Assembly (NCBI RefSeq): GCF_032362555.1
Contig: NC_083517.1
Coordinates: 1,880,001 to 1,944,000, forward strand
Length of the DNA stretch: 64,000 nucleotides
Source: Amyelois transitella
Lineage: Eukaryota; Arthropoda; Insecta; Lepidoptera; Pyralidae
Direction of reading: 5' to 3'
Positions 1-64,000 of this stretch are shown here, piece after piece. The position numbers were made by a program, and so were the translations under genes. Under the pieces are notes generated by a model. It ran no database searches, had not been told where the DNA came from, and saw only the letters and a program-made list of their open reading frames with translations. How positions within the stretch are numbered: the stretch's first letter is position 1; the number at the start of each line of letters is the position of its first letter.

Positions 1-2
1 AG

Positions 3-191
3 TATTTAGAAAAACAAGGTATCAAATCTATGCAGGACCACGGGCCGAGGAAACCTATTGCCCCGAAAAGGAAGAAGGCGGCTCAGAGAAGAAGACAGTT
101 CAAGAAACCGAGGGATAATGAGCATTTGGCTGATGTTTTGGAGACATATGAGGATAACACGTTAACACAGAAAGGAGTTTCAATAAAATAA
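3..191 (+). CDS. TfIIEbeta: TFIIE beta subunit, last coding exon (partial gene)
   Basis: This is the C-terminal 62 residues plus stop of the small subunit of general transcription factor TFIIE, which helps load and regulate TFIIH at RNA polymerase II promoters in the nucleus. The frame opens at the window edge and ends with TAA at 189-191. The recognisable block is SMQDHGPRKP, then a very basic run (PKRKKAAQRRRQFKK) and NEHLADVLETY, which matches the conserved end of GTF2E2 (SMQD.GP, basic stretch, NEHLA.VL). The AG at positions 1-2 could be a splice acceptor or simply the previous codon; this cannot be decided without upstream sequence. The rest of the gene lies before the window. Confidence 0.88.
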   Translation, partial: YLEKQGIKSMQDHGPRKPIAPKRKKAAQRRRQFKKPRDNEHLADVLETYEDNTLTQKGVSIK

Positions 192-218
192 GTTTAAGAA
201 TAAGTCATAGTTAAGAAC

Positions 219-224
219 AATAAA
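219..224 (+). terminator. Poly(A) signal of TFIIE beta
   Basis: AATAAA lies 28 bases after the TFIIE beta stop codon, in an AT-rich short 3' UTR. It is the first such hexamer after the stop. Confidence 0.5.
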
Positions 225-403
225 GTTAAGAAATCAAGTTGTTTGTTTTTTAAAGTCTTCTGGTGACACATCCATAACACATTTTCTCAGTTTCGGTATT
301 TCTCGCTGTAAATAATTTGGAACATTTTGAGCACTGGCCCGACTCGCACATGGCCGTTTTTTCTTTGTAGCTCTAACACTACCCTCAAACTTTGATTTTT
401 AGA

Positions 404-638
404 GGTGATAAACTCCATCTCTTTCCCATAGATGTCGTAAAAGGCGACTAAAAGATAGGCTTATAAACTTTGAACTCCTTTTTTTTGGCGGTGGCTATGC
501 AACTTGTCACTATTTGAATCTCAATTCTATCATAAAGCAAAACAGCTGAACACTAGCTATCAGTCTTTCAGACTGTTGGCTCTGTCTACCCCGCAAGGGA
601 TACAGACATGAATATACATATGTTTGTATGTATCAAGG
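404..638 (+). repeat. Family A SINE-like repeat, 5'-truncated
   Basis: Diverged plus-strand copy. It starts inside the family at the 'ccatctctttcccat' segment and keeps the GTCGTAAAAGGCGACTAA block, the hairpin around CAGTC/GACTG, CTACCCCGCAAGGGATA and a short TATG-rich tail. Together with the plus-strand gene end just upstream it marks the start of the repeat-rich spacer between TFIIE beta and TMEM50. Confidence 0.75.
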
Positions 639-1408
639 AGCCAATTGCAACATAATAAAAAAAATTGATCATAATATAGTATCAATTTAATACAATATCA
701 ATGCTATCATAACGAACTTTCTAGCCAATTACAGTCTCATAAGGTAATGTACAGTTTGATTCAGATAATCATGACACCTAACCATATAAATGAATACTTT
801 TGAGTTAGGTTCTGGCCCCGACTGTAGAATTTTACTGAACATATCATAGAGGTATTTTTGATTATGGGTGGGATTAAATTTACTTTTTCAAAAAACTTAC
901 ATTCAAAATAGACTTGTTAGACAGAAGAGAGAAGTAGTAAAGATACTTATTTTTATAATACATTATTAATACACTATCATTATAATATAATATTGAAACA
1001 AAATACTTCAAAACACAAAATATGTTGAAAAAAAAAAACTTGTTTTCACAAATTAAAAAAAACTGTATGTAATAATCTTTATTTCCCTCTGAACACATAA
1101 GTAGTCAAATTTTGCTTAAGTATCATGTAGTTGAACTTGAATGCAGAATGTTGGGATTTCTGTCTTTTCCCATTCAAACATTCCATTTTACTATGATTTT
1201 TTTTTTACCTATTCGTTTTTTATTTTACTATACTCTCTTTTAAAGCCGTGTCTAATATCCAAAGGACAAACTAGTTAATGCCTCCAGATAAAACCGCTTT
1301 GACATATTATTTTTCAATAAGTGAAGGAACTGACCTAAATCCTAAATTTAAATCAACAAACAGATTAGTATGCCAGAAGAATGTCCACAAATATTGGTTT
1401 CTCATTAG

Positions 1409-1414
1409 TTTATT
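1409..1414 (-). terminator. Poly(A) signal of TMEM50
   Basis: AATAAA on the minus strand, about 60 bases beyond the TMEM50 stop codon at 1475-1477. TFIIE beta and TMEM50 are therefore convergent, with about 1.2 kb between their ends. Confidence 0.45.
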
Positions 1415-1474
1415 CAGAATACAAACAATGCAGCTTACTTTAATACATAGATTAATAGGTTTTAATAAAAAAAA

Positions 1475-3475
<2,001 letters not shown>

Positions 3476-3579
3476 CTTGATATCAAAATTTATAAAGAGA
3501 AAAGCAACTTTAAGATATTTTTGGTTTTATGATTTTGACTTGACAACAAACAAACAAACCAACAAGAAAAGCAGCTGAC

Positions 3580-4880
3580 GTTGACATAAGTTGTGTTGCC
3601 ATGTCAGATTTTTTAAAAGTGGAATTATTTGTTAGAGGATTCGACGATTATTTATAAGATTACTTATTATTTAAAATTAAATTTCGATTACTATATCTTT
3701 TCGCACTATCATTTCTCGAGGAAATATATCTGCTTGCGAGTTAGGAGTACGGCGGACGTACGGTAGGGTAGGTCGGTAGACTGAAATAAAACGAATACTT
3801 AAGTATCCTAATATATTAAGTAATAAAAAAATATTCGGATTTATTTTGATAAAAAGTTTGCAGTACTATTTATCATTGTAACAAAACTTTGGGTAGAGAA
3901 CACTTTTTCCACTTCTCACTATCTTTACATATGTACTTGTTTCTTTCGCTTTATGAGGTTCTCTACATACGTTACCGATATTTTTACCATGTGATTTGTT
4001 CTTATAAATCGAAAACGAAACAAATCAATAAGATGATTTGCGCATAATTATTTTTTGATTTTGCAAAATAGTAACACTGTGACAGCCGTGACAGCTGCAT
4101 ATCAGATGCCTGATTGCCTTTGCCTGTTGTCAAAAAAGACAGCAGAAGAAAACTAACCGATTGCGAGGCGAAAGTGAAATGAATTCGATCCTAAAAATAT
4201 AAATAAGTCTGATCCTTTGTCTATCTGTATGTAATTTGTAACTTGCAATATATGAAGAAATTATAATGGATAACTCATTTATACTCAACAATTTAAGGTA
4301 AGCAACTAAAACCCTTGTGTGAACTTTCATACAACATGTTGACCTCAAAACCGATAAAGTTTTGCGCCTCTGTTGCGAAAACAGTGTTGGTTTTCAACTC
4401 ATAGTTGAATACTTATGAACGATTTTCGAGGTCAAATAAAGGCGCAGAAAATACAATTCTTAATTTGCATCCCTAATTCTTCACTTTACTCACCTCTCTT
4501 AAGTTTTAAAAGAAAATCTTGTTTATTTGGATTTTCTGGTATTTACAACTATTAAATGCTTTTAATATACATACTTCATCAGTAGGTATTGCTTTTCACG
4601 CCTATATTACAATGAATGTACTTGTCTATTTAAACTGTGCTTGAGATCATGTAGAAGGTAGATGTAAACTTAATTGAATAATAATGTATTTTGATAATTA
4701 AACAGCCTACAAAAGTTCATTTATTTTTTATAAAATTAAATATAAAAAAATAAATAAGTTGGAACTAAATACCATAACTAAGAGTTTAAACCACACCAAT
4801 GGGAGACAGATGTTGTGTATGTAAATAAATAAATTTTAACTTAACCGGGCCAGAAGATTACAATTATATCATTTATTTGG
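3580..4880. other. Intergenic stretch upstream of TMEM50, no gene seen
   Basis: AT-rich sequence with no open frame that I can tie to a protein. It should hold the TMEM50 promoter next to 3475, but no clear TATA box or other core element stands out. Confidence 0.4.
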
Positions 4881-4887
4881 TACATCA

Positions 4888-5096
4888 TCAGTAAAAGGCG
4901 AGTAAGGGAGAGGCTTATAAACTTGGGATTCTTTAAAGTGGAGGGCTAACAACCACTATGTCACTATTTGAATCACTCAAATTTATCATTAAGCTAAAAA
5001 TCTGACCATGGCGTATCAGTCTTTATCAAGGACTGTATGGTCTGTCTACCTAGAAAGGGATATAAATGTGATTATATATCTGTATGTATGTATCAT
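4888..5096 (+). repeat. Family A SINE-like repeat, 5'-truncated
   Basis: Begins at the GTAAAAGGCGAGTAAGGGA block and runs to the GTATGTATGTATC tail. Confidence 0.75.
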
Positions 5097-5193
5097 AGGG
5101 ATTCAGAAGTATGATTGTATTTTTAGCTTGATAAACAAACAATCCCTTTTTTGTTTGGGGGTTTAAGTTGTAAAACTTAATTTTTTTTTTTTA

Positions 5194-5216
5194 TCAATTT
5201 TTATATGTCTATTGGA
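5194..5216 (+). repeat. Left 23-bp direct repeat (possible target duplication)
   Basis: An exact copy of these 23 bases recurs at 8737-8759. The bases on either side differ, so the match is bounded. It probably marks the insertion site of the 3.5 kb block in between. Confidence 0.7.
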
Positions 5217-6059
5217 CCTAAAATCTACATATTAAAAATCATAACTAAATCCAAACAATACTAAAATACAAGGCCGCTTGGGCAGTTGGTCAAATAGAAA
5301 GTTCTCCTATCCCATTCCAGCTACCTGCTCCACAATGCCAAGGGACGAAAAATTCACATCTGGCAAAAACAATAGAAGCTGGGATCTTTACAAAAAATCG
5401 GCTCTTAGACCGTTCACTACATTGCGTTTTGTTTTTCAGATTGCACGAGATTAATTATACTAATGCATTTATATTTCCAGGCAACTTTCCTTCCACAGAT
5501 CTTACCAACCCTTAAATAACACATTATATAAAATAAAACCAACAACGCACACACAACATCATCATTGATTGTAAAATAATAAAATTAATCTGGACCATCT
5601 GCTGCATGGAACCTTTATATAAATTCAAAACCAACGTTCGCCCCGTAGCGGATGGAAAGATGACATACCTACCATACATAGTATATAATATTGAATATGA
5701 TGATAAAACAAATGAAATAGAGAACAAATATTAAGAAAAAGAAAAAGGCGTATCAAAATGGTTAGGTATAATCCTAGCAAAACGCGGCAGAAAACACAAA
5801 AAGGCAGATAGCGTCAATCTCACTGATAACCTCAGATTATAATAATACAAACACAATGCAATAGAAAAGAACCACGTCACAAAAATACGGCCTCTGTTGC
5901 CGAGCTGAAGCTAGAAGACATAACCAACTCTCATAATATTGTGTATTAGTATCGGAAGCCATGCCGCAAGCTCACGCAGCAAGCAAAAGAAGGGCGAGCT
6001 GAAGAAAATCAACACATCAAAATCAATGCTGGAATCTGGAGGAAATACGACATGAATCA

Positions 6060-8110
6060 AAATTGAGTGCTGAAAAAAAAATTTAGGAAAAATGGAGTAT
6101 TGGAATCAGTGCTAAGAACTGGAGAAGTCAGATTGGAATCAACGCTATGATCTATTATCTGGAGGAAATACTGAAAACCGATGTATGTGAACGAATGCTG
6201 CGAACTTCAGAAAACAAGACTTACTAATGCCGCGAATTTAAGAAAACACGACGTATTGGAATCAAGGCTGTGAATTCGAGAAATCGTCATGTATTGTTAT
6301 TAATGCTACGAACTGATAGAGGTATTGGAGTCAATGCTGCGAACCTGAGGGTACACAACGTATTGGTATCAAGACTACGAATTCGAGAAAAATGATGTAT
6401 TGGAACTAATGCTGTAAACTGATAGAGGTCATATTGGAATCAATGCTGCGAACCTGAGGACATACAACGTATTGGTATCAAGACTACGAATTCGAGAAAA
6501 ATGATGTACTGGAACGTATGTTGTAAACTGATAGAAGTCATATTGGAATCAATGCTGCGAACCTGAGGACACATGACTTATTGGAATTAATGCTGCGATC
6601 TGATGGAGGTCATATTGGAATCAATGCTGCGAACCTGAGGACACATGACTTATTGGAATCAATGCTGCGAACCTGAGGACACATGACTTATTGGAATCAA
6701 TGCTGCGAACCTGAGGACACATGACTTATTGGAATTAATGCTGCGATCTGATGGAGGTCATATTGGAATCAATGCTGCGAACCTGAGGACACATGACTTA
6801 TTGGAATCAATGCTGCGAACCTGAGGACACATGACTTATTGGAATCAATGCTGCGAACCTGAGGACACATGACTTATTGGAATTAATGCTGCGATCTGAT
6901 GGAGGTCATATTGGAATCAATGCTGCGAACCTGAGGACACATGACTTATTGGAATTAATGCTGCGAACTGATGGAGGTCATATTGGAATCAATGCTGCGA
7001 ACCTGAGGACACATGACTTATTGGAATTAATGCTGCGATCTGATGGAGGTCATATTGGAATCAATGCTGCGAACCTGAGGACACATGACTTATTGGAATT
7101 AATGCTGCGAACTGATGGAGGTCATATTGGAATCAATGCTGCGAACCTGAGGACACATGACTTATTGAAATTAATGCTGCGAACTGATGGAGGTCATATT
7201 GGAATCAATGCTGCGAACCTGAGGACACATGACTTATTGGAATTAATGCTGCGAACTGATGGAGGTCATATTGGAATCAATGCTGCGAACCTGAGGACAC
7301 ATGACTTATTGGAATTAATGCTGCGATCTGATGGAGGTCATATTGGAATCAATGTTGCGAACCTGAGGACATACAACGTATTGGTATCAAGACTACGAAT
7401 TCGAGAAAAATATGTACTGGAAAGTATGTTGTAAACTGATAGAGGTCATATTGGAATCAATGCTGCGAACGTGAGGAAACATGATGTATTAGAATTAATG
7501 CTGCGAACTGATGGAGGTCATATTGGAATCAGTGCTGCGAACCTGAGGACACATGACTTATTGGAATTAATGCTGCGAACTGATAGAAGTCATATTGGAA
7601 TCAATGCTGCGAACCTGAGAAAACGCAACGTAGGTATGGAAATCAAAAGATTGAATCCGAGGAAACACGATATATTGGAATCAATGCAGCGAACTGATGG
7701 GAATTATATTGGAAGCAATGCTGCAAATCTGAGGAATCATGACGTATTGGAATCAAGACTGCGAATTCAAGAAAACATTATGTATTGGAATTAATGCTGC
7801 GAACTAATAGAGGTCATTTTATAATTAATGCTGCAAACCTGAGGACACACAACAAATTGGAATCAAGAGCATGAATTCGAGAAAACATGATGTACTAGAG
7901 TTAATACTGCGAACTGATGGATATCCTATTGGAACCTGAGGAAACACGGGCATTGGAGGCGAAAATGAGATCTGGAAAAATACGGTAAGAGAATATACGG
8001 ACGGCATTGAAACTAGGGCGGTGAACATGTGAAATAACATCGGAATCAATGCTACTAATTGGAGAAACACGACGCATAGGGTCCAATGCTGCAACTGGAA
8101 GTGCACATAC
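6060..8110. repeat. 72-bp tandem array with degenerate edges
   Basis: The unit is 72 bp made of two related halves: 38 bp (ATTGGAATCAATGCTGCGAA plus CCTGAGGACACATGACTT) and 34 bp (ATTGGAATTAATGCTGCGAT plus CTGATGGAGGTCAT). Between about 6540 and 7370 the units are nearly identical; towards 6060 and 8110 they decay progressively. In places (6620-6720, 6770-6870) only the 38-bp half is repeated. Because 72 is divisible by three, long reading frames cross the array on the plus strand (6877-7434, 7471-7794). I treat these as by-products, since no gene context or start signal supports them. Confidence 0.85.
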
Positions 8111-8404
8111 AAGAGACACGACACATTAGAAACAACAGTACAAGCTGAATCAACACCTCAAACTGGAAGAACTCATATTGGACACAACGCGGCCAACTTG
8201 AGAGAAAGCCACAGGCAAATTTGGATGACAAGAATAAAGGCTTGAAGATGGCGCAAGAAATGACTTGGCGAGTGCAGATCTGAAACAGCCCACCGAACCG
8301 AACCACAAAAACTATCAAAACGGGGATAATATTCCTACATAATTTATTAAGAAGGCCTCATGAAATCCTACACTACATATTCTTCAGAATGGGCAGACAT
8401 CGCG

Positions 8405-8424
8405 ACAAATAACAAAATTCATCA
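8405..8424 (+). repeat. Second direct-repeat pair, left copy
   Basis: These 20 bases recur exactly at 8790-8809, which lies 31 bp beyond the right copy of the 23-bp repeat. The pair suggests a second rearrangement at the right end of the 3.5 kb insertion. Confidence 0.6.
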
Positions 8425-9786
8425 CAGCAGCATGAGATTCCTACGAAATAAATGAAACTGACAACGAACCATTAAAAGACGATCTAGAAAATAAGAAAGA
8501 AGGAAAGACGCAACACATCAACGCTCTCCTCCGTCGCAATACCCGTCTTCCTCAATTCCTATATTGGCTATAGGCTGTATAGTCGGTCGATTGTGGTCGA
8601 CTGGTCGCGGCTGGTCGGCCTTCCTCTCCCGTCCCCGAGCGTGTCACTCCCTATAAAATCTGTGCCCCCTGGTGTATCCAGCTAGACTGGGTCAGGCTTT
8701 GCTTGGCTGGGGTGGTACCAATGTTCATGTTCATGTTCAATTTTTATATGTCTATTGGAGTATTTTCTCTTACATGGGTGGGTGAGTCTACAAATAACAA
8801 AATTCATCAAGATTATAAATTCTGACATTGATCACTTGTTTGTAGTTTGTACATTGTAGAAGTAAAACAAGGGAGAATCTTACAAAGTTGGGATTCTTTT
8901 AGGTGACAGGTTATATCTGAATCCATCTATAGACTACAAATGTGAAAGACTTGACATAAATTTGTGTTTAAAATTTTTTTTTACATAGGGAGTTAAGGAG
9001 AGACAGCTTCACTCGTTCAACCAGGAAGCAATACCTGCTGATAGTAAGAAAGTTATTTATAGAACAGACTTTTGCGTCGAGGGTCAAAAACCCAATGACT
9101 TTCAATAATAATTTACCTCTTCATATAGTGTAACTCAAAAGGTCACAGATGTCAGAGTTTTATTGTGTTGTTACTCAGATTCAAGTTTTTATGTCCACAT
9201 GAATACAATATTTACTGATAATTTTATTATTGTTTGTACGCTACATTACTTTTGAGCAAAAATTTATAAATGTGAAAAAAAAAAGAAAAAAGAAAGTATG
9301 CAAGAATCGTGGCAAGTAAAAAGATTTTGTCCCTGCCTACCCCCCCGGGAAAGTTGCGATTACATGATTGACATTAACAAACTGCCTGGGTAGAGAAGCA
9401 ACTTAGAAGTTTGCACTAGAATTAATGTTCATATCTCTAGTCGCCTTTTACGACATCCCCAAGTGATCCATATAACTTACTTTTGAGATAGCCGCCGTCC
9501 TCAAAACGACATATATGGAGTGTCATGAAAGACCGATCAGTCATTTAAAAGTACACCCTTGATTGTCCGGTGGCAAAGTTCAAAAAGTTGTACACTAATC
9601 AAGTAATCAGTGTACGTCACACTGGACGGACGTGTGTAGCAAGCAATAGGTACCAAGCGTGTCGTCGCGTTGCGTTGCCAGTCAGTCAGTGTCCGGATGT
9701 GGCACAAGCCGCTCGTATCGAACGTCACTCCACACTCGAACCTCTTTGTGACGTGATCCAATCCGTTTATTTCCATTGTACGCACA

Positions 9787-9979
9787 ATGGCAGTGGACAA
9801 AGATGTGAACCTTGCGGAGTCCGCAGACTTAAAGCCCATAATGTCCGACAGGAGCGGCGCCCACAAGGTGACCATTGCCCCTGCGCAACACAAGACCCTG
9901 ACGCACTTGCCCAAGAGACCACCGGTGGATTTGGCATTCACCGATCTCACCTACAAAGTACAAGAAGGAAGAAAAAGTA
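9787..9979 (+). CDS. ABCG exon 1
   Basis: Starts at ATG 9787 (context CACAATGGC). Encodes a hydrophilic N-terminus and the family motif [18 protein letters not shown]. The donor is A|GTAAGTAA. Two overlapping TCAGT initiator-like motifs lie at 9682-9690, roughly 100 bases upstream; they are compatible with an insect core promoter but unproven. Confidence 0.9.
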
Positions 9980-12900
9980 GTAAGTAATAAAATGTTTACG
10001 CAAACAAAGTACCTACCTACTAATTGTAAAACTTTTGTTTCATTGTTTTCATGTACAATGGAATTGACAAACAAATTTCTGAAGGCGCATAAATTATTAG
10101 AATACCAATAAAATAACGATGTCAAAACCATTTAATAATTATAAGAATTTAGATATCGTTAATCAACGTTCCGATTACTCACATAATGACCTCAATTTAG
10201 GCAACCGATATTATAATTGTACATTGATAATGGATTGTTGTTGTAACATAGAAAAATAACTCGATTTCATGATTTACCTATTGGAAAGATTTATTTGTAA
10301 GATAGGTATTTATCTAGTTATTATTTATGCTTGAAGTTAAAGTCTATTTACAGGAGTTTTAAACCTTTTTAGCTATAAAAGCTGTTATAGCTAAGATCAT
10401 TCCCATATGAGAGATTTCTATTAATAACGAAATACGGATAATTTTCTGTATTCACACCAAATCCGTATAACACAAAGCACATCTTAATAAACATTGATAT
10501 AGAAATGGAGAAGTTAGGAAAAGAAAACAAGCATAAATAGCTACTAACACTCCTGTTACTCCGCAGGAGAACTCTTTGTAGAGTAGAATTGCCTTTGTAT
10601 ACAAATAATTATAATGAGGTACCTAGGCTAGGATATGAGTATAATTAGGCAATTATAAATAATTTATTAATTAGTATTATAAGTCACGTAATCTGACGGG
10701 AGCCGCTTCGTGTAAAAACGAAGTGATTAACCTAAATCTGATAAATGAAATGACTAACCTAATCCTGCCCCGAAGCATGACAAGCGCGACGCCGATTTTA
10801 TCGCGTGAAATACTATTTCGCTTTTTATTATGACGTGAAATGTCGCACGAGCCTTGGCGCACCACGGAATCCTTTCCAGAGAATAGTGAGGATGCACCCG
10901 GGACTAACACAAGGTTTAAAGAAACTGTACTTGTCTCGCTCCACTCTCCCTGCGCAGACAAAAAGACTTCCCCGCCTCTAGTCATGTCTCATAATCAAGA
11001 GATTTGCCAACTAATGCTACTACGCATGTTTAGAGTACCTATAGGCTAATTGCTAGAGCTGCAACTTTGTAATTTCCATGTGCACATTATGATTAGAACT
11101 GAGGTTGCAATTAGTTTCAACGTGTCGGGCTGACTGAATTGCGTTTTCACAGAAACATAAGTACAATAAATGAAACATACGTGGAGAAGAATCGCAGATC
11201 GAGATTAGTTAACGTATACATATGTTGATTTAAAGGGCATTTTCCATCATGATTTGATCGAAGATCGAACCCTGGTCTATTAATTTAACAGGCTCTCCTT
11301 CGGTACTTGAATGAGTATATTAGATTTTCACTCGAAAAAGAATAATAAGGCACGGGTAAAACATGTAATTTAGTATTTTCTTTAAGTCCTGTTCTATCTT
11401 AATTAAACGCCAAGTAATTAGTAATACCTATATAATGATAATACATTTTGCGATAAGCATTTCGGTAGGCTACAAAAATCCGCATTGCAATAGTAAAAAG
11501 ATAACAGACCTTTATGTCAAACACATGGAGCTTTTTGGCTTCATAATATGATGTACGAGTATATAAACAGATTATATAGTAAAAGAAGAAATCTAAGAGA
11601 CTCTAAACACATTAAGGCCCATTACAGCTTTATACAAATATTTTGAATGCCATTTTATTCAACTTTCTGCCAAGTATCGAAAAACTGAGTTGATTTCTGA
11701 TATTTGCAATAACCTCGTCTATATCATGAAAATGGCTGAAAACTGTGAAAATTAGGATGTATTTAGTGGCACCTACTTTCTACCTTACTGATAATTGATA
11801 ATGACTGACTCATAAAAGATATAATGTAGGCATGCCAATGTTGGTACTACTTGCAAATGAACAGTTAGGTTTACGTATTTACTGTTTTATGTGAATTTAT
11901 GACTGTTGACTAATAGATGATTTTCAGTGAGGGAAAACATCGTGAGGGAATCTGCACATTCAGGAACTGAATGTGTAACCATGATCCAATATAAATTAGG
12001 TTCCCTGCAAAGGTTTCGAAAGTCAGATGAAAGTCGCTTCGGGTAAAAACCTGACTCCATTCATCCTTAGCTTATGCTTATTTTAGTGCCCTAATCTCTT
12101 CTTCCTCATGGCTTTAGTCCCGGTTGCATCCTCACCACTTTGGAGAGGAGCCTGGGGTATGCATTTGACCACCTGGATTCGGTGAGCCAGGTTTTTACCC
12201 GAAGCTACTCCCACCTGACCTCCTCTTACCTTTGTAGGTAAACCTAACACGTATTGAATCGATCATGATTACACACCCAGTTGCCTGAATGTTCAGGATT
12301 CCTCACGATGTTTTCCCTCACTGTAAAAGCATTGGTTAGTATTCAAACGAATGAACATAACTAAGAAAATAGTCATTGGTATATAGCCGAGGTAGGATTA
12401 GTGAAAACCTGTGCCTTGCGAAACGCATTTTAACCGGACACCTCACCAATTCGACCACCGACGCTCTCCTTTCAGTGTCTCTCCTAATCTGTAAGCCTTA
12501 AACATACATACGTACATATGGTCACGTCTATACCCCTTGTAGGCTAGACAGAGCCAACAGTCTTGAAAAGACTGAATGGCCACGTTCAGCTATGTGGCTT
12601 AGAGATGCAAATAGTGATAGGTTGCTATGCCATCGCCTAAAAAAGAATCCCAAGTTTGTAAGCCTGGCCCTTAGTCGCCTTTTACGACATCCATGGGAAA
12701 TATTGGTGCCGGGAACCACACGGCAAGCCTTAAATTCAGATTTTAAATGCAATATATGTATAACTTTATGTAATTAAATTGTATCATTGCTTCTACATTC
12801 TCAACCTTCATATGATAAGGAGGTGTAGAAATGTGTTCAAAGCCGTTCAATAGTTTAATTATCAACAATATCTTAGGTTATTAGGTTTGAATTAATCTGT

Positions 12901-15900
12901 TTATCTGCTGTTTACTTATACAGATCCGGTATTTATTGCAAAGGAATGAAACGCATGTTTATTTAAAGAAAATTAATAACACTTGTATGTAACTCCTTGT
13001 AGCAGGGAGTTTGCTCTTCATTAAATTTCAGAATATAAATCCTAGTTTTAATTGGCTTTAGACTCGTGTTTCTGTGGTAATTTATAAAAAATGGCTACTT
13101 CGTCATATTTCCTCTCTGTTTGCTACATTCAAAATTACCTTCTTCGCGAATATCGTGAAATACAAGTAGTCACGTCTATAACCCTTACGAGGTAGATAGA
13201 GTCAACAGTCTTGAAAAGGCGTTAAACGATCGGCTTTATGGCTTTGTAATAGAATTGAGATTCAAAAGGGACAGGTTGCTAGCCCATCGTCTACAAGAAT
13301 AATCCCAATTTTATTAGCCTATCCCTTAGTCGCCTTTTACGACATCCATGGGGAAAAGATGATGTGGTCCTATTCTTTAGCGCCACACGGCACTATATGG
13401 TATGGAAAATAAAACTTCGGAATTTTAAAAGCATACCACAATTTTACTTCGCGTTTGAAACAGCTATGCAAAATCTTAAACTTGTGCAAATGTTAAGACA
13501 AATTCTAAATAGAATTTTAATGTTGATTGAACAATTTTTCACGACAAAGACATGCACATTTACATATTTTTATTCTAAAGGTCGACAGATTTCTTTGGTC
13601 TTTATTTGTATTGTAATATTTTCATCTTATACATTGTTACCAAGCCAAGCATGCCAGTCTTTAAAAGACTAGAGTGATTATAGACTAGAATTTATAGATT
13701 ATTTTCAAAATATAAAAATAACTCAATTCTATCATAAAGCCAACAGCTGAACGTGGCCTATCAGTCTTTTCAAGACTGTCGACTTTGTCTACCCCGCAAG
13801 GGATGTACACGTGATTATATGTGTGTATGTAAAAAATATGTTTTATTGTGACTTGGCAATGCTTCCAAAACCGGGATTCTCTTTTACTGACCGCCCTTCA
13901 TCATAAGCTAGTCCGCCTCTGCGTGTGAAACCCATTATCCTATTGAGACGTCATGTCCAGCGGTTGTATCTTACCTAAAATTGGTACCATCTGCCCCACC
14001 CCACGCGATTCCGGTCCTACAAATCCGCAAGTCAAATCGGAGATTTATGATATGAATGAATATACTATCACGCAAAGGATAAAGGCCTTACGGGATAGAC
14101 AGAGCTTTACTTTTGCCCTACAAGTCTGCGAAGTTTTTTATGCAAAGACGAACGAACGAATGATATTTTTGACGATTTATATCATAGCAGATCTTAAGAC
14201 TAGTCGATTGTTGATTGAAGTCGATTGGTACTATCTACCCGCAAGGGATACAGACGTGACTATATGTATATATACGAAATAAAACGTTCGTCTCATGTGA
14301 ACATAGGATCCCAACAGACATATAAATCGAACTACCTCTGTAGTAAATAACATTCACTCTTTTGTTAATTCCTTAATTTCCTTGGACACAATCCTCTCAC
14401 TACACAAGCTGTGTACATACATACATATAATCACGTCTATATCCCTTGCGGGGTAGACAGAGCCAACAGTCCCGAAAAGACTGATAGGCCACGTTCAGCT
14501 GTTTGGCTTTATGATGGAATTGAGATTCAAATTGTGACAGGTTGCTAGCCCATCGCCTAAAAGAGGAATCCCAAGTTTATAAGCCTATCCCTTAGTCGCC
14601 TTTTACGACATCCATGGGAACGAGATGGAGTACAAGTACTGTGTACAAGTGCATGTTATCCTCATCACCGAAGGTCAACTGCCGTGATACTTGCCCCGCG
14701 ATCGTCCATTAAAGTTGTTAACGTCATATCGTATAATTATACAGCTATAGGTATCTGTCTTTGATCATTTTCATGTTTTCGTTCATCTATACTAATATTA
14801 TAAAGCTGAAGAGTTTGTTTGTTTGTTTGAACGCGCTTATCTCAGGAACTACTGGTCCTATTCAACACAAAAATAATTGAAAAATTATTTTTGTGTTGAA
14901 TAGACCATTTATCGAAGAAGGCTTTAAGCTATATAATATCACGCTGCAACTATTAGGAGCGAAGAAATAATGGAAAATGTGAAAAATAAAACCGGGGTAA
15001 ATTATTCATCCTTGTGGGCTTCAATGTTGCCCAAAATAACTATTCCACGCGGACGAAGTCGCTGGTACAGATAGTTTATTTATAAATCTCTTATATCCGA
15101 GCTTGCATAAAGATAGTTATGAATGCGGATGAAGCGAAGGAATTATGCAGAGATCGTGGCAAGTGGAAAGATATAGTCTCGACCTACCGCTCCGGGAAAA
15201 AGGCGTGTATTTATGTATGTACCTATGTATTGTATCATAATTTTTACCATCTCACCTTCTTACCTAAATTTTAAGGTTTCAATTCCAGTTAAAACTCTTA
15301 AAAGTACATTCAAAGATTTGAAATCTTTTTGGGAAGGCATCAGAACGCTTTATTTCCTTTCGAATTAGCCTTTTATCTTTCAGACACAAAACTGCGATTT
15401 CGCTCTCATAAAATTTCTTATACTTTGGTCATAAGAAAATGTTATACAAATTCAACTATAAACCATGCTTAAATCGTTCAATTGTCCGTTGAAAGATGTC
15501 AGTTACCTCTTTGAATAAAAGACGAGTAAACAAAAATATTATCTTTGTTAATTAATTTTATCTATTTCCTATTTTGTTTAGGTTAAGATGATATGCTAAT
15601 TAAGTTCACCTCCCGCGCCTTTAAGGCTCATTAAAGTTTAAATGGAAACTATGAGAAATGTATTAATTATAATGTCAACTTGTAAATAATGAAATTCAAT
15701 TTTAAGTTAACATTATTAGCATTACTAACGTTACACTGGTGTTATTTATTTTTTCTGAAAACTTTCATCATAATTTTGACATTTGTTCAAATGAATTTTA
15801 CCTTATAATTCACATTATTTTAAGGTACCTAGTTAGTTTATTACTTAGTAGTTTCGCTATAAATTGAAAAAGTATGAGAGAAATTATCATTTTTATAAAA

Positions 15901-18900
15901 ATAATCTCTACATACATAATGGTAACAATACCTTATATATCTATCCTCCCATTTTGTTTATTATTATGTATTTATTAATATGATCACGGCTATCTATATC
16001 CCTTGGGATATATGTATGTACATAGTCAGCAGTCTTGTCAGACAGATGGCCACGTTCAGCTATAGTGTATAGGCTTAGTGATAGAATTGAGATTCAAATA
16101 GTGACAGGTTGTTAGCCCATCGCCTAAAAGAAGAATCCGAAGTTTATAAGCCTAACCCTTAGTCGCCTTTTACGACATCCGTGAAAAAAGGGATAGGAGT
16201 AGTCCTGTTCTTTTTTTTTGCAGGTCTGGTGCCGGGAACCACGCTGTAAATGTTTATTACCTGTGATATACCTATATAATGTCGTAAACGTGATCTTTTA
16301 TCGATTTCACACTTCGCATATTTTGTAATATCCTTTTGGATTCTTTAATCCACAGATAAGAACAGGTATTACTTATCAACACGTGTCACCGTTATCCTAT
16401 TGATAGTAACAATGTATTTAAAACTAGAGGCCGCCCGCGACTTCGTCCGCGTGGAATCAATTACGCGGGAGCATCGGAATAAAAAGTAGCCTTTATGTTA
16501 ATCTGGGTCTTATGCTATATCATATTTTAAGCCAAACAGCTGAACGTGGCCTTTCAGTCTTTACAAGACTGTTTGTTGGCTCCGTCTACCCCGCAAGTGA
16601 TATATGTAGACGTGATTATATGTATGTATGTAATCGTTCAAGAAAGATTGGTAACCTTAATAATTTCCTACATACATACATACATATGGTCACGTCTATG
16701 TCCCTTGCGGGGTAGACAGAGTCAACAGTCTTGAAAAGACTGAATGGCCACGTTCAGCTATTTGGCTTAACGATAGAATTGAGATTCAACTAGTGACAGG
16801 TTGCTAGCCCATCGCCTAAAAAGAATCCCAAGTTTGTAAGCCTATCCCTTAGTCGCCTTTTACGACATCCATGGGAAAGAGATGGAGTGATCCTATTCTT
16901 TTTTGTATTGGTGCCGGGAGCCACACGGCACGGCATTAATAATTTCCTATCCTTAACAATGTCGTTAAATACATTTCTAACAACCTTCGCAGTTCATCCG
17001 CCTTCAGTTGTGTATGCATGTCTGTCATACGCATTAAGGTTTGTCAATTCATTGCGTGACACCTACCTACCCAGTCACGTTGAATAATAAGCGTTCACAA
17101 AACTACCATGTTTTATTTACATCCGAGTACTTACATAACTTGTCGGTTTTTTATAAGTACGCTTCTTATTTTCTGAGGGTGCACTTAAAAATTGGTACGG
17201 GAGCAAAAGTTAAAGGTATTAATCATTTTACGCAGGCAGAGTCGCCTGCGCTCTCTATATATGTATATGTACATATGTATATCTTACTAATATTACCTAT
17301 AAATGCGAAAGTTTGCATGTCAGTAGGTATGGATGTTTGTTATTCTTTCACGCAAAAACTACTGAACCGATTACGATGAAATTTGGTATGTAGGTAGCTG
17401 AAGACCTAGAATAACATATATTTTTATATAAAATAACATATGATAAGGTTTTCATGCGGACGAAGTCGCGGGCGGCCGCTTGTATATACATATATATGGT
17501 CACGTCTATATCCATTGTGGCATAGACAGAGCAAATAGTCTTGAAAAGACTGATAGGCTACGTTCAGCTATTTGGCTTAATGATAGAATTGACATTCAAA
17601 TTCCCTGCGCTCTCTATTGTGACATACTTATAGGTAAACGTTGAAAATGCATGAAGAGAGTTATGAATATGGTTGAAGCGAAAGAAGTATGCAGGGATCG
17701 TGGCAAGTGTAAAACTAAAGTCACTATCTGCCTATCCCTCTAGAACAAGAGTTGAATGTACTAACGTTAATGTATGTAGTGGATACAAGTATCGTTCAAC
17801 CAACATATTGAAGTTTGGCCTTTTGATGAGTAATACCACTGCGATAGTGAGAACAAAGGCAGATTTACACATTATTCAACGTTATATGTTAACTGTATGT
17901 GACTTATGATTGATAATTTATGTGATAACAATTGATATTTTGTAATTATTAATTTGAGCGCCGTGTGGTTCCGCGACTCTAGAATAGACCACTCCGTAAC
18001 TTTTTCATAGATGTCGTTGAAAGCGTCTAAGGGATGGGCTTATGGGCTAGCAATCTGTCACTATTTGAATCTCAATTCCATCATGAAGCCATGCAGCTGA
18101 ACGTGGTCTTTTAGAGACTGATGGCTCTGCCTACACCTCAATGGATATAGACGTGACTATATCTATGTATGGCATTAGAAATTATGGCAGTTTAACTGCA
18201 TGGTTATTCATCTTATGTCCTCTAAATTTATGTAAGGAAATTGTGACTGACTCGTCTATACAATTATTTAAAACTTATAGGTCGATAAAGTTGCTAAGGG
18301 CGATTTTGAGTCATATAAGGGCATTATAGTAAATATAAAAAATGAGTTGACAAACTTTTAAGTTTGGCCACCTTAGGCTTAAATTACACTGAAATAGATA
18401 AGGTAGAACGGCGTCTACAAGTATGAATGACATAATTTTATGTATTTTTTTATCGATATATAAGGTAGAACGGCGTCTACAAGTATGAATGACATTTTTT
18501 TTTATCGATATAAATAAAATGAATTTTGATGACCACAATCTTGGATTGGGTAAGTTGGTGTTTTACACAAAGCGACTCCCGTCTGACCATCGCTGCCTTT
18601 GCAGGAAAACTTAGCCTTAGGTATATTGGACCATTCCGAATATGCAGCCCAAGTAACAAATTTTAGTACTTCTAAGAGCGTTTTGGAACGTGCCAAACGT
18701 AACTCAGAAAACAGTTCTACCTGTGATAGTATTTTAACATGAGCCACGCTATATATACCTAAGACGTATGATATAATACTAATGCCTTTTAATTTTCCAC
18801 AGATGTGAAGACAATTCTGAAGTCAGTCTCCGGGCGCCTGCGCTCCGGCGAGCTGACCGCCATCATGGGACCCTCGGGCGCTGGTAAATCCACGCTGCTC

Positions 18901-21900
18901 AACATACTCACTGGCTACAAGTAAGTTTTAAAAGTTACAATAATAAAAAAACAAAAATTTATATTTTAATAAAAATTTAGTTAGAGAATAGGACCACTCC
19001 CATCCCTTTCCCATGGATGTCGTAAAAGGCGACTATTGGGAATAAGTCCGCCATGGTACATATTATTCTAAATCCAATAACTGTTTTGTAATTTGTTCTA
19101 TTTATTTTTATGTGCAATAAAGAGTTTGCAAACAATCAATAAATAGTCACAATAGTCATTGGTACATGGCCGAGGTGGGATTCGAACCTGTGCCTTTCTG
19201 CGCATCACATATTGCACCTTACCGATTGAACCACCGACCCTCTAAAATACTTAAAAATAATGCGTTTAACTCGTTGCTTATTAAGTCTTTTTTTTGATGG
19301 CATTAAATTCGCTCATTGTAGATGGCGCTTAATTCACGCAGGTGAATTTGCGGATAAGAGCTGGTATCTTTGTACCTTATAAGATGTACTGGGGGCTTAC
19401 CATAATGTCTTGTAGCAGTATTGTTTCAATATTACTTTTGAAATTTGTACCATGACACTTAGAAAACAATATTACTTTAAGCTTACATTTCTTAGCAGTT
19501 TTGATGACGTCACAACGAAACGTTCATTCAATTTCGTACTATAAGCCGTTATTTGACAACTAGTAATATTGTTTTTACGTCAATTTTTGCGATCTTGAAA
19601 AAGTTGGTCGGATGCCATGGAAACAAAACTTTTTTCATATTGAGTGTGATTCCTTCAATGCTTACAAACCACTTGAAAACCTTATGAGACATTTGTGTGT
19701 TGAAATAAGTAAGCATAAAGTGTTCACTGTGTTAGTTACGTTACGTTAGTGTTTGAAGGTGTTTGTTTACGTGATATATATAAAACAACGTTTGTAATGG
19801 CTAATGAATACGAGATCTTTGAATACTTGGAAGAAGAAGACGACCATGAAGATAGTGTAAGGAGGAAGCAGGCAGCAAAGGAGCGGCATAGACGATTACG
19901 GGATCAATGTGATCCGTTTGAAATATACACGGATGCTCAATTTGTTAAGGAGTACCGATTGACCAAAACACTAGCTCGCGATTTATGTGAAGAGATTCGA
20001 CCTTTCCTTAAAACACCACAAAAAGCTACTGACTTGTCGGTGGAGACAAAGGTAAACCTAGAAAACTTTTATTTAGAATATGTATCATAATGAGAATAAA
20101 GTGCATCTATATGGGGGATTCTTTGTGTTATCTTCACTTACGTATTTGCTTTTTTCAGGTTTTGACTGCTTTGTCATTTTTTGCCACAGGGTCTTATCAA
20201 AGACCTACAGGAAAGATTCAAGGGCATTTTGTAGCTCAGCAAACTGTGTCTACTGTCATAAATGAAATTTCAAAGTGCCTAAATAATACATATTTTAGAG
20301 AAAAATATATTCACTTTCCTAATAATAGTGATGAACAAAACAAAATAAAAACAAGGTATATAGTTAACAAATATAATAAAAATACTAATGTTTTATTGTA
20401 TCCCGTGCATTTTCTTATGGTAATAAAAATAATATGTTCCTTGTTTTAGATTTCATAACAAGTTTAATATTCCGGGAGTATTAGGATGCATTGATGGCAC
20501 TCATGTTGCTATTGTGCGTCCTAACCAGCATGAAGACAGATATTTTTGCAGAAAGGATTACCATTCTCTAAACGTACAATTAGTAAGTAAACTTTTAATA
20601 ATTGGCATAATTTTGCCCAAAAATGAATATCTTAAATAACTAATTTGGTTGTAAATAAATATAAAAACTAAATATTTACATTGTTTCTAGATTTGTGATG
20701 CTGACATGCAAATTATAAGTGTTGATGCCAGTCATGGAGGTGCAACTCATGACTCTTTCATTTGGTCTAGTCATCCTTTAAAGGACTACATGGAAGAACT
20801 AAGTAATAATGAAAATGTATGGTTTCTTGGTAAGTATTTTGCATTTTCATAAGTAGTATATAAATGAAACTGTCGCCATAATGCAGGCATAATGGTGGAT
20901 GTGCTAGTATCATCAACTTGTAAAAAAAGCTTCATTATAAAAAAAGTTAAAATTTAATTGTGTTACAGGTGACTCTGGATATCCATTAAGACGGTACATG
21001 ATGACGCCTGTTTTAAATGCAGCACCAAATACACCAGAGGCACATTATACAAATTTGCATGTGCATACTAGAAATATAATTGAACGCACAATTGGTCTTT
21101 TAAAAGCACGATTCCGTTGTTTACTACTACATAGAAGATTGCACTATCAACCAGAGGTAGCTGGTTCTATTGTCAATTCATGTGTTATATTACATAATAT
21201 GTGCAATGGAGCCAAGCTACCTCCGCAAGAGTTAACTACAGAAGAAAGACAAGAAGAATCGCGATTAGTGGCAATTTATTCTGCACGTAGTAGTATTCCA
21301 GTGACCGAAGGAGGGCGTGGTAACGTAGCACTCCAGCAGGGTGTGGCCGTGAGGAATGCTCTCATTCAGCGGCTCTGGGAAAGGCGGTAGACATAATGCT
21401 GAAAATAATAATGTAGTACTTTTAATTACATATTTTATATAATTAAAATTTAAGTGCTTATTATTTTATTTATTTTCTCAGTAATACATAGGTATTTGGA
21501 TTTTTACTTACTAAAATCAAGTTTACGGAAATTAAGTTATAATTTTTATTTTATTTAGATTTCATTTCAGAATAACACTAATAGCTAATATTAATTTTAT
21601 AATATGTATATTAGTCATTTAAAATAAAGTATTTTTTGATGAAAAGTATGTTGTCATTACCTTTTTATATCCCGTATATCATCTTGTATCGTTTTTAGAC
21701 TATTGGCAATAAGTGCCAGGCTTCGCTGCACACCCTCCATGGCATTACTGCTACGCACACTGGCCTCTGTTTTTTCTTGGGCCGACTGCACGAGAAGACG
21801 CCTAGCGTCCTCCCGAGATAAAACATGGCGGCTGCGGCTGCGGCTGCGGCTGCGGCGTCCACTAGGCTGGGGAGATGGTGCCAATAATTCTGGTTCTTCT

Positions 21901-24900
21901 CTCTCTGCTCTCTCCCCCTCAACTACCGCAGGAAAGGGATCCTCCAATATGGCTTGGTCTATTCCCTCCAATATTGGCACTTCATGCGAAGGTCCTGCAC
22001 CATCATCAAACACCTCGAGTTGAACAAGTGAAGGTTCTTCCATACCTTCCCTTGTCAAAATGGACTGTGATGTAGGTTCAGCAGATGTTACTGCAGTATG
22101 TGCCTAAAAGTACACAAAATAGTAACAATTATAAAAATTATATATCTCTCCTTTTTTTTAATTTTGCCTTGTAATCCACCCAATACTAGAAGAAATATGT
22201 AATAAGTTATGATAAGTAGTCTCCAAGTAATGCATTGACTGACACATATGTTTAGATGTACTTATATATTTTTATTTAGTTACCTTTGACCACATTTTTT
22301 CATCTTTGAGTGCACCATCTCCTTGTGCGTTTAGAATTTCGGCGATTTCTTGCCATTTCCTAGCCGAATATTCTTTCGCCTGTAAGGAGCGGTTAAAACC
22401 AGTCGCAATGTCTTTATTAGAATTTAAGAATTCCCACAAAAGTTCAAGCTGCCTCATAGAAACGCGACGATTCCTAACGCTGCAAAAAAAACCCACTTCA
22501 AACTTATACCTACCACTTAACATAGCTGACTTGTTATTACTACGAGAAATTTTTAACGAAACAAAATACTTATATGATATGAATTTGCAAGAAATAAAAC
22601 AGTTTCACAACACACGTTATGTCCGTATTATCCACACCAATAATTGAGTAAACTTACTTGGAATTAGACATAGTTTTAATAAAAATACAAATTATTTTCT
22701 TTACTTCGAATAAGCACAGAGACTTTTTGAGTGGCCGCGCCGACTGTTTTGTTGTGACGTTAAAAAATGTTCCGAATGATGCCTGTAGTATGGTACACAA
22801 TTTCACTTGGAAACGTAATTCAAAAGCCATATTTTGTTTTAATGATTAAGATTTAATACTTTAATACTTTATTCACCTTTTATATACTTATTAACTTTTA
22901 AAACACATATTTTATAAATGAGATTATAAAATTAAAATTTCGTATTGTCGTCATGAGAGCTCCTTAAGAGTCAATTGGAACACTGCGTAAAAGTGACGCA
23001 GCTATACGAAACACATCTTGTGTCTCGCTTTCACAATCGCCAGGGAATAGATAAATCCTTCGTTCTTTCACAACACTAAGCAGGAATAAAACAATCTTGT
23101 TTTAAAAGTTCATGGTATGATTTTGAACAACATTATTTTAAGCTTGAAACAAAACGGGCGAAAACTATCATGGTTTTCTTAAAGTTTATGGTAAGCCCCC
23201 TGTTCCATAAGTTCGCATTAAAATAGTGATGTGATGACCGATAAATTCCAATCGAAGTCTTAACTAGTGCTGTTTCTCGATGGAACCTATCAGTAATTAA
23301 TCATTCACATGTTTTATTGCTTCTAATCAGTCTAATCTATTTTAATGTTCAGACAAGGTTATAATAGTAATAGATTGAAATATATGGATACCTACTAAAA
23401 ACTAAGTAAACAGTAAATTAAAATAGTAAATTTTCGTTTTATTGTCGTAAAAGGCGACGAAGGGATAGGCTTACAAACTTTGGATTCTTTTTTGTATTTA
23501 GTCATCTAGTTCCTTTATTGTTTGCCGGTTGACTGGAATAGAGATCCCTTTATGGGATAAGTCCGCTATTGCAAGTGATTTGTGCCGTGTAGTTCCCGGC
23601 ACCAATAAAAAAAGAATAGGACCACTCCATCTCGTCCCATGGATGTCGTAAAAGGCGACTAGGGACAAGCTAATAAACTAGGGATTCATCTTTTGGGCGA
23701 TGGGCTAGCAACCTGTCACTATTTGACTCTCAATTCTATCATTAAGCCAAACAGCTGAACGTAGCCCTTCGGTCTTTTTAAGGCTGTTGGCTCTGTCTAC
23801 CCCGCAAGGGATATAGACGTGATTATGTATGTATTATTCCTTGTATAACTATGTACTATTTCTTGTAACTGTGTAAAATTTCTGTGCAATATACATATGT
23901 AGATATTACAAACAGACAAATATTGAAGTTAACTTTAAAAAATATTACCAGTCGTGATAAAATATGTTTGGTTTCAATTGATTTTCCCTTGTATATCCGT
24001 ATAGGTATAGCGTCATCAAAGTCCGTGATTCTCAGATATCATCATCGTATAATCATTATTTTTATCATTATAATGATATCACGGCCTATCACTTGCCCTG
24101 ACCGTTGAACATCGGCTTCTACGTTATCTGTGAACTAGAATTCTAATAAAGACCTAATCGAAGAAGTACTTGATGAATTTACTTACAAATTAATTTAAAA
24201 TCTATATAGGTGTATATATGATGTGTGGTTCACGGCACCAATAAAAAAAAAGAATAGGGACACTCCTCTTTCCCATGGATGTCTTAAGAGGCGACTAAGG
24301 GATAGGCTTATAAACTTGGGATTCTTTTAGGCGATGGGCTAGCATCCTGTCACTATTGGAATCTCTCATCAAGCCAAAAATCTGAAAGTGGCCAGTATCA
24401 GTCTTTTCGAGGCCGTTGGCTCTGTCTACCCCGTCAGGGATATAGAAGTGACTATAAAACATATATTTATGTTAGATATAAATAAATTCTAAACACATTG
24501 ACTTTTTAATCGCCTTCAAAAAAAGGTAGTTCTCAGTTTGACCTGTATGTAAGTACCTACCTATGTTTGTCCGCGATTATCTCGCGTTTCGATGAACCGT
24601 TTTTGGTGCGCTTTTCAGTAAAGTGTTTGTTAGACTAAGGAGACGGTTTAAGAAATTTAACCGACTTCAAAAAAGGAGGATATCGATGGGAGGCGGTTTT
24701 CTTTTTGACAAAAGTTATTACATTTCTACTTTTGAAACATTTATAAGTATTTCCGTTTCATTTCTAGCTGTTATTTTTTTAATCCGGGGTCCACTGAAGA
24801 CATTACATGCCGTGTGAAACATGATGCCGTTTGGATGCTTTAACGTGTGAAATGATGTGCCCAAGTTTATAAACTCCATTTCGCCTTGGAATAATAATCT

Positions 24901-27900
24901 CAAATATTTGTACTTGCATAAAAATATTTTTGCATGTGATAACCCAGTTATTTATTATGTTTGACATCTGACCTTACTGCTAAGGGGTCATAATGTATTT
25001 CCACTTACCACTATAAATATAAACACCGAGAAGAAATTAAGTTAATTTAGGGAATTAAGTTAGTCTGTCCTGAATGTTTTGTCTCTTTCTGCCAAATATC
25101 ATTATAATCGGTCCAATATATTTATATATAGAATTGATGGCCTGTGTGGCCCAACGGTAGTACCCGGGTTTGATACCCGAGAAACGATTTTTTTCTGATT
25201 ATCCTAGGTCTTTGATGTTTATTAAATTTTTTATTAAAACATATACTACTCTGTCAAGAAAGTAGCAGGAAAAGATCAATAATACACAAACTGTTTGTTA
25301 CTCATCCAAATTTATTTTATCACCTTCAAAATATGCTCCTTTAGAAACGATACACTTACGCCAACGAATAATCCAATCATCAAAACATTTTTTAAACGCT
25401 GTTTCCGGAATTGAGGTCAGTTCTCGCCGCGAATTCTCTTTTATGTCTTCTACCGATTGAAAACGGGTGCCACGAAGTGGTAATTTGAGTTTAGGAAAAA
25501 GAAAAAAGTCGGCTGGAGCCATATCTGGTGAATATGGTGGTTGCTCGATCGTATTTGTTGAGTGTTTGGTTAAGAATTCGTTCACAATGATGGCCTTGTG
25601 TGAAGGTGCATTATCATGGTGCAAAATCCAAGAATTTTCTTTCCACAAATCTGGCCTTTTTCGTCGGATTTGCTCTCTTAAACGCCGCATAACACTCAAA
25701 TAATATTCCTTATTTACCGTTTGTACCGCGATAGTCAAAGAAAACAGTCAACATGACTTTGACTTTTGAACGACTTTGGCGTGGTTTTTTCGGTTTCGGT
25801 TCAGTTGGAAGGCGCCACTCCGAAGCTTGTTGACTAGTTTGCATGTCAAACTCGTAAACCCACGTCTCGTCACCAGTAACAATGCGTTTCATGAATGTTG
25901 GGTCGGAATTGACTCGTTCTAGCATGTCCTCAGCGACTCGCATGCGATTGAGTTTTTGAAAAAAAATCAGGTCTTTTGGGACTAGCCGAGCGGCAACATG
26001 TTTCATACCCAAATTATTAGTTAAAATGGTACGGATCGACTCGTGAGATACAGAAAGTTCGGTGGCTATCTCTCTCAAAGTTGAATGAGGATTTTCAGTC
26101 ACTATTTCCTTCACTTTTGCGATGTTAACTTCAGTTGCAGACGTTGATGGCCTACCAGAGCGAGGCAAATCTTCCATCACATCTCGACCGCTTTTGAACG
26201 CTTTGTACCACTCATAAGCACGAGTTTTTGATAAAGTCGATTCACCGTAAGCCTTCTGTAACATTTTCAGTGACTCCGAACACGATATTCCATTGGCAAT
26301 GCAAAATTTAAGACAAACTCTTTGTTCGATGTTTTTATCCATTATGAAATTAGCAATACACACTATAGTACGAGATCCGGCTGCAAAATCACTACGTTCA
26401 TCGCGTAGTTAATCAAACTCACATTTTAACATACATTTATGAATAGGATAATACATAGATAATAGGGTGCCAGTCAATAAGTGGCCGCAAGTAATTTTAA
26501 TTAAATTAATGTTAATTAATTTTCCAAAAAAAATTTCGTTCACTTGTTTTTTAAATAAAATATCATCCACATCATAGAAATGTTTGTAAAGAATTCGAAA
26601 ATCAATGGGTGCCGTTACACACTCGGCCGCAACTACTACGCAGCCAGGTGTAAACAGGTAATATTTTGGTCTATTTATACGTTCATGTCGTACACGCATG
26701 TTTTTTATATCAAATTAAAGCTAATTTTTTTTTAATATGATGATATATCGCTGCCTGTGAATAAATGGCCGCAAATTAGGGTTGCTAGCTGTTAAAAACT
26801 CGAGGTATCCGAGATAAAGTGAAAGAGAGTTAGCGCGTAACGCCACTTGTTAGACAAGGATGGGGAGTACCAGCTGTGCGAGTATTTGAAGCCATTGCGC
26901 ACGCGTATAGATAGGGTTCTCAACAGTGCAATAAAAATTCTATTCTTTATAAGTACGCTTTTTTCATTTTTACTTGATCAATAAACAATGTTTTATTATG
27001 AAATAAATATTTTCTTATTTTCATTTTTTTTTTTTGCAAAATATTAATTACTTAATTATAATTTTGGAGTAAATGTAAAGTCGTTCGTATTACTGTTTGC
27101 ATCGCTGGCTGAGAACCCAATCTATTGACGCGTGCGCAATGGCTTCAAATACTCGCACAGCTGGTACTCGCCATCCTTGTCTAACAAGTGGCGTTACGCG
27201 CTAACTCTCTTTCACTTTATCTCGGATACCTCGAGTTTTTAACAGCTAGCAACCTTAATTTGCGGCCATTTATTCACAGGCAGCGATATATCATCATATT
27301 AAAAAAAAATTAGCTTTAATTTGATATAAAAAACATGCGTGTACGACATGAACGTATAAATAGACCAAAATATTACCTGTTTACACCTGGCTGCGTAGTA
27401 GTTGCGGCCGAGTGTGTAACGGCACCCATTGATTTTCGAATTCTTTACAAACATTTCTATGATGTGGATGATATTTTATTTAAAAAACAAGTGAACGAAA
27501 TTTTTTTTGGAAAATTAATTAACATTAATTTAATTAAAATTACTTGCGGCCACTTATTGACTGGCACCCTATTATCTATGTATTATCCTATTCATAAATG
27601 TATGTTAAAATGTGAGTTTGATTAACTACGCGATGAACGTAGTGATTTTGCAGCCGGATCTTAGACTATAGATATGATATAACTAAAAATAGCACTGTAT
27701 TTAATGTAAACAACAGATGCAACTCAAACTCCGCGCCAAAATGGAAAACAGTTGTGCCAATCTAACAACAAAAAAAACAAAAATTTGAATTTGGAACCAT
27801 AAATAAATAATCCATTCCCGATACTTTTCTGACTGAATGTATAGTTGAGTTCGGTATCTCACAAGCTTCCGTACTTAGTTCGAGGCGTACTCAACACTGT

Positions 27901-30900
27901 GTAATTTGTTCCGTATTCTTATATATAAAATTCTCGTGTCACAATGTTCGTTCCCGTACTCCTCCGAAACGGCTTGACCGATTCTCACGAAATTTTGTAA
28001 CCATATCGATAAGGTCTGGGAATCGGCCAACATCTATTTTATTGTACCCCTTATTGATAAGGATTGTCTACCCTAAACATTTTTAAATAGAAATTACTTA
28101 AAAATTATTTAAATGGCAAAACAACGTTTGCCGGGACTGCCAGTTTAAAATAAAAAAATGTCTTTCTATTATAATAGAAACTACTATAATAGAAAGACAT
28201 TAGACACAATACTAGTGTGGACTAGAGATTTCCCAGTAACTAACTAACTAACTAATAATTTATTAGTGTGGTCTAGACTTTTTCCCAGCGCCTCACTTTA
28301 TACTGTGTAATCCTGCTATGTGTAAAAAAAATTTAACAGATATCCTCTATTCATATTATTTATATGAAATACGAGTAGTTTATTTAACATTACTAACATA
28401 CATACATACATATTGTCACGTCTATATCCCTTGCGGGGTAGACAGAGCCAACAGTCTTGAAAAGATGGCCACGTTCAGCTATTTGGCTTTATGATAGAAT
28501 TGAGATTCAAATAGTGACAGGTTGCTAGCCTATCGCCTAAAAAAAGAATCCCAATTTTTTAAGCCTATCCCTTAGTCGCCTTTTACGACATCCATGGGAA
28601 AGAGATGGAGTGGTCCTATTCTTTTTTTCATTGGTGCCGGGAACCACACGGCACTGCCGGGAACCACACGGCACTACTAACGCTAACTTAAGGCCGTTGA
28701 GCGTTGTCAAGTGTATTTATAACTGGAACTACAAACTTACACCATACACATACGTAATATTACGCAAAACGCAAGCAAAGCAATGTGCAACCGGGCCGTA
28801 GTAGCGTAGTTTGCTACTGACTGTCACAATGTTTGTGGAAAATATGAAGTAGCTAGCCGTTGCCCGTTGTACCTACTGCTCCGTAGTCTACAATTTAGTA
28901 TGTACCTACGCTAAATTTCATGGAGTTCACTGGTTTTGTTGTGAAAGACGGACAGACGAACACTTTCACATTAATAATATTAGTATGGGTTTTGATAGTG
29001 TGAATCAAATTCAGTTATGATAAAAAAAAAACATTGGACGAAATGAAGTATAGATTAAGATGTGTATTTTTTATCCTTCAAGGCTTTTCAAGGCTTGGCT
29101 CTGTCTATGCCGTAAGAGATGGAAACGTATTTATATCCTCCATTATATAGTCCAATATACGCATTTTGGAAATTATTGTTAAGTTTCGAACTTACAATCA
29201 TTACTTTCTCTTTATATTAGTGTGTATAATAGTACGGGGTAGACATAATCTCGATAAGAATGGACAGACGTTCAGCTGCAGCTATTTTATTTATTTATTT
29301 AAAACTTTGTACACAAAAAAATGTACAAAAGGCGGACTTAATGCCGTTTGGCATTCTCTACCCGTCAACCAGCTATGGCTTTATAATGGAATTGAGATTC
29401 AAATGTAAACTATTACCATCGATACAATTAAACAAAACTGCAGTATTTGTTAAATCGATAGTCTGCATATATCGACTGCACAAGTCCTTGTCGCCACGTT
29501 CAATATGCATTCGTCGCTCGCGTAATTGCAAATCGATAAGCAATTAGACCAAAACATTCCATTTTTTTCTTACCATAATTATCCAGAAGCTACCAAAAGC
29601 TGGTCATAAATTGTTTGACGAATAATGATATACTTATCAATTTAAAGCTGCGCAGCAGGACTTTGTTTTCATAGTAATTTTGAGATCAAAATATTTATTA
29701 TTTTATTCCAGGTTATATTTTATCCGTGTACCAAATTTAATTCTAGAAAATATCGCTTCTAAGATGGACTATAGGGCAATGACAAGTTATAGCCAATTGA
29801 AAAGAACTAGGTACCTACTAATATAATATTAGATTATTTTTTATTATTTAAAATATTAATAATATACTGTGCCGACCTCACGTATAGAGTGAGAAAAGGT
29901 AACGAAGAAATAGAAAAATTAATAAAACAAAGATATACATTGGAAACCAAGCTTATCATAACGAGAAACTAGGTCGTGTCCAATTACATGACGATCATCG
30001 GCGACCTTCCGCGCTAGACCTTACATTTCCGTGTGTTAGACAGAGATGACTGTATTCAAGTGAGCTCCTATCTCGGTAACTAATTAATTACATCGTGGTT
30101 TTGTGGACTTTGTATAGTATTCTATTTCCTTCTGATAGAAGTGATGATTGTTTGTTGGATATTTTTGTTTGTAAACTGTTTATTGCACATAAAAGGAATA
30201 TAACAAATTATAAAACAATAATTCATTCAATTTTAACGAATATGTACAATGGCGGACTTATCCCAATCGGGACTTCTTCCGGTCAACCAAAATAAAAAAG
30301 TCAATCCAGAATCCAGAAAATAATTGAGGATGCGTTACAAAAATCAATTTATTTCAAATTACTTAATACATTAGTAAAATATACATATATATATATAAAC
30401 TTACATAAGTACACTCAATTGTTAAATTTGTTCTCTCGGTTAGCGATCATTTTATAAATAAACTATAAATTTTAGTGTTAAATAGTACATTCATCTTGTG
30501 TAACCAATGAACAAATACGGAAGATTTGAAACCGGTTTTAGTGTAACTGGTTTTTTTTTAACTCACAATTTGAACGAATTAATGGATAGCCATCATTGCA
30601 TGTTTACTAATATCTTGTCTACTCAGTGCTAAGACTACAAGTATAAGTGCAGAAATATGTAATTTTTTAAACACTTCATTCATATCTGTTAATTAAATAG
30701 AAATGCATTTGCAATGAAAAAAAATATATCATAATAATCTCAGAATTTTTCTTTTAGGTAATGGGCTAGCAACCTATTAAGCGACCCACCTCAATTTAGC
30801 CTTTTAGAATTCAGACTGTCTACCCCGTAAGGTATAAAAACGTTATATATATATGTGTGTATATATAATTAATACCCATGTCTCACAATACAATCAGAGG

Positions 30901-33900
30901 GCAAAGGCACCTTGAGGCATATAAAATTTGACTGATTTTGAAATTAAAATCTCTCAAAAGTAGACAGCGCGTGTGCAATACATTCGTATGCCCAAGAAAC
31001 CCGAAACGACTGGTAGGCAGACGACCTCGCCCTTGACGCTATACAAAAAATAACAACTTTGACATTAGATATATATTTTTTTTTTGTGTCGAAATAAATT
31101 TTTAATTTTGGCTTCCACATAATTGTTTTGTGAATAAGTTTCAATAAAATTATGTATCAGAAAATATGAATAAGTATTATTGATAAAAGTTTGCGACTGA
31201 AAACCTTCTGTTATTAAAATAAACGTTAAATTGTGAAGATCTACATTTCAGAAACAGACCCAAAACTTATCGACTTAGAGAGGGTATAAATAAAAATGAG
31301 AGAGACATTTAAGAACAATTTTTATCTAATGCTTAAACTATGCATTAACTTAACTACAACTTACATACATAGGTATCATCTCGTCTATATCCTTTGCGGG
31401 GTAGACAGAGCCAACAGTCTCGAAGAAACTGATAGGCCACGTTCAGCTATTTGGCTTGATGATAGAATTTAGATTCAGATAGTGACAGGTTGCTAACCCA
31501 TCGCCTAAAAAAAGAATCTCAAGTTTGTATGTCTATCCCTTAGTTAGCTAGCCCATCGTCTAAAAGAAGAATCTAAAGTTTATAAGCCTTAGTCGCCTTT
31601 TGCGACATCCATGGGAAAGAGATGGGGCAGTCCTATAGTTTTTCTATCGGTGCCGGGAATCACACGGCATTTACTAACCATATACAATTTCTCTTTCAAC
31701 CAGGACCTCGGGAATGGAAGGCAGCATAACCGTGAACGGCATGGAGAGGAACCTATCCAGTTTCCGCAAGCTGTCCTGCTACATCATGCAGGACAACCAG
31801 CTTCACGGGAACCTCACGGTGGAGGAAGCTATGAGCGTGGCCACGGCGCTCAAGCTGCCCACGGCCAGTGGACGAGCTCATAAGGAAGAAGTGGTATACA
31901 TACATACATACATACATATAATCACGTCTATATCCCTTGCGGGATGGACAGAGCCGACAGTCTTGAAAAAGACTGATGGGCAACGTTCAGCTATTTGGCT
32001 TTAAGATAGAATTGAGATTCAAATAGAGACAGGTTGTTAGCCCATCGCCTAAAAAAGAATCCCAAATTTGTAAGCCTATCCCTTAGTCGGCTTTTACGAC
32101 GGGAAAAAGATGGAGTGGTCCTATTCTTTTTTGTATTGGTGTCGGGAACCACACGGCACTGCAAAAAATGGTATGTATAGAGAAACTAGCTTCTGAATAA
32201 TGTCGTGAGGAGTTTTGTTCATCATAAACATACATTTATTTTTAAAACATATGTTATAAATGGATTTATTGAATATCTTGATAAGTTTCATATTCTTGTA
32301 AAGATAATAAAACTTAAGCGTGTTTGCTTAAGAGGAAAAAAAAAGGTTTAATTGCAGCCATTTTCCTACTTCCTGAATTCTCAATTCTTATGTTAGATTC
32401 CTACATTTTTACTTTATTTACTACTAGCCAGCGCCCGTTGCTTTATGTGACTTTACAACAAACTAACTAGGTCTAATCTAAACTATATCTAGACTGAAAT
32501 ATAAAATATGAAACATTCTTAGACATTAAGTATATTTTGCTTGAAAACTGAATTGATTTATACAAACATATTAACACGTTTGTCTGTTTTAGTTAAGTTT
32601 GAAACTAAATGAGTTAAAGAGACCTTTATACTTATCGCTAATCTTCTTAAAAAGCTACTAAGCACTTTTAAATTTCATCTATAAACTCAAAATGTGTTTT
32701 CGCCAAATTGCAACAAGTATTAAGATTCATAAATGGGCACAGTTTAAGGTCTATTTTGGTCCCAACTGACCATGTTGACCCCGATTGGCCAGGGTCGGCG
32801 CGCGGTCGCCGAACGAACAACATATTTTCATTTCATATATATATATATAATAAATCTTCGATATAGTCACGCCTTATATAACTCGAGAAGTTTGACGAAT
32901 GCTTATTTACATGTAAATTAATTTGCATGCCGTCTCTAAAGTTTCCTTATGTTTTGAAGCATCTTATAGTGAATTTAGAAAATGCTATCTTCATTAATAG
33001 ATTAAAACGCTTTATATCTGAGAAAGATGTAGCAAAAGGAATTAAATGTAAATTGACAAATTAATTATTTTATTTATCAATAATACAGGTAAAATAAATA
33101 CCGTGATAAAATAAAGTTACGTTACGTACGCGTTTTATACCTGTAGTATTTATAAATAGTATAATGCAACGCGATGTTTTATAACCAGTTATGACAAATT
33201 CATTCTTCTAAAGAAAATTTTCTTTACACTCCTTTACTTCATATGTATTTATTTTTTGTTCATATTAAACAAACCAGTTCTTGTCAGAGATTTAGTAATC
33301 CGTTTTTTTAAATAAAATATTGATTGACATAAAATAAAAATATTTTTTTTTCAAAAATAATAAAAATATCATAAAAAAATAAATAATTACGCATTAGCGT
33401 CATATTTAAAAAAAAAAACAAAGCTTGTCTCGCATGCGGTCCTCTTCTTCAGAACGATGTTACACAGTCGAAAAAAAAATGTAAATTATTCTCATTTAAT
33501 TTCAGATACAAGAAATCCTCGAGACGCTTGGCCTATCAGAACACCACAAGACCATGACATCGAACCTCTCCGGGGGGCAGAAGAAGCGTCTCTCCATAGC
33601 CCTGGAGCTCGTCAACAACCCGCCCATCATGTTCTTCGACGAACCCACATCGGGGCTGGACAGCTCCTCGTGTTTTCAATGTATATCATTGCTGAAAACC
33701 TTGGCGAGCGGGGGAAGGACCATAATATGTACTATACACCAACCGTCCGCTAGATTGTTCGAGATGTTTGATCATTTGTACACGTTGGCGGATGGACAGT
33801 GTGTGTATCAAGGCAGCACTGGACGATTGGGTGAGTTTATATGAACAAAAACATAAAATCACGTGTATATCCCATGCGGTGTAGAGCCAACAGTCTTGTA

Positions 33901-36900
33901 AAAAAGAGGCCACGTTCAGCTGTTTGGCTTAATGATAGAATCGAGATTCAAATAGTGACAGGTTGCTAGCCCATCGCCTAAAGGAAGAGTCCCAAGTTTA
34001 TAAGCCTATCCCTTAGTCGCTTTTTACGACATCCATGGGAACGAGTAGAGTGGTCCTATTCATTTTTTTTATTGGTGCCGTTAACCACACGGCCATTTAT
34101 ACACGGTAACATTATTTAGTTTAGACGTATTGTTAGGTTATTATGACGTAGGCATATTATTTTCTTTAAATTCCAACACTACAGGGACTCCATATTAAAA
34201 AATAATTTATCTCGTAAAACATATCCGTAGATGATGATTTAACTATAACAGCGTAAGTTACAGTCGGGGCATGCTATTATGCAACCGGCCTGATGTTTTG
34301 GTTGCGTAAACTGCATGGATGCGTTATTGCGATACATCCGCAAGACGATTGTGTATAATAGTATCGATGTGCTGATTGATTCATATTATACTTCTTGTTG
34401 GCAATCGACCCTGCATGCTCTTGTTGTTCTTTGAAGGCAAACTTTTTGGTATACGCCGTAGCAACCGTTGCCATGATGTTTTTGGTTAGAGAGATGTCAA
34501 AAATAATTATGATATAGATATGTTTGTTTTACTTTGAATAATAAAGACATTTTAAACTGATTATTTTCTCTCTTTCCCCCTTCTATCTTCTGTAGGAACT
34601 TAATAACTATACTTACTAACCTACATTCTTAAATATTGTTGGACAATTGGCCATGTCGATGTATTGATTTAGGTACTTATCTGACGTTTAAAAGATTTTT
34701 TGTAGACAAAATCCACAATATGAATAAAGTAATAATAATAGATATGAATGATCAACTTTGGTCTGAGTAAAATTCTTAACATGTAAATTCGCCAAATTTA
34801 CTATATATGTATTGTTTGTTATATGTAATGTTAAAATTGGCTAGTTCTATTGTCTTGGACCAAAATCTTTAATCTATACTAACATTATAAAGCTGAAGAG
34901 TTTGTTTGTTTGTTTGAACGCGCTAATCTCAGGAACTAGTGGTTCGGCTTTAAAGAATTATTTTTGTGTTGAATAGACCAATTATCGAGGAAGGCTTTAG
35001 GCTAATTAACATCACGCTGCAACTACTACTATTAGGAGCGAAGAAATAGTGGTGAATGTGAAAAAAAATCGAGGAAAATTATTCATCCTTAAGGGCTTCA
35101 ATGAGGACCAAAATAACTATTCCAAACGGACGAGGTCGCGGGCACAGCTAGTATTAGAATAAGCTTTGAATAAATAAATAAACAATATTTTATCTATGTA
35201 AACAAATATTTTATCTGTTGGAATTATCCCCGCATCTCTCGTCCACGATATATACAAATTTGAAAAAAAAAAAAAGACATTTTTTCAATAATATTTTTTT
35301 AATGTTTTAATTACTTTTTTTTCCAGTGGAATGGCTTGGCAGTCTCAATCTGCCTTGTCCATCATACCACAACCCGGCTTCCTTCATCATCGAGGTATCT
35401 TGCGGGGAGTACGGTGACAACACAGGGAAACTGGTTCGAGCCATTGACAATGGGAAGAATGACATCAGGTAAGATGATTATTTTGGTTTTGTTGGAAATA
35501 TGTCAGGTACAAGGGTACGCTGAACCGGCGAGCTTGCATGAGATATGAATGTCGATAAAGATGACAAAATGATAATAATTAGACAGAGCTTATATACGCT
35601 GCTTATTTAAAATATATGTACATAATTCCGACGCCTTCAAAGGTAGAATGTGTGTTAACAGAAATTGTGCTTGAATACTTGAGACCTTTGTATATTGTGA
35701 ACTTCAATATTCAAGGAATAAATAAATGATTAAAGCGAAATTAGTTAGCAGGGATCGTGGCAAGTGAAATGTAATCTTTGCCTTCATTTTGTCCCGTATT
35801 CTGTTTATTTATTATTATTTAAAAAAAAAAATTACATTAAATCAACAAGTATTATTTTGCAAAACTGCAGGGTAGTTAAACGGCAAACCGTATATTTATT
35901 TGTTTTATGGAATTTCATGCGAAAGGCATAATTTTTTTTTGATATAAATTACTAATAATTTATTAATTAAATCCCTTGAATTTATTTTCAGAAACGGCCT
36001 TCCTTTCCCAGAAAACAATTACAATAACAAAAAAGACATGGACGCCTCGCTGCCAGAACGGAACAAGAACGATCTCTCGCAAGTGCAGGAGAAATTTAGC
36101 AACCTCCAGAACGGTATAATGCAGTATGCCGCCAGCGAGGTCGCTAAGGGAAAAGGTAAGTTTATAAATAAAAAATAAATAATAAATAAAATAAAATATG
36201 TTTATTTCAGACACAGTCCAGAGTTGTTAGTAAATCTTATGTACTAATGTTAGTAATAATTAACATACATACATACATATAATCACGTGTATATCCCTTG
36301 CGGGGTAGACAGAGCCAACAGTCTTGAAAAGACTGATAGGCCACGTTCAGCTATTTGGCTTTAAGATAGAATTGAGAGTACCTAAGTTTATAACTATGCA
36401 AAATATAATTTTCGCATTCGGAACATTATTATGGATATTTATACATACATACATATGGTCACGTCTATATCCCTTGCGGGGTAGACAGAGCCAACAGTCT
36501 TGAAAAGACTGATAGGGCCACGTTCAGCTATATGGCTTTAAGATAGAATTGAGAGTAAGTTTATAACTATGCAAAATATAATTTTCGCATTCGGAACATT
36601 ATTATGGATATTTATACAAACATACATATGGTCACGTCTATATCCCTTGCGGGGTAGACAGAGCTAACAGAATTAAAAAGACTGATAGGCCACATTCAGC
36701 TATTTGGCTTTAAGATAGAATTGAGAGTACCTAAGTTTATAACTATGCAAAATATAATTTTCGCATTCGGAACATTATTATGGATATTTATACAAACATA
36801 CATATGGTCACGTCTAGGTATATCCCTTGCGGGGTAGACAGAGCTAACAGAATTAAAAAGACTGATAGTCCACATTCAGCTATTTGGCTTTAAGATAGAA

Positions 36901-39900
36901 TTGAGAGTACCTAAGTTTATAACTATGCAAAATGTAATTTTCGCATTCGGAACATTATTATGGATATTTATACATACATACATATGGTCACGTCTATGTC
37001 CCTAGCGGGGTAGACAGAGCCAACAGTCTTGAAAAGACTGATATACCACGTTCAGCTTAATGATGGCTTAATGAAAGAATTGTTATTCAAATAGTGACAG
37101 GTTGCTAGCCGATCGCCTAAAAAAATAATCCCAAGTTTGTAAGCCTACCCCTTAGTCGCCTTTTATGACATCCATGGGAAAGAGATGGAGTGGTACTACT
37201 CATTTTTGTATTGATGCCGGGAACCACACGGCACCAATATTATTAATAAATAGTTTAAAATTTTGCGCCAAATGTAAAATTAACCGCTTTACGAGTAATT
37301 ACGATGGTAATCACGTGATTACAGAGCAAAGGTCGCTTTAGCTTCCTGTTAGCAGTCGCGTTTACAAAGTAATTGCTGGGAATATTGTAAGGAAATGATT
37401 GATGAAACGATTACAGATCTAGTTGTAAATAGATTATTTAGAATACGGTGTAATCTATAGATATACCTACTAACATTATAAACCACAGCATCGCCCGTGC
37501 GAATTTAACGCCATATCTACATTAAAACGATCAATTTAACGCCACTTACAAAATGGCGTGTGGTTCCTGGCGCTTCAGAATCGCGCCACTCCATATCTTT
37601 CCTATGGATGTCGTAAAAGGCGACTAAGGGTATGGCTAATTCACTTGGGATTCTTCTTTTAGGCGTTGGGCTAGCAAACTGGCAATATTTGAATCTCAAT
37701 TCCATAATTAAGCCATACAGCTGAACGTGGACTTTCATTCTTTTCTAGACTGCTGGCTCTATCTATTCCGTTAGAAATAAAGACGTTACATGTATTTATT
37801 CCAGGCGAGCCGCTAGTTCAGTTAGCACCTCTCTGAATTTGAGTCTCAATTCCATAATTAGCCCATACAGCTTAACGTGACCTCGCAGCCTTTTCAAAGA
37901 CTACTGGCTCAGTCTACCTCGTAAGAGACAAAGACGTTACATGTATTTATTCCAGGCGAGCGGCTCGTTGGGTTGACAACCTCTCTCTATTTGAATCTCA
38001 ATTCCATCATTAACCCATACAGCTTAACCCTTAAATTGGCAATCATTTCGCGACGTTTTACACAGGTATTTTCTTAAAAGGAGACTTATTAGGGTTCAAT
38101 TAATAAAACAATAAAAAAATTGTAAAAAAAAATATATATATTTTCATAATTTTTTCAGGTGTCACATATATGTAAGTGACATCACCAACTAATCTACAAA
38201 CTTAACAAAGAATCTACAATCTTATCCATCATACACGTCACATAGAACGTACATTGCCAGTTTAGTAGTTAACGTGACCTCGCAACCTTTTGCAAAGACT
38301 ACTGGCTCAGTCTACCTCGTAAGGGACAAAGACGTTACATTTATTTGTTCCAGGCGAGCCGATAGTTCAGTTAGCACCTCTCTCTATTTGAATCTCAATT
38401 CCATCATTAACCCTTACAGTTTAACGTGACCTCGCAGCCTTTTCAAAGACTACTGGCTCAGTCTACCTCGTAAGGGATAAAGACGTTACATGTATTTATT
38501 CCAGGCGAGCCGCTCGTTGGGTAAACAACCTATCTCTATTTGAATCTCAATTCCATCATTAACCTTTACAGCTTAACGTGACCTCGCAGCCTTTTCAAAG
38601 ACTACTGGCTCAGTCTACCTCGTAAGGGATAAAGACGTTACATGTATTTATTCCAGGCGAGCGGCTCTTTGGGTTAATAACCTATCTCTATTTGAATCTC
38701 AATTCCATCATTAACCTATACAGCTTACCGTGACCTCGCAACCTTTTGCAAAAACTACTGGCTCAGTCTACCTCGTAAGGGACAAAGACGTTACATGTAT
38801 TTATTCCAGGCGAGCCGCTTGTTCAGTTAGCATATCTCTCTATTTGAATCTCAATTCCATCATTAACCCATACAGCTTAACGCGACCTCGCAACCTTTTG
38901 CAAAGACTACTGGCTCAGTCTACCTCGTAAGGGACAAAGACGTTACATGTATTCATGCCAGGCGAGCCGCTAGTTCAGTTAGCACCTCTCTCTATTTGAA
39001 TCTCAATTCCATCATTAACTCACACAGCTTAACGTGACCTCGCAGCCTTTTCAAAGACTACTGGCTCAGTCTACCTCGTAAGGGACAAAGACGTTACATG
39101 TATTCATGCCAGGCGAGCCGCTAGTTCAGTCAGCACCTCTCTCTATTTGAATCTCAGTAAGCTCGCAACCTATTGCAAAGAGTAGGCTCAGTCTACCTCG
39201 TAAGGGACAAAGACGTTACATGTATTCGTTCCAGGCGAGCCGCTGGTGGTCCAAATGGAGTTGGAGAAGGCTGACAACGCGGAAGTAGCTCTTCTCGGGG
39301 AACAGAGTCCAAAACGATACGCCACGTCGGAGTTCAAGCAGTTCTGGGTCGTTCTGAAGAGGACGCTGCTGTTCAGCAGGAGGGACTGGGTAAGTGACTG
39401 ACTATATCACTAGATGCAAAAGAGTTATGAATGTGGATGAAGCGATGGAAGTATGCAGAGATCGTGGCAAGTGGAAAGAGGTAAAAAGGCGCGGGAAAGA
39501 GGCGTGGTTTTGTGTATGTATGTGTGTTATCACTAAATAGTTTAATTAATTATTAAATTAATTTTAAAGCGAAGTATGTATGTATGTAAACTTAGATCTT
39601 TAAAACTGGACGACGGGTTTTGATGCAGTTTTTCGCATAAATTTGATTCTGGTAATTTTTTTTTTAATAATGATGCCATTTTACAGATCAAAAGGCAAGA
39701 TCAAATAATCAAAGAGACCGCTCACATTAAAAGCATTGAGGATGCGTTACAATAACCAATAAATTACAAACGTTAATTAATGATAACGAACAAAATGATA
39801 CAAACTAATTTTTGTGATGCCGATGCCAAACAGTGCCGTGTGGTTCCCGGCACCAATACAAAAAAAGAATAGGACCACTCCATCTCTTTCCCATGGACGT

Positions 39901-42900
39901 CGTAAAAGGCGACTAAGGGATAGGCTTACAAACTTGGGATTCTTTTTTTAGGCGATGGCCTAGCAACCTGTCACTATTTGGATCTCAATACTATCAATAA
40001 GCCAAATAGCTGAACGTGGCCGATCAGTCTTTTCAAGACTGTTGGCTCTGTCTACCTCGCAAGGGATATGGACGTGACCATATGTATATGTACTAATTTT
40101 TGTTCCCAGACCCTCATGTACCTCCGTTTGTTCGCTCACATCCTGGTGGGGTTCCTCATCGGCGCTCTATACTATGACATCGGCAACGACGGCTCCAAAG
40201 TTCTCTCCAACCTCGGCTTTTTGTTCTTCAACATGCTGTTCCTCATGTACACCTCTATGACCATCACAATTCTTAGCTGTGAGTGTTATATATTACCATT
40301 TTTATAGGTATCACCCAAGAAATTTTACCAAAATAAATATTTGATGTCAACCAATGTTGTGTAACCAAAAGATATCACAATTATTAAGTGTGCCGTGTGG
40401 TTCCCGGCACCAATACAAAAAGAATAGGACCATTCCATCTCTTTCCCGTGGAATTGAACTTGGGATTCTTTTTTTAGGCGATGGGCTAGCGACCTGTCAC
40501 TATTTGAATCTCAATTCTATCGTTAAGCCAAATAGCAGAACGTGGCCATTCAGTCTTTTCAAGACTGTTGGCTCTGTCTACCCCGCAAGGGATATAGACG
40601 TGACCGTATGTATATGTATAACAAAGTGGACGTCAAGACTACTGACTCTGTCTACCCCGCAAGGGATTTAGACATGACCATGTATATGTATAACAAAGTG
40701 GACGTTATTATCTAATTAATTACATTTGTTCACAGTCCCCCTGGAGATGCCGGTGCTGATAAAGGAGCACTTCAACCGCTGGTACTCGCTCAGGTCCTAT
40801 TATCTCGCCATCACCGTCTCCGATATACCATTCCAGGTAAATTGTGTGACCAAAAACTAATTATGCCATAAAAGAAAAATAAATTCTATTATTTTTTTTT
40901 TTATGAGACCTTTAATACAGTCTCGAAGAGATAAAGTTCATTCGCTTGGCCAAAGGTCGGGTCAAGAGTACCCGAAATCGAGGAGGTTGCATGAAGAGAG
41001 CTATGAATGTGTATGAATTCTCAATATTAAATTATTTCACCGTGGTTTGTCGTTTCCACAAACTTAACAAATGTGTCGTTTAGTTCCCGGCACCAATAGA
41101 AAAAAAGAAATGGACCCCTCCATATTTATCCCATGGGTGTCGTAAAAGGCGACTAATGGAAAAGCTTTGGATTGTTCTTTCAGGCGATGAGCTAGCAATT
41201 ACTATTTGAATCTCAATCCTATCATTAAATCATAAGCAGCCGCACGTGGCCTATCACTCTTTTCAAGACAGTTGTCTCTGTCTACCCCGCAAGGGATACA
41301 AACGTTATACATACATACATATGGTCACGTCTATATCCCTTGCGGGGTAGACAGAGCCAACAGTCTTAAAAAGGCTGAATGGCCACGTTCAGCTATTTGG
41401 CTTAATGATAGAATTGAGATTCAAATAGTGACAGGTTGCTAACCCAACGCCTAAAAAAGAATCCCAAGTTTGTAAGCCTATCCCTTAGTCGCCTTTTACG
41501 ACATCCATGGAAAAGAGCTGGAGTGGTCCTATTCTTTTTTGTGTTGGTGCCGGGAACCACACGGCACAAACGTTATAATGTAAGTTAACATAGTTCAACA
41601 TGTGTGTACCAACCAGGCTATATTCTGCGTGATCTACGTGGTGATAGTGTACCTGCTGACCTCTCAGCCGGCCGAGTGGTTCCGCTTCTCGCTGTTCCTG
41701 AGCTCGTGCCTGCTCATCTCGTTCGTGGCGCAGAGCGTGGGGCTCGTCGTCGGCGCCGCCATGAATGTTCAGGTAAACTTCGAAATATATATATATATTA
41801 GCTGTCCCGGCTAACGTTGTTTTGCCATATAAATCACTTTTAAGTAATTTCTAGTTAAAAAAAAATGTTAAGTGTGGACAACCCTTTACACTTAGGGGTA
41901 TGAAAAATAGATGTTAGCCGATTCTCAGACCTACTGAATATGCATGCAAAATTTGGTTAAAATTACCGATTTTAACCAAATTTTGCATGCATATTCAGCC
42001 ATTTCGCAGGAGTACGGAGACAAACATAGTGACACGAGAATTTTATATATAAGATATATTATTATTTTTATTAAGAAAATTTTATTATTTAGTTAATTTA
42101 GATAACACTAATCAGTATTAATATTACTTGTCGTTGGCCACGAATTTAGATATAGGTAAATAAATATAATTATATTTGATATGTATAATGTTATATATTT
42201 AGAAGACACCAATAACGAAATTAATACATTGACAAAGAACATTATAAATTATCTGGCAATTATGTACAATTAAAACTACCTACATGGTTTCTTATAAAAA
42301 ATAATGCATCATCCGGCAAATGGCGGAAGGCAAGTGACTGACACATAAGAAAAACGAAACATACCTTTTTTTTTTAAATAATACGATGATGTAATACTAA
42401 CTGTACACTATCTGAACTAAAATTATAAATGCGAAAGTAAGTTTATTTGTTTGTTACCTCTTCACAAGTTATCTTCTAATTTAAGCTTCTTGAAATATCA
42501 CGTATATATAAAGGAACATCGTGAATATCTGGAGGAAGATACCTTGCATTCCGATAAAACCTACAGTTCCCGTGGGATCTGTCAAAAACTTGTATTGTTT
42601 TTTGTACTTAGGTGGCGCTAATTTCATCGCTTTATGTAGAATAGAATAGAAATTGTTGATGGAGTTATATTCATTCATGCGGGCGAGTAAAATCTTGTAT
42701 AACTAACAACAATTCAACAAGAAAACAATTAACATATATAAAAATCGGAAAAAAAAAAACAAATTTAACTATGAATCCCCACATAATGTACCTATTGAAC
42801 AAAAAAAATATTAAACAAACAATGCGTGTTCCCCCCCAGAACGGCGTGTTCCTGGCGCCGGTGATGTCGGTGCCGTTCCTGCTGTTCAGCGGGTTCTTCG

Positions 42901-44138
42901 TGTCGTTCAACGCCATCCCGCGCTACCTGCGCTGGATCACCTACCTGTCCTACATCCGCTACGGCTTCGAGGGCACCGCGCTCGCCACCTACAGCTTCGA
43001 CCGGCCCAAGCTCAGGTGTCATCAGGTGATGATTGCTTTCATTCACATGGAATAGGCATGATGACAATTTTACATACTAAAACATTGGTCAAATAATGGC
43101 ATCAATAAACAATAAACTACCCGAGATATACGAGGTAACATAACACATTATTTGGACGAGTCCAAAACGCCCCGTACAAAACGCTACTCAAGTGTGACGT
43201 CACAACTGAGTTTCTTGTTCGCGTCATGAACTTTATTTGTATGGCAGCTACCTTAATTATTTCGTTTATGGATATGATGTCTTAATGAAAGTTATTCCAT
43301 ATTTTCGTTTATTCACTCCTGGCATAGTTATTTCAAATAATTTTGAATTTTTTAAATGGACTTTCCCATCGTACTTTGAATGAATATAAAACATATAGGG
43401 CGTCAACATACATACATACATAAAATCACGCCTCTTTCCCGGAGGGGTAGGCAGAAGGAAATATGCAGAGATCGTGGCAAGTGGAAAGAGGTAGTCTCTG
43501 CCTACCCCTCCGGCGTCAACATTATAACTAAAAATTCACATAACGGATTTAATTACGTGTATCATGTATCATCATATCATCTATCATGTACTAATAAATA
43601 ATGTTTTAAGACCTAGTCATCATCCCTATTACACTATTCATGAAAAGAATAGATTTGTTTTTTTTTTTTGATCTGATAAACCCAAGAACTGATGGACTGA
43701 TTTACGCGAAATTTGGCACTGGTATAGTGTAGACCTTGTTTTTTCTAGACATACATACAAATAATCACGTCTATATCCCTTGCGGGGTAGACAGAGACAA
43801 CAGGCTTAAAAACACTGATAGGCCACGTTCAGCCTATCCCTTAGTCGCCTTTTACGACACCCACGGGACAGAAATAAAGTGGTGGTTACAGCGCGCTTTT
43901 TAAACCAAATATATTATCCACTCGATCATCTATCGAATTCTGTGTGATTTTCAATAATTTTTTTTTCTTCAATTTCCAGACGTACTGCCACTTCAAAAAC
44001 CCGAGCACGACCCTGGAAGAGCTGGACATGTTGGACGCGGACATCACCCTGGACATCGCGGCGCTGTGCCTCATATTCGTCGTTCTGAGAATTTCCGCAT
44101 TCCTCTTCCTACGCTGGAAACTCAAGTCTACTAGATAA
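9787..44138 (+). CDS. ABCG-family half transporter (ABCG1/ABCG4-like), complete
   Basis: Twelve coding exons: 9787-9979, 18803-18920, 31704-31893, 33506-33830, 35327-35468, 35992-36155, 39235-39389, 40110-40278, 40736-40836, 41617-41772, 42840-43025 and 43980-44138. Every intron is GT-AG, all phases close, and the sum is 686 codons (685 aa), normal for ABCG half transporters. Layout is nucleotide-binding domain first: Walker [10 protein letters not shown] at residues 87-95, Q-loop Q133, signature LSGGQ 188-192, Walker B IMFFDE 208-213, H-loop H245. A ~100 aa linker follows, then six predicted TM helices from exon 8 to exon 12. All ATPase residues are intact. The family exports sterols and other lipids as dimers in plasma or endosomal membranes; the substrate here is unknown. 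The end [15 protein letters not shown] resembles ABCG1/ABCG4. Exons 9-11 are strikingly GC-rich against AT-rich introns. Confidence 0.95.
9988..11920. other. ABCG intron 1, first part: no gene seen
   Basis: AT-rich. Around 10690-10910 there is a scrap of a dispersed repeat also seen at 12020-12200 (the GCTTCG..TAAAAAC and GAGGATGCACCCGGGACTAA motifs). No conserved exon was found between 9980 and 18802. Confidence 0.4.
11921..12329. repeat. Fold-back element with ~150-bp imperfect inverted ends
   Basis: The left end CAGTGAGGGAAAACATCGTG recurs inverted at the right end (CACGATGTTTTCCCTCACTG). The arms continue inward to the pair TCGCTTCGGGTAAAAACCTG (12031-12050) and CAGGTTTTTACCCGAAGC (12189-12206). 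It looks like a MITE or fold-back element; no coding content. Confidence 0.65.
12370..12475 (-). repeat. tRNA-like SINE fragment, second type
   Basis: On the minus strand it reads from a GAGNGTCGGTGGT head through to a GCCGAGG..ACCAATGACTATT part. The better copy at 19141-19243 keeps a GGTTCGAATCC B-box; this one has lost it. Confidence 0.5.
12503..12724 (-). repeat. Family A SINE-like repeat
   Basis: Minus orientation; tail CATACATACGTACATATGG to the CCGGGAACCACACGGCA head. The middle part is shortened. Confidence 0.8.
13168..13393 (-). repeat. Family A SINE-like repeat, diverged
   Basis: Minus orientation, tail lost, ends in GCCACACGGCAC. An ordinary decayed copy. Confidence 0.75.
13722..13832 (+). 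repeat. Family A fragment (3' half)
   Basis: Plus orientation from the CTCAATTCTATCATAAAGCC segment to GTGTGTATGTAA. Confidence 0.7.
14417..14622 (-). repeat. Family A SINE-like repeat, head missing
   Basis: Well preserved minus copy from CATACATACATATAATCACG to CATCCATGGGA; the GCCGTGTGG head is absent. Confidence 0.8.
14786..15074 (+). mobile_element. Non-autonomous Helitron-like element (type C)
   Basis: Begins TCTATACTAATATTATAAAG after an A, and ends CGGACGAAGTCGCTGGTACAG-ATAG before a T (the usual CTAG end mutated). The better copy at 34873-35151 shows the A/T-flanked TC...CTAG ends. It holds a perfect 19-bp hairpin at 14860-14901 absent from that second copy. Confidence 0.65.
15110..15225 (+). 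repeat. LINE 3'-end fragment (family B)
   Basis: Contains AGTTATGAATGCGGATGAAG, GCAGAGATCGTGGCAAGTGG and CGCTCCGGGAAAAAGGCGTG followed by a TATG-rich tail. In frame, related copies read MNVDEAKE..C.D..KWK, the end of a retroelement ORF (see 54906-55160). Confidence 0.55.
15978..16247 (-). repeat. Family A SINE-like repeat, full length
   Basis: Minus orientation, ends GGTGCCGGGAACCACGC. The tail end is altered by a small local duplication (CTATCTATATCCCTTGGGATAT). Confidence 0.78.
16528..16632 (+). repeat. Family A fragment (3' half)
   Basis: Plus orientation, AAGCCAAACAGCTGAACGTG to GTATGTATGTAA. It lies about 40 bases before a full copy in the opposite orientation. Confidence 0.72.
16671..16935 (-). 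mobile_element. Family A SINE-like element, full length with 14-bp TSD
   Basis: Reference copy for the family. It is flanked by an exact 14-bp direct repeat TTAATAATTTCCTA (16657-16670 and 16936-16949). In sense orientation it starts near GCCGTGTGGCTCCCGGCACC, carries GTCGTAAAAGGCGACTAAGG, GGCGATGGGCTAGCAACCTG, TTTGAATCTCAATTCTATC, a short hairpin CAGTCTTTTCAAGACTG and CTACCCCGCAAGGGACATAG, and ends in a (TATG)n microsatellite. No tRNA or 5S head is obvious. The duplication and simple-repeat tail indicate target-primed retrotransposition. Confidence 0.85.
17285..17475 (+). repeat. Helitron-like fragment
   Basis: Starts CTTACTAATATTACCTATAA and ends GCGGACGAAGTCGCGGGCGG, the end motif common to lepidopteran Helitron-like repeats. 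A short piece of the same end, reversed, lies at 16430-16475. Confidence 0.5.
17482..17605 (-). repeat. Family A fragment
   Basis: Minus orientation, tail plus hairpin segment only. It abuts the Helitron-like fragment. Confidence 0.7.
17650..17745 (+). repeat. LINE 3'-end fragment (family B)
   Basis: ATGAAGAGAGTTATGAATAT, GAAGTATGCAGGGATCGTGG and CTGCCTATCCCTC are recognisable; the tail is lost. Confidence 0.5.
17961..18168 (+). repeat. Family A SINE-like repeat, internally deleted
   Basis: Plus orientation with head GCCGTGTGGTTCC; the GGGATTC segment is missing. Confidence 0.72.
18400..18515 (+). repeat. Tandem duplication of ~62 bp
   Basis: The sequence AAGGTAGAACGGCGTCTACA followed by AGTATGAATGACAT and a T-rich, ATCGATATA stretch occurs twice in a row (from about 18400 and 18462). 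Confidence 0.65.
18803..18920 (+). CDS. ABCG exon 2 (Walker A)
   Basis: Acceptor TTTTCCACAG, donor AA|GTAAGT. Encodes [20 protein letters not shown] and [19 protein letters not shown]. It is isolated by 8.8 kb and 12.8 kb introns. Confidence 0.95.
18987..19042 (+). repeat. Family A scrap
   Basis: Short internal piece with CCATGGATGTCGTAAAAGGC, fused directly to the next dispersed repeat. Confidence 0.55.
19041..19127 (+). repeat. Dispersed retroelement 3'-UTR-like repeat (family H)
   Basis: GGAATAAGTCCGCCATGGTA to ATGTGCAATAAAGAGTTTGC. Related pieces lie at 23516-23580 (+), 29290-29372 (-) and 30155-30292 (-). The AATAAA near the end suggests a retroelement 3' UTR. Confidence 0.5.
19141..19243 (-). 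repeat. tRNA-derived SINE, second type
   Basis: Minus orientation. It has GAGGGTCGGTGGTTCAATCG at the start and CACAGGTTCGAATCCCACCT as B-box, then GCCATGTACCAATGACTATT. Same family as 12370-12475. Confidence 0.6.
19797..21390 (+). CDS. HARBI1-like DDE transposase of the Harbinger element
   Basis: Five exons: 19797-20051, 20159-20355, 20450-20582, 20691-20829, 20969-21390. GT-AG introns and fitting phases give 381 aa, full length for the family. The start ATG at 19797 begins [10 protein letters not shown]; the frame is open upstream but has no earlier ATG. Domains: acidic/basic N-terminus, helical region [19 protein letters not shown], then the DDE_4 nuclease fold with GCIDGTHV (D166), [30 protein letters not shown] (D243) and [18 protein letters not shown] (E280). 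All three catalytic residues are present and there is no stop or frameshift, so the enzyme may be functional. It cuts and joins the transposon ends together with the Myb-like partner. Confidence 0.93.
21654..22671 (-). CDS. Myb/SANT-like partner protein of the Harbinger element
   Basis: Second gene of the element. Exon 1 is 22658-22671 (ATG TCT AAT TCC AA), exon 2 is 22284-22479, ending KDEKMWSK. Together they give 70 aa of a Myb/SANT-like DNA-binding domain (motifs [20 protein letters not shown]). The next exon in frame, 22138-22185, continues convincingly as [15 protein letters not shown] but meets TAA. A long exon 21657-22103 begins [10 protein letters not shown], has an SRSRSRSR run made by a 6-bp repeat at 21829-21855, and ends in a helical region. 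Skipping the stop-bearing exon would give 218 aa; using it would give 85 aa. In relatives the YWVDYK segment is part of the domain, so the gene may be damaged here. Confidence 0.7.
23443..23580 (+). repeat. Family A scrap followed by family H piece
   Basis: GTCGTAAAAGGCGACGAAGG scrap (23443-23490), then CCGGTTGACTGGAATAGAGA and GGGATAAGTCCGC of family H. The same two families are fused at 18987-19127, hinting at a composite unit. Confidence 0.5.
23583..23832 (+). repeat. Family A SINE-like repeat, full length
   Basis: Plus orientation, head GCCGTGTAGTTCCCGGCACC to tail GATTATGTATGTATT. Well preserved, in ABCG intron 2 just outside the Harbinger element. Confidence 0.85.
24221..24457 (+). repeat. 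Family A SINE-like repeat, tail missing
   Basis: Plus orientation from TGTGTGGTTCACGGCACC; a small deletion in the CTCAATTCTATC part; ends GAAGTGACTATA. Confidence 0.78.
24490..24720 (+). repeat. Dispersed repeat (CGATTATCTCGCGTTTCG type)
   Basis: The GCGATTATCTCGCGTTTCG and AACCGACTTCAAAAAAGGAG motifs return inverted at 52399-52570 and 54549-54665. It probably is a transposon 3' end; class unknown. Confidence 0.5.
25137..25245 (+). repeat. tRNA-derived SINE, 5' half (split by mariner)
   Basis: GGCCTGTGTGGCCCAACGGT head and CCCGGGTTTGATACCCGAG B-box region, then CCTAGGTCTTTGATG. Its 3' half resumes at 27840. The complete relative is 49219-49461. Confidence 0.7.
25298..26342 (-). pseudogene. 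Mariner transposase, frame broken
   Basis: The start ATG 26340-26342 opens [18 protein letters not shown] with the mariner helix-turn-helix ([32 protein letters not shown]). The first catalytic Asp is in TGDETWVYE. The frame runs to FFDYRG and stops at 25710. The rest is in another frame: [29 protein letters not shown] (second Asp), [19 protein letters not shown] (DD34D third Asp), down to 25298. Between FFDYRG and TVNKEYY intact relatives have about ten more residues, so a short deletion both removed them and shifted the frame. Apart from this lesion the sequence is well preserved, so the element is rather young. It cannot make full transposase as it stands. Confidence 0.88.
26409..26699 (-). 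CDS. Hypothetical 96-aa frame in left palindrome arm
   Basis: ATG-initiated frame [16 protein letters not shown]... to stop, identical to the frame at 27335-27625 in the other arm. I do not recognise the protein. It is rich in Ile, Phe and Tyr and has four Cys. Since both arms are near identical copies, the second frame is not independent evidence of coding. Confidence 0.25.
   Translation of the reverse strand: MRVRHERINRPKYYLFTPGCVVVAAECVTAPIDFRILYKHFYDVDDILFKKQVNEIFFGKLININLIKITCGHLLTGTLLSMYYPIHKCMLKCEFD
27335..27625 (+). CDS. Hypothetical 96-aa frame in right palindrome arm
   Basis: Mirror copy of 26409-26699 with the same 96-residue translation, read outward on the plus strand (same sense as ABCG). 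Function unknown and coding status doubtful. Confidence 0.25.
   Translation: MRVRHERINRPKYYLFTPGCVVVAAECVTAPIDFRILYKHFYDVDDILFKKQVNEIFFGKLININLIKITCGHLLTGTLLSMYYPIHKCMLKCEFD
27840..27917 (+). repeat. tRNA-derived SINE, 3' half (split by mariner)
   Basis: Reads TATAGTTGAGTTCGGTATCT, CTTAGTTCGAGGCGTACTCA and TGTGTAATTTGTTCCGTAT, matching the 3' part of the complete SINE at 49219-49461 in order. Together with 25137-25245 it rebuilds one SINE. Confidence 0.7.
27918..28150 (+). mobile_element. Helitron-like element (type D), 3' end worn
   Basis: Starts TCTTATATATAAAATTCTCG and runs through CCGAAACGGCTTGACCGATT to GCAAAACAACGTTTGCCGGG. The better bounded copy is 41798-42054 on the other strand. 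A 17-bp arm hairpin follows at 28157-28201. Confidence 0.6.
28397..28675 (-). repeat. Family A SINE-like repeat with doubled head
   Basis: Minus orientation, CATACATACATACATATTG tail. The 5' end is duplicated: GTGCCGGGAACCACACGGCA occurs twice in a row. TACTAAC flanks both sides, a possible 7-bp target duplication. Confidence 0.82.
29290..29404 (-). repeat. Family H piece fused to a family A scrap
   Basis: GTACAAAAGGCGGACTTAAT and CCCGTCAACC of family H, then AGCTATGGCTTTATAATGGA of family A. Confidence 0.5.
30155..30292 (-). repeat. Family H repeat
   Basis: Reverse orientation, TTATTGCACATAAAAGGAAT through TGTACAATGGCGGACTTATC to TTCCGGTCAACC. Confidence 0.5.
31363..31670 (-). repeat. Family A SINE-like repeat with internal duplication
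   Basis: Minus orientation, just before ABCG exon 3 (acceptor at 31703). The segment GCTAGCCCATCG..AAGAAGAATC is present twice (about 31490-31530 and 31546-31585), lengthening the copy to about 308 bp. Confidence 0.8.
31704..31893 (+). CDS. ABCG exon 3 (Q-loop)
   Basis: Acceptor TTCAACCAG, encodes [32 protein letters not shown] and [13 protein letters not shown]. Donor is GTG|GTATAC; the intron starts with the CATA tail of a family A element only a few bases in. Confidence 0.93.
31897..32157 (-). mobile_element. Family A SINE-like element at the exon 3 splice donor
   Basis: Full-length minus-strand copy whose CATACATACATA tail begins within the first bases of intron 3. TGGTAT occurs at the donor (31892-31897) and again just beyond the element (32169-32174, followed by GTATAG), so the insertion may have duplicated the donor. 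Confidence 0.8.
33506..33830 (+). CDS. ABCG exon 4 (signature, Walker B, H-loop)
   Basis: Acceptor TAATTTCAG, donor G|GTGAGT. Encodes [48 protein letters not shown] and [19 protein letters not shown]. Confidence 0.96.
33852..34093 (-). repeat. Family A SINE-like repeat
   Basis: Minus orientation, tail reduced to ACATAAAATCACG; ends GTGCCGTTAACCACACGGCC. Confidence 0.8.
34873..35151 (+). mobile_element. Non-autonomous Helitron-like element (type C), intact ends
   Basis: Starts TCTATACTAACATTATAAAG after A34872 and ends GCGGGCACAGCTAG before T35152, i.e. TC...CTAG inserted between A and T, the Helitron hallmark. 279 bp, no coding content. In ABCG intron 4. Confidence 0.75.
35327..35468 (+). 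CDS. ABCG exon 5
   Basis: Acceptor TTTTTTTTCCAG, donor AG|GTAAGA. Encodes [20 protein letters not shown] and [12 protein letters not shown], the conserved end of the ABCG nucleotide-binding domain. Confidence 0.94.
35992..36155 (+). CDS. ABCG exon 6 (linker)
   Basis: Acceptor TTTATTTTCAG, donor G|GTAAGT. Hydrophilic linker ([20 protein letters not shown]); poorly conserved region of the family, so identity rests on phase and splice sites. Confidence 0.85.
36261..36970 (+). repeat. Tandem array 1: four ~177-bp units seeded on family A
   Basis: Each unit joins a minus-oriented family A tail (CATACATACATATGGTCACG to AAGATAGAATTGAGAG) to a 70-bp unique piece (ACCTAAGTTTATAACTATGC, GCATTCGGAACATTATTATG). 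Units begin near 36261, 36442, 36615 and 36791. Units 3 and 4 share the variant GAGCTAACAGAATTAAAAAG, so they arose from each other. Confidence 0.85.
36971..37234 (-). repeat. Family A SINE-like repeat, full length, ending array 1
   Basis: Complete minus-oriented copy ending GCCGGGAACCACACGGCACC. It is probably the parent insertion from which array 1 grew. Confidence 0.82.
37546..37790 (+). repeat. Family A SINE-like repeat seeding array 2
   Basis: Plus-oriented copy with head TGGCGTGTGGTTCCTGGCGC. Its 3' part flows without a break into tandem array 2. Confidence 0.78.
37741..39234 (+). repeat. Tandem array 2: ~152-bp units carrying copies of the exon 7 splice acceptor
   Basis: Each unit is the 3' half of a family A repeat (TTTGAATCTCAATTCCATCA, CAAAGACTACTGGCTCAGTC, TACCTCGTAAGGGACAAAGA) joined to the end of ABCG intron 6 and the start of exon 7: TATTCCAG|GCGAGCCGCT. 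CCAGGCGAGC occurs at 37801, 37952 (AGCGG variant), 38350, 38501, 38653, 38806, 38958 and 39109, and for the real exon at 39231. Spacing is 151-153 bp except one 398-bp step that holds a 241-bp transposon and a last step of 122 bp. Confidence 0.9.
38028..38268. mobile_element. piggyBac-like MITE inside array 2
   Basis: 241 bp flanked by TTAA on both sides (38024-38027, 38269-38272), with imperfect inverted ends: CCCTTAAATTGGCAAT left and, inverted, CTACTAAACTGGCAAT right. TTAA target sites and CCCT-type ends are piggyBac traits. No coding content. Confidence 0.65.
39235..39389 (+). CDS. ABCG exon 7
   Basis: Acceptor CGTTCCAG, donor TGG|GTAAGT. Encodes [20 protein letters not shown] and [19 protein letters not shown], the conserved amphipathic segment before TM1. 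Its first bases are copied through the array upstream. Confidence 0.93.
39417..39525 (+). repeat. LINE 3'-end fragment (family B)
   Basis: AGAGTTATGAATGTGGATGA, GCAGAGATCGTGGCAAGTGG and GGGAAAGAGGCGTGG followed by GTGTATGTATGTGTG. Confidence 0.6.
39835..40092 (+). repeat. Family A SINE-like repeat next to exon 8 acceptor
   Basis: Full-length plus copy. Its tail ends about 17 bases before exon 8, leaving only TACTAATTTTTGTTCCCAG as intron end, which includes a branch-point-like TACTAAT at 40091-40097. Confidence 0.85.
40110..40278 (+). CDS. ABCG exon 8 (TM1-TM2)
   Basis: Acceptor TGTTCCCAG, donor T|GTGAGT. Encodes [20 protein letters not shown] and [20 protein letters not shown]. Confidence 0.95.
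40392..40706 (+). repeat. Family A repeat with a duplicated 74-bp 3' end
   Basis: Plus copy from 40392. Its 3' end plus a flanking TATAACAAAGTGGACG is repeated once (units from 40559 and 40633). It lies 30 bases before the exon 9 acceptor: a third, small SINE-seeded tandem duplication. Confidence 0.8.
40736..40836 (+). CDS. ABCG exon 9
   Basis: Acceptor TTGTTCACAG, donor CAG|GTAAAT. Encodes [20 protein letters not shown] and [14 protein letters not shown], the conserved intracellular loop and TM3 start. Confidence 0.95.
41072..41309 (+). repeat. Family A SINE-like repeat, target of a later copy
   Basis: Plus-oriented copy whose 3' junction ACAAACGTTATA was duplicated by insertion of the next copy in the opposite orientation, giving a tail-to-tail pair. 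Confidence 0.8.
41310..41565 (-). mobile_element. Family A SINE-like element with exact 12-bp TSD
   Basis: Full-length copy bounded by ACAAACGTTATA at 41298-41309 and 41566-41577. It fixes the family ends: sense 5' end GCCGTGTGGTTCCCGGCACC, 3' end (TATG)n. It lies about 50 bases before ABCG exon 10. Confidence 0.88.
41617..41772 (+). CDS. ABCG exon 10 (TM3-TM4)
   Basis: Acceptor TACCAACCAG, donor CAG|GTAAAC. Encodes [20 protein letters not shown] and [22 protein letters not shown]-rich. Confidence 0.95.
41798..42054 (-). mobile_element. Helitron-like element (type D) with internal hairpin
   Basis: On the minus strand it starts TCTTATATATAAAATTCTCG after A and ends CGGGACAGCTAA before T, fitting TC...CTRR between A and T. 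A perfect hairpin with 28-bp arms lies at 41936-41996 around a 5-base loop. It starts only 26 bases after exon 10. Confidence 0.7.
42840..43025 (+). CDS. ABCG exon 11 (TM5 region)
   Basis: Acceptor TTCCCCCCCAG, donor CAG|GTGATG. Encodes [20 protein letters not shown], the [20 protein letters not shown] and [12 protein letters not shown] family motifs. Third codon positions are almost all G or C. Confidence 0.95.
43407..43515 (-). repeat. LINE 3'-end fragment (family B), folded
   Basis: CATACATACATACATAAAAT, CACGCCTCTTTCCCGGAGGG in minus sense, then ATGCAGAGATCGTGGCAAGT and CTGCCTACCCCTCCGG in plus sense: two pieces head to head. Confidence 0.6.
43749..43866 (-). repeat. Family A repeat, internally deleted
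   Basis: Minus orientation; the central part between CCACGTTCAGC and CTATCCCTTAGTCGCC is missing. Confidence 0.75.
43980..44138 (+). CDS. ABCG exon 12 (last)
   Basis: Acceptor CAATTTCCAG. Encodes [17 protein letters not shown], the last TM helix ([20 protein letters not shown]) and LRWKLKSTR before TAA at 44136-44138. Confidence 0.95.
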   Translation, partial: TYCHFKNPSTTLEELDMLDADITLDIAALCLIFVVLRISAFLFLRWKLKSTR

Positions 44139-47100
44139 GTGGTCTGTGTACGCGTGAGAAAGGGGAATGTGAATGTATAAAGTAATGTTTATAACGTGGA
44201 TTCTGAAGATAAATAGCCAAACAATTAGGTACAGTTGAAAATATATATATATAAATTGCAAGCAAATATAACGATATGACAATTAAATTTTAGGATATAA
44301 TTTTACCATAGCCTGTATATTTTTTGTTTTTAAATTTCTTTTGTTACTTTATTAATCGTACTTTTTCATAACTTTGAAAATTTTATTTATATACTACTAC
44401 AACCTAAATGTTTTCTGAATATTATGTACATATAATCTGAGTAACATGAAAAAAATATGCATATTCCCCGTTACTCGTATTAGTTTAAATTCGTTTTGGC
44501 AAATTTAATGTATGGGTCTTGATGAAAATATTTATAATCCTTTTATTTTTGTCATAGAAAAAAATTTCTGAAATCAATTAAAACTTTATATTATTCGAAG
44601 TTACTTTTATATATATGTGAATGGTGCTCAATGATTTTATTTATTTGAATTGAGAAGTTATCATAGTTTGGAATCATCAAAAAACTGTAGTATGTAATCT
44701 TACGGATAGAAGCCGATATTTTAAATCTTACACACATACTTTTATTAATTGAAACTTCAAACAAAGACAGGTAATGATAAGTGTCCAATTGACACTTTTT
44801 CGTATTCAGTATTGTAATAAAGTTACTCTTTTTGTAAGTTGCTCAACATATGCTTTTTTTTTCAAAAATCGAAATTGCTAATTCCTTATTTTTTTTTAAT
44901 ATTTTTTTATTATTTTTATAACAATATCGAATACGAAAAAGTTTCAAAACTTTTAGTTAGTATAAATACATAAATACGCAGTTATTGTGATAGTTAACGA
45001 TTGTTCGAATAAATTTGGCGAGTCGGAGTAAATAACATGACATTGAAACAGGATTCTTGTGCCTTGAGAATGAACGAATGAATACGTTTTGTAAAAATCC
45101 ATTTCTATTTTCATTGAATGTCGCCAAAGACACATTCTAAAATATGACTTTGTGATAGGTAGTTTATAAAAAAATATATTTAATCATTCCTACATGTTTT
45201 GTATATATTTTTTGTTTCACCATTCGATTGTAAGACGTGCTATACTCCTACGTATGTTAAATTTATTTTCCACATTGAAATATATATATTATTTTTATTA
45301 TTTTCAAAAGATAATATTTCAAAACTGCATTTCAGTCACAAATTGTATGGAATAATGTGCTAAAAGATCTGATGTATCAATATGTTTACAATACAGGGCG
45401 TAGGTACGTTGTATAAGCGAAATGGATAATTTTTTGAAGATTTTTAACGTATCTTGCCTTACTGGCTTGCCCCCTAGGATGTCGGGTCTAGGTATAGATA
45501 ACACTATTATATGGCGGACGATAAATTGTTTATTTTTAGAATTGAGATCAAAGGCGTACCCCGGGCTCCTCTGCAGAGAGTTGAGGACGCAACCGGGACC
45601 AACGTCCGGAGTATGATGAATGATAATTATAGAACATTGTTGAAGATCCATGCAAAGTTAGATACGTGACTTTTCTACAAAAAAAAATACCAATTTATAA
45701 AATACCCTAATATATTGATCAAATATAATGAACAAATTCTTGATAAAATATTTAAATAATGGAATTTTATCGTCCGTTTATTAAGCTTATAATCAGGGAT
45801 GATGGTAATTTATACTGTACTTAGATATAATTAGAAATATATTATGGTTCGTTAAGCTATGGTCAAAATGTTTATAGATTTTATGTTTTATATGTAATTT
45901 TTATAAATAAATGGTTAAGATTTTTAATGAGTTGTTTTTGTTTTTGGAATTTGTCATCTGTATTGATTTGTATCTGTGTATCCGTAGAAATCTTGGAAAA
46001 TTTATTTTATTTTGAATAAAATATCTATATATTTTTATGATAAAATTACATTTGATACCATGTCTGAAATAAAAACTTATTTATGGTGATTGGATAGCGT
46101 GATCAGTAAAAGCTCAAAATTGTCACATAAATAATATATTTGTTTAAGTGCAAGCTACCTTACTATTATAAACAGTAAATGCTTACTATATAAATATAGA
46201 TACCATCATTGGTAAACTATTCGGGACGAACAGACATCAAAATGCAATGAATAAGTTATCCTTACGAACTACGATACAAAATTATAATATTATAATATCA
46301 CATACAGATATATAAAGCTCATATGACATCTGATAATTGATGCATTAAAATATAACATTAATACTATAGAACTCGGAATAATTAAGTTGTCACGGTTTTC
46401 TTTTTCATAGCGCATCTAAGAACATTTTCTGAGATTTATTTGACAGCGCGCAAGACGGTGACACATCTATGGCATTTCTATTGGCTTCTTTATTTCGATT
46501 TCTATGATTAATGCACTACACGCCAGCGTCATATAATGAGTCAATTCCTTATAAAAAAAAACTAAAAAAATGTTGCAATAAGTCATTAACTAAAATTGAA
46601 CACAATGTTAATAGTCCATAAATAACAGAATATACCAAAAGTTTCAAATATTTTTATCATTACAAAGCATAACGTACATCTTACACACTAACAATTATTT
46701 CACCTGATTTCAGATTTTACATACAAATTTAATGCTAAATACAATTCATAACTACCTATCTACAATAACATTTCGTCTGATTTGGTAACAACTATTATGA
46801 TACGCATTTGAGATCTACAGACAGAATTGCAATAAATTCTATGAAATGTCTTTAACTTACACAATAAAAAAACATAATTTTAAAGAATGACGTTTTCCTA
46901 TCATACATTATCGAAGTGGTATACTTTCCATGTAGCCGACTATATCAGCTTTATCTACATTTACACGTACATTAAACACATAGGTATAATTAAAACTAGC
47001 GTTATATTGTCAATATAATTAAGTTTCATTTACGAGTCGTGTTATAATATAGCAACTAAGCAAGTACTGTTAAAGATAACACCTGTAAAATTTCTTCATT

Positions 47101-48346
47101 TTCAAACAAAACAATTTTAACGAATAACATTTTTGATTTTAGAGATAATGCACTTCACAACTGTCGTTAATAATTAAACTTGGCCGTTATATAAAAATAT
47201 AATAGTATTTGTCCCTTGAGGAACAGTCTTGAAAAGACTAAAAGGCCACGTTCAACTGTATGTTTTGATAATGGAATTGAGATTGAAATGGTGACACCAA
47301 AAATAAACTAAACACTTGTAGAACAAAAAGATTGATAGTTGCTATATTTTGTTTTTCACATTGCCTACAACGCTAATAATAATTAAATCCATGCCATACT
47401 ATAATACATTTTTACACAAGTAATAAGTATATTTACAAATTAAATAATGATTCACATTCATTTAAATTTCAGTAAATTCAAATAAGAAGCAACAATAAAA
47501 TTTTGCTTTAACATAATTCACTGTCCACATGCCACCCATTCCAACATTGTCCAATAAATTAAGTATTTAAGACACGAATTAAATTAAAATCAAATATTAC
47601 ATCATACCTATTAATGAGCTGTTAATCTTTCATTCATTTTCATTTTATCAACATAAAACCTAAGTATTTAAACTTATAAAATAAATTATAAAATTATTCA
47701 ACAAATGAGCTGGAATTATTCTTTTGGGAATCGTCGAAATATTAAAACTAAATCACATTTAAGCACCGTTACGGCATTAATGTATGGTATTCATACACTC
47801 AGTTAACGCGATCATTAATATAGTCAAAGCCAGTTAAATAAAATTACAAAGCTTAACTCTGTTTTATATATCATGATTGTCTATCTGTGCATCATGAGTC
47901 CTAGGTCCGCTTTTATAGTGATAAATATTTTATACTGTAATTCTCCAGTTTTATCCGACTTGCAAATAAGGGAACCTTGGGTCCGCATAGGAAGTAATTA
48001 AACAGATCTCTGTCTAATTACTGTCATTCCATTTACAAAACCAAATCAATTTAAAAGTATGTAATAGAATTGAATCTCGCAACGGGCGGATTAAAGGCTT
48101 TTAAATTCTCCCACTTTCTCAAAAAATTAAAAAATTATCGCAGCTTCAAAAGCACTCCTACTCTTCCACACCGGGCCGGGGCGAAGATAATTGAACCGTA
48201 TGTCAAAACATTAAGGGTCAAAATTACATATCGCATAGAACATTATGAAGCACTTTAAGACATTTTCTTACAGACGCCTCTGTTGCTCTTAATGTGTTAG
48301 CAATAAGGGTCACATTTCCGTACAGCATAGAATTAAGACATTCTCT
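44139..48346. other. Convergent 3' regions of ABCG and ENT, no gene seen
   Basis: 4.2 kb of AT-rich sequence between two facing stop codons. The left part should be ABCG 3' UTR (an AATAAA occurs at 44816-44821), the right part ENT 3' UTR. It contains a dispersed-repeat scrap at about 45550-45600 (CCCCGGGCTCCTCTGCAGAG, GAGGACGCAACCGGGACC; relatives at 12116-12160 and 52015-52055) and a family A scrap at 47207-47297. A 110-codon frame at 45319-45651 (-) overlaps that repeat and is not supported. Confidence 0.5.
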
Positions 48347-48458
48347 TTATAGAACTCTCACCAGCAACATTCCCACTGCAGCCCCGACTGTGAGCCCCAC
48401 ACTCAGCATGGTTGCTATCACTGACGACGCCTTCTCTCGCTCGTGCAATTCTACAACT
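48347..48458 (-). CDS. ENT exon 7 (last)
   Basis: Acceptor TTTATTTCAG. Encodes VVELHEREKASSVIATMLSV and TM11, stop TAA 48347-48349. Confidence 0.94.
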
Positions 48459-51400
48459 CTGAAATAAAATTCTATACTCAATAATACAAAATCAATCATG
48501 AATGAAATTAATAAAGTAGTATTTTCTGTAACAGTGTTATGATCGTATACTCCTTTAGGCAATCAACAGAAACATAATCACGTATCCCTTGCGGGGTATA
48601 CAGAGTCGACAGTCTTGAAAATAACGAAGGACCAATTATGATTCAAATAGAGACAGGCTACTAGCGCATCGCTAGCAAGAACAATCCCGATTTCATTAGG
48701 TTTCCCTTAGTCATCTTTTACGGCATCCATGGGAAAAAGATAAAGTGGTATTATTCTTAAATGCCGGCGACATTAATTTTATTTCTTTTATAAAATTGAT
48801 TGATAAAAGTATTTGAACTTTTGTAATATAATATTTGAACCAAAGTTATAAACAGTATAAATATCAATATTTCCTTTGTACACTCACTGACCTATATATA
48901 TACATATATAGGTATAAATATATATTATATATTATAAGTAATAACATTTGTAAAGAAACGTCCAACGGAAACAAACATGTGTTCCTCATTAGAAATGCAC
49001 CATTTGTTTATAGGTACTAGAATTCTAGATAACAAGTCGTTCGACCCGACACGACCTACTAATGGCGCGCACAAATCTAGGTTATCATTATCTGACAGGC
49101 CAATCATAGAACTAAGTTGTACCTACAGGCATGTTTCATCGAGAGATTGGAGAGTATATTATCATACTAGAATAATCTTGTCAATTATATAATTTTTCCT
49201 AGTTTCGACTTTTATCAATATATAAATAAATATATACGGGACAAATTACACAGATCGAGTTAGCCTCGAAGTAAGTTCGAGACTTGTGTTACGAGATACT
49301 AACTCAACGATACTATATTTAATAATTAATACTTATATAGATAAACCTCCAAGACCCAGGCCAATGAGAGAAAGTTCGTTTCTCATCATGCCCTGGCCGG
49401 GATTCGAACCCGGGATCTCCGGTGACACAGACAAGCGCACTACCGCTGCGCCACAGAGGCCGTAATGCAATGCACGTTCACTGCACCGATTTTGATTAAA
49501 TGTGACACAAGAGTAGACTTAACGTTTAGGAGAAACATGTTATTTTTATTTCTGTAAATTTCCTTTAAAAAGTTTTATAGTCCACAGCTGAACGTGGCCT
49601 ATCAGTCTTTTTCAAAACTGTTATTATATATAATATATGTAAGTTTAGTTTACAAAATGAAATTAAAAAAAAAAGTTCAAACTTTATTTTAGGCAATGTC
49701 TTAAGTCACCTGGTAGAATTGATCATCACTATGTTGGTGAGGTACCCGTTGGAGAACGCGAAGAAGATCATGATGATGATGTACTCCCAATCCCACAGGA
49801 ACACCACGGGCAAATGACTCCGAGGCCGGGCGTTACACAGCATCAGCATCGGGACTCCGATGATCCTTAGTAGGCAGGCACCTGCTATTATCCATTGGTT
49901 TTCAGGCTGTGGGGGAAAAAGGTTTAGTTTAATTTTGTAATTGTCGCAAGCGATTTCGTTCGCCGTAAAACGGATTGTAACAAAAAAAGCAGACTCCCAG
50001 TATTTGACCCCTTAGAAGAGTGGGGGAGGATAATTTTTTTGTGCACCAGAGGAAGCCGAATTTAAATCGGAACAATAGTTTTTGTATAATAATTCAATGA
50101 TACCCCCAAAAGGTCAAATTTTATCAAAATCGGTCCAATAGCTTTTGGGTTGTTTCCCAAAAATTGACAGACAACGTAAAATCGAAACCATGTTTACATT
50201 GGTCAGGAACAGAAGAGTTTTATGTATCAAAAATCAAATTTTATTAACTTGTTGAACTTGGAAAGAGTCAATCAATTAAAATTACTCATGCAGTTCTTTA
50301 AGTATGATCTCTCTTTAAGTCAATAAGAATTGTCTCTTAATTAATTACCTTCAACAGGAACCCGGCTACCAATCGACCAGCGTAGTCACCGCAGTTGAAG
50401 ATCAGGTAGTTCACCACTGGCACGAAGAAAATGTCTGCAAATATTCATTTATACTTAAATATTTTTTATTTAGGGTAAATGGTTGCCGGCACCAGTAAAA
50501 AAAGAATAGGACCACTTTATCTCGTTCCCATGGATGTTGTAAAAGGCGACTAAGGGGCACTTGGGATTCTTCTTTTAGGCGATGGGCTAGCAACCTGTCA
50601 CTATTTGAATCTCAATTCTATCTTTAAACCAAATAGCTGAACGTGGCCTATCAGTCTTTTCAAGACTGCTGGTTCTGTCTACCCCGCAAGGGATATAGAC
50701 GTGACCATATGTATGTATGTGTGTAGGAAGAAATATAAGAGAATAGCCCCTTTCAGATCGTGAACCCTTGAAACATCCTTGGAAATGTTTGATTCATCAT
50801 AAAAAAAAGCAATTTTGTTATTAAGGTATAATTGTCAAGATCATAGAGATGTTAATTGATAAACAGTATTGAACGGGCCGAGGGTCTATTTGTCTAGTCA
50901 GAATAAAAAAGAATTTTTCCCGTTCAAGATACGTCTTGTCGTCTCGTCGTCTTATAGTGGTCTCCTTAGTGTCCAAGTCGATTGTCCTTTTTTCACAATC
51001 CGTCAGTCGGTTTTAGTCATCTAAATTGTTAAGTCAGAGTCTCGGATGGACAAATCCATGGAGGCTGAACGGCCGCTACAAGTATTATATATATATATGT
51101 ATATATACTCACTGTTCCAATCAGTCCCGGCCGTGGCAGGATGCGACTCCACCAGCACCGTGACAGCCGGATACACCGCCATGCTGATGGCGAACACGGC
51201 GAATATGCTGAACGCGTACACCCAAATCTTCTTCACTATCGCTACCATAGACAATTCTCTATGCCTATTGGCCGCCACCCCCACCCCTCTCAGAATGTGA
51301 TGCGTGAAGAAATCAATCTTGTACAAGTATATGTACGATGCTAGCGACGTTATGACCATTACGTCTGCGATGATGAAGTATATCAAAGCGCTGTGGAGGG

Positions 51401-54400
51401 GGGATATTTTGAAAGCTAGAGATATGATTTGGGCAATGGCCGCTATGATACCGCCGAGTGATTGGCCGCTCACGACAGCGGCCATATATTCTTTGGAGAA
51501 ACGACTCGCTATTCCGACTAGACCGCCGATAAAAATGGCGCTGGCAGCTGAAAAGAGAGTTTAAATAAGTCTGTTTTGTATTTTTGGTTGCCGACACTTT
51601 GGGACAGGAACATTCCATCTCTTTCAAATGGATGTCGTAAAAGGTGACTGCGGGATAGGCTAATAAACATGGGATTCTTCTTTTAGGCGACGGGCTAAGA
51701 ACCGGTCACTATTTGAATCTCAATTCCATATTTAAGCCACACAGCTGAACGTGGCCTTTCAGTCTTTGTGAGACTGTTAGCTCTGTCTACACCGTAAGGG
51801 ATAATGACGTGATTATATGTATGTAAGTATGTTTATTTTGTATCTTGCTAGGTTAATTTATCTGACATGTCCTAGTGGCAATAAAATACATAGTAGGTAC
51901 ATAAGTCCGACACAAGTACTATTGTATGAGTATTTTCCATCGATCGTCAAAATCACAAATCTCTGATGTCAGTTGCTTCTGACTTTTCACATCATGCATT
52001 GTGGTCATAGGTAGACCCAGGGCTCTTCTAAAGAGAAGAAGCAACCAACATAAATGCCAAATGTTGTTTATGTTCAAATTTTATTATTATCTTTACACCC
52101 GTATTATGATTCATAGTGACGTGGTATCATCATGAGTACAATTTAATTCATTCATTAAAAATATATTTTGTTTACTCATCTTTGTCCTTTGGTTATTAAA
52201 GACCTTTACCAGTGAGGAAAATACTTTATGTACGATTCCGTAGTTAAATGTAAGATTAATTTTAATAATCGTCTGTAAATTGCTTGTTTAAAATATTAGT
52301 AGAAACTTTAACACAAAATTGTGCAAGGTCAATGGAGATTCGCTAACCTTATTCTTGGATTTCACATTTCATTTTGATATTATAAAATTCATCAATAACT
52401 TTTGTGAAAAAAGTGAACCGCCTCCAATCGATAACCACCTTTTTTGAAGTCGATAAAATTTCTAAAACCTTCTGCTAAATGTATTAAACACTTTATTGAA
52501 AACCGCATCAAAATCGGTCCAGCGAAACGCGAGAGATAATCGCAGAAAAATATACAGCAGAAATAAGCAGAACGAATGTAACTATTGTTTCTTGTGTTTA
52601 TCATTCCTTATGTTTTCTGTGTATATTAATTAGTAAATAAATAAATACAGGTCAAACTGAGATCCGCTTTTTAAGGCGATTTGAAACAACTATGTTTTCA
52701 TCTTTCGTTTAGAATCCTACGAAAGTTTATAAACTTTTGGTTTCGGTAACAATACATACGAAAGTTATTAAAATCGATTTTTTCATTTTATATCCCTTTT
52801 TATCAAAGCCTATACGATTTCATTCGCCTCTCGTACCTACTGTGAGCAAAAATTCGTTATTTAGATTTGGTTATCATAAGAAGCAATTTTTTATTTTGTT
52901 TGTATGGATGTTGCTACGGGATTTCCATGTTTGTTAACTCTTAGTTAAGATAACGATACGTTACAATGTAGGCTATAAATGAAGAAAACAGATATTTATC
53001 TTTATGGCTATTTGACATATTATATACATAGAACGATAAACAAGTTCTTTAAAAAAATGATTACAATTTAATAGGCTTAGTTTTTCTAAATATATAGATA
53101 CAATAATAATTATATAATACCTATTATATACAATTATTTATCATACTTTATCCCTTTCGGGGTAGACAGAGTAAACAGTCTCAAAAAAACTTTTTCTTAA
53201 GAATCCATCTGCAAGCCATACAGCTGAATGCGGCCTATTCAGCTGTATGCAGCAGCTTAAAGATGTAATTGAGATTCAAATAATGGCCGGTTGCTTGCCC
53301 GTCTCCCAAAAGAAGAATCCCAAGTTTATTAGCCTATCCCGTAGTCGCCTTTAACGACATCTATTTCAAAGAGATAGAATTGTCCTAAACTCAAATGCCA
53401 CGTTTAGTTGCAGAGCTGTAATGATGGAATTGAAATTCGGATAGTGACAGGTCGCTACGCAGTCGGCTAAAAGAAAAATCCTTAGTTTTAAGTACTATAT
53501 GTACTTCCGAATCATTAATATTATAATTAAAATGAATTCGGCACAACATAACATGACATGATGTATAAGTGACTCACCCACACTTGTGACGCTAAAAGCC
53601 CTTTTACAAAATCACATGCTGACCAGCTAAACAGGTTTTGTATGTGGAGTTATTTTTATAAATGATCGTAATTCGAAATTCGCTCAGATCAAGTTTATTG
53701 AGGTAAGTTTTATGCGTAAGAGCATACGCGCTTTTGGAAATTTCCAGAAAAATAAACTATGTTAAGTACCTACCCCTAAAAGTTTTGTTTGTTCTGTGCC
53801 AAATATCATCAATATAACTTAATTTTTTTTTTACCTACAAAAATAAATATACTTTCCCTTAATTATATTAATGTGAATATAAACCATTTATTGATTATAT
53901 TATAGTCTAAATTCATTCGAATTTGCATGAAGAGGGTTATGAGTGTGGATGAAGTGACAGAACTGCGCACGCCACCACACTCAGTCACCCTTGCCAGTAG
54001 GACAACACAGAATTCTGCTCTACCTACCCTTCCGGGATAAAGGCTTAATGGACCTGATGACTGTCTCGTTTAACAGTAAAATATCTGTCTACATATCAAT
54101 AACATAATTGGATAATAATTGATTGATATCTATTTAGTGACACGTAACAATGATACCTACCGTAATAATTTTCCGTTATCATATTGAATAACCACAAATC
54201 CTGATAACCTCACAGAACATTGTCTTTATGAAACAAATGGACTTTTGACTTTTTTTTTCTAAGTTACGTACATTAGTTGAGCACCTCTTACGGTAAGGGA
54301 AAATCGCGTGAGAATACTACCTACAAATACAGGCAATGTATCACCGTGATCCTGAATGTGACTGGAATTAAAGTCTACTAAATACATATATTTGTCGCCA

Positions 54401-56734
54401 TTTTCTGCGTAATTGTAAAGGTGCCAAATAAATCTCGGAATTTATATGCAATAGGTATTATGAAAACGTTATCGTGTCATAATGCCTCTGTTACTTTTTA
54501 TCATTCCAAATTCTACATAATCATCCCGCAACACATAAATTTTGTAAAAAGAGAAATGCCTCCGATCGATATCCTTCATTTTTGAAGTCGGTTAAATTTC
54601 TCAAGCCTTCTTCTAAGTGAAACGCGAAATAATCGCAGACAAACATTCGTACATACAAACATACCTACTTTTTTTTAAATCGGTTAAATGTTAATTTTTT
54701 TTCTTAATACTTACCAGTCATAATAACAACAGTGACCATGGTGATGATGAAGAATGTGTTCTGCCACTCGTCGGTGTCCACTTGGACGAAGGCCGTGGTC
54801 ACGAGGAACGCTATGGTGATGACGACCAGAGCGCCCTGCAGGCGATTCTTCATCGGCACCCTGTAATGTGGGACGTAAAATAAGCACATTTTCCTGCAAT
54901 TTCGTACATACATACATAAAATCACGCCTTTTCCCCGGAGGGGTAGACAGAATCTACATCTCTTCCACTTGCCACAATCTCTGCATACTTCCTTCGCTAC
55001 ATCCACATTCATAACTCTCTTCATGCAAGCTCGGCGGTTTCGGGTATTCTTGACCTGACCCTTTGCCAGGACGTCCTTAATTTGATCAAGATATGTTCGC
55101 ATAGGCCTTCCCACTCCGACCTTTCCCGCCACACTCTCCTTGTATATCTGCAATTTCCTATACATAAAATATAAGTTCTTATCTTTCCAATCATCTTCTC
55201 TCTTCTTTTCTTATGTATAAGTTAACTAGCATCCCGCCCCAGCTTTGCATGGGTACCATTTATAGATATAAACCTTCCTCAGAATACCCTCTCTTATAAC
55301 ATTCAAGGTAAATGATATTTAACAATCAAATAAAAGGTATTTATACATATAAAACATCTGTAATCTTCTAGATAATAATACTTACAAATGCCCATATAAT
55401 GAATTGAGAATGAGAAAAATCAAGTTAGGTATAGCGGTAGCCACATTGAGGTAGGAGGTGAACTCTGCCTGGAACCGCGTCTTCCTGACCACCTCGCCAA
55501 CCATCGTCATGTTTTTCGGGGTCACGTCGCGGAATTTGTACATCCAGTACTGAAAATTTATAGTTTAATAAATAATCAAACTAAGTAAAAAAACATATTG
55601 TCATGTCTATATCCCTTGCGGGGTAGACAGATCCAACAGTCTTGAAAAGACTGAATGGCCACGTTCAGCTATTTGGCTCTATGATAGAATTGAGATTCAA
55701 ATAGTGACAGGTTGCTAGCCCACCACCTAAAAAAAGAATCCCAATTTTGTAAGCCTATCCCTTAGTCGCCTTTTACGATATCCATGGGAAAGAGATGGAG
55801 TGGTCCTATTCTTTTTTCATTGGTGCCGGAAACCACACGGCACTTTTCTTTTGAATCATTTTTATTTTTGTTCTCTGCCATTTTGCATTAATGTTGTTTT
55901 GGTCAAAATCATTTTCTAATGATGAATTAGCAAGGTTTTATTTCACAAAGTAATTATTACCTTTCACATGATTTGATTTAATTAGGTAGTTAGCATTATA
56001 ATCATTAAGTTGTTTATCAAATTAATAATCATTAAGTTGTTTGTTTACCAAATTTTGTGTTAAATTTTAAATTGTGTTTAAGTGTTAAAGTTTGTTTAAG
56101 TCAGATAATTATTTTTTTACTAATTACCTACTTTTACAAATGCTATTTACTTTTTTGTTATGCAGCAGCTCAAGCATTGTTTGTCATACTTTGACTGACA
56201 AACGGGCCACTGAACATGAATACATATAATCATGTCTATATCCCCTGCGGGGTAGACAGAGCCAACGTCTTGAAAAGACTAATAGGCCATGTTCGGCTGT
56301 TTGGCTTTATGATAGAATTGAGATTCAAATTCTTGAACCACTGAACTATTTGACTAATACTTAAAGAAGTGACTAATGATAAATTTCAATTTCCCAAATA
56401 TTTTGTGTATATAGGAATAGGAATATAAGTATGGTCTTATCCTAAAATGCCAGGAATCACACAGCATTAACTATTCTAAAATATTTAAAAGAATAAAACT
56501 TACATCATTTGCAGTTATAAGAAAATTCCAGGGCACCAAGGAAGTAATACCGAAAAGGTAAAATAATATGTAGACGATGCCGTATTTATCGCGAGGTATA
56601 TCCGGCGAGTCTAGCACTTTAGTGGAACATGAGTCTCCTACTAGCTCCCTCTCTTCAGAATCATCAATGATCTCTTCCTCATTTTCTATTGTCTCAATAT
56701 CGTCTTCATTATTTATAGAACCTGTAGGATCCAT
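48347..56734 (-). CDS. Equilibrative nucleoside transporter (SLC29/ENT family), complete
   Basis: Seven coding exons on the minus strand: 56504-56734, 55386-55549, 54715-54860, 51113-51547, 50349-50434, 49710-49906 and 48347-48458. GT-AG introns and closing phases give 456 aa, the size of human ENT1. The protein begins with a cytosolic acidic N-terminus, then DKYGIVYILFYLFGITSLVPWNFLITAND (TM1 with the PWNF motif). A YWMYKFRDV loop, several TM helices, SGQSLGGIIAAIAQI, NCGDYAGRLVAGF (the conserved Asp/Gly/Arg of TM8), IFFAFSNGYLTN and the C-terminal EREKASSVIATMLSVGLTVG follow. The family moves nucleosides down their gradient through the plasma or organelle membrane by a Major-Facilitator-like fold of 11 helices. 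The start ATG at 56732-56734 is the only ATG before TM1 that keeps the frame open. Introns hold family A, tRNA-SINE and LINE pieces. Confidence 0.95.
48575..48765 (-). repeat. Family A repeat, diverged
   Basis: Minus orientation, tail and head worn. In ENT intron 6. Confidence 0.7.
49219..49461 (-). mobile_element. tRNA-derived SINE, full length
   Basis: On the minus strand: GGCCTCTGTGGCGCAGCGGT (A-box), GGGTTCGAATCCCGGCC (B-box), a body with CCTGGGTCTTGGAGGTTTAT and CGAACTTACTTCGAGGCTAA, and an AT-rich end. The tRNA-like part lacks acceptor-stem pairing, so it is a SINE. It is the reference for the split copy at 25137/27840. Confidence 0.78.
49710..49906 (-). CDS. ENT exon 6
   Basis: Acceptor TTCCCCCACAG, donor AG|GTGACT. 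Encodes PENQWIIAGACLLRIIGVPM, LMLCNARPRSHLPVVF and IIMIIFFAFSNGYLTNIVM (TM9-TM10). Confidence 0.95.
50349..50434 (-). CDS. ENT exon 5
   Basis: Acceptor ATTTGCAG, donor AAG|GTAATT. Encodes IFFVPVVNYLIFNCGDYAGR, the TM7-TM8 motif of the family. Confidence 0.95.
50484..50722 (+). repeat. Family A repeat, near full length
   Basis: Plus orientation in ENT intron 4, tail CCATATGTATGTATGTGTG. Confidence 0.82.
51113..51547 (-). CDS. ENT exon 4 (TM4-TM7)
   Basis: 145 codons' worth. Acceptor CTCTTTTCAG, donor A|GTGAGT. Encodes SAIFIGGLVGIASRFSKEYM, AAVVSGQSLGGIIAAIAQI, the large loop LYKIDFFTHHILRGVGVAAN and KIWVYAFSIFAVFAISMAVY. Confidence 0.95.
51588..51827 (+). repeat. Family A repeat
   Basis: Plus orientation, head worn (GTTGCCGACAC), tail GATTATATGTATGTAAGTAT. 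In ENT intron 3. Confidence 0.78.
52399..52570 (-). repeat. Dispersed repeat (CGATTATCTCGCGTTTCG type)
   Basis: CCACCTTTTTTGAAGTCGAT and AAACGCGAGAGATAATCGC, inverted relative to 24490-24720. A shorter relative lies at 54549-54665. Confidence 0.5.
53153..53485 (-). repeat. Family A repeat, rearranged
   Basis: Minus orientation main copy (53153-53380), then a second partial piece (53396-53485) that repeats the GCCACGTT..AGGTCGCTA segment. Confidence 0.68.
54715..54860 (-). CDS. ENT exon 3 (TM2-TM3)
   Basis: Acceptor CCCACATTACAG, donor G|GTAAGT. Encodes VPMKNRLQGALVVITIAFLV and NTFFIITMVTVVIM. Confidence 0.94.
54906..55160 (-). pseudogene. LINE-like reverse transcriptase C-terminus, remnant
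   Basis: An open stretch on the minus strand reads GKVGVGRPMRTYLDQIKDVL, then RNRRACMKRVMNVDVAKEVC and DCGKWKR, and ends in a 3' tail (CTACCCCTCCGGGG, AAAAGGCGTGATTTTATG) closing on TATGTATGTAC. This looks like the end of a non-LTR retrotransposon ORF; the other family B pieces in the window are its 3' end. It lies in ENT intron 2. The frame runs on into ENT exon 3 only by chance of phase. Confidence 0.6.
55228..55300 (-). repeat. Helitron-like end fragment
   Basis: CTAGCATCCCGCCCCAGCTT and ATAAACCTTCCTC, related to the 61863-62047 element (3' end only). Confidence 0.45.
55386..55549 (-). CDS. ENT exon 2
   Basis: Acceptor AAATTTTCAG, donor TT|GTAAG. Encodes YWMYKFRDVTPKNMTMVGEV, the extracellular loop, and LNVATAIPNLIFLILNSLYG (TM2). 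Confidence 0.94.
55598..55841 (-). repeat. Family A SINE-like repeat, full length
   Basis: Well preserved minus copy in ENT intron 1, ending GCCGGAAACCACACGGCAC. Confidence 0.85.
56219..56333 (-). repeat. Family A fragment
   Basis: Minus orientation, tail half only; a scrap of the head (GCCAGGAATCACACAGCA) is at 56448-56465, so the middle has been replaced. Confidence 0.7.
56504..56734 (-). CDS. ENT exon 1
   Basis: ATG 56732-56734, donor GAT|GTAAGT. The first ~50 residues are very acidic (ETIENEEEIIDDSEERE), then TM1. Confidence 0.93.
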
Positions 56735-56999
56735 GATTACGGGCGACGACAATTTAACAGCTGATCAATTAAAAGAACTTAAAACTTTGTAAAATTTAAA
56801 TGCTCAGATTGTCATATATTCCAATTAATCTTTTGCAATTCTTGAAAACAGACACTCAAATAATTCACAATTATTTTAAATAAAAACACTTAATAATCAA
56901 TTATTTTATGCAATGTTTTTTTTTTTACTTTTTAAAGATTCATCGACATCCCGTCTGTTCACATTTATTTCACTTTACACTGACTGCGTGCTAGAAGGA

Positions 57000-57182
57000 A
57001 TGTTTGTAAAACTGCAGAATTCTGTAAATAAAATGAAAATTGAAGACAACAAAGAAACTTGTCCACACAATGGCAATGGGAACTGCAAACTGTCAAACAT
57101 GTGTCACTCTGACACTCATTCATTATCATTAAGTATTGCCAGCCAACTCTACCAAAAGTTACCTAGTGTTGGAGGCATCTAA
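57000..57182 (+). other. Short open frame upstream of ENT, unproven
   Basis: A 60-codon ATG frame (MFVKLQNSVNKMKIEDNKET, CPHNGNGNCKLSNMCHSDTH, ending LPSVGGI) divergent from ENT. Its composition is more protein-like than the surrounding AT-rich DNA, with CPHNGNGNCKLSNMC as a cysteine cluster. I do not recognise it; it could be a small gene, a last exon or chance. Confidence 0.2.
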
Positions 57183-57329
57183 CTTTGGTTTATAATTAGT
57201 TTTTTTTTAACTGTATTAGTTTATTTTTTACTGTCAAATTTATTTTTTAATTTTATTTTATACATCACTTACACATACACATACATCACAAACAACACAT
57301 ACAATTACAATGTACATATACATAATGCG

Positions 57330-57437
57330 TGTAGCTTTTCTGTCACTGGCAGATAAATGAAGTTTTGTGCAGAAGTACCTAAGTGTAGCTTTTCTGTCAC
57401 TGGCAGATAAATGAAGTTTTGTGCAGAAGTACCTAAA
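57330..57437 (+). repeat. Exact 54-bp tandem duplication
   Basis: The unit begins GTGTAGCTTTTCTGTCACTG and ends GCAGAAGTACCTAA, present twice head to tail without a visible difference, hence recent. Confidence 0.85.
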
Positions 57438-60101
57438 GTATACTTAATCCATTTGAACTGATTATAAATAAATATTACAAAAATATAATATAAAGTATGT
57501 ACAGCTACCTATTTTTATTTCAAAAAAGCATTTGGATTGTTATTTGCTAGCCTAAAACACCTGCTAGAAACTATTGACGGCGGCCACGTGATAGATATAC
57601 CTAATCAACATGATATAAAAAACTTCCTTGCTAAGTAAATAAAACTTACCTTTTTACTTACCCAATTAAACTACTCGAAGTAGGTACCCTTATCACTAAC
57701 TACTAGACCAGTTCTACCAGAAAGGGAGGTAGCCCAACTACTAAAACTTGCCCAATAAGTAGGCAAATTCTTTTTTGGCAACCTCTCTGTTTGTGAGAAA
57801 AATCGACCTATCAGTGCCACTTTTCATTTTTTTATGATAGTAAAATCAATTCGATCATTAGTGCATCCTCCTCAGGCACATGCAGCGTGCGGGGGAATCT
57901 TGCGATTGCAGCCGATCGACAAAGTTGCCAACTGACACTGATGGTTCCGTATTTTCTTTAAAATTATGCACAATCTTATATAATTAAGAATCAATGATTA
58001 CATGTTGCTTTAGTACAATTTTTTTGATAAACAGAGAAACTGTATTTAAATGGGTTATAGAAGCAGAATTAAAAAAAAGCGCATGTAAATATCAAAATAT
58101 TTATAATTTTCTCAGTGTACATATTACTTTATTACAATTTTATCACTTGTCTTTATTTTAACATGATTTACATTTTAAAGCATTTAGTCATAAAAAATAT
58201 TAATTCCTTTTAATTCTTAGTATGCTTGATATTTCTATATGAATGCACACTGCGTGCTTATTTATTGTTATTAACCGTCGATTATATGAATACTAATGAG
58301 TAAGTACAGTTTGTTTAATATAAGATTCTGTCATTACTTCAATGAAGTAAAACAAATGATAACTATATACAAGATCGTGATGTATGAAAGTAAAAAAAAT
58401 AACTAAAAACTAAGACTAAGGTGTGCAGGATCACATCTTGGCAGGGAAAAGAAGTAGATACCTATAAAGTTGGAAACAGAAAACATTACCGACATTTTGT
58501 CCATATTGCTAGTTTAAAATTTCTCGCTCAGTGACAATACAAAAAAAAAGACATACTTTTAAAATTAGTAGAGTTGTTTTTCCAAGAATTTTTAAATTAT
58601 TGGTACTAAGATAATAATTTAACATTAAATTGCACAAAATATAACAACTCTTCTTGTTATAATAAATTGCAAAAAAATTAAAGAAATTCATTATTTTTCT
58701 TTTTTCAAATTCATCATGAATTTAAATATATTTTTGGTAAATATTTTTTTACAAATAACGCAAAAAGACCAAATACAGTACAAATTATCTAACTCTATTA
58801 TTACAAATAAAATTAACGTAATATTAAAAACTTATTAATTTTAAAGTTTAATAAGTAAAGATTTTAAAGAAAAATTTAACTATGTCGAACTGTTTTTTTT
58901 TAATATTTATTTCAATATACTGAGATCTTGTCTTTTTCTGTATAATATTAAACTTATCGTACATTACCTTAAACTTATTTAAATATAAAAAATAAAATAC
59001 ATAATTTGGGTAATTACCTACTTACATGTAAAATATATACGAAAAAATGTATTAGGTAGATATGTTGAAAAGGCACTATATAAATTTATTTTAATTAGAA
59101 ACAAATAACTGATGATAATAAATGCAGGAAAATCCTTCATCTAAGACACATGTTCATTCAGTCTTTTATATCCTACAACTAACTACTTACATCTTTCGTG
59201 TATTCTCGTGTGTAAACGCCAAACGGCCCGCATCGAATAATGTAATCCGCATTTAAAGAGTTGGAGCATCACGGTGATAATAAATGATGGTAAATAAAAT
59301 ATTTTTCTTATTAAATGCGATATTTTTTTGATAAATATACACATTATTTAGCTTGATATGTTATTATTGAAGTACTGGACGGAATCGTATGGAAGAAAGT
59401 AAGATAAATTAAGAATATAGTAAATGTAAAATGATGTATCAAAACATTTCATTTATAAACTATGGTATGAAAGTAATCTATTTAACATATAAACATTTTA
59501 AATATGTCAATTGAAAGCTAGTGTCAGTTGTTAACTGCTTGCTATATAAAAATAGCACAATTAGAAAGTAGCAACTTTTGCTTGAAAATTTGTTAATTAC
59601 TTAAAATTAAAACTTTTACTTGAAGTCATAGACAATATTTGTCCATGCTTCTGTACGGTGGTAAGTTTTTAAGACAATTTACAGTTACCGTACCATACGT
59701 ATCGGGGTTGTAACATTTTTTGGCGGCTAATAAATTTATCAGATGATTTATACGCCGTTTTACATAATGATAAGTACTAATAAAAGTGAGTGACTACTTT
59801 CGATCAAGTTGAACATGTTGTATTCAAACGACTTAACAGAACTTCGTCTTCAGTCAACAATATTGGTCACTCATGAGCTGAATAGCCCGTAATACTCACT
59901 AGGATATTGCTGCTAGCCTTAGTGCTTTCAAAAATTAGGATTATGTTGTCATTCGAAAACTCGCAACTAGTTTCAAGGCTTCAGACTATGTCATTTCTGC
60001 TTCCATTTGTCTATTGCATCAGCAATCTCTATGGTAGAGTATGCCACAGCCTTAATAGAGGCTTTAAGTGCTTCTAGCCTTAACGCTAACAGAAATAACG
60101 A
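57438..60101. other. Intergenic, AT-rich; probable 3' UTR of the lectin-domain gene at its right end
   Basis: No convincing exon on either strand. The region next to 60101 should be 3' UTR of the minus-strand gene. No family A copy was found here, unlike every other long gap in the window. Confidence 0.4.
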
Positions 60102-60355
60102 TCACATTGCCGTCTCAAGCGGCTGACTATACGACCTACTAGCCTCAGTCATTGGCAAAGGACTGGAATCACTATCCTCAAATTCGAAGTTAGTTTCCAA
60201 TAGGGCTTCAGATTTGGACCTGTGGGGTAAATCCGGGTGGTAGTCCTGGTCTCGGGGGCTCGAGTGGTAGCTCGGGATGTGTTCTGACGGGGAGCTGTCG
60301 TAGTTGTACAGCGGCTGCGGGCTGGGCAGGTTGTCTTCGTAGAACTGCTGGTTAT
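60102..60355 (-). CDS. Lectin-domain membrane protein, last exon
   Basis: Acceptor AAATTCCAG. Encodes DNQQFYEDNLPSPQPLYNYD, HRSKSEALLETNFEFEDSD and the end SRSYSQPLETAM; stop TGA 60102-60104. Confidence 0.85.
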
Positions 60356-63300
60356 CTGGAATTTGATTATTTTTTATTAGAAAATTTCTCATTGTAAAAA
60401 ATAATAAAGGTTTTCTGTATAATGAACAGATTTAACCGTCCGCAAGTTCAAACTATAAAAATTTATTTTAATCAGGGGTGGCATTTTTGACAAGTTGTTT
60501 TTTTTTTGTAACTTTTTAAACACTTTCGTTTGAAAAAAAATACGAATTTATAATAATCACCTGCAATATTCCTCCTCTGGCCAAAACTCGTGACCGCAGG
60601 CGGGGGCTGATCCGGCAATCGCGACCTCAGTTCCATCAGGAAAGACAACTTCGGCCCGCTGTAATTAGGCGCTCCATACCCCCCATACATTTTCCCTTCC
60701 CTATCTTCCCCATCCGACTTCCCTCCCCTCAATGGAAGGGTATCTGACGTGAAATACTGATCGCTATTAGGCGACAACGTGTCATCATCAGGCGGTGATC
60801 GCAAACCGCCAGGGTGATGTATAATCGGTATCTCTTCAGTAGTAACAGTATTCATAGATTGGGCACCGCTGGCTGGACTCGAGTTGTCTTTGAATCCGTC
60901 ATTTTTGAACGCCAAATTGTAAGGTCGATTGTTGTTCTGCGGTATAGAATATTCTGGGGAAGAAGGTTTCTTAGCGAAGGTGCTAGTTTTTAGAGGCAAG
61001 ATGTTTGTGTTCGGATTATGGGCCTCGTAAATGTCGAAGCTCTGCGTGTCTTCCATTGATGAGTTGAACTGACTCTTCTCCATGGATTCCATGGAAGCGG
61101 TGGACGCCAACATCTTTCGGTAGTCGGATCCTTTGGTCAGCGTTTCGGTTGAACGGCCGCTCTGGAAAATAATTTAAAAATAAAGTTTTGTATCTAGTTC
61201 AATCTTGTATAAAATTTACATACTACTGTTGAATATTTTCTCTTTCTTACTGTGTTTTTGGGATACGGAATTTCCAAGCGTTTTAAGATCTACGTTCGAC
61301 ATTAAGTGCACCGCTTAAATCGGAATAAAAATAGGCCCTACTTATTTTATTCTGATTTTTACGATGGCATGTCTAATTGTCTACATAGTATTAAAAAATA
61401 AATGGCTTTTGTACAAAGACACGTATTATAATGCTACTACCAAAAAGCATCGTGTTCTTCTTTTTAAATTTAAGAGCTAACTCTCGTAGCTGGAGATAAT
61501 TGGAGCGATCCTTTACCATATTAACTCCATTCCAGGGAACCATAATACGTGATACCCCCATCGTATTAATCATGATAAATTATTATAAACAAAAAAACAT
61601 AATCTTAATTATTATGTACACAAGCCAATGCCTGTCTTTACACTTTCCTATCGTGAGCCTGCTGGAAGAACTTCCTCTAGAAATAAGTAGGTAGTGCTCT
61701 TGTACTGAATTTCTCTTTATTTTAAGTTTTTTTCTTATTTTCCTTGATGTACATAAATATATAAAATTCAAATTAAAATCTCATAACTTCCTGTTACACT
61801 GGAGCGTACATGCCAAATGTCAGTAAGAAGCGTCAATCACTCACTGAGAGTTTCATAAACAACTAGCGACCCGCCCCGGCTTCGCACGGGTGCAAAATTA
61901 TAAATGTTATTATACATAAAAACCTTCCTCTTGAATCACTCTACCTGTTACAAAAAAACCGCATCAAAATCCGTTGCGTAATTTTAAAGACTTAAGCATA
62001 CAGACAAACAGACTAAAATAGCGACTTTGTTTTATACTATGTAGTGATAACTGACAGATGTAGCTACCATTTGCGCGAGTTTCCTCCTGTAGGCGGTGTC
62101 GGACAAGCCGCCGTTGATGCTGTTGAGCGAGCGCACGGAGTGAAGGGACTGACGGATTGAGTTTCTGCGTTCAAGACGTTGGACGTGTCTGGAAATGTTT
62201 AAAGGGTAATGGTGTGACCATAGGGCTTCAGATATGCGTGTGTCAATTCTAACTGAGGAAAGAGTAAATTTTTTTTGTATGTTTATCTTGATGCCTTATA
62301 GACTAGACAGAGACAATATACACAAACTTAAAAAGTCGGATAACTTATTATATTATCAGTTATGGAAGTAAGAATAAAATACAGTGATAGATAAAGTAGG
62401 GAGCGTGAGGAAAGGCTGGTGCTTCTGAGATACATGCATCTCATAATCATAACTATGTGATGTACTGCATTTATACCGCCACCGGAAATAACAAGAACCG
62501 GAAGTATATCAATTTCCTAGGAAGTTTATTAATTTCCATAGTATTCCAAACGAGACATTAATTTCCGTACCTAAATTGATAAACTTACCTAACTCACACT
62601 CAAAATAATACGAGTATGCAAGTAAAAACCTGGTACCTGGTACCAACCTACGGTAAATAATAGAATAGCATATTTATTTGCTTTTGACTAGAGTTTACAA
62701 AAGGTATAAAAACAAAACATATTTCCTCCTGGTCAGCCATGAATTATATATAGCATGCAAATTATTATAAAATTATACACAAGTCAATTAATTAATTCTT
62801 AATAATAAGATGTACAAGTACCTGTGCTTGGACTTGGAGTACCAACAGAGCACCGCAGCGGCGACCAGCAACACAGCGGCCGCCAAGATCCCGATGAAGG
62901 CCACCGCCAAAGCGTCCGTACGCCACGATAGCGGGTCGATACGAATCTTCGGATCTGGAAATAAATGAATTTTTAATAACATATTTTGTGAACACACGGG
63001 CGATGGACGCTAAAACACAAAGAAATTCAGGATTTTTACACAAACCAAAACTCGCTAATCTTGCAAATGAAGACGTTCTTCTGTCTACAGTCCGTGATAA
63101 TCACTACATAGTATAAAACAAAGTCGCTATGTTAGTTTGTTTGTCTGTATGCTTAAATCTTTAAAATTACGCAACGGATTTTGATGCGGTTTTTTGTAAC
63201 AGGTAGAGTGATTTAAGAGGAAGGTTTTTATGAATAATTTTTTCTGAATTTTGCACCCGTGCGAAGCCGGGGCGGGTCGCTAGTTATAGATAAGAATGCG

Positions 63301-63920
63301 AAGGAAGTACGTAAGAAGTTAAGTAATTTATTTGACGTCAACCAATGTTGTGAAACTAAAAGTTTTGACAATTATTAAGCGATATGAAGTATCCTATAAT
63401 AATGAATAAAAATTTGGAATTTGAGTAGGTACTTGAATTGTGCACTGAGTGACATAATCGATATGATTCACCTACACTCAGTAGCGATACAACACGTTCA
63501 CGCACTCGTCGACCTCGTCCAGAAATCATCGATCCCGTTCTGAATCTCAACAATCTCGTTCTGTAACTCACTGATCTCGTTCTGAGTCTAAGCGATCTAG
63601 TTCGAAAACTCCGTATCTACATTTTAAACTCAACGACGTTCTTCAGATACTGACCGATCTCGTTCTGAATCTCACTGATCTAACTCTAATACGTAACAAT
63701 TCTCGTTCTTAAACTCACCGATTTCACAAATGAATGCGTTCTTCTGTCTACAGTCCGTGATGTCTATAGAAGAGAAGGCGAAAGAGGTGCATTGAGTGAC
63801 ATAATCGATGTGGTTCACCCAAACTCGGTCTCCGTATCGATACCACTCGTTCTGACGCTGTATGAACTCGTACAACGCGGCGTAGTTGCCGCTTACGTAC
63901 GGCATCGACGCGTTATCCGA
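60102..63920 (-). CDS. Bark beetle/Anakonda-like membrane protein, 3' part (CTLD, TM, cytoplasmic tail)
   Basis: Five exons on the minus strand: 63719-63920, 62822-62954, 62068-62188, 60561-61161, 60102-60355. GT-AG introns and closing phases give 436 visible residues; the gene continues past the window. The first exon is the end of a C-type-lectin-like domain (QNEWYRYGDRVWVNHIDYVT, CTSFAFSS, TDCRQKNAFICEI). Directly after it come DPKIRIDPLSWRTDALAVAF and one TM helix of Ala/Leu/Val. Then a basic stop-transfer YSKSKHR and a ~330 aa cytoplasmic tail rich in Ser, Pro and Asn. The tail ends in ETAM, a class I PDZ-ligand type (T-x-hydrophobic). A lectin-like domain against a TM is the arrangement of Drosophila Bark/Anakonda, the organiser of tricellular junctions. 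The match is from general resemblance, so the name is a best guess; another CTLD receptor is possible. Confidence 0.65.
60561..61161 (-). CDS. Lectin-domain membrane protein, large cytoplasmic exon
   Basis: Acceptor TTATTTTCCAG, donor G|GTGATT. 200 codons of disordered tail: SGRSTETLTKGSDYRKML, SMEDTQSFDIYEAHNPN, EEIPIIHHPGGLRSPPDDD and GPKLSFLMELRSRLPDQPPP. The frame stays open past the donor into the intron, which is not coding. Confidence 0.85.
61863..62047 (-). mobile_element. Short Helitron-like element (type E)
   Basis: 185 bp; on the minus strand TCACTACATAGTATAAAACA to GGGGCGGGTCGCTAG, between A (62048) and T (61862). Twin of 63101-63283 in opposite orientation. Confidence 0.75.
62068..62188 (-). 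CDS. Lectin-domain membrane protein, juxtamembrane cytoplasmic exon
   Basis: Acceptor CATTTCCAG, donor ATG|GTAGCT. Encodes HVQRLERRNSIRQSLHSVRS and LNSINGGLSDTAYRRKLAQM; strongly basic. Confidence 0.85.
62822..62954 (-). CDS. Lectin-domain membrane protein, TM exon
   Basis: Acceptor ATTTCCAG, donor AG|GTACTT. Encodes DPKIRIDPLSWRTDALAVAF, the TM helix and YSKSKHR. Confidence 0.9.
63057..63500 (-). pseudogene. Decayed duplicate of the lectin-domain exon, split by a Helitron
   Basis: 63062-63098 resembles exon bases 63727-63764 (GTTCTTCTGTCTACAGTCCG shared). 63436-63490 resembles 63789-63845 (GAGTGACATAATCGAT shared, then GATTCACCTACACTC against GGTTCACCCAAACTC). The intervening sequence is the Helitron 63101-63283 plus about 120 bp. 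Removing the Helitron restores collinearity at its A/T site (TATAGATAAGAATGCGAA against TATAGAAGAGAAGGCGAA). Confidence 0.7.
63101..63283 (+). mobile_element. Short Helitron-like element (type E)
   Basis: 183 bp, TCACTACATAGTATAAAACA to GGGGCGGGTCGCTAG, after A63100 and before T63284. Sits inside the duplicated exon. Confidence 0.78.
63527..63727 (-). repeat. Degenerate 21-bp minisatellite overlapping a splice donor
   Basis: On the minus strand units resemble GAGATCAGTGAGTTACAGAA-C. The purest run is at about 63530-63590. The exon end and donor at 63727-63707 (GAAATCG|GTGAGTTTAAGAA-C) is itself one unit. Confidence 0.65.
63719..63920 (-). CDS. Lectin-domain membrane protein, CTLD exon
   Basis: Acceptor TTCCCTTTGCAG, donor G|GTGAGT. 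67 codons from SDNASMPYVSGNYAALYEF to KNAFICEI; the earlier part of the lectin fold is upstream, outside the window. Confidence 0.9.
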
Positions 63921-64000
63921 CTGCAAAGGGAAATTTATAATAATTAAATATTTAAGAGAAAACACTGACTGATTGACTAACATATAAACGCACAACCAAA

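Follow-up and report, generated by a model that had tools for sequence, protein, structure and literature searches.

Alternative 3' splice sites and tandem acceptors, as generally known, offer several candidate AGs to one donor. The same arrangement is found in the intron described here, except that the candidates are nine near-identical predicted acceptors, mostly ~150 nt apart. Other properties of the locus have counterparts in published systems, for which portions of the cited papers were used. The SINE-derived satellites (sSats) of scaled reptiles are head-to-tail arrays whose units, ~126-150 nt in a gecko, come from a portion of a tRNA-type SINE (PMC10702118). Introns can change through the tandem duplication of coding sequence containing a proto-splice site (PMC2891723), and exons Ab and 3 of U2AF1 are duplicated exons, with inverted repeats upstream, that are both used (PMC5224494). 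Described tRNA-derived SINEs of Lepidoptera, with many intronic copies, include SfSE1 (298 bp, ATGT tail) and PxSE1 (263 bp, GT tail; PMC8010984), as well as HaSE1 (386 bp; PMC3272025); the word "tandem" is absent from the main text of both PMC8010984 and PMC3272025.

The window analysed here is the whole stretch of 64,000 nucleotides from Amyelois transitella (contig NC_083517.1, positions 1,880,001 to 1,944,000 of the forward strand), and it carries an array of partial SINE copies within an intron of a transporter gene. As in the sSats (PMC10702118), the units are head to tail and derive from part of a SINE; in contrast to the sSats, the array is short, local and confined to a single intron, and every unit contains part of the host acceptor and of the exon. 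The tandem duplication of a splice-competent piece is shared with the system of PMC2891723, but a new intron position is described there, whereas here an intron/exon junction is multiplied within an existing intron. Duplicate acceptors with long inverted repeats nearby are shared with U2AF1 Ab/3 (PMC5224494), where whole exons were duplicated, while only ten exon bases were copied here. The SINE itself, at ~260 bp and with an ATGT-type tail, resembles SfSE1 and PxSE1 in length and SfSE1 in its tail (PMC8010984), a likeness based on length and tail alone, and it too has many copies in introns. Among the titles and abstract openings of one literature collection, the terms used returned no description of an intron array that multiplies a host 3' splice site. 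The array is a real and unusual structure that is most likely tolerated, with largely silent decoys; a regulatory role is possible but unsupported.

Host gene and exon context

The gene model covers the exons from 31704 on, and joining the exons from this point onward gives a partial, open product of 581 residues. Human ABCG1 is its best PDB match (E 7.8e-168), aligned over residues 2-217 and 302-580; the unaligned residues 218-301 form the linker between the nucleotide-binding domain (NBD) and the transmembrane domain (TMD). Both ABC_tran (PF00005) and ABC2_membrane (PF01061) score over the Pfam cut-off in the partial product, and the Walker A exon is located upstream, near 18868. The host gene is an ABCG1/ABCG4-type transporter with the NBD followed by the TMD, and is nearest to ABCG1. 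The names "exon 6" and "exon 7" follow the numbering of the initial annotation, and the features relevant here are as follows.

35992..36155, plus strand: exon 6, ending AAAG/GTAAGT, phase 1
39231..39234, plus strand: real acceptor CCAG of exon 7
39235..39389, plus strand: exon 7, 155 nt, donor TGG/GTAAGT

Exon 7 codes for the last part of the NBD-TMD linker and the residues leading up to the membrane domain, and its junction with exon 6 falls at residue 273, within the unaligned linker. The introns on either side of exon 7 measure 3079 and 720 nt. Position 36155, given initially as the exon 6 donor, is the last base of exon 6, the donor GT itself being at 36156-36157.

Organization of the acceptor array

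The sequence CCAGGCGAGC occurs nine times in the window, always on the plus strand, at 37801, 37952, 38350, 38501, 38653, 38806, 38958, 39109 and 39231. A sequence match and 100 shuffles confirm all nine positions listed in the initial annotation (eight decoys and the real site at 39231), since shuffled sequences gave a mean of 0.01 matches and never reached nine (0/100). The spacings between occurrences are 151, 398, 151, 152, 153, 152, 151 and 122. Tandem Repeats Finder and direct reading both describe a ~152-bp tandem array interrupted by an insert, in which eight head-to-tail units lie upstream of the real exon 7 acceptor; the spacing of 398 corresponds to one unit plus a 245-bp insert, and that of 122 to the last unit, which has internal deletions. 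The parts of the array are listed here (unit types A and B are described below).

37555..37800 (ends approximate), plus strand: founder SINE, near full length, unbroken at TTTTAGGCGTTGGGCTAGC, left edge of the array
37801..37951, plus strand: unit U1, type A, decoy acceptor CCAG/GCGAGC
37952..38349, plus strand: unit U2, type B, decoy acceptor, split by the 245-bp insert
38028..38272, no strand assigned: 245-bp insert, TTAA on each side, imperfect inverted ends
38350..38500, plus strand: unit U3, type A, decoy acceptor
38501..38652, plus strand: unit U4, type B, decoy acceptor; host tag at 38500-38514, SINE restarting at 38515
38653..38805, plus strand: unit U5, type B, decoy acceptor
38806..38957, plus strand: unit U6, type A, decoy acceptor
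38958..39108, plus strand: unit U7, type A, decoy acceptor, T to G at -5
39109..39230, plus strand: unit U8, type A, decoy acceptor, T to G at -5; deletions add an AG at 39156-39157

Judged by eye, the ends of the 245-bp insert resemble ATTGGCA/TGCCAGT. Its identification as a multi-copy miniature element is unsupported, as its one match in the 327-Mb genome is the insert itself.

An alignment of twenty SINE copies from the window yielded a majority sequence, against which each unit was read. Each unit consists of ~136 bp of the SINE 3' half and a host tag of 15-16 nt, (T)TCCAG/GCGAGCCGCT, after which SINE sequence begins again. The copied host piece thus comprises ~5-6 intronic and 10 exonic nt, and the similarity to the SINE stops ~5 nt short of exon 7. 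Over 16 nt, three of the eight units carry the exact sequence of the real junction, and the other five differ from it by one base. There are two types of unit, which differ in the bases after the tag; from U1 to U8 the types are A, B, A, B, B, A, A and A. In type B (n=3) the tag is followed by CGTTGGG (two units) or CTTTGGG, similar to the SINE's own CGTTGGG, and in type A (n=5) by AGTTCAG or TGTTCAG, after which SINE-like sequence restarts. From these sequences we infer that type B is probably closer to the founding junction than type A.

The source of the tag was examined in the genome (327 Mb in 33 contigs). All six exact matches to the tag pattern TTCCAGGCGAGCSGCT lie within the array or the exon; allowing at most one mismatch raises the genome count to 16, 9 of them here, compared with 13 for a reversed-pattern control. 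A junction query taken from a type B unit (38455-38560), with 40 of 201 candidate places scored, returned at least 47 matches, including seven of full length that are all within the array. Other local matches cover query positions 1-95, stopping at the deletion in the last unit, and 1-63, ending at the real exon. Two further matches (C14 and C24) span the query at 72% identity, and the former, which was read, is without the tag. The other 36 among the matches listed cover the SINE tail only (1) or the SINE body from query positions 60-71 (35), and because these cover tail or body alone, the ~15 nt between SINE tail and body are not SINE. These sequence matches identify the tag as host sequence, copied from the junction of intron 6 with exon 7. 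The alignment, together with the genome-wide tag and junction searches, bears out the earlier proposal that the junction was copied with SINE sequence into a head-to-tail array.

The alternative that the tag is a component of a SINE subfamily is ruled out by the pattern search and the junction query. Nor is the decoy decamer specially conserved: it is invariant in 8/8 units, yet so are 23 of 144 ten-column windows, and three other invariant blocks of the unit (24, 13 and 12 columns) exceed it in length.

SINE tandems elsewhere in the genome

In the genome, 65 places (29 forward and 36 reverse, with 0 for the control) have a SINE 3' half shortly after a SINE tail, and head-to-tail partial SINE copies are therefore ordinary in this genome. 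Restarts at TTCTTCTTTT or ATTCTTCTTT, the two commonest, make up 15 of the 65, in a search whose pattern restricted the restarts that could be detected. Thirty of the 65 loci were examined with Tandem Repeats Finder, and four have a repeat of at least 80 bp over the junction, with 1.9-2.0 copies. At one more locus (C11), where two matches lie 153 bp apart, BLAST resolves ~2.7 copies of the 3' half, and Tandem Repeats Finder gave no repeat there. Among the loci examined, eight units are long for the genome. The array has the properties of a SINE-derived tandem repeat, in that its unit is part of a SINE found elsewhere and its eight units are arranged head to tail. It does not qualify as a SINE-derived satellite, for which long arrays of one unit at many loci would be expected, being a short array in one gene intron with a tagged junction found at no other locus.

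Origin and age of the array

The starting state would have been a SINE directly upstream of exon 7 in the ABCG1-like gene. A single tandem duplication with one end inside the SINE, ahead of CGTTGGG, and the other in exon 7, just past its first ten bases GCGAGCCGCT, would have produced a unit made of the SINE 3' half, the acceptor and the exon start, and the SINE/tag junction of this proposed founding unit is visible in the type B units. Further unequal exchange would have led to eight units, which have since diverged, gained the 245-bp insert and lost pieces. One founding duplication followed by unequal expansion is favored because the left edge of the array is unbroken SINE and the right edge is the real exon, and this origin is well supported. 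Identity between units is 86.9-95.4% (divergence 4.6-13.1%; 28 pairs). Since no pair of units is more than 95.4% identical, the expansion is not recent, and the divergence argues against high copy-number variability now and suggests that the array has persisted for a long time. A recent or freely varying array is unsupported, given this divergence.

The order of events might instead have been reversed, with a tandem SINE array arising first and its last unit, cut by deletion, becoming the acceptor and the first ten bases of exon 7. Such an order would be compatible with the SINE's own acceptor-like TTTTAG/GC (2.23 in the matrix described below, where the real site has 2.30), and with the tag-free repeats of SINE tail and 3' half that are present elsewhere in the genome. 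However, it is quite improbable, as it does not account for the non-SINE tag, whose pattern has no exact match elsewhere in the genome. In a by-eye comparison, the nearest two paralogues (L020 and L021) had no recognisable linker counterpart. Tandem repeats are prone to mis-assembly and one assembly was analysed, but an assembly artefact is hardly credible for units that differ by 4.6-13.1%, one of which has a unique insert and another private deletions. A duplication running from the SINE into exon 7 is the preferred origin of the array.

Splice-site properties of the decoys

Over the final 20 intron bases, each decoy shares 18 with the real site, and the decoys are potential alternative 3' splice sites, having an AG after sequence like that of the true acceptor. 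An acceptor matrix was trained on the nine other acceptors of the gene, two of which score below zero when left out. Scores were 3.58 for five of the eight decoys, 1.68 for one and 0.56 for two, compared with 2.30 for the real site, which ranks 15th among the 189 AGs scored; as the matrix is tiny and places 2/9 of the gene's own acceptors below zero, all that follows is that the score does not set the real site apart. The real site and the decoys are also outscored by three further intronic AGs, at 37747-37748 (9.45, in the founder SINE), 39156-39157 (6.75) and 36209-36210 (6.04), and the matrix score is therefore no predictor of use. Splice-site strength is likewise rejected as a full account of acceptor choice, with five of the eight decoys outscoring the real site.

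At 37643-37663 and in other plus-strand SINE copies, an acceptor-like TTCTTCTTTTAG/GC is found in the SINE body (score 2.23), with which a copy on the plus strand might introduce a potential 3' splice site.

The reading phase, which most decoys were initially thought to keep, is in fact kept in all eight. The first in-frame stop follows, for the decoys in order, after 10, 40, 12, 6, 25, 12, 12 and 12 codons; translation agrees with the earlier description of the decoy at 37801 (ten whole codons, then TGA). An early stop of the kind seen in splicing-coupled decay switches (poison-exon type) is thus reached from 8/8 decoys. Transcripts using a decoy would have several exon junctions downstream, and their degradation would generally be expected. 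The truncated NBD that the initial annotation predicted from decoy use is contradicted by the alignment: because junction residue 273 lies past the aligned residues 2-217, the ABCG1-aligned NBD stretch is retained, and the predicted product would consist of the NBD and part of the linker.

Opposite SINE array and choice of acceptor

The nine acceptors differ in the sequence that follows them. Exon length is 155 nt from the real site versus 277-1585 nt from the decoys, the GC content of the following 100 nt is 0.57 versus 0.41-0.49, and the same 100 nt contain four purine-rich hexamers after the real site, none after seven decoys and two after one decoy. The real site alone adjoins exon-like sequence. 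In exon-defined exons, the site closest across the exon is preferred (PMC9225289; human data, with minigene tests on competing 5' sites), and an upstream 3' site is preferred when pairing occurs across the intron (Reed and Maniatis, per PMC9225289). The long introns flanking exon 7 suggest exon definition, which would favor the real site; intron-wise pairing, if at work here, would let the decoys win. The spliceosome most likely still chooses the last site, because it alone adjoins the real exon 7 and forms a short exon with that exon's donor. The decoys would give rise at most to low-level, early-stop transcripts that would then be removed, and most probably the array is tolerated as a passenger and does not act as a regulator. 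The locus is probably best explained, then, as a tolerated SINE-driven duplication that created potential, mostly silent decoy acceptors and left the last site in use.

A second SINE array in intron 6 lies in the opposite orientation and may assist in the choice of the real site by fold-back.

36265..37057, minus strand: array 1, 4.5 copies of a 176-bp unit, running into a full minus-strand SINE to 37234

The unit of array 1 consists of the minus-orientation SINE tail half and ~70 bp of other sequence, and its units are 94-98% identical (6 pairs); by unit identity, array 1 looks younger than the acceptor array. The two opposite arrays might form a long hairpin, masking the decoys or looping them out while the real acceptor stays exposed. 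The minimum-energy fold of 36100-39460 contains 520 cross pairs, compared with 30-86 when array 1 is shuffled (5 shuffles), 506 pairs are expected between the arrays, and the founder SINE and seven of the eight units (U1 and U3-U8) pair with array 1 better than 20/20 self-shuffles. The real AG is unpaired at 0.94 in the whole stretch and 0.79 locally, and less open values were obtained for six decoy AGs in the whole fold (0.10-0.50) and seven in the local fold (0.08-0.49). However, the decoys at 38350 and 38653 are equally open in the whole fold (0.93 and 0.95), the latter also locally (0.78), and the acceptor stretches at 38806, 38958 and 39109 are unpaired with array 1 in the whole fold (0.0). 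Measured over 8 nt, the openness of the real site (0.002) offers no advantage over that of the decoys (0.001-0.02), folding over 3.4 kb is unreliable, and array 1 is apparently younger than the array that it would mask. Masking of the decoys in this manner is rather unlikely, and the folding model presents fold-back as a possible aid to the choice of the real site.

A regulatory reading would have the decoys compete with the real acceptor, so that the number of units sets the productive fraction of ABCG mRNA. The close resemblance of the decoys to the real site (18/20 intron bases each), the early stops reached from all eight, and the preference for upstream 3' sites under classical intron-centered proximity (Reed and Maniatis, per PMC9225289) would all accord with such competition. 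It is nonetheless rated unlikely, as the long flanking introns suggest exon definition and the decoys lack exon-like sequence, the AGs at 36209-36210, 37747-37748 and 39156-39157 outscore the real site and the decoys alike, and all pairs of units are at most 95.4% identical. It is likewise doubtful that the eight stop-leading copies and the foldable opposite SINE array act together as a tunable attenuator of splicing that sets the level of the full-length ABCG1-like transporter; if this were true, transporter output would respond to a stronger or weaker hairpin and to the gain or loss of units. Passive tolerance of the array, with splicing to the last acceptor, is preferred over these readings.

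Implications and other repeats in the window

The choice of an acceptor among several is usually studied in constructs, and this locus provides a natural test with nine near-identical sites. The nine acceptors share one intron and differ mainly in the following sequence and in their distance from the donor, and the locus can pit exon context against upstream position in acceptor choice. The locus also illustrates how a SINE next to an exon can lead to extra copies of a host splice junction.

Additional repeats were observed near exons of the same gene and elsewhere in the window. Between 31379 and 41567, a SINE lies within 60 nt of the acceptor in 5 of 10 introns or upstream stretches, where random placement expects 1.4 (P 0.0036), in a post hoc test of one gene that counts the acceptor array among the five; for the donors of this gene, a SINE is nearby in 2 of 10 versus 1.4 expected (P 0.43). 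An exon ending at 31893 has an odd donor, GTG/GTATAC, which directly joins the ATAC tail of a minus-strand SINE (31893-31912). At 6323-7934, Tandem Repeats Finder reports a tandem repeat whose nested periods are 38, 72 and 110 bp, with up to ~40 copies of the 38-bp unit.
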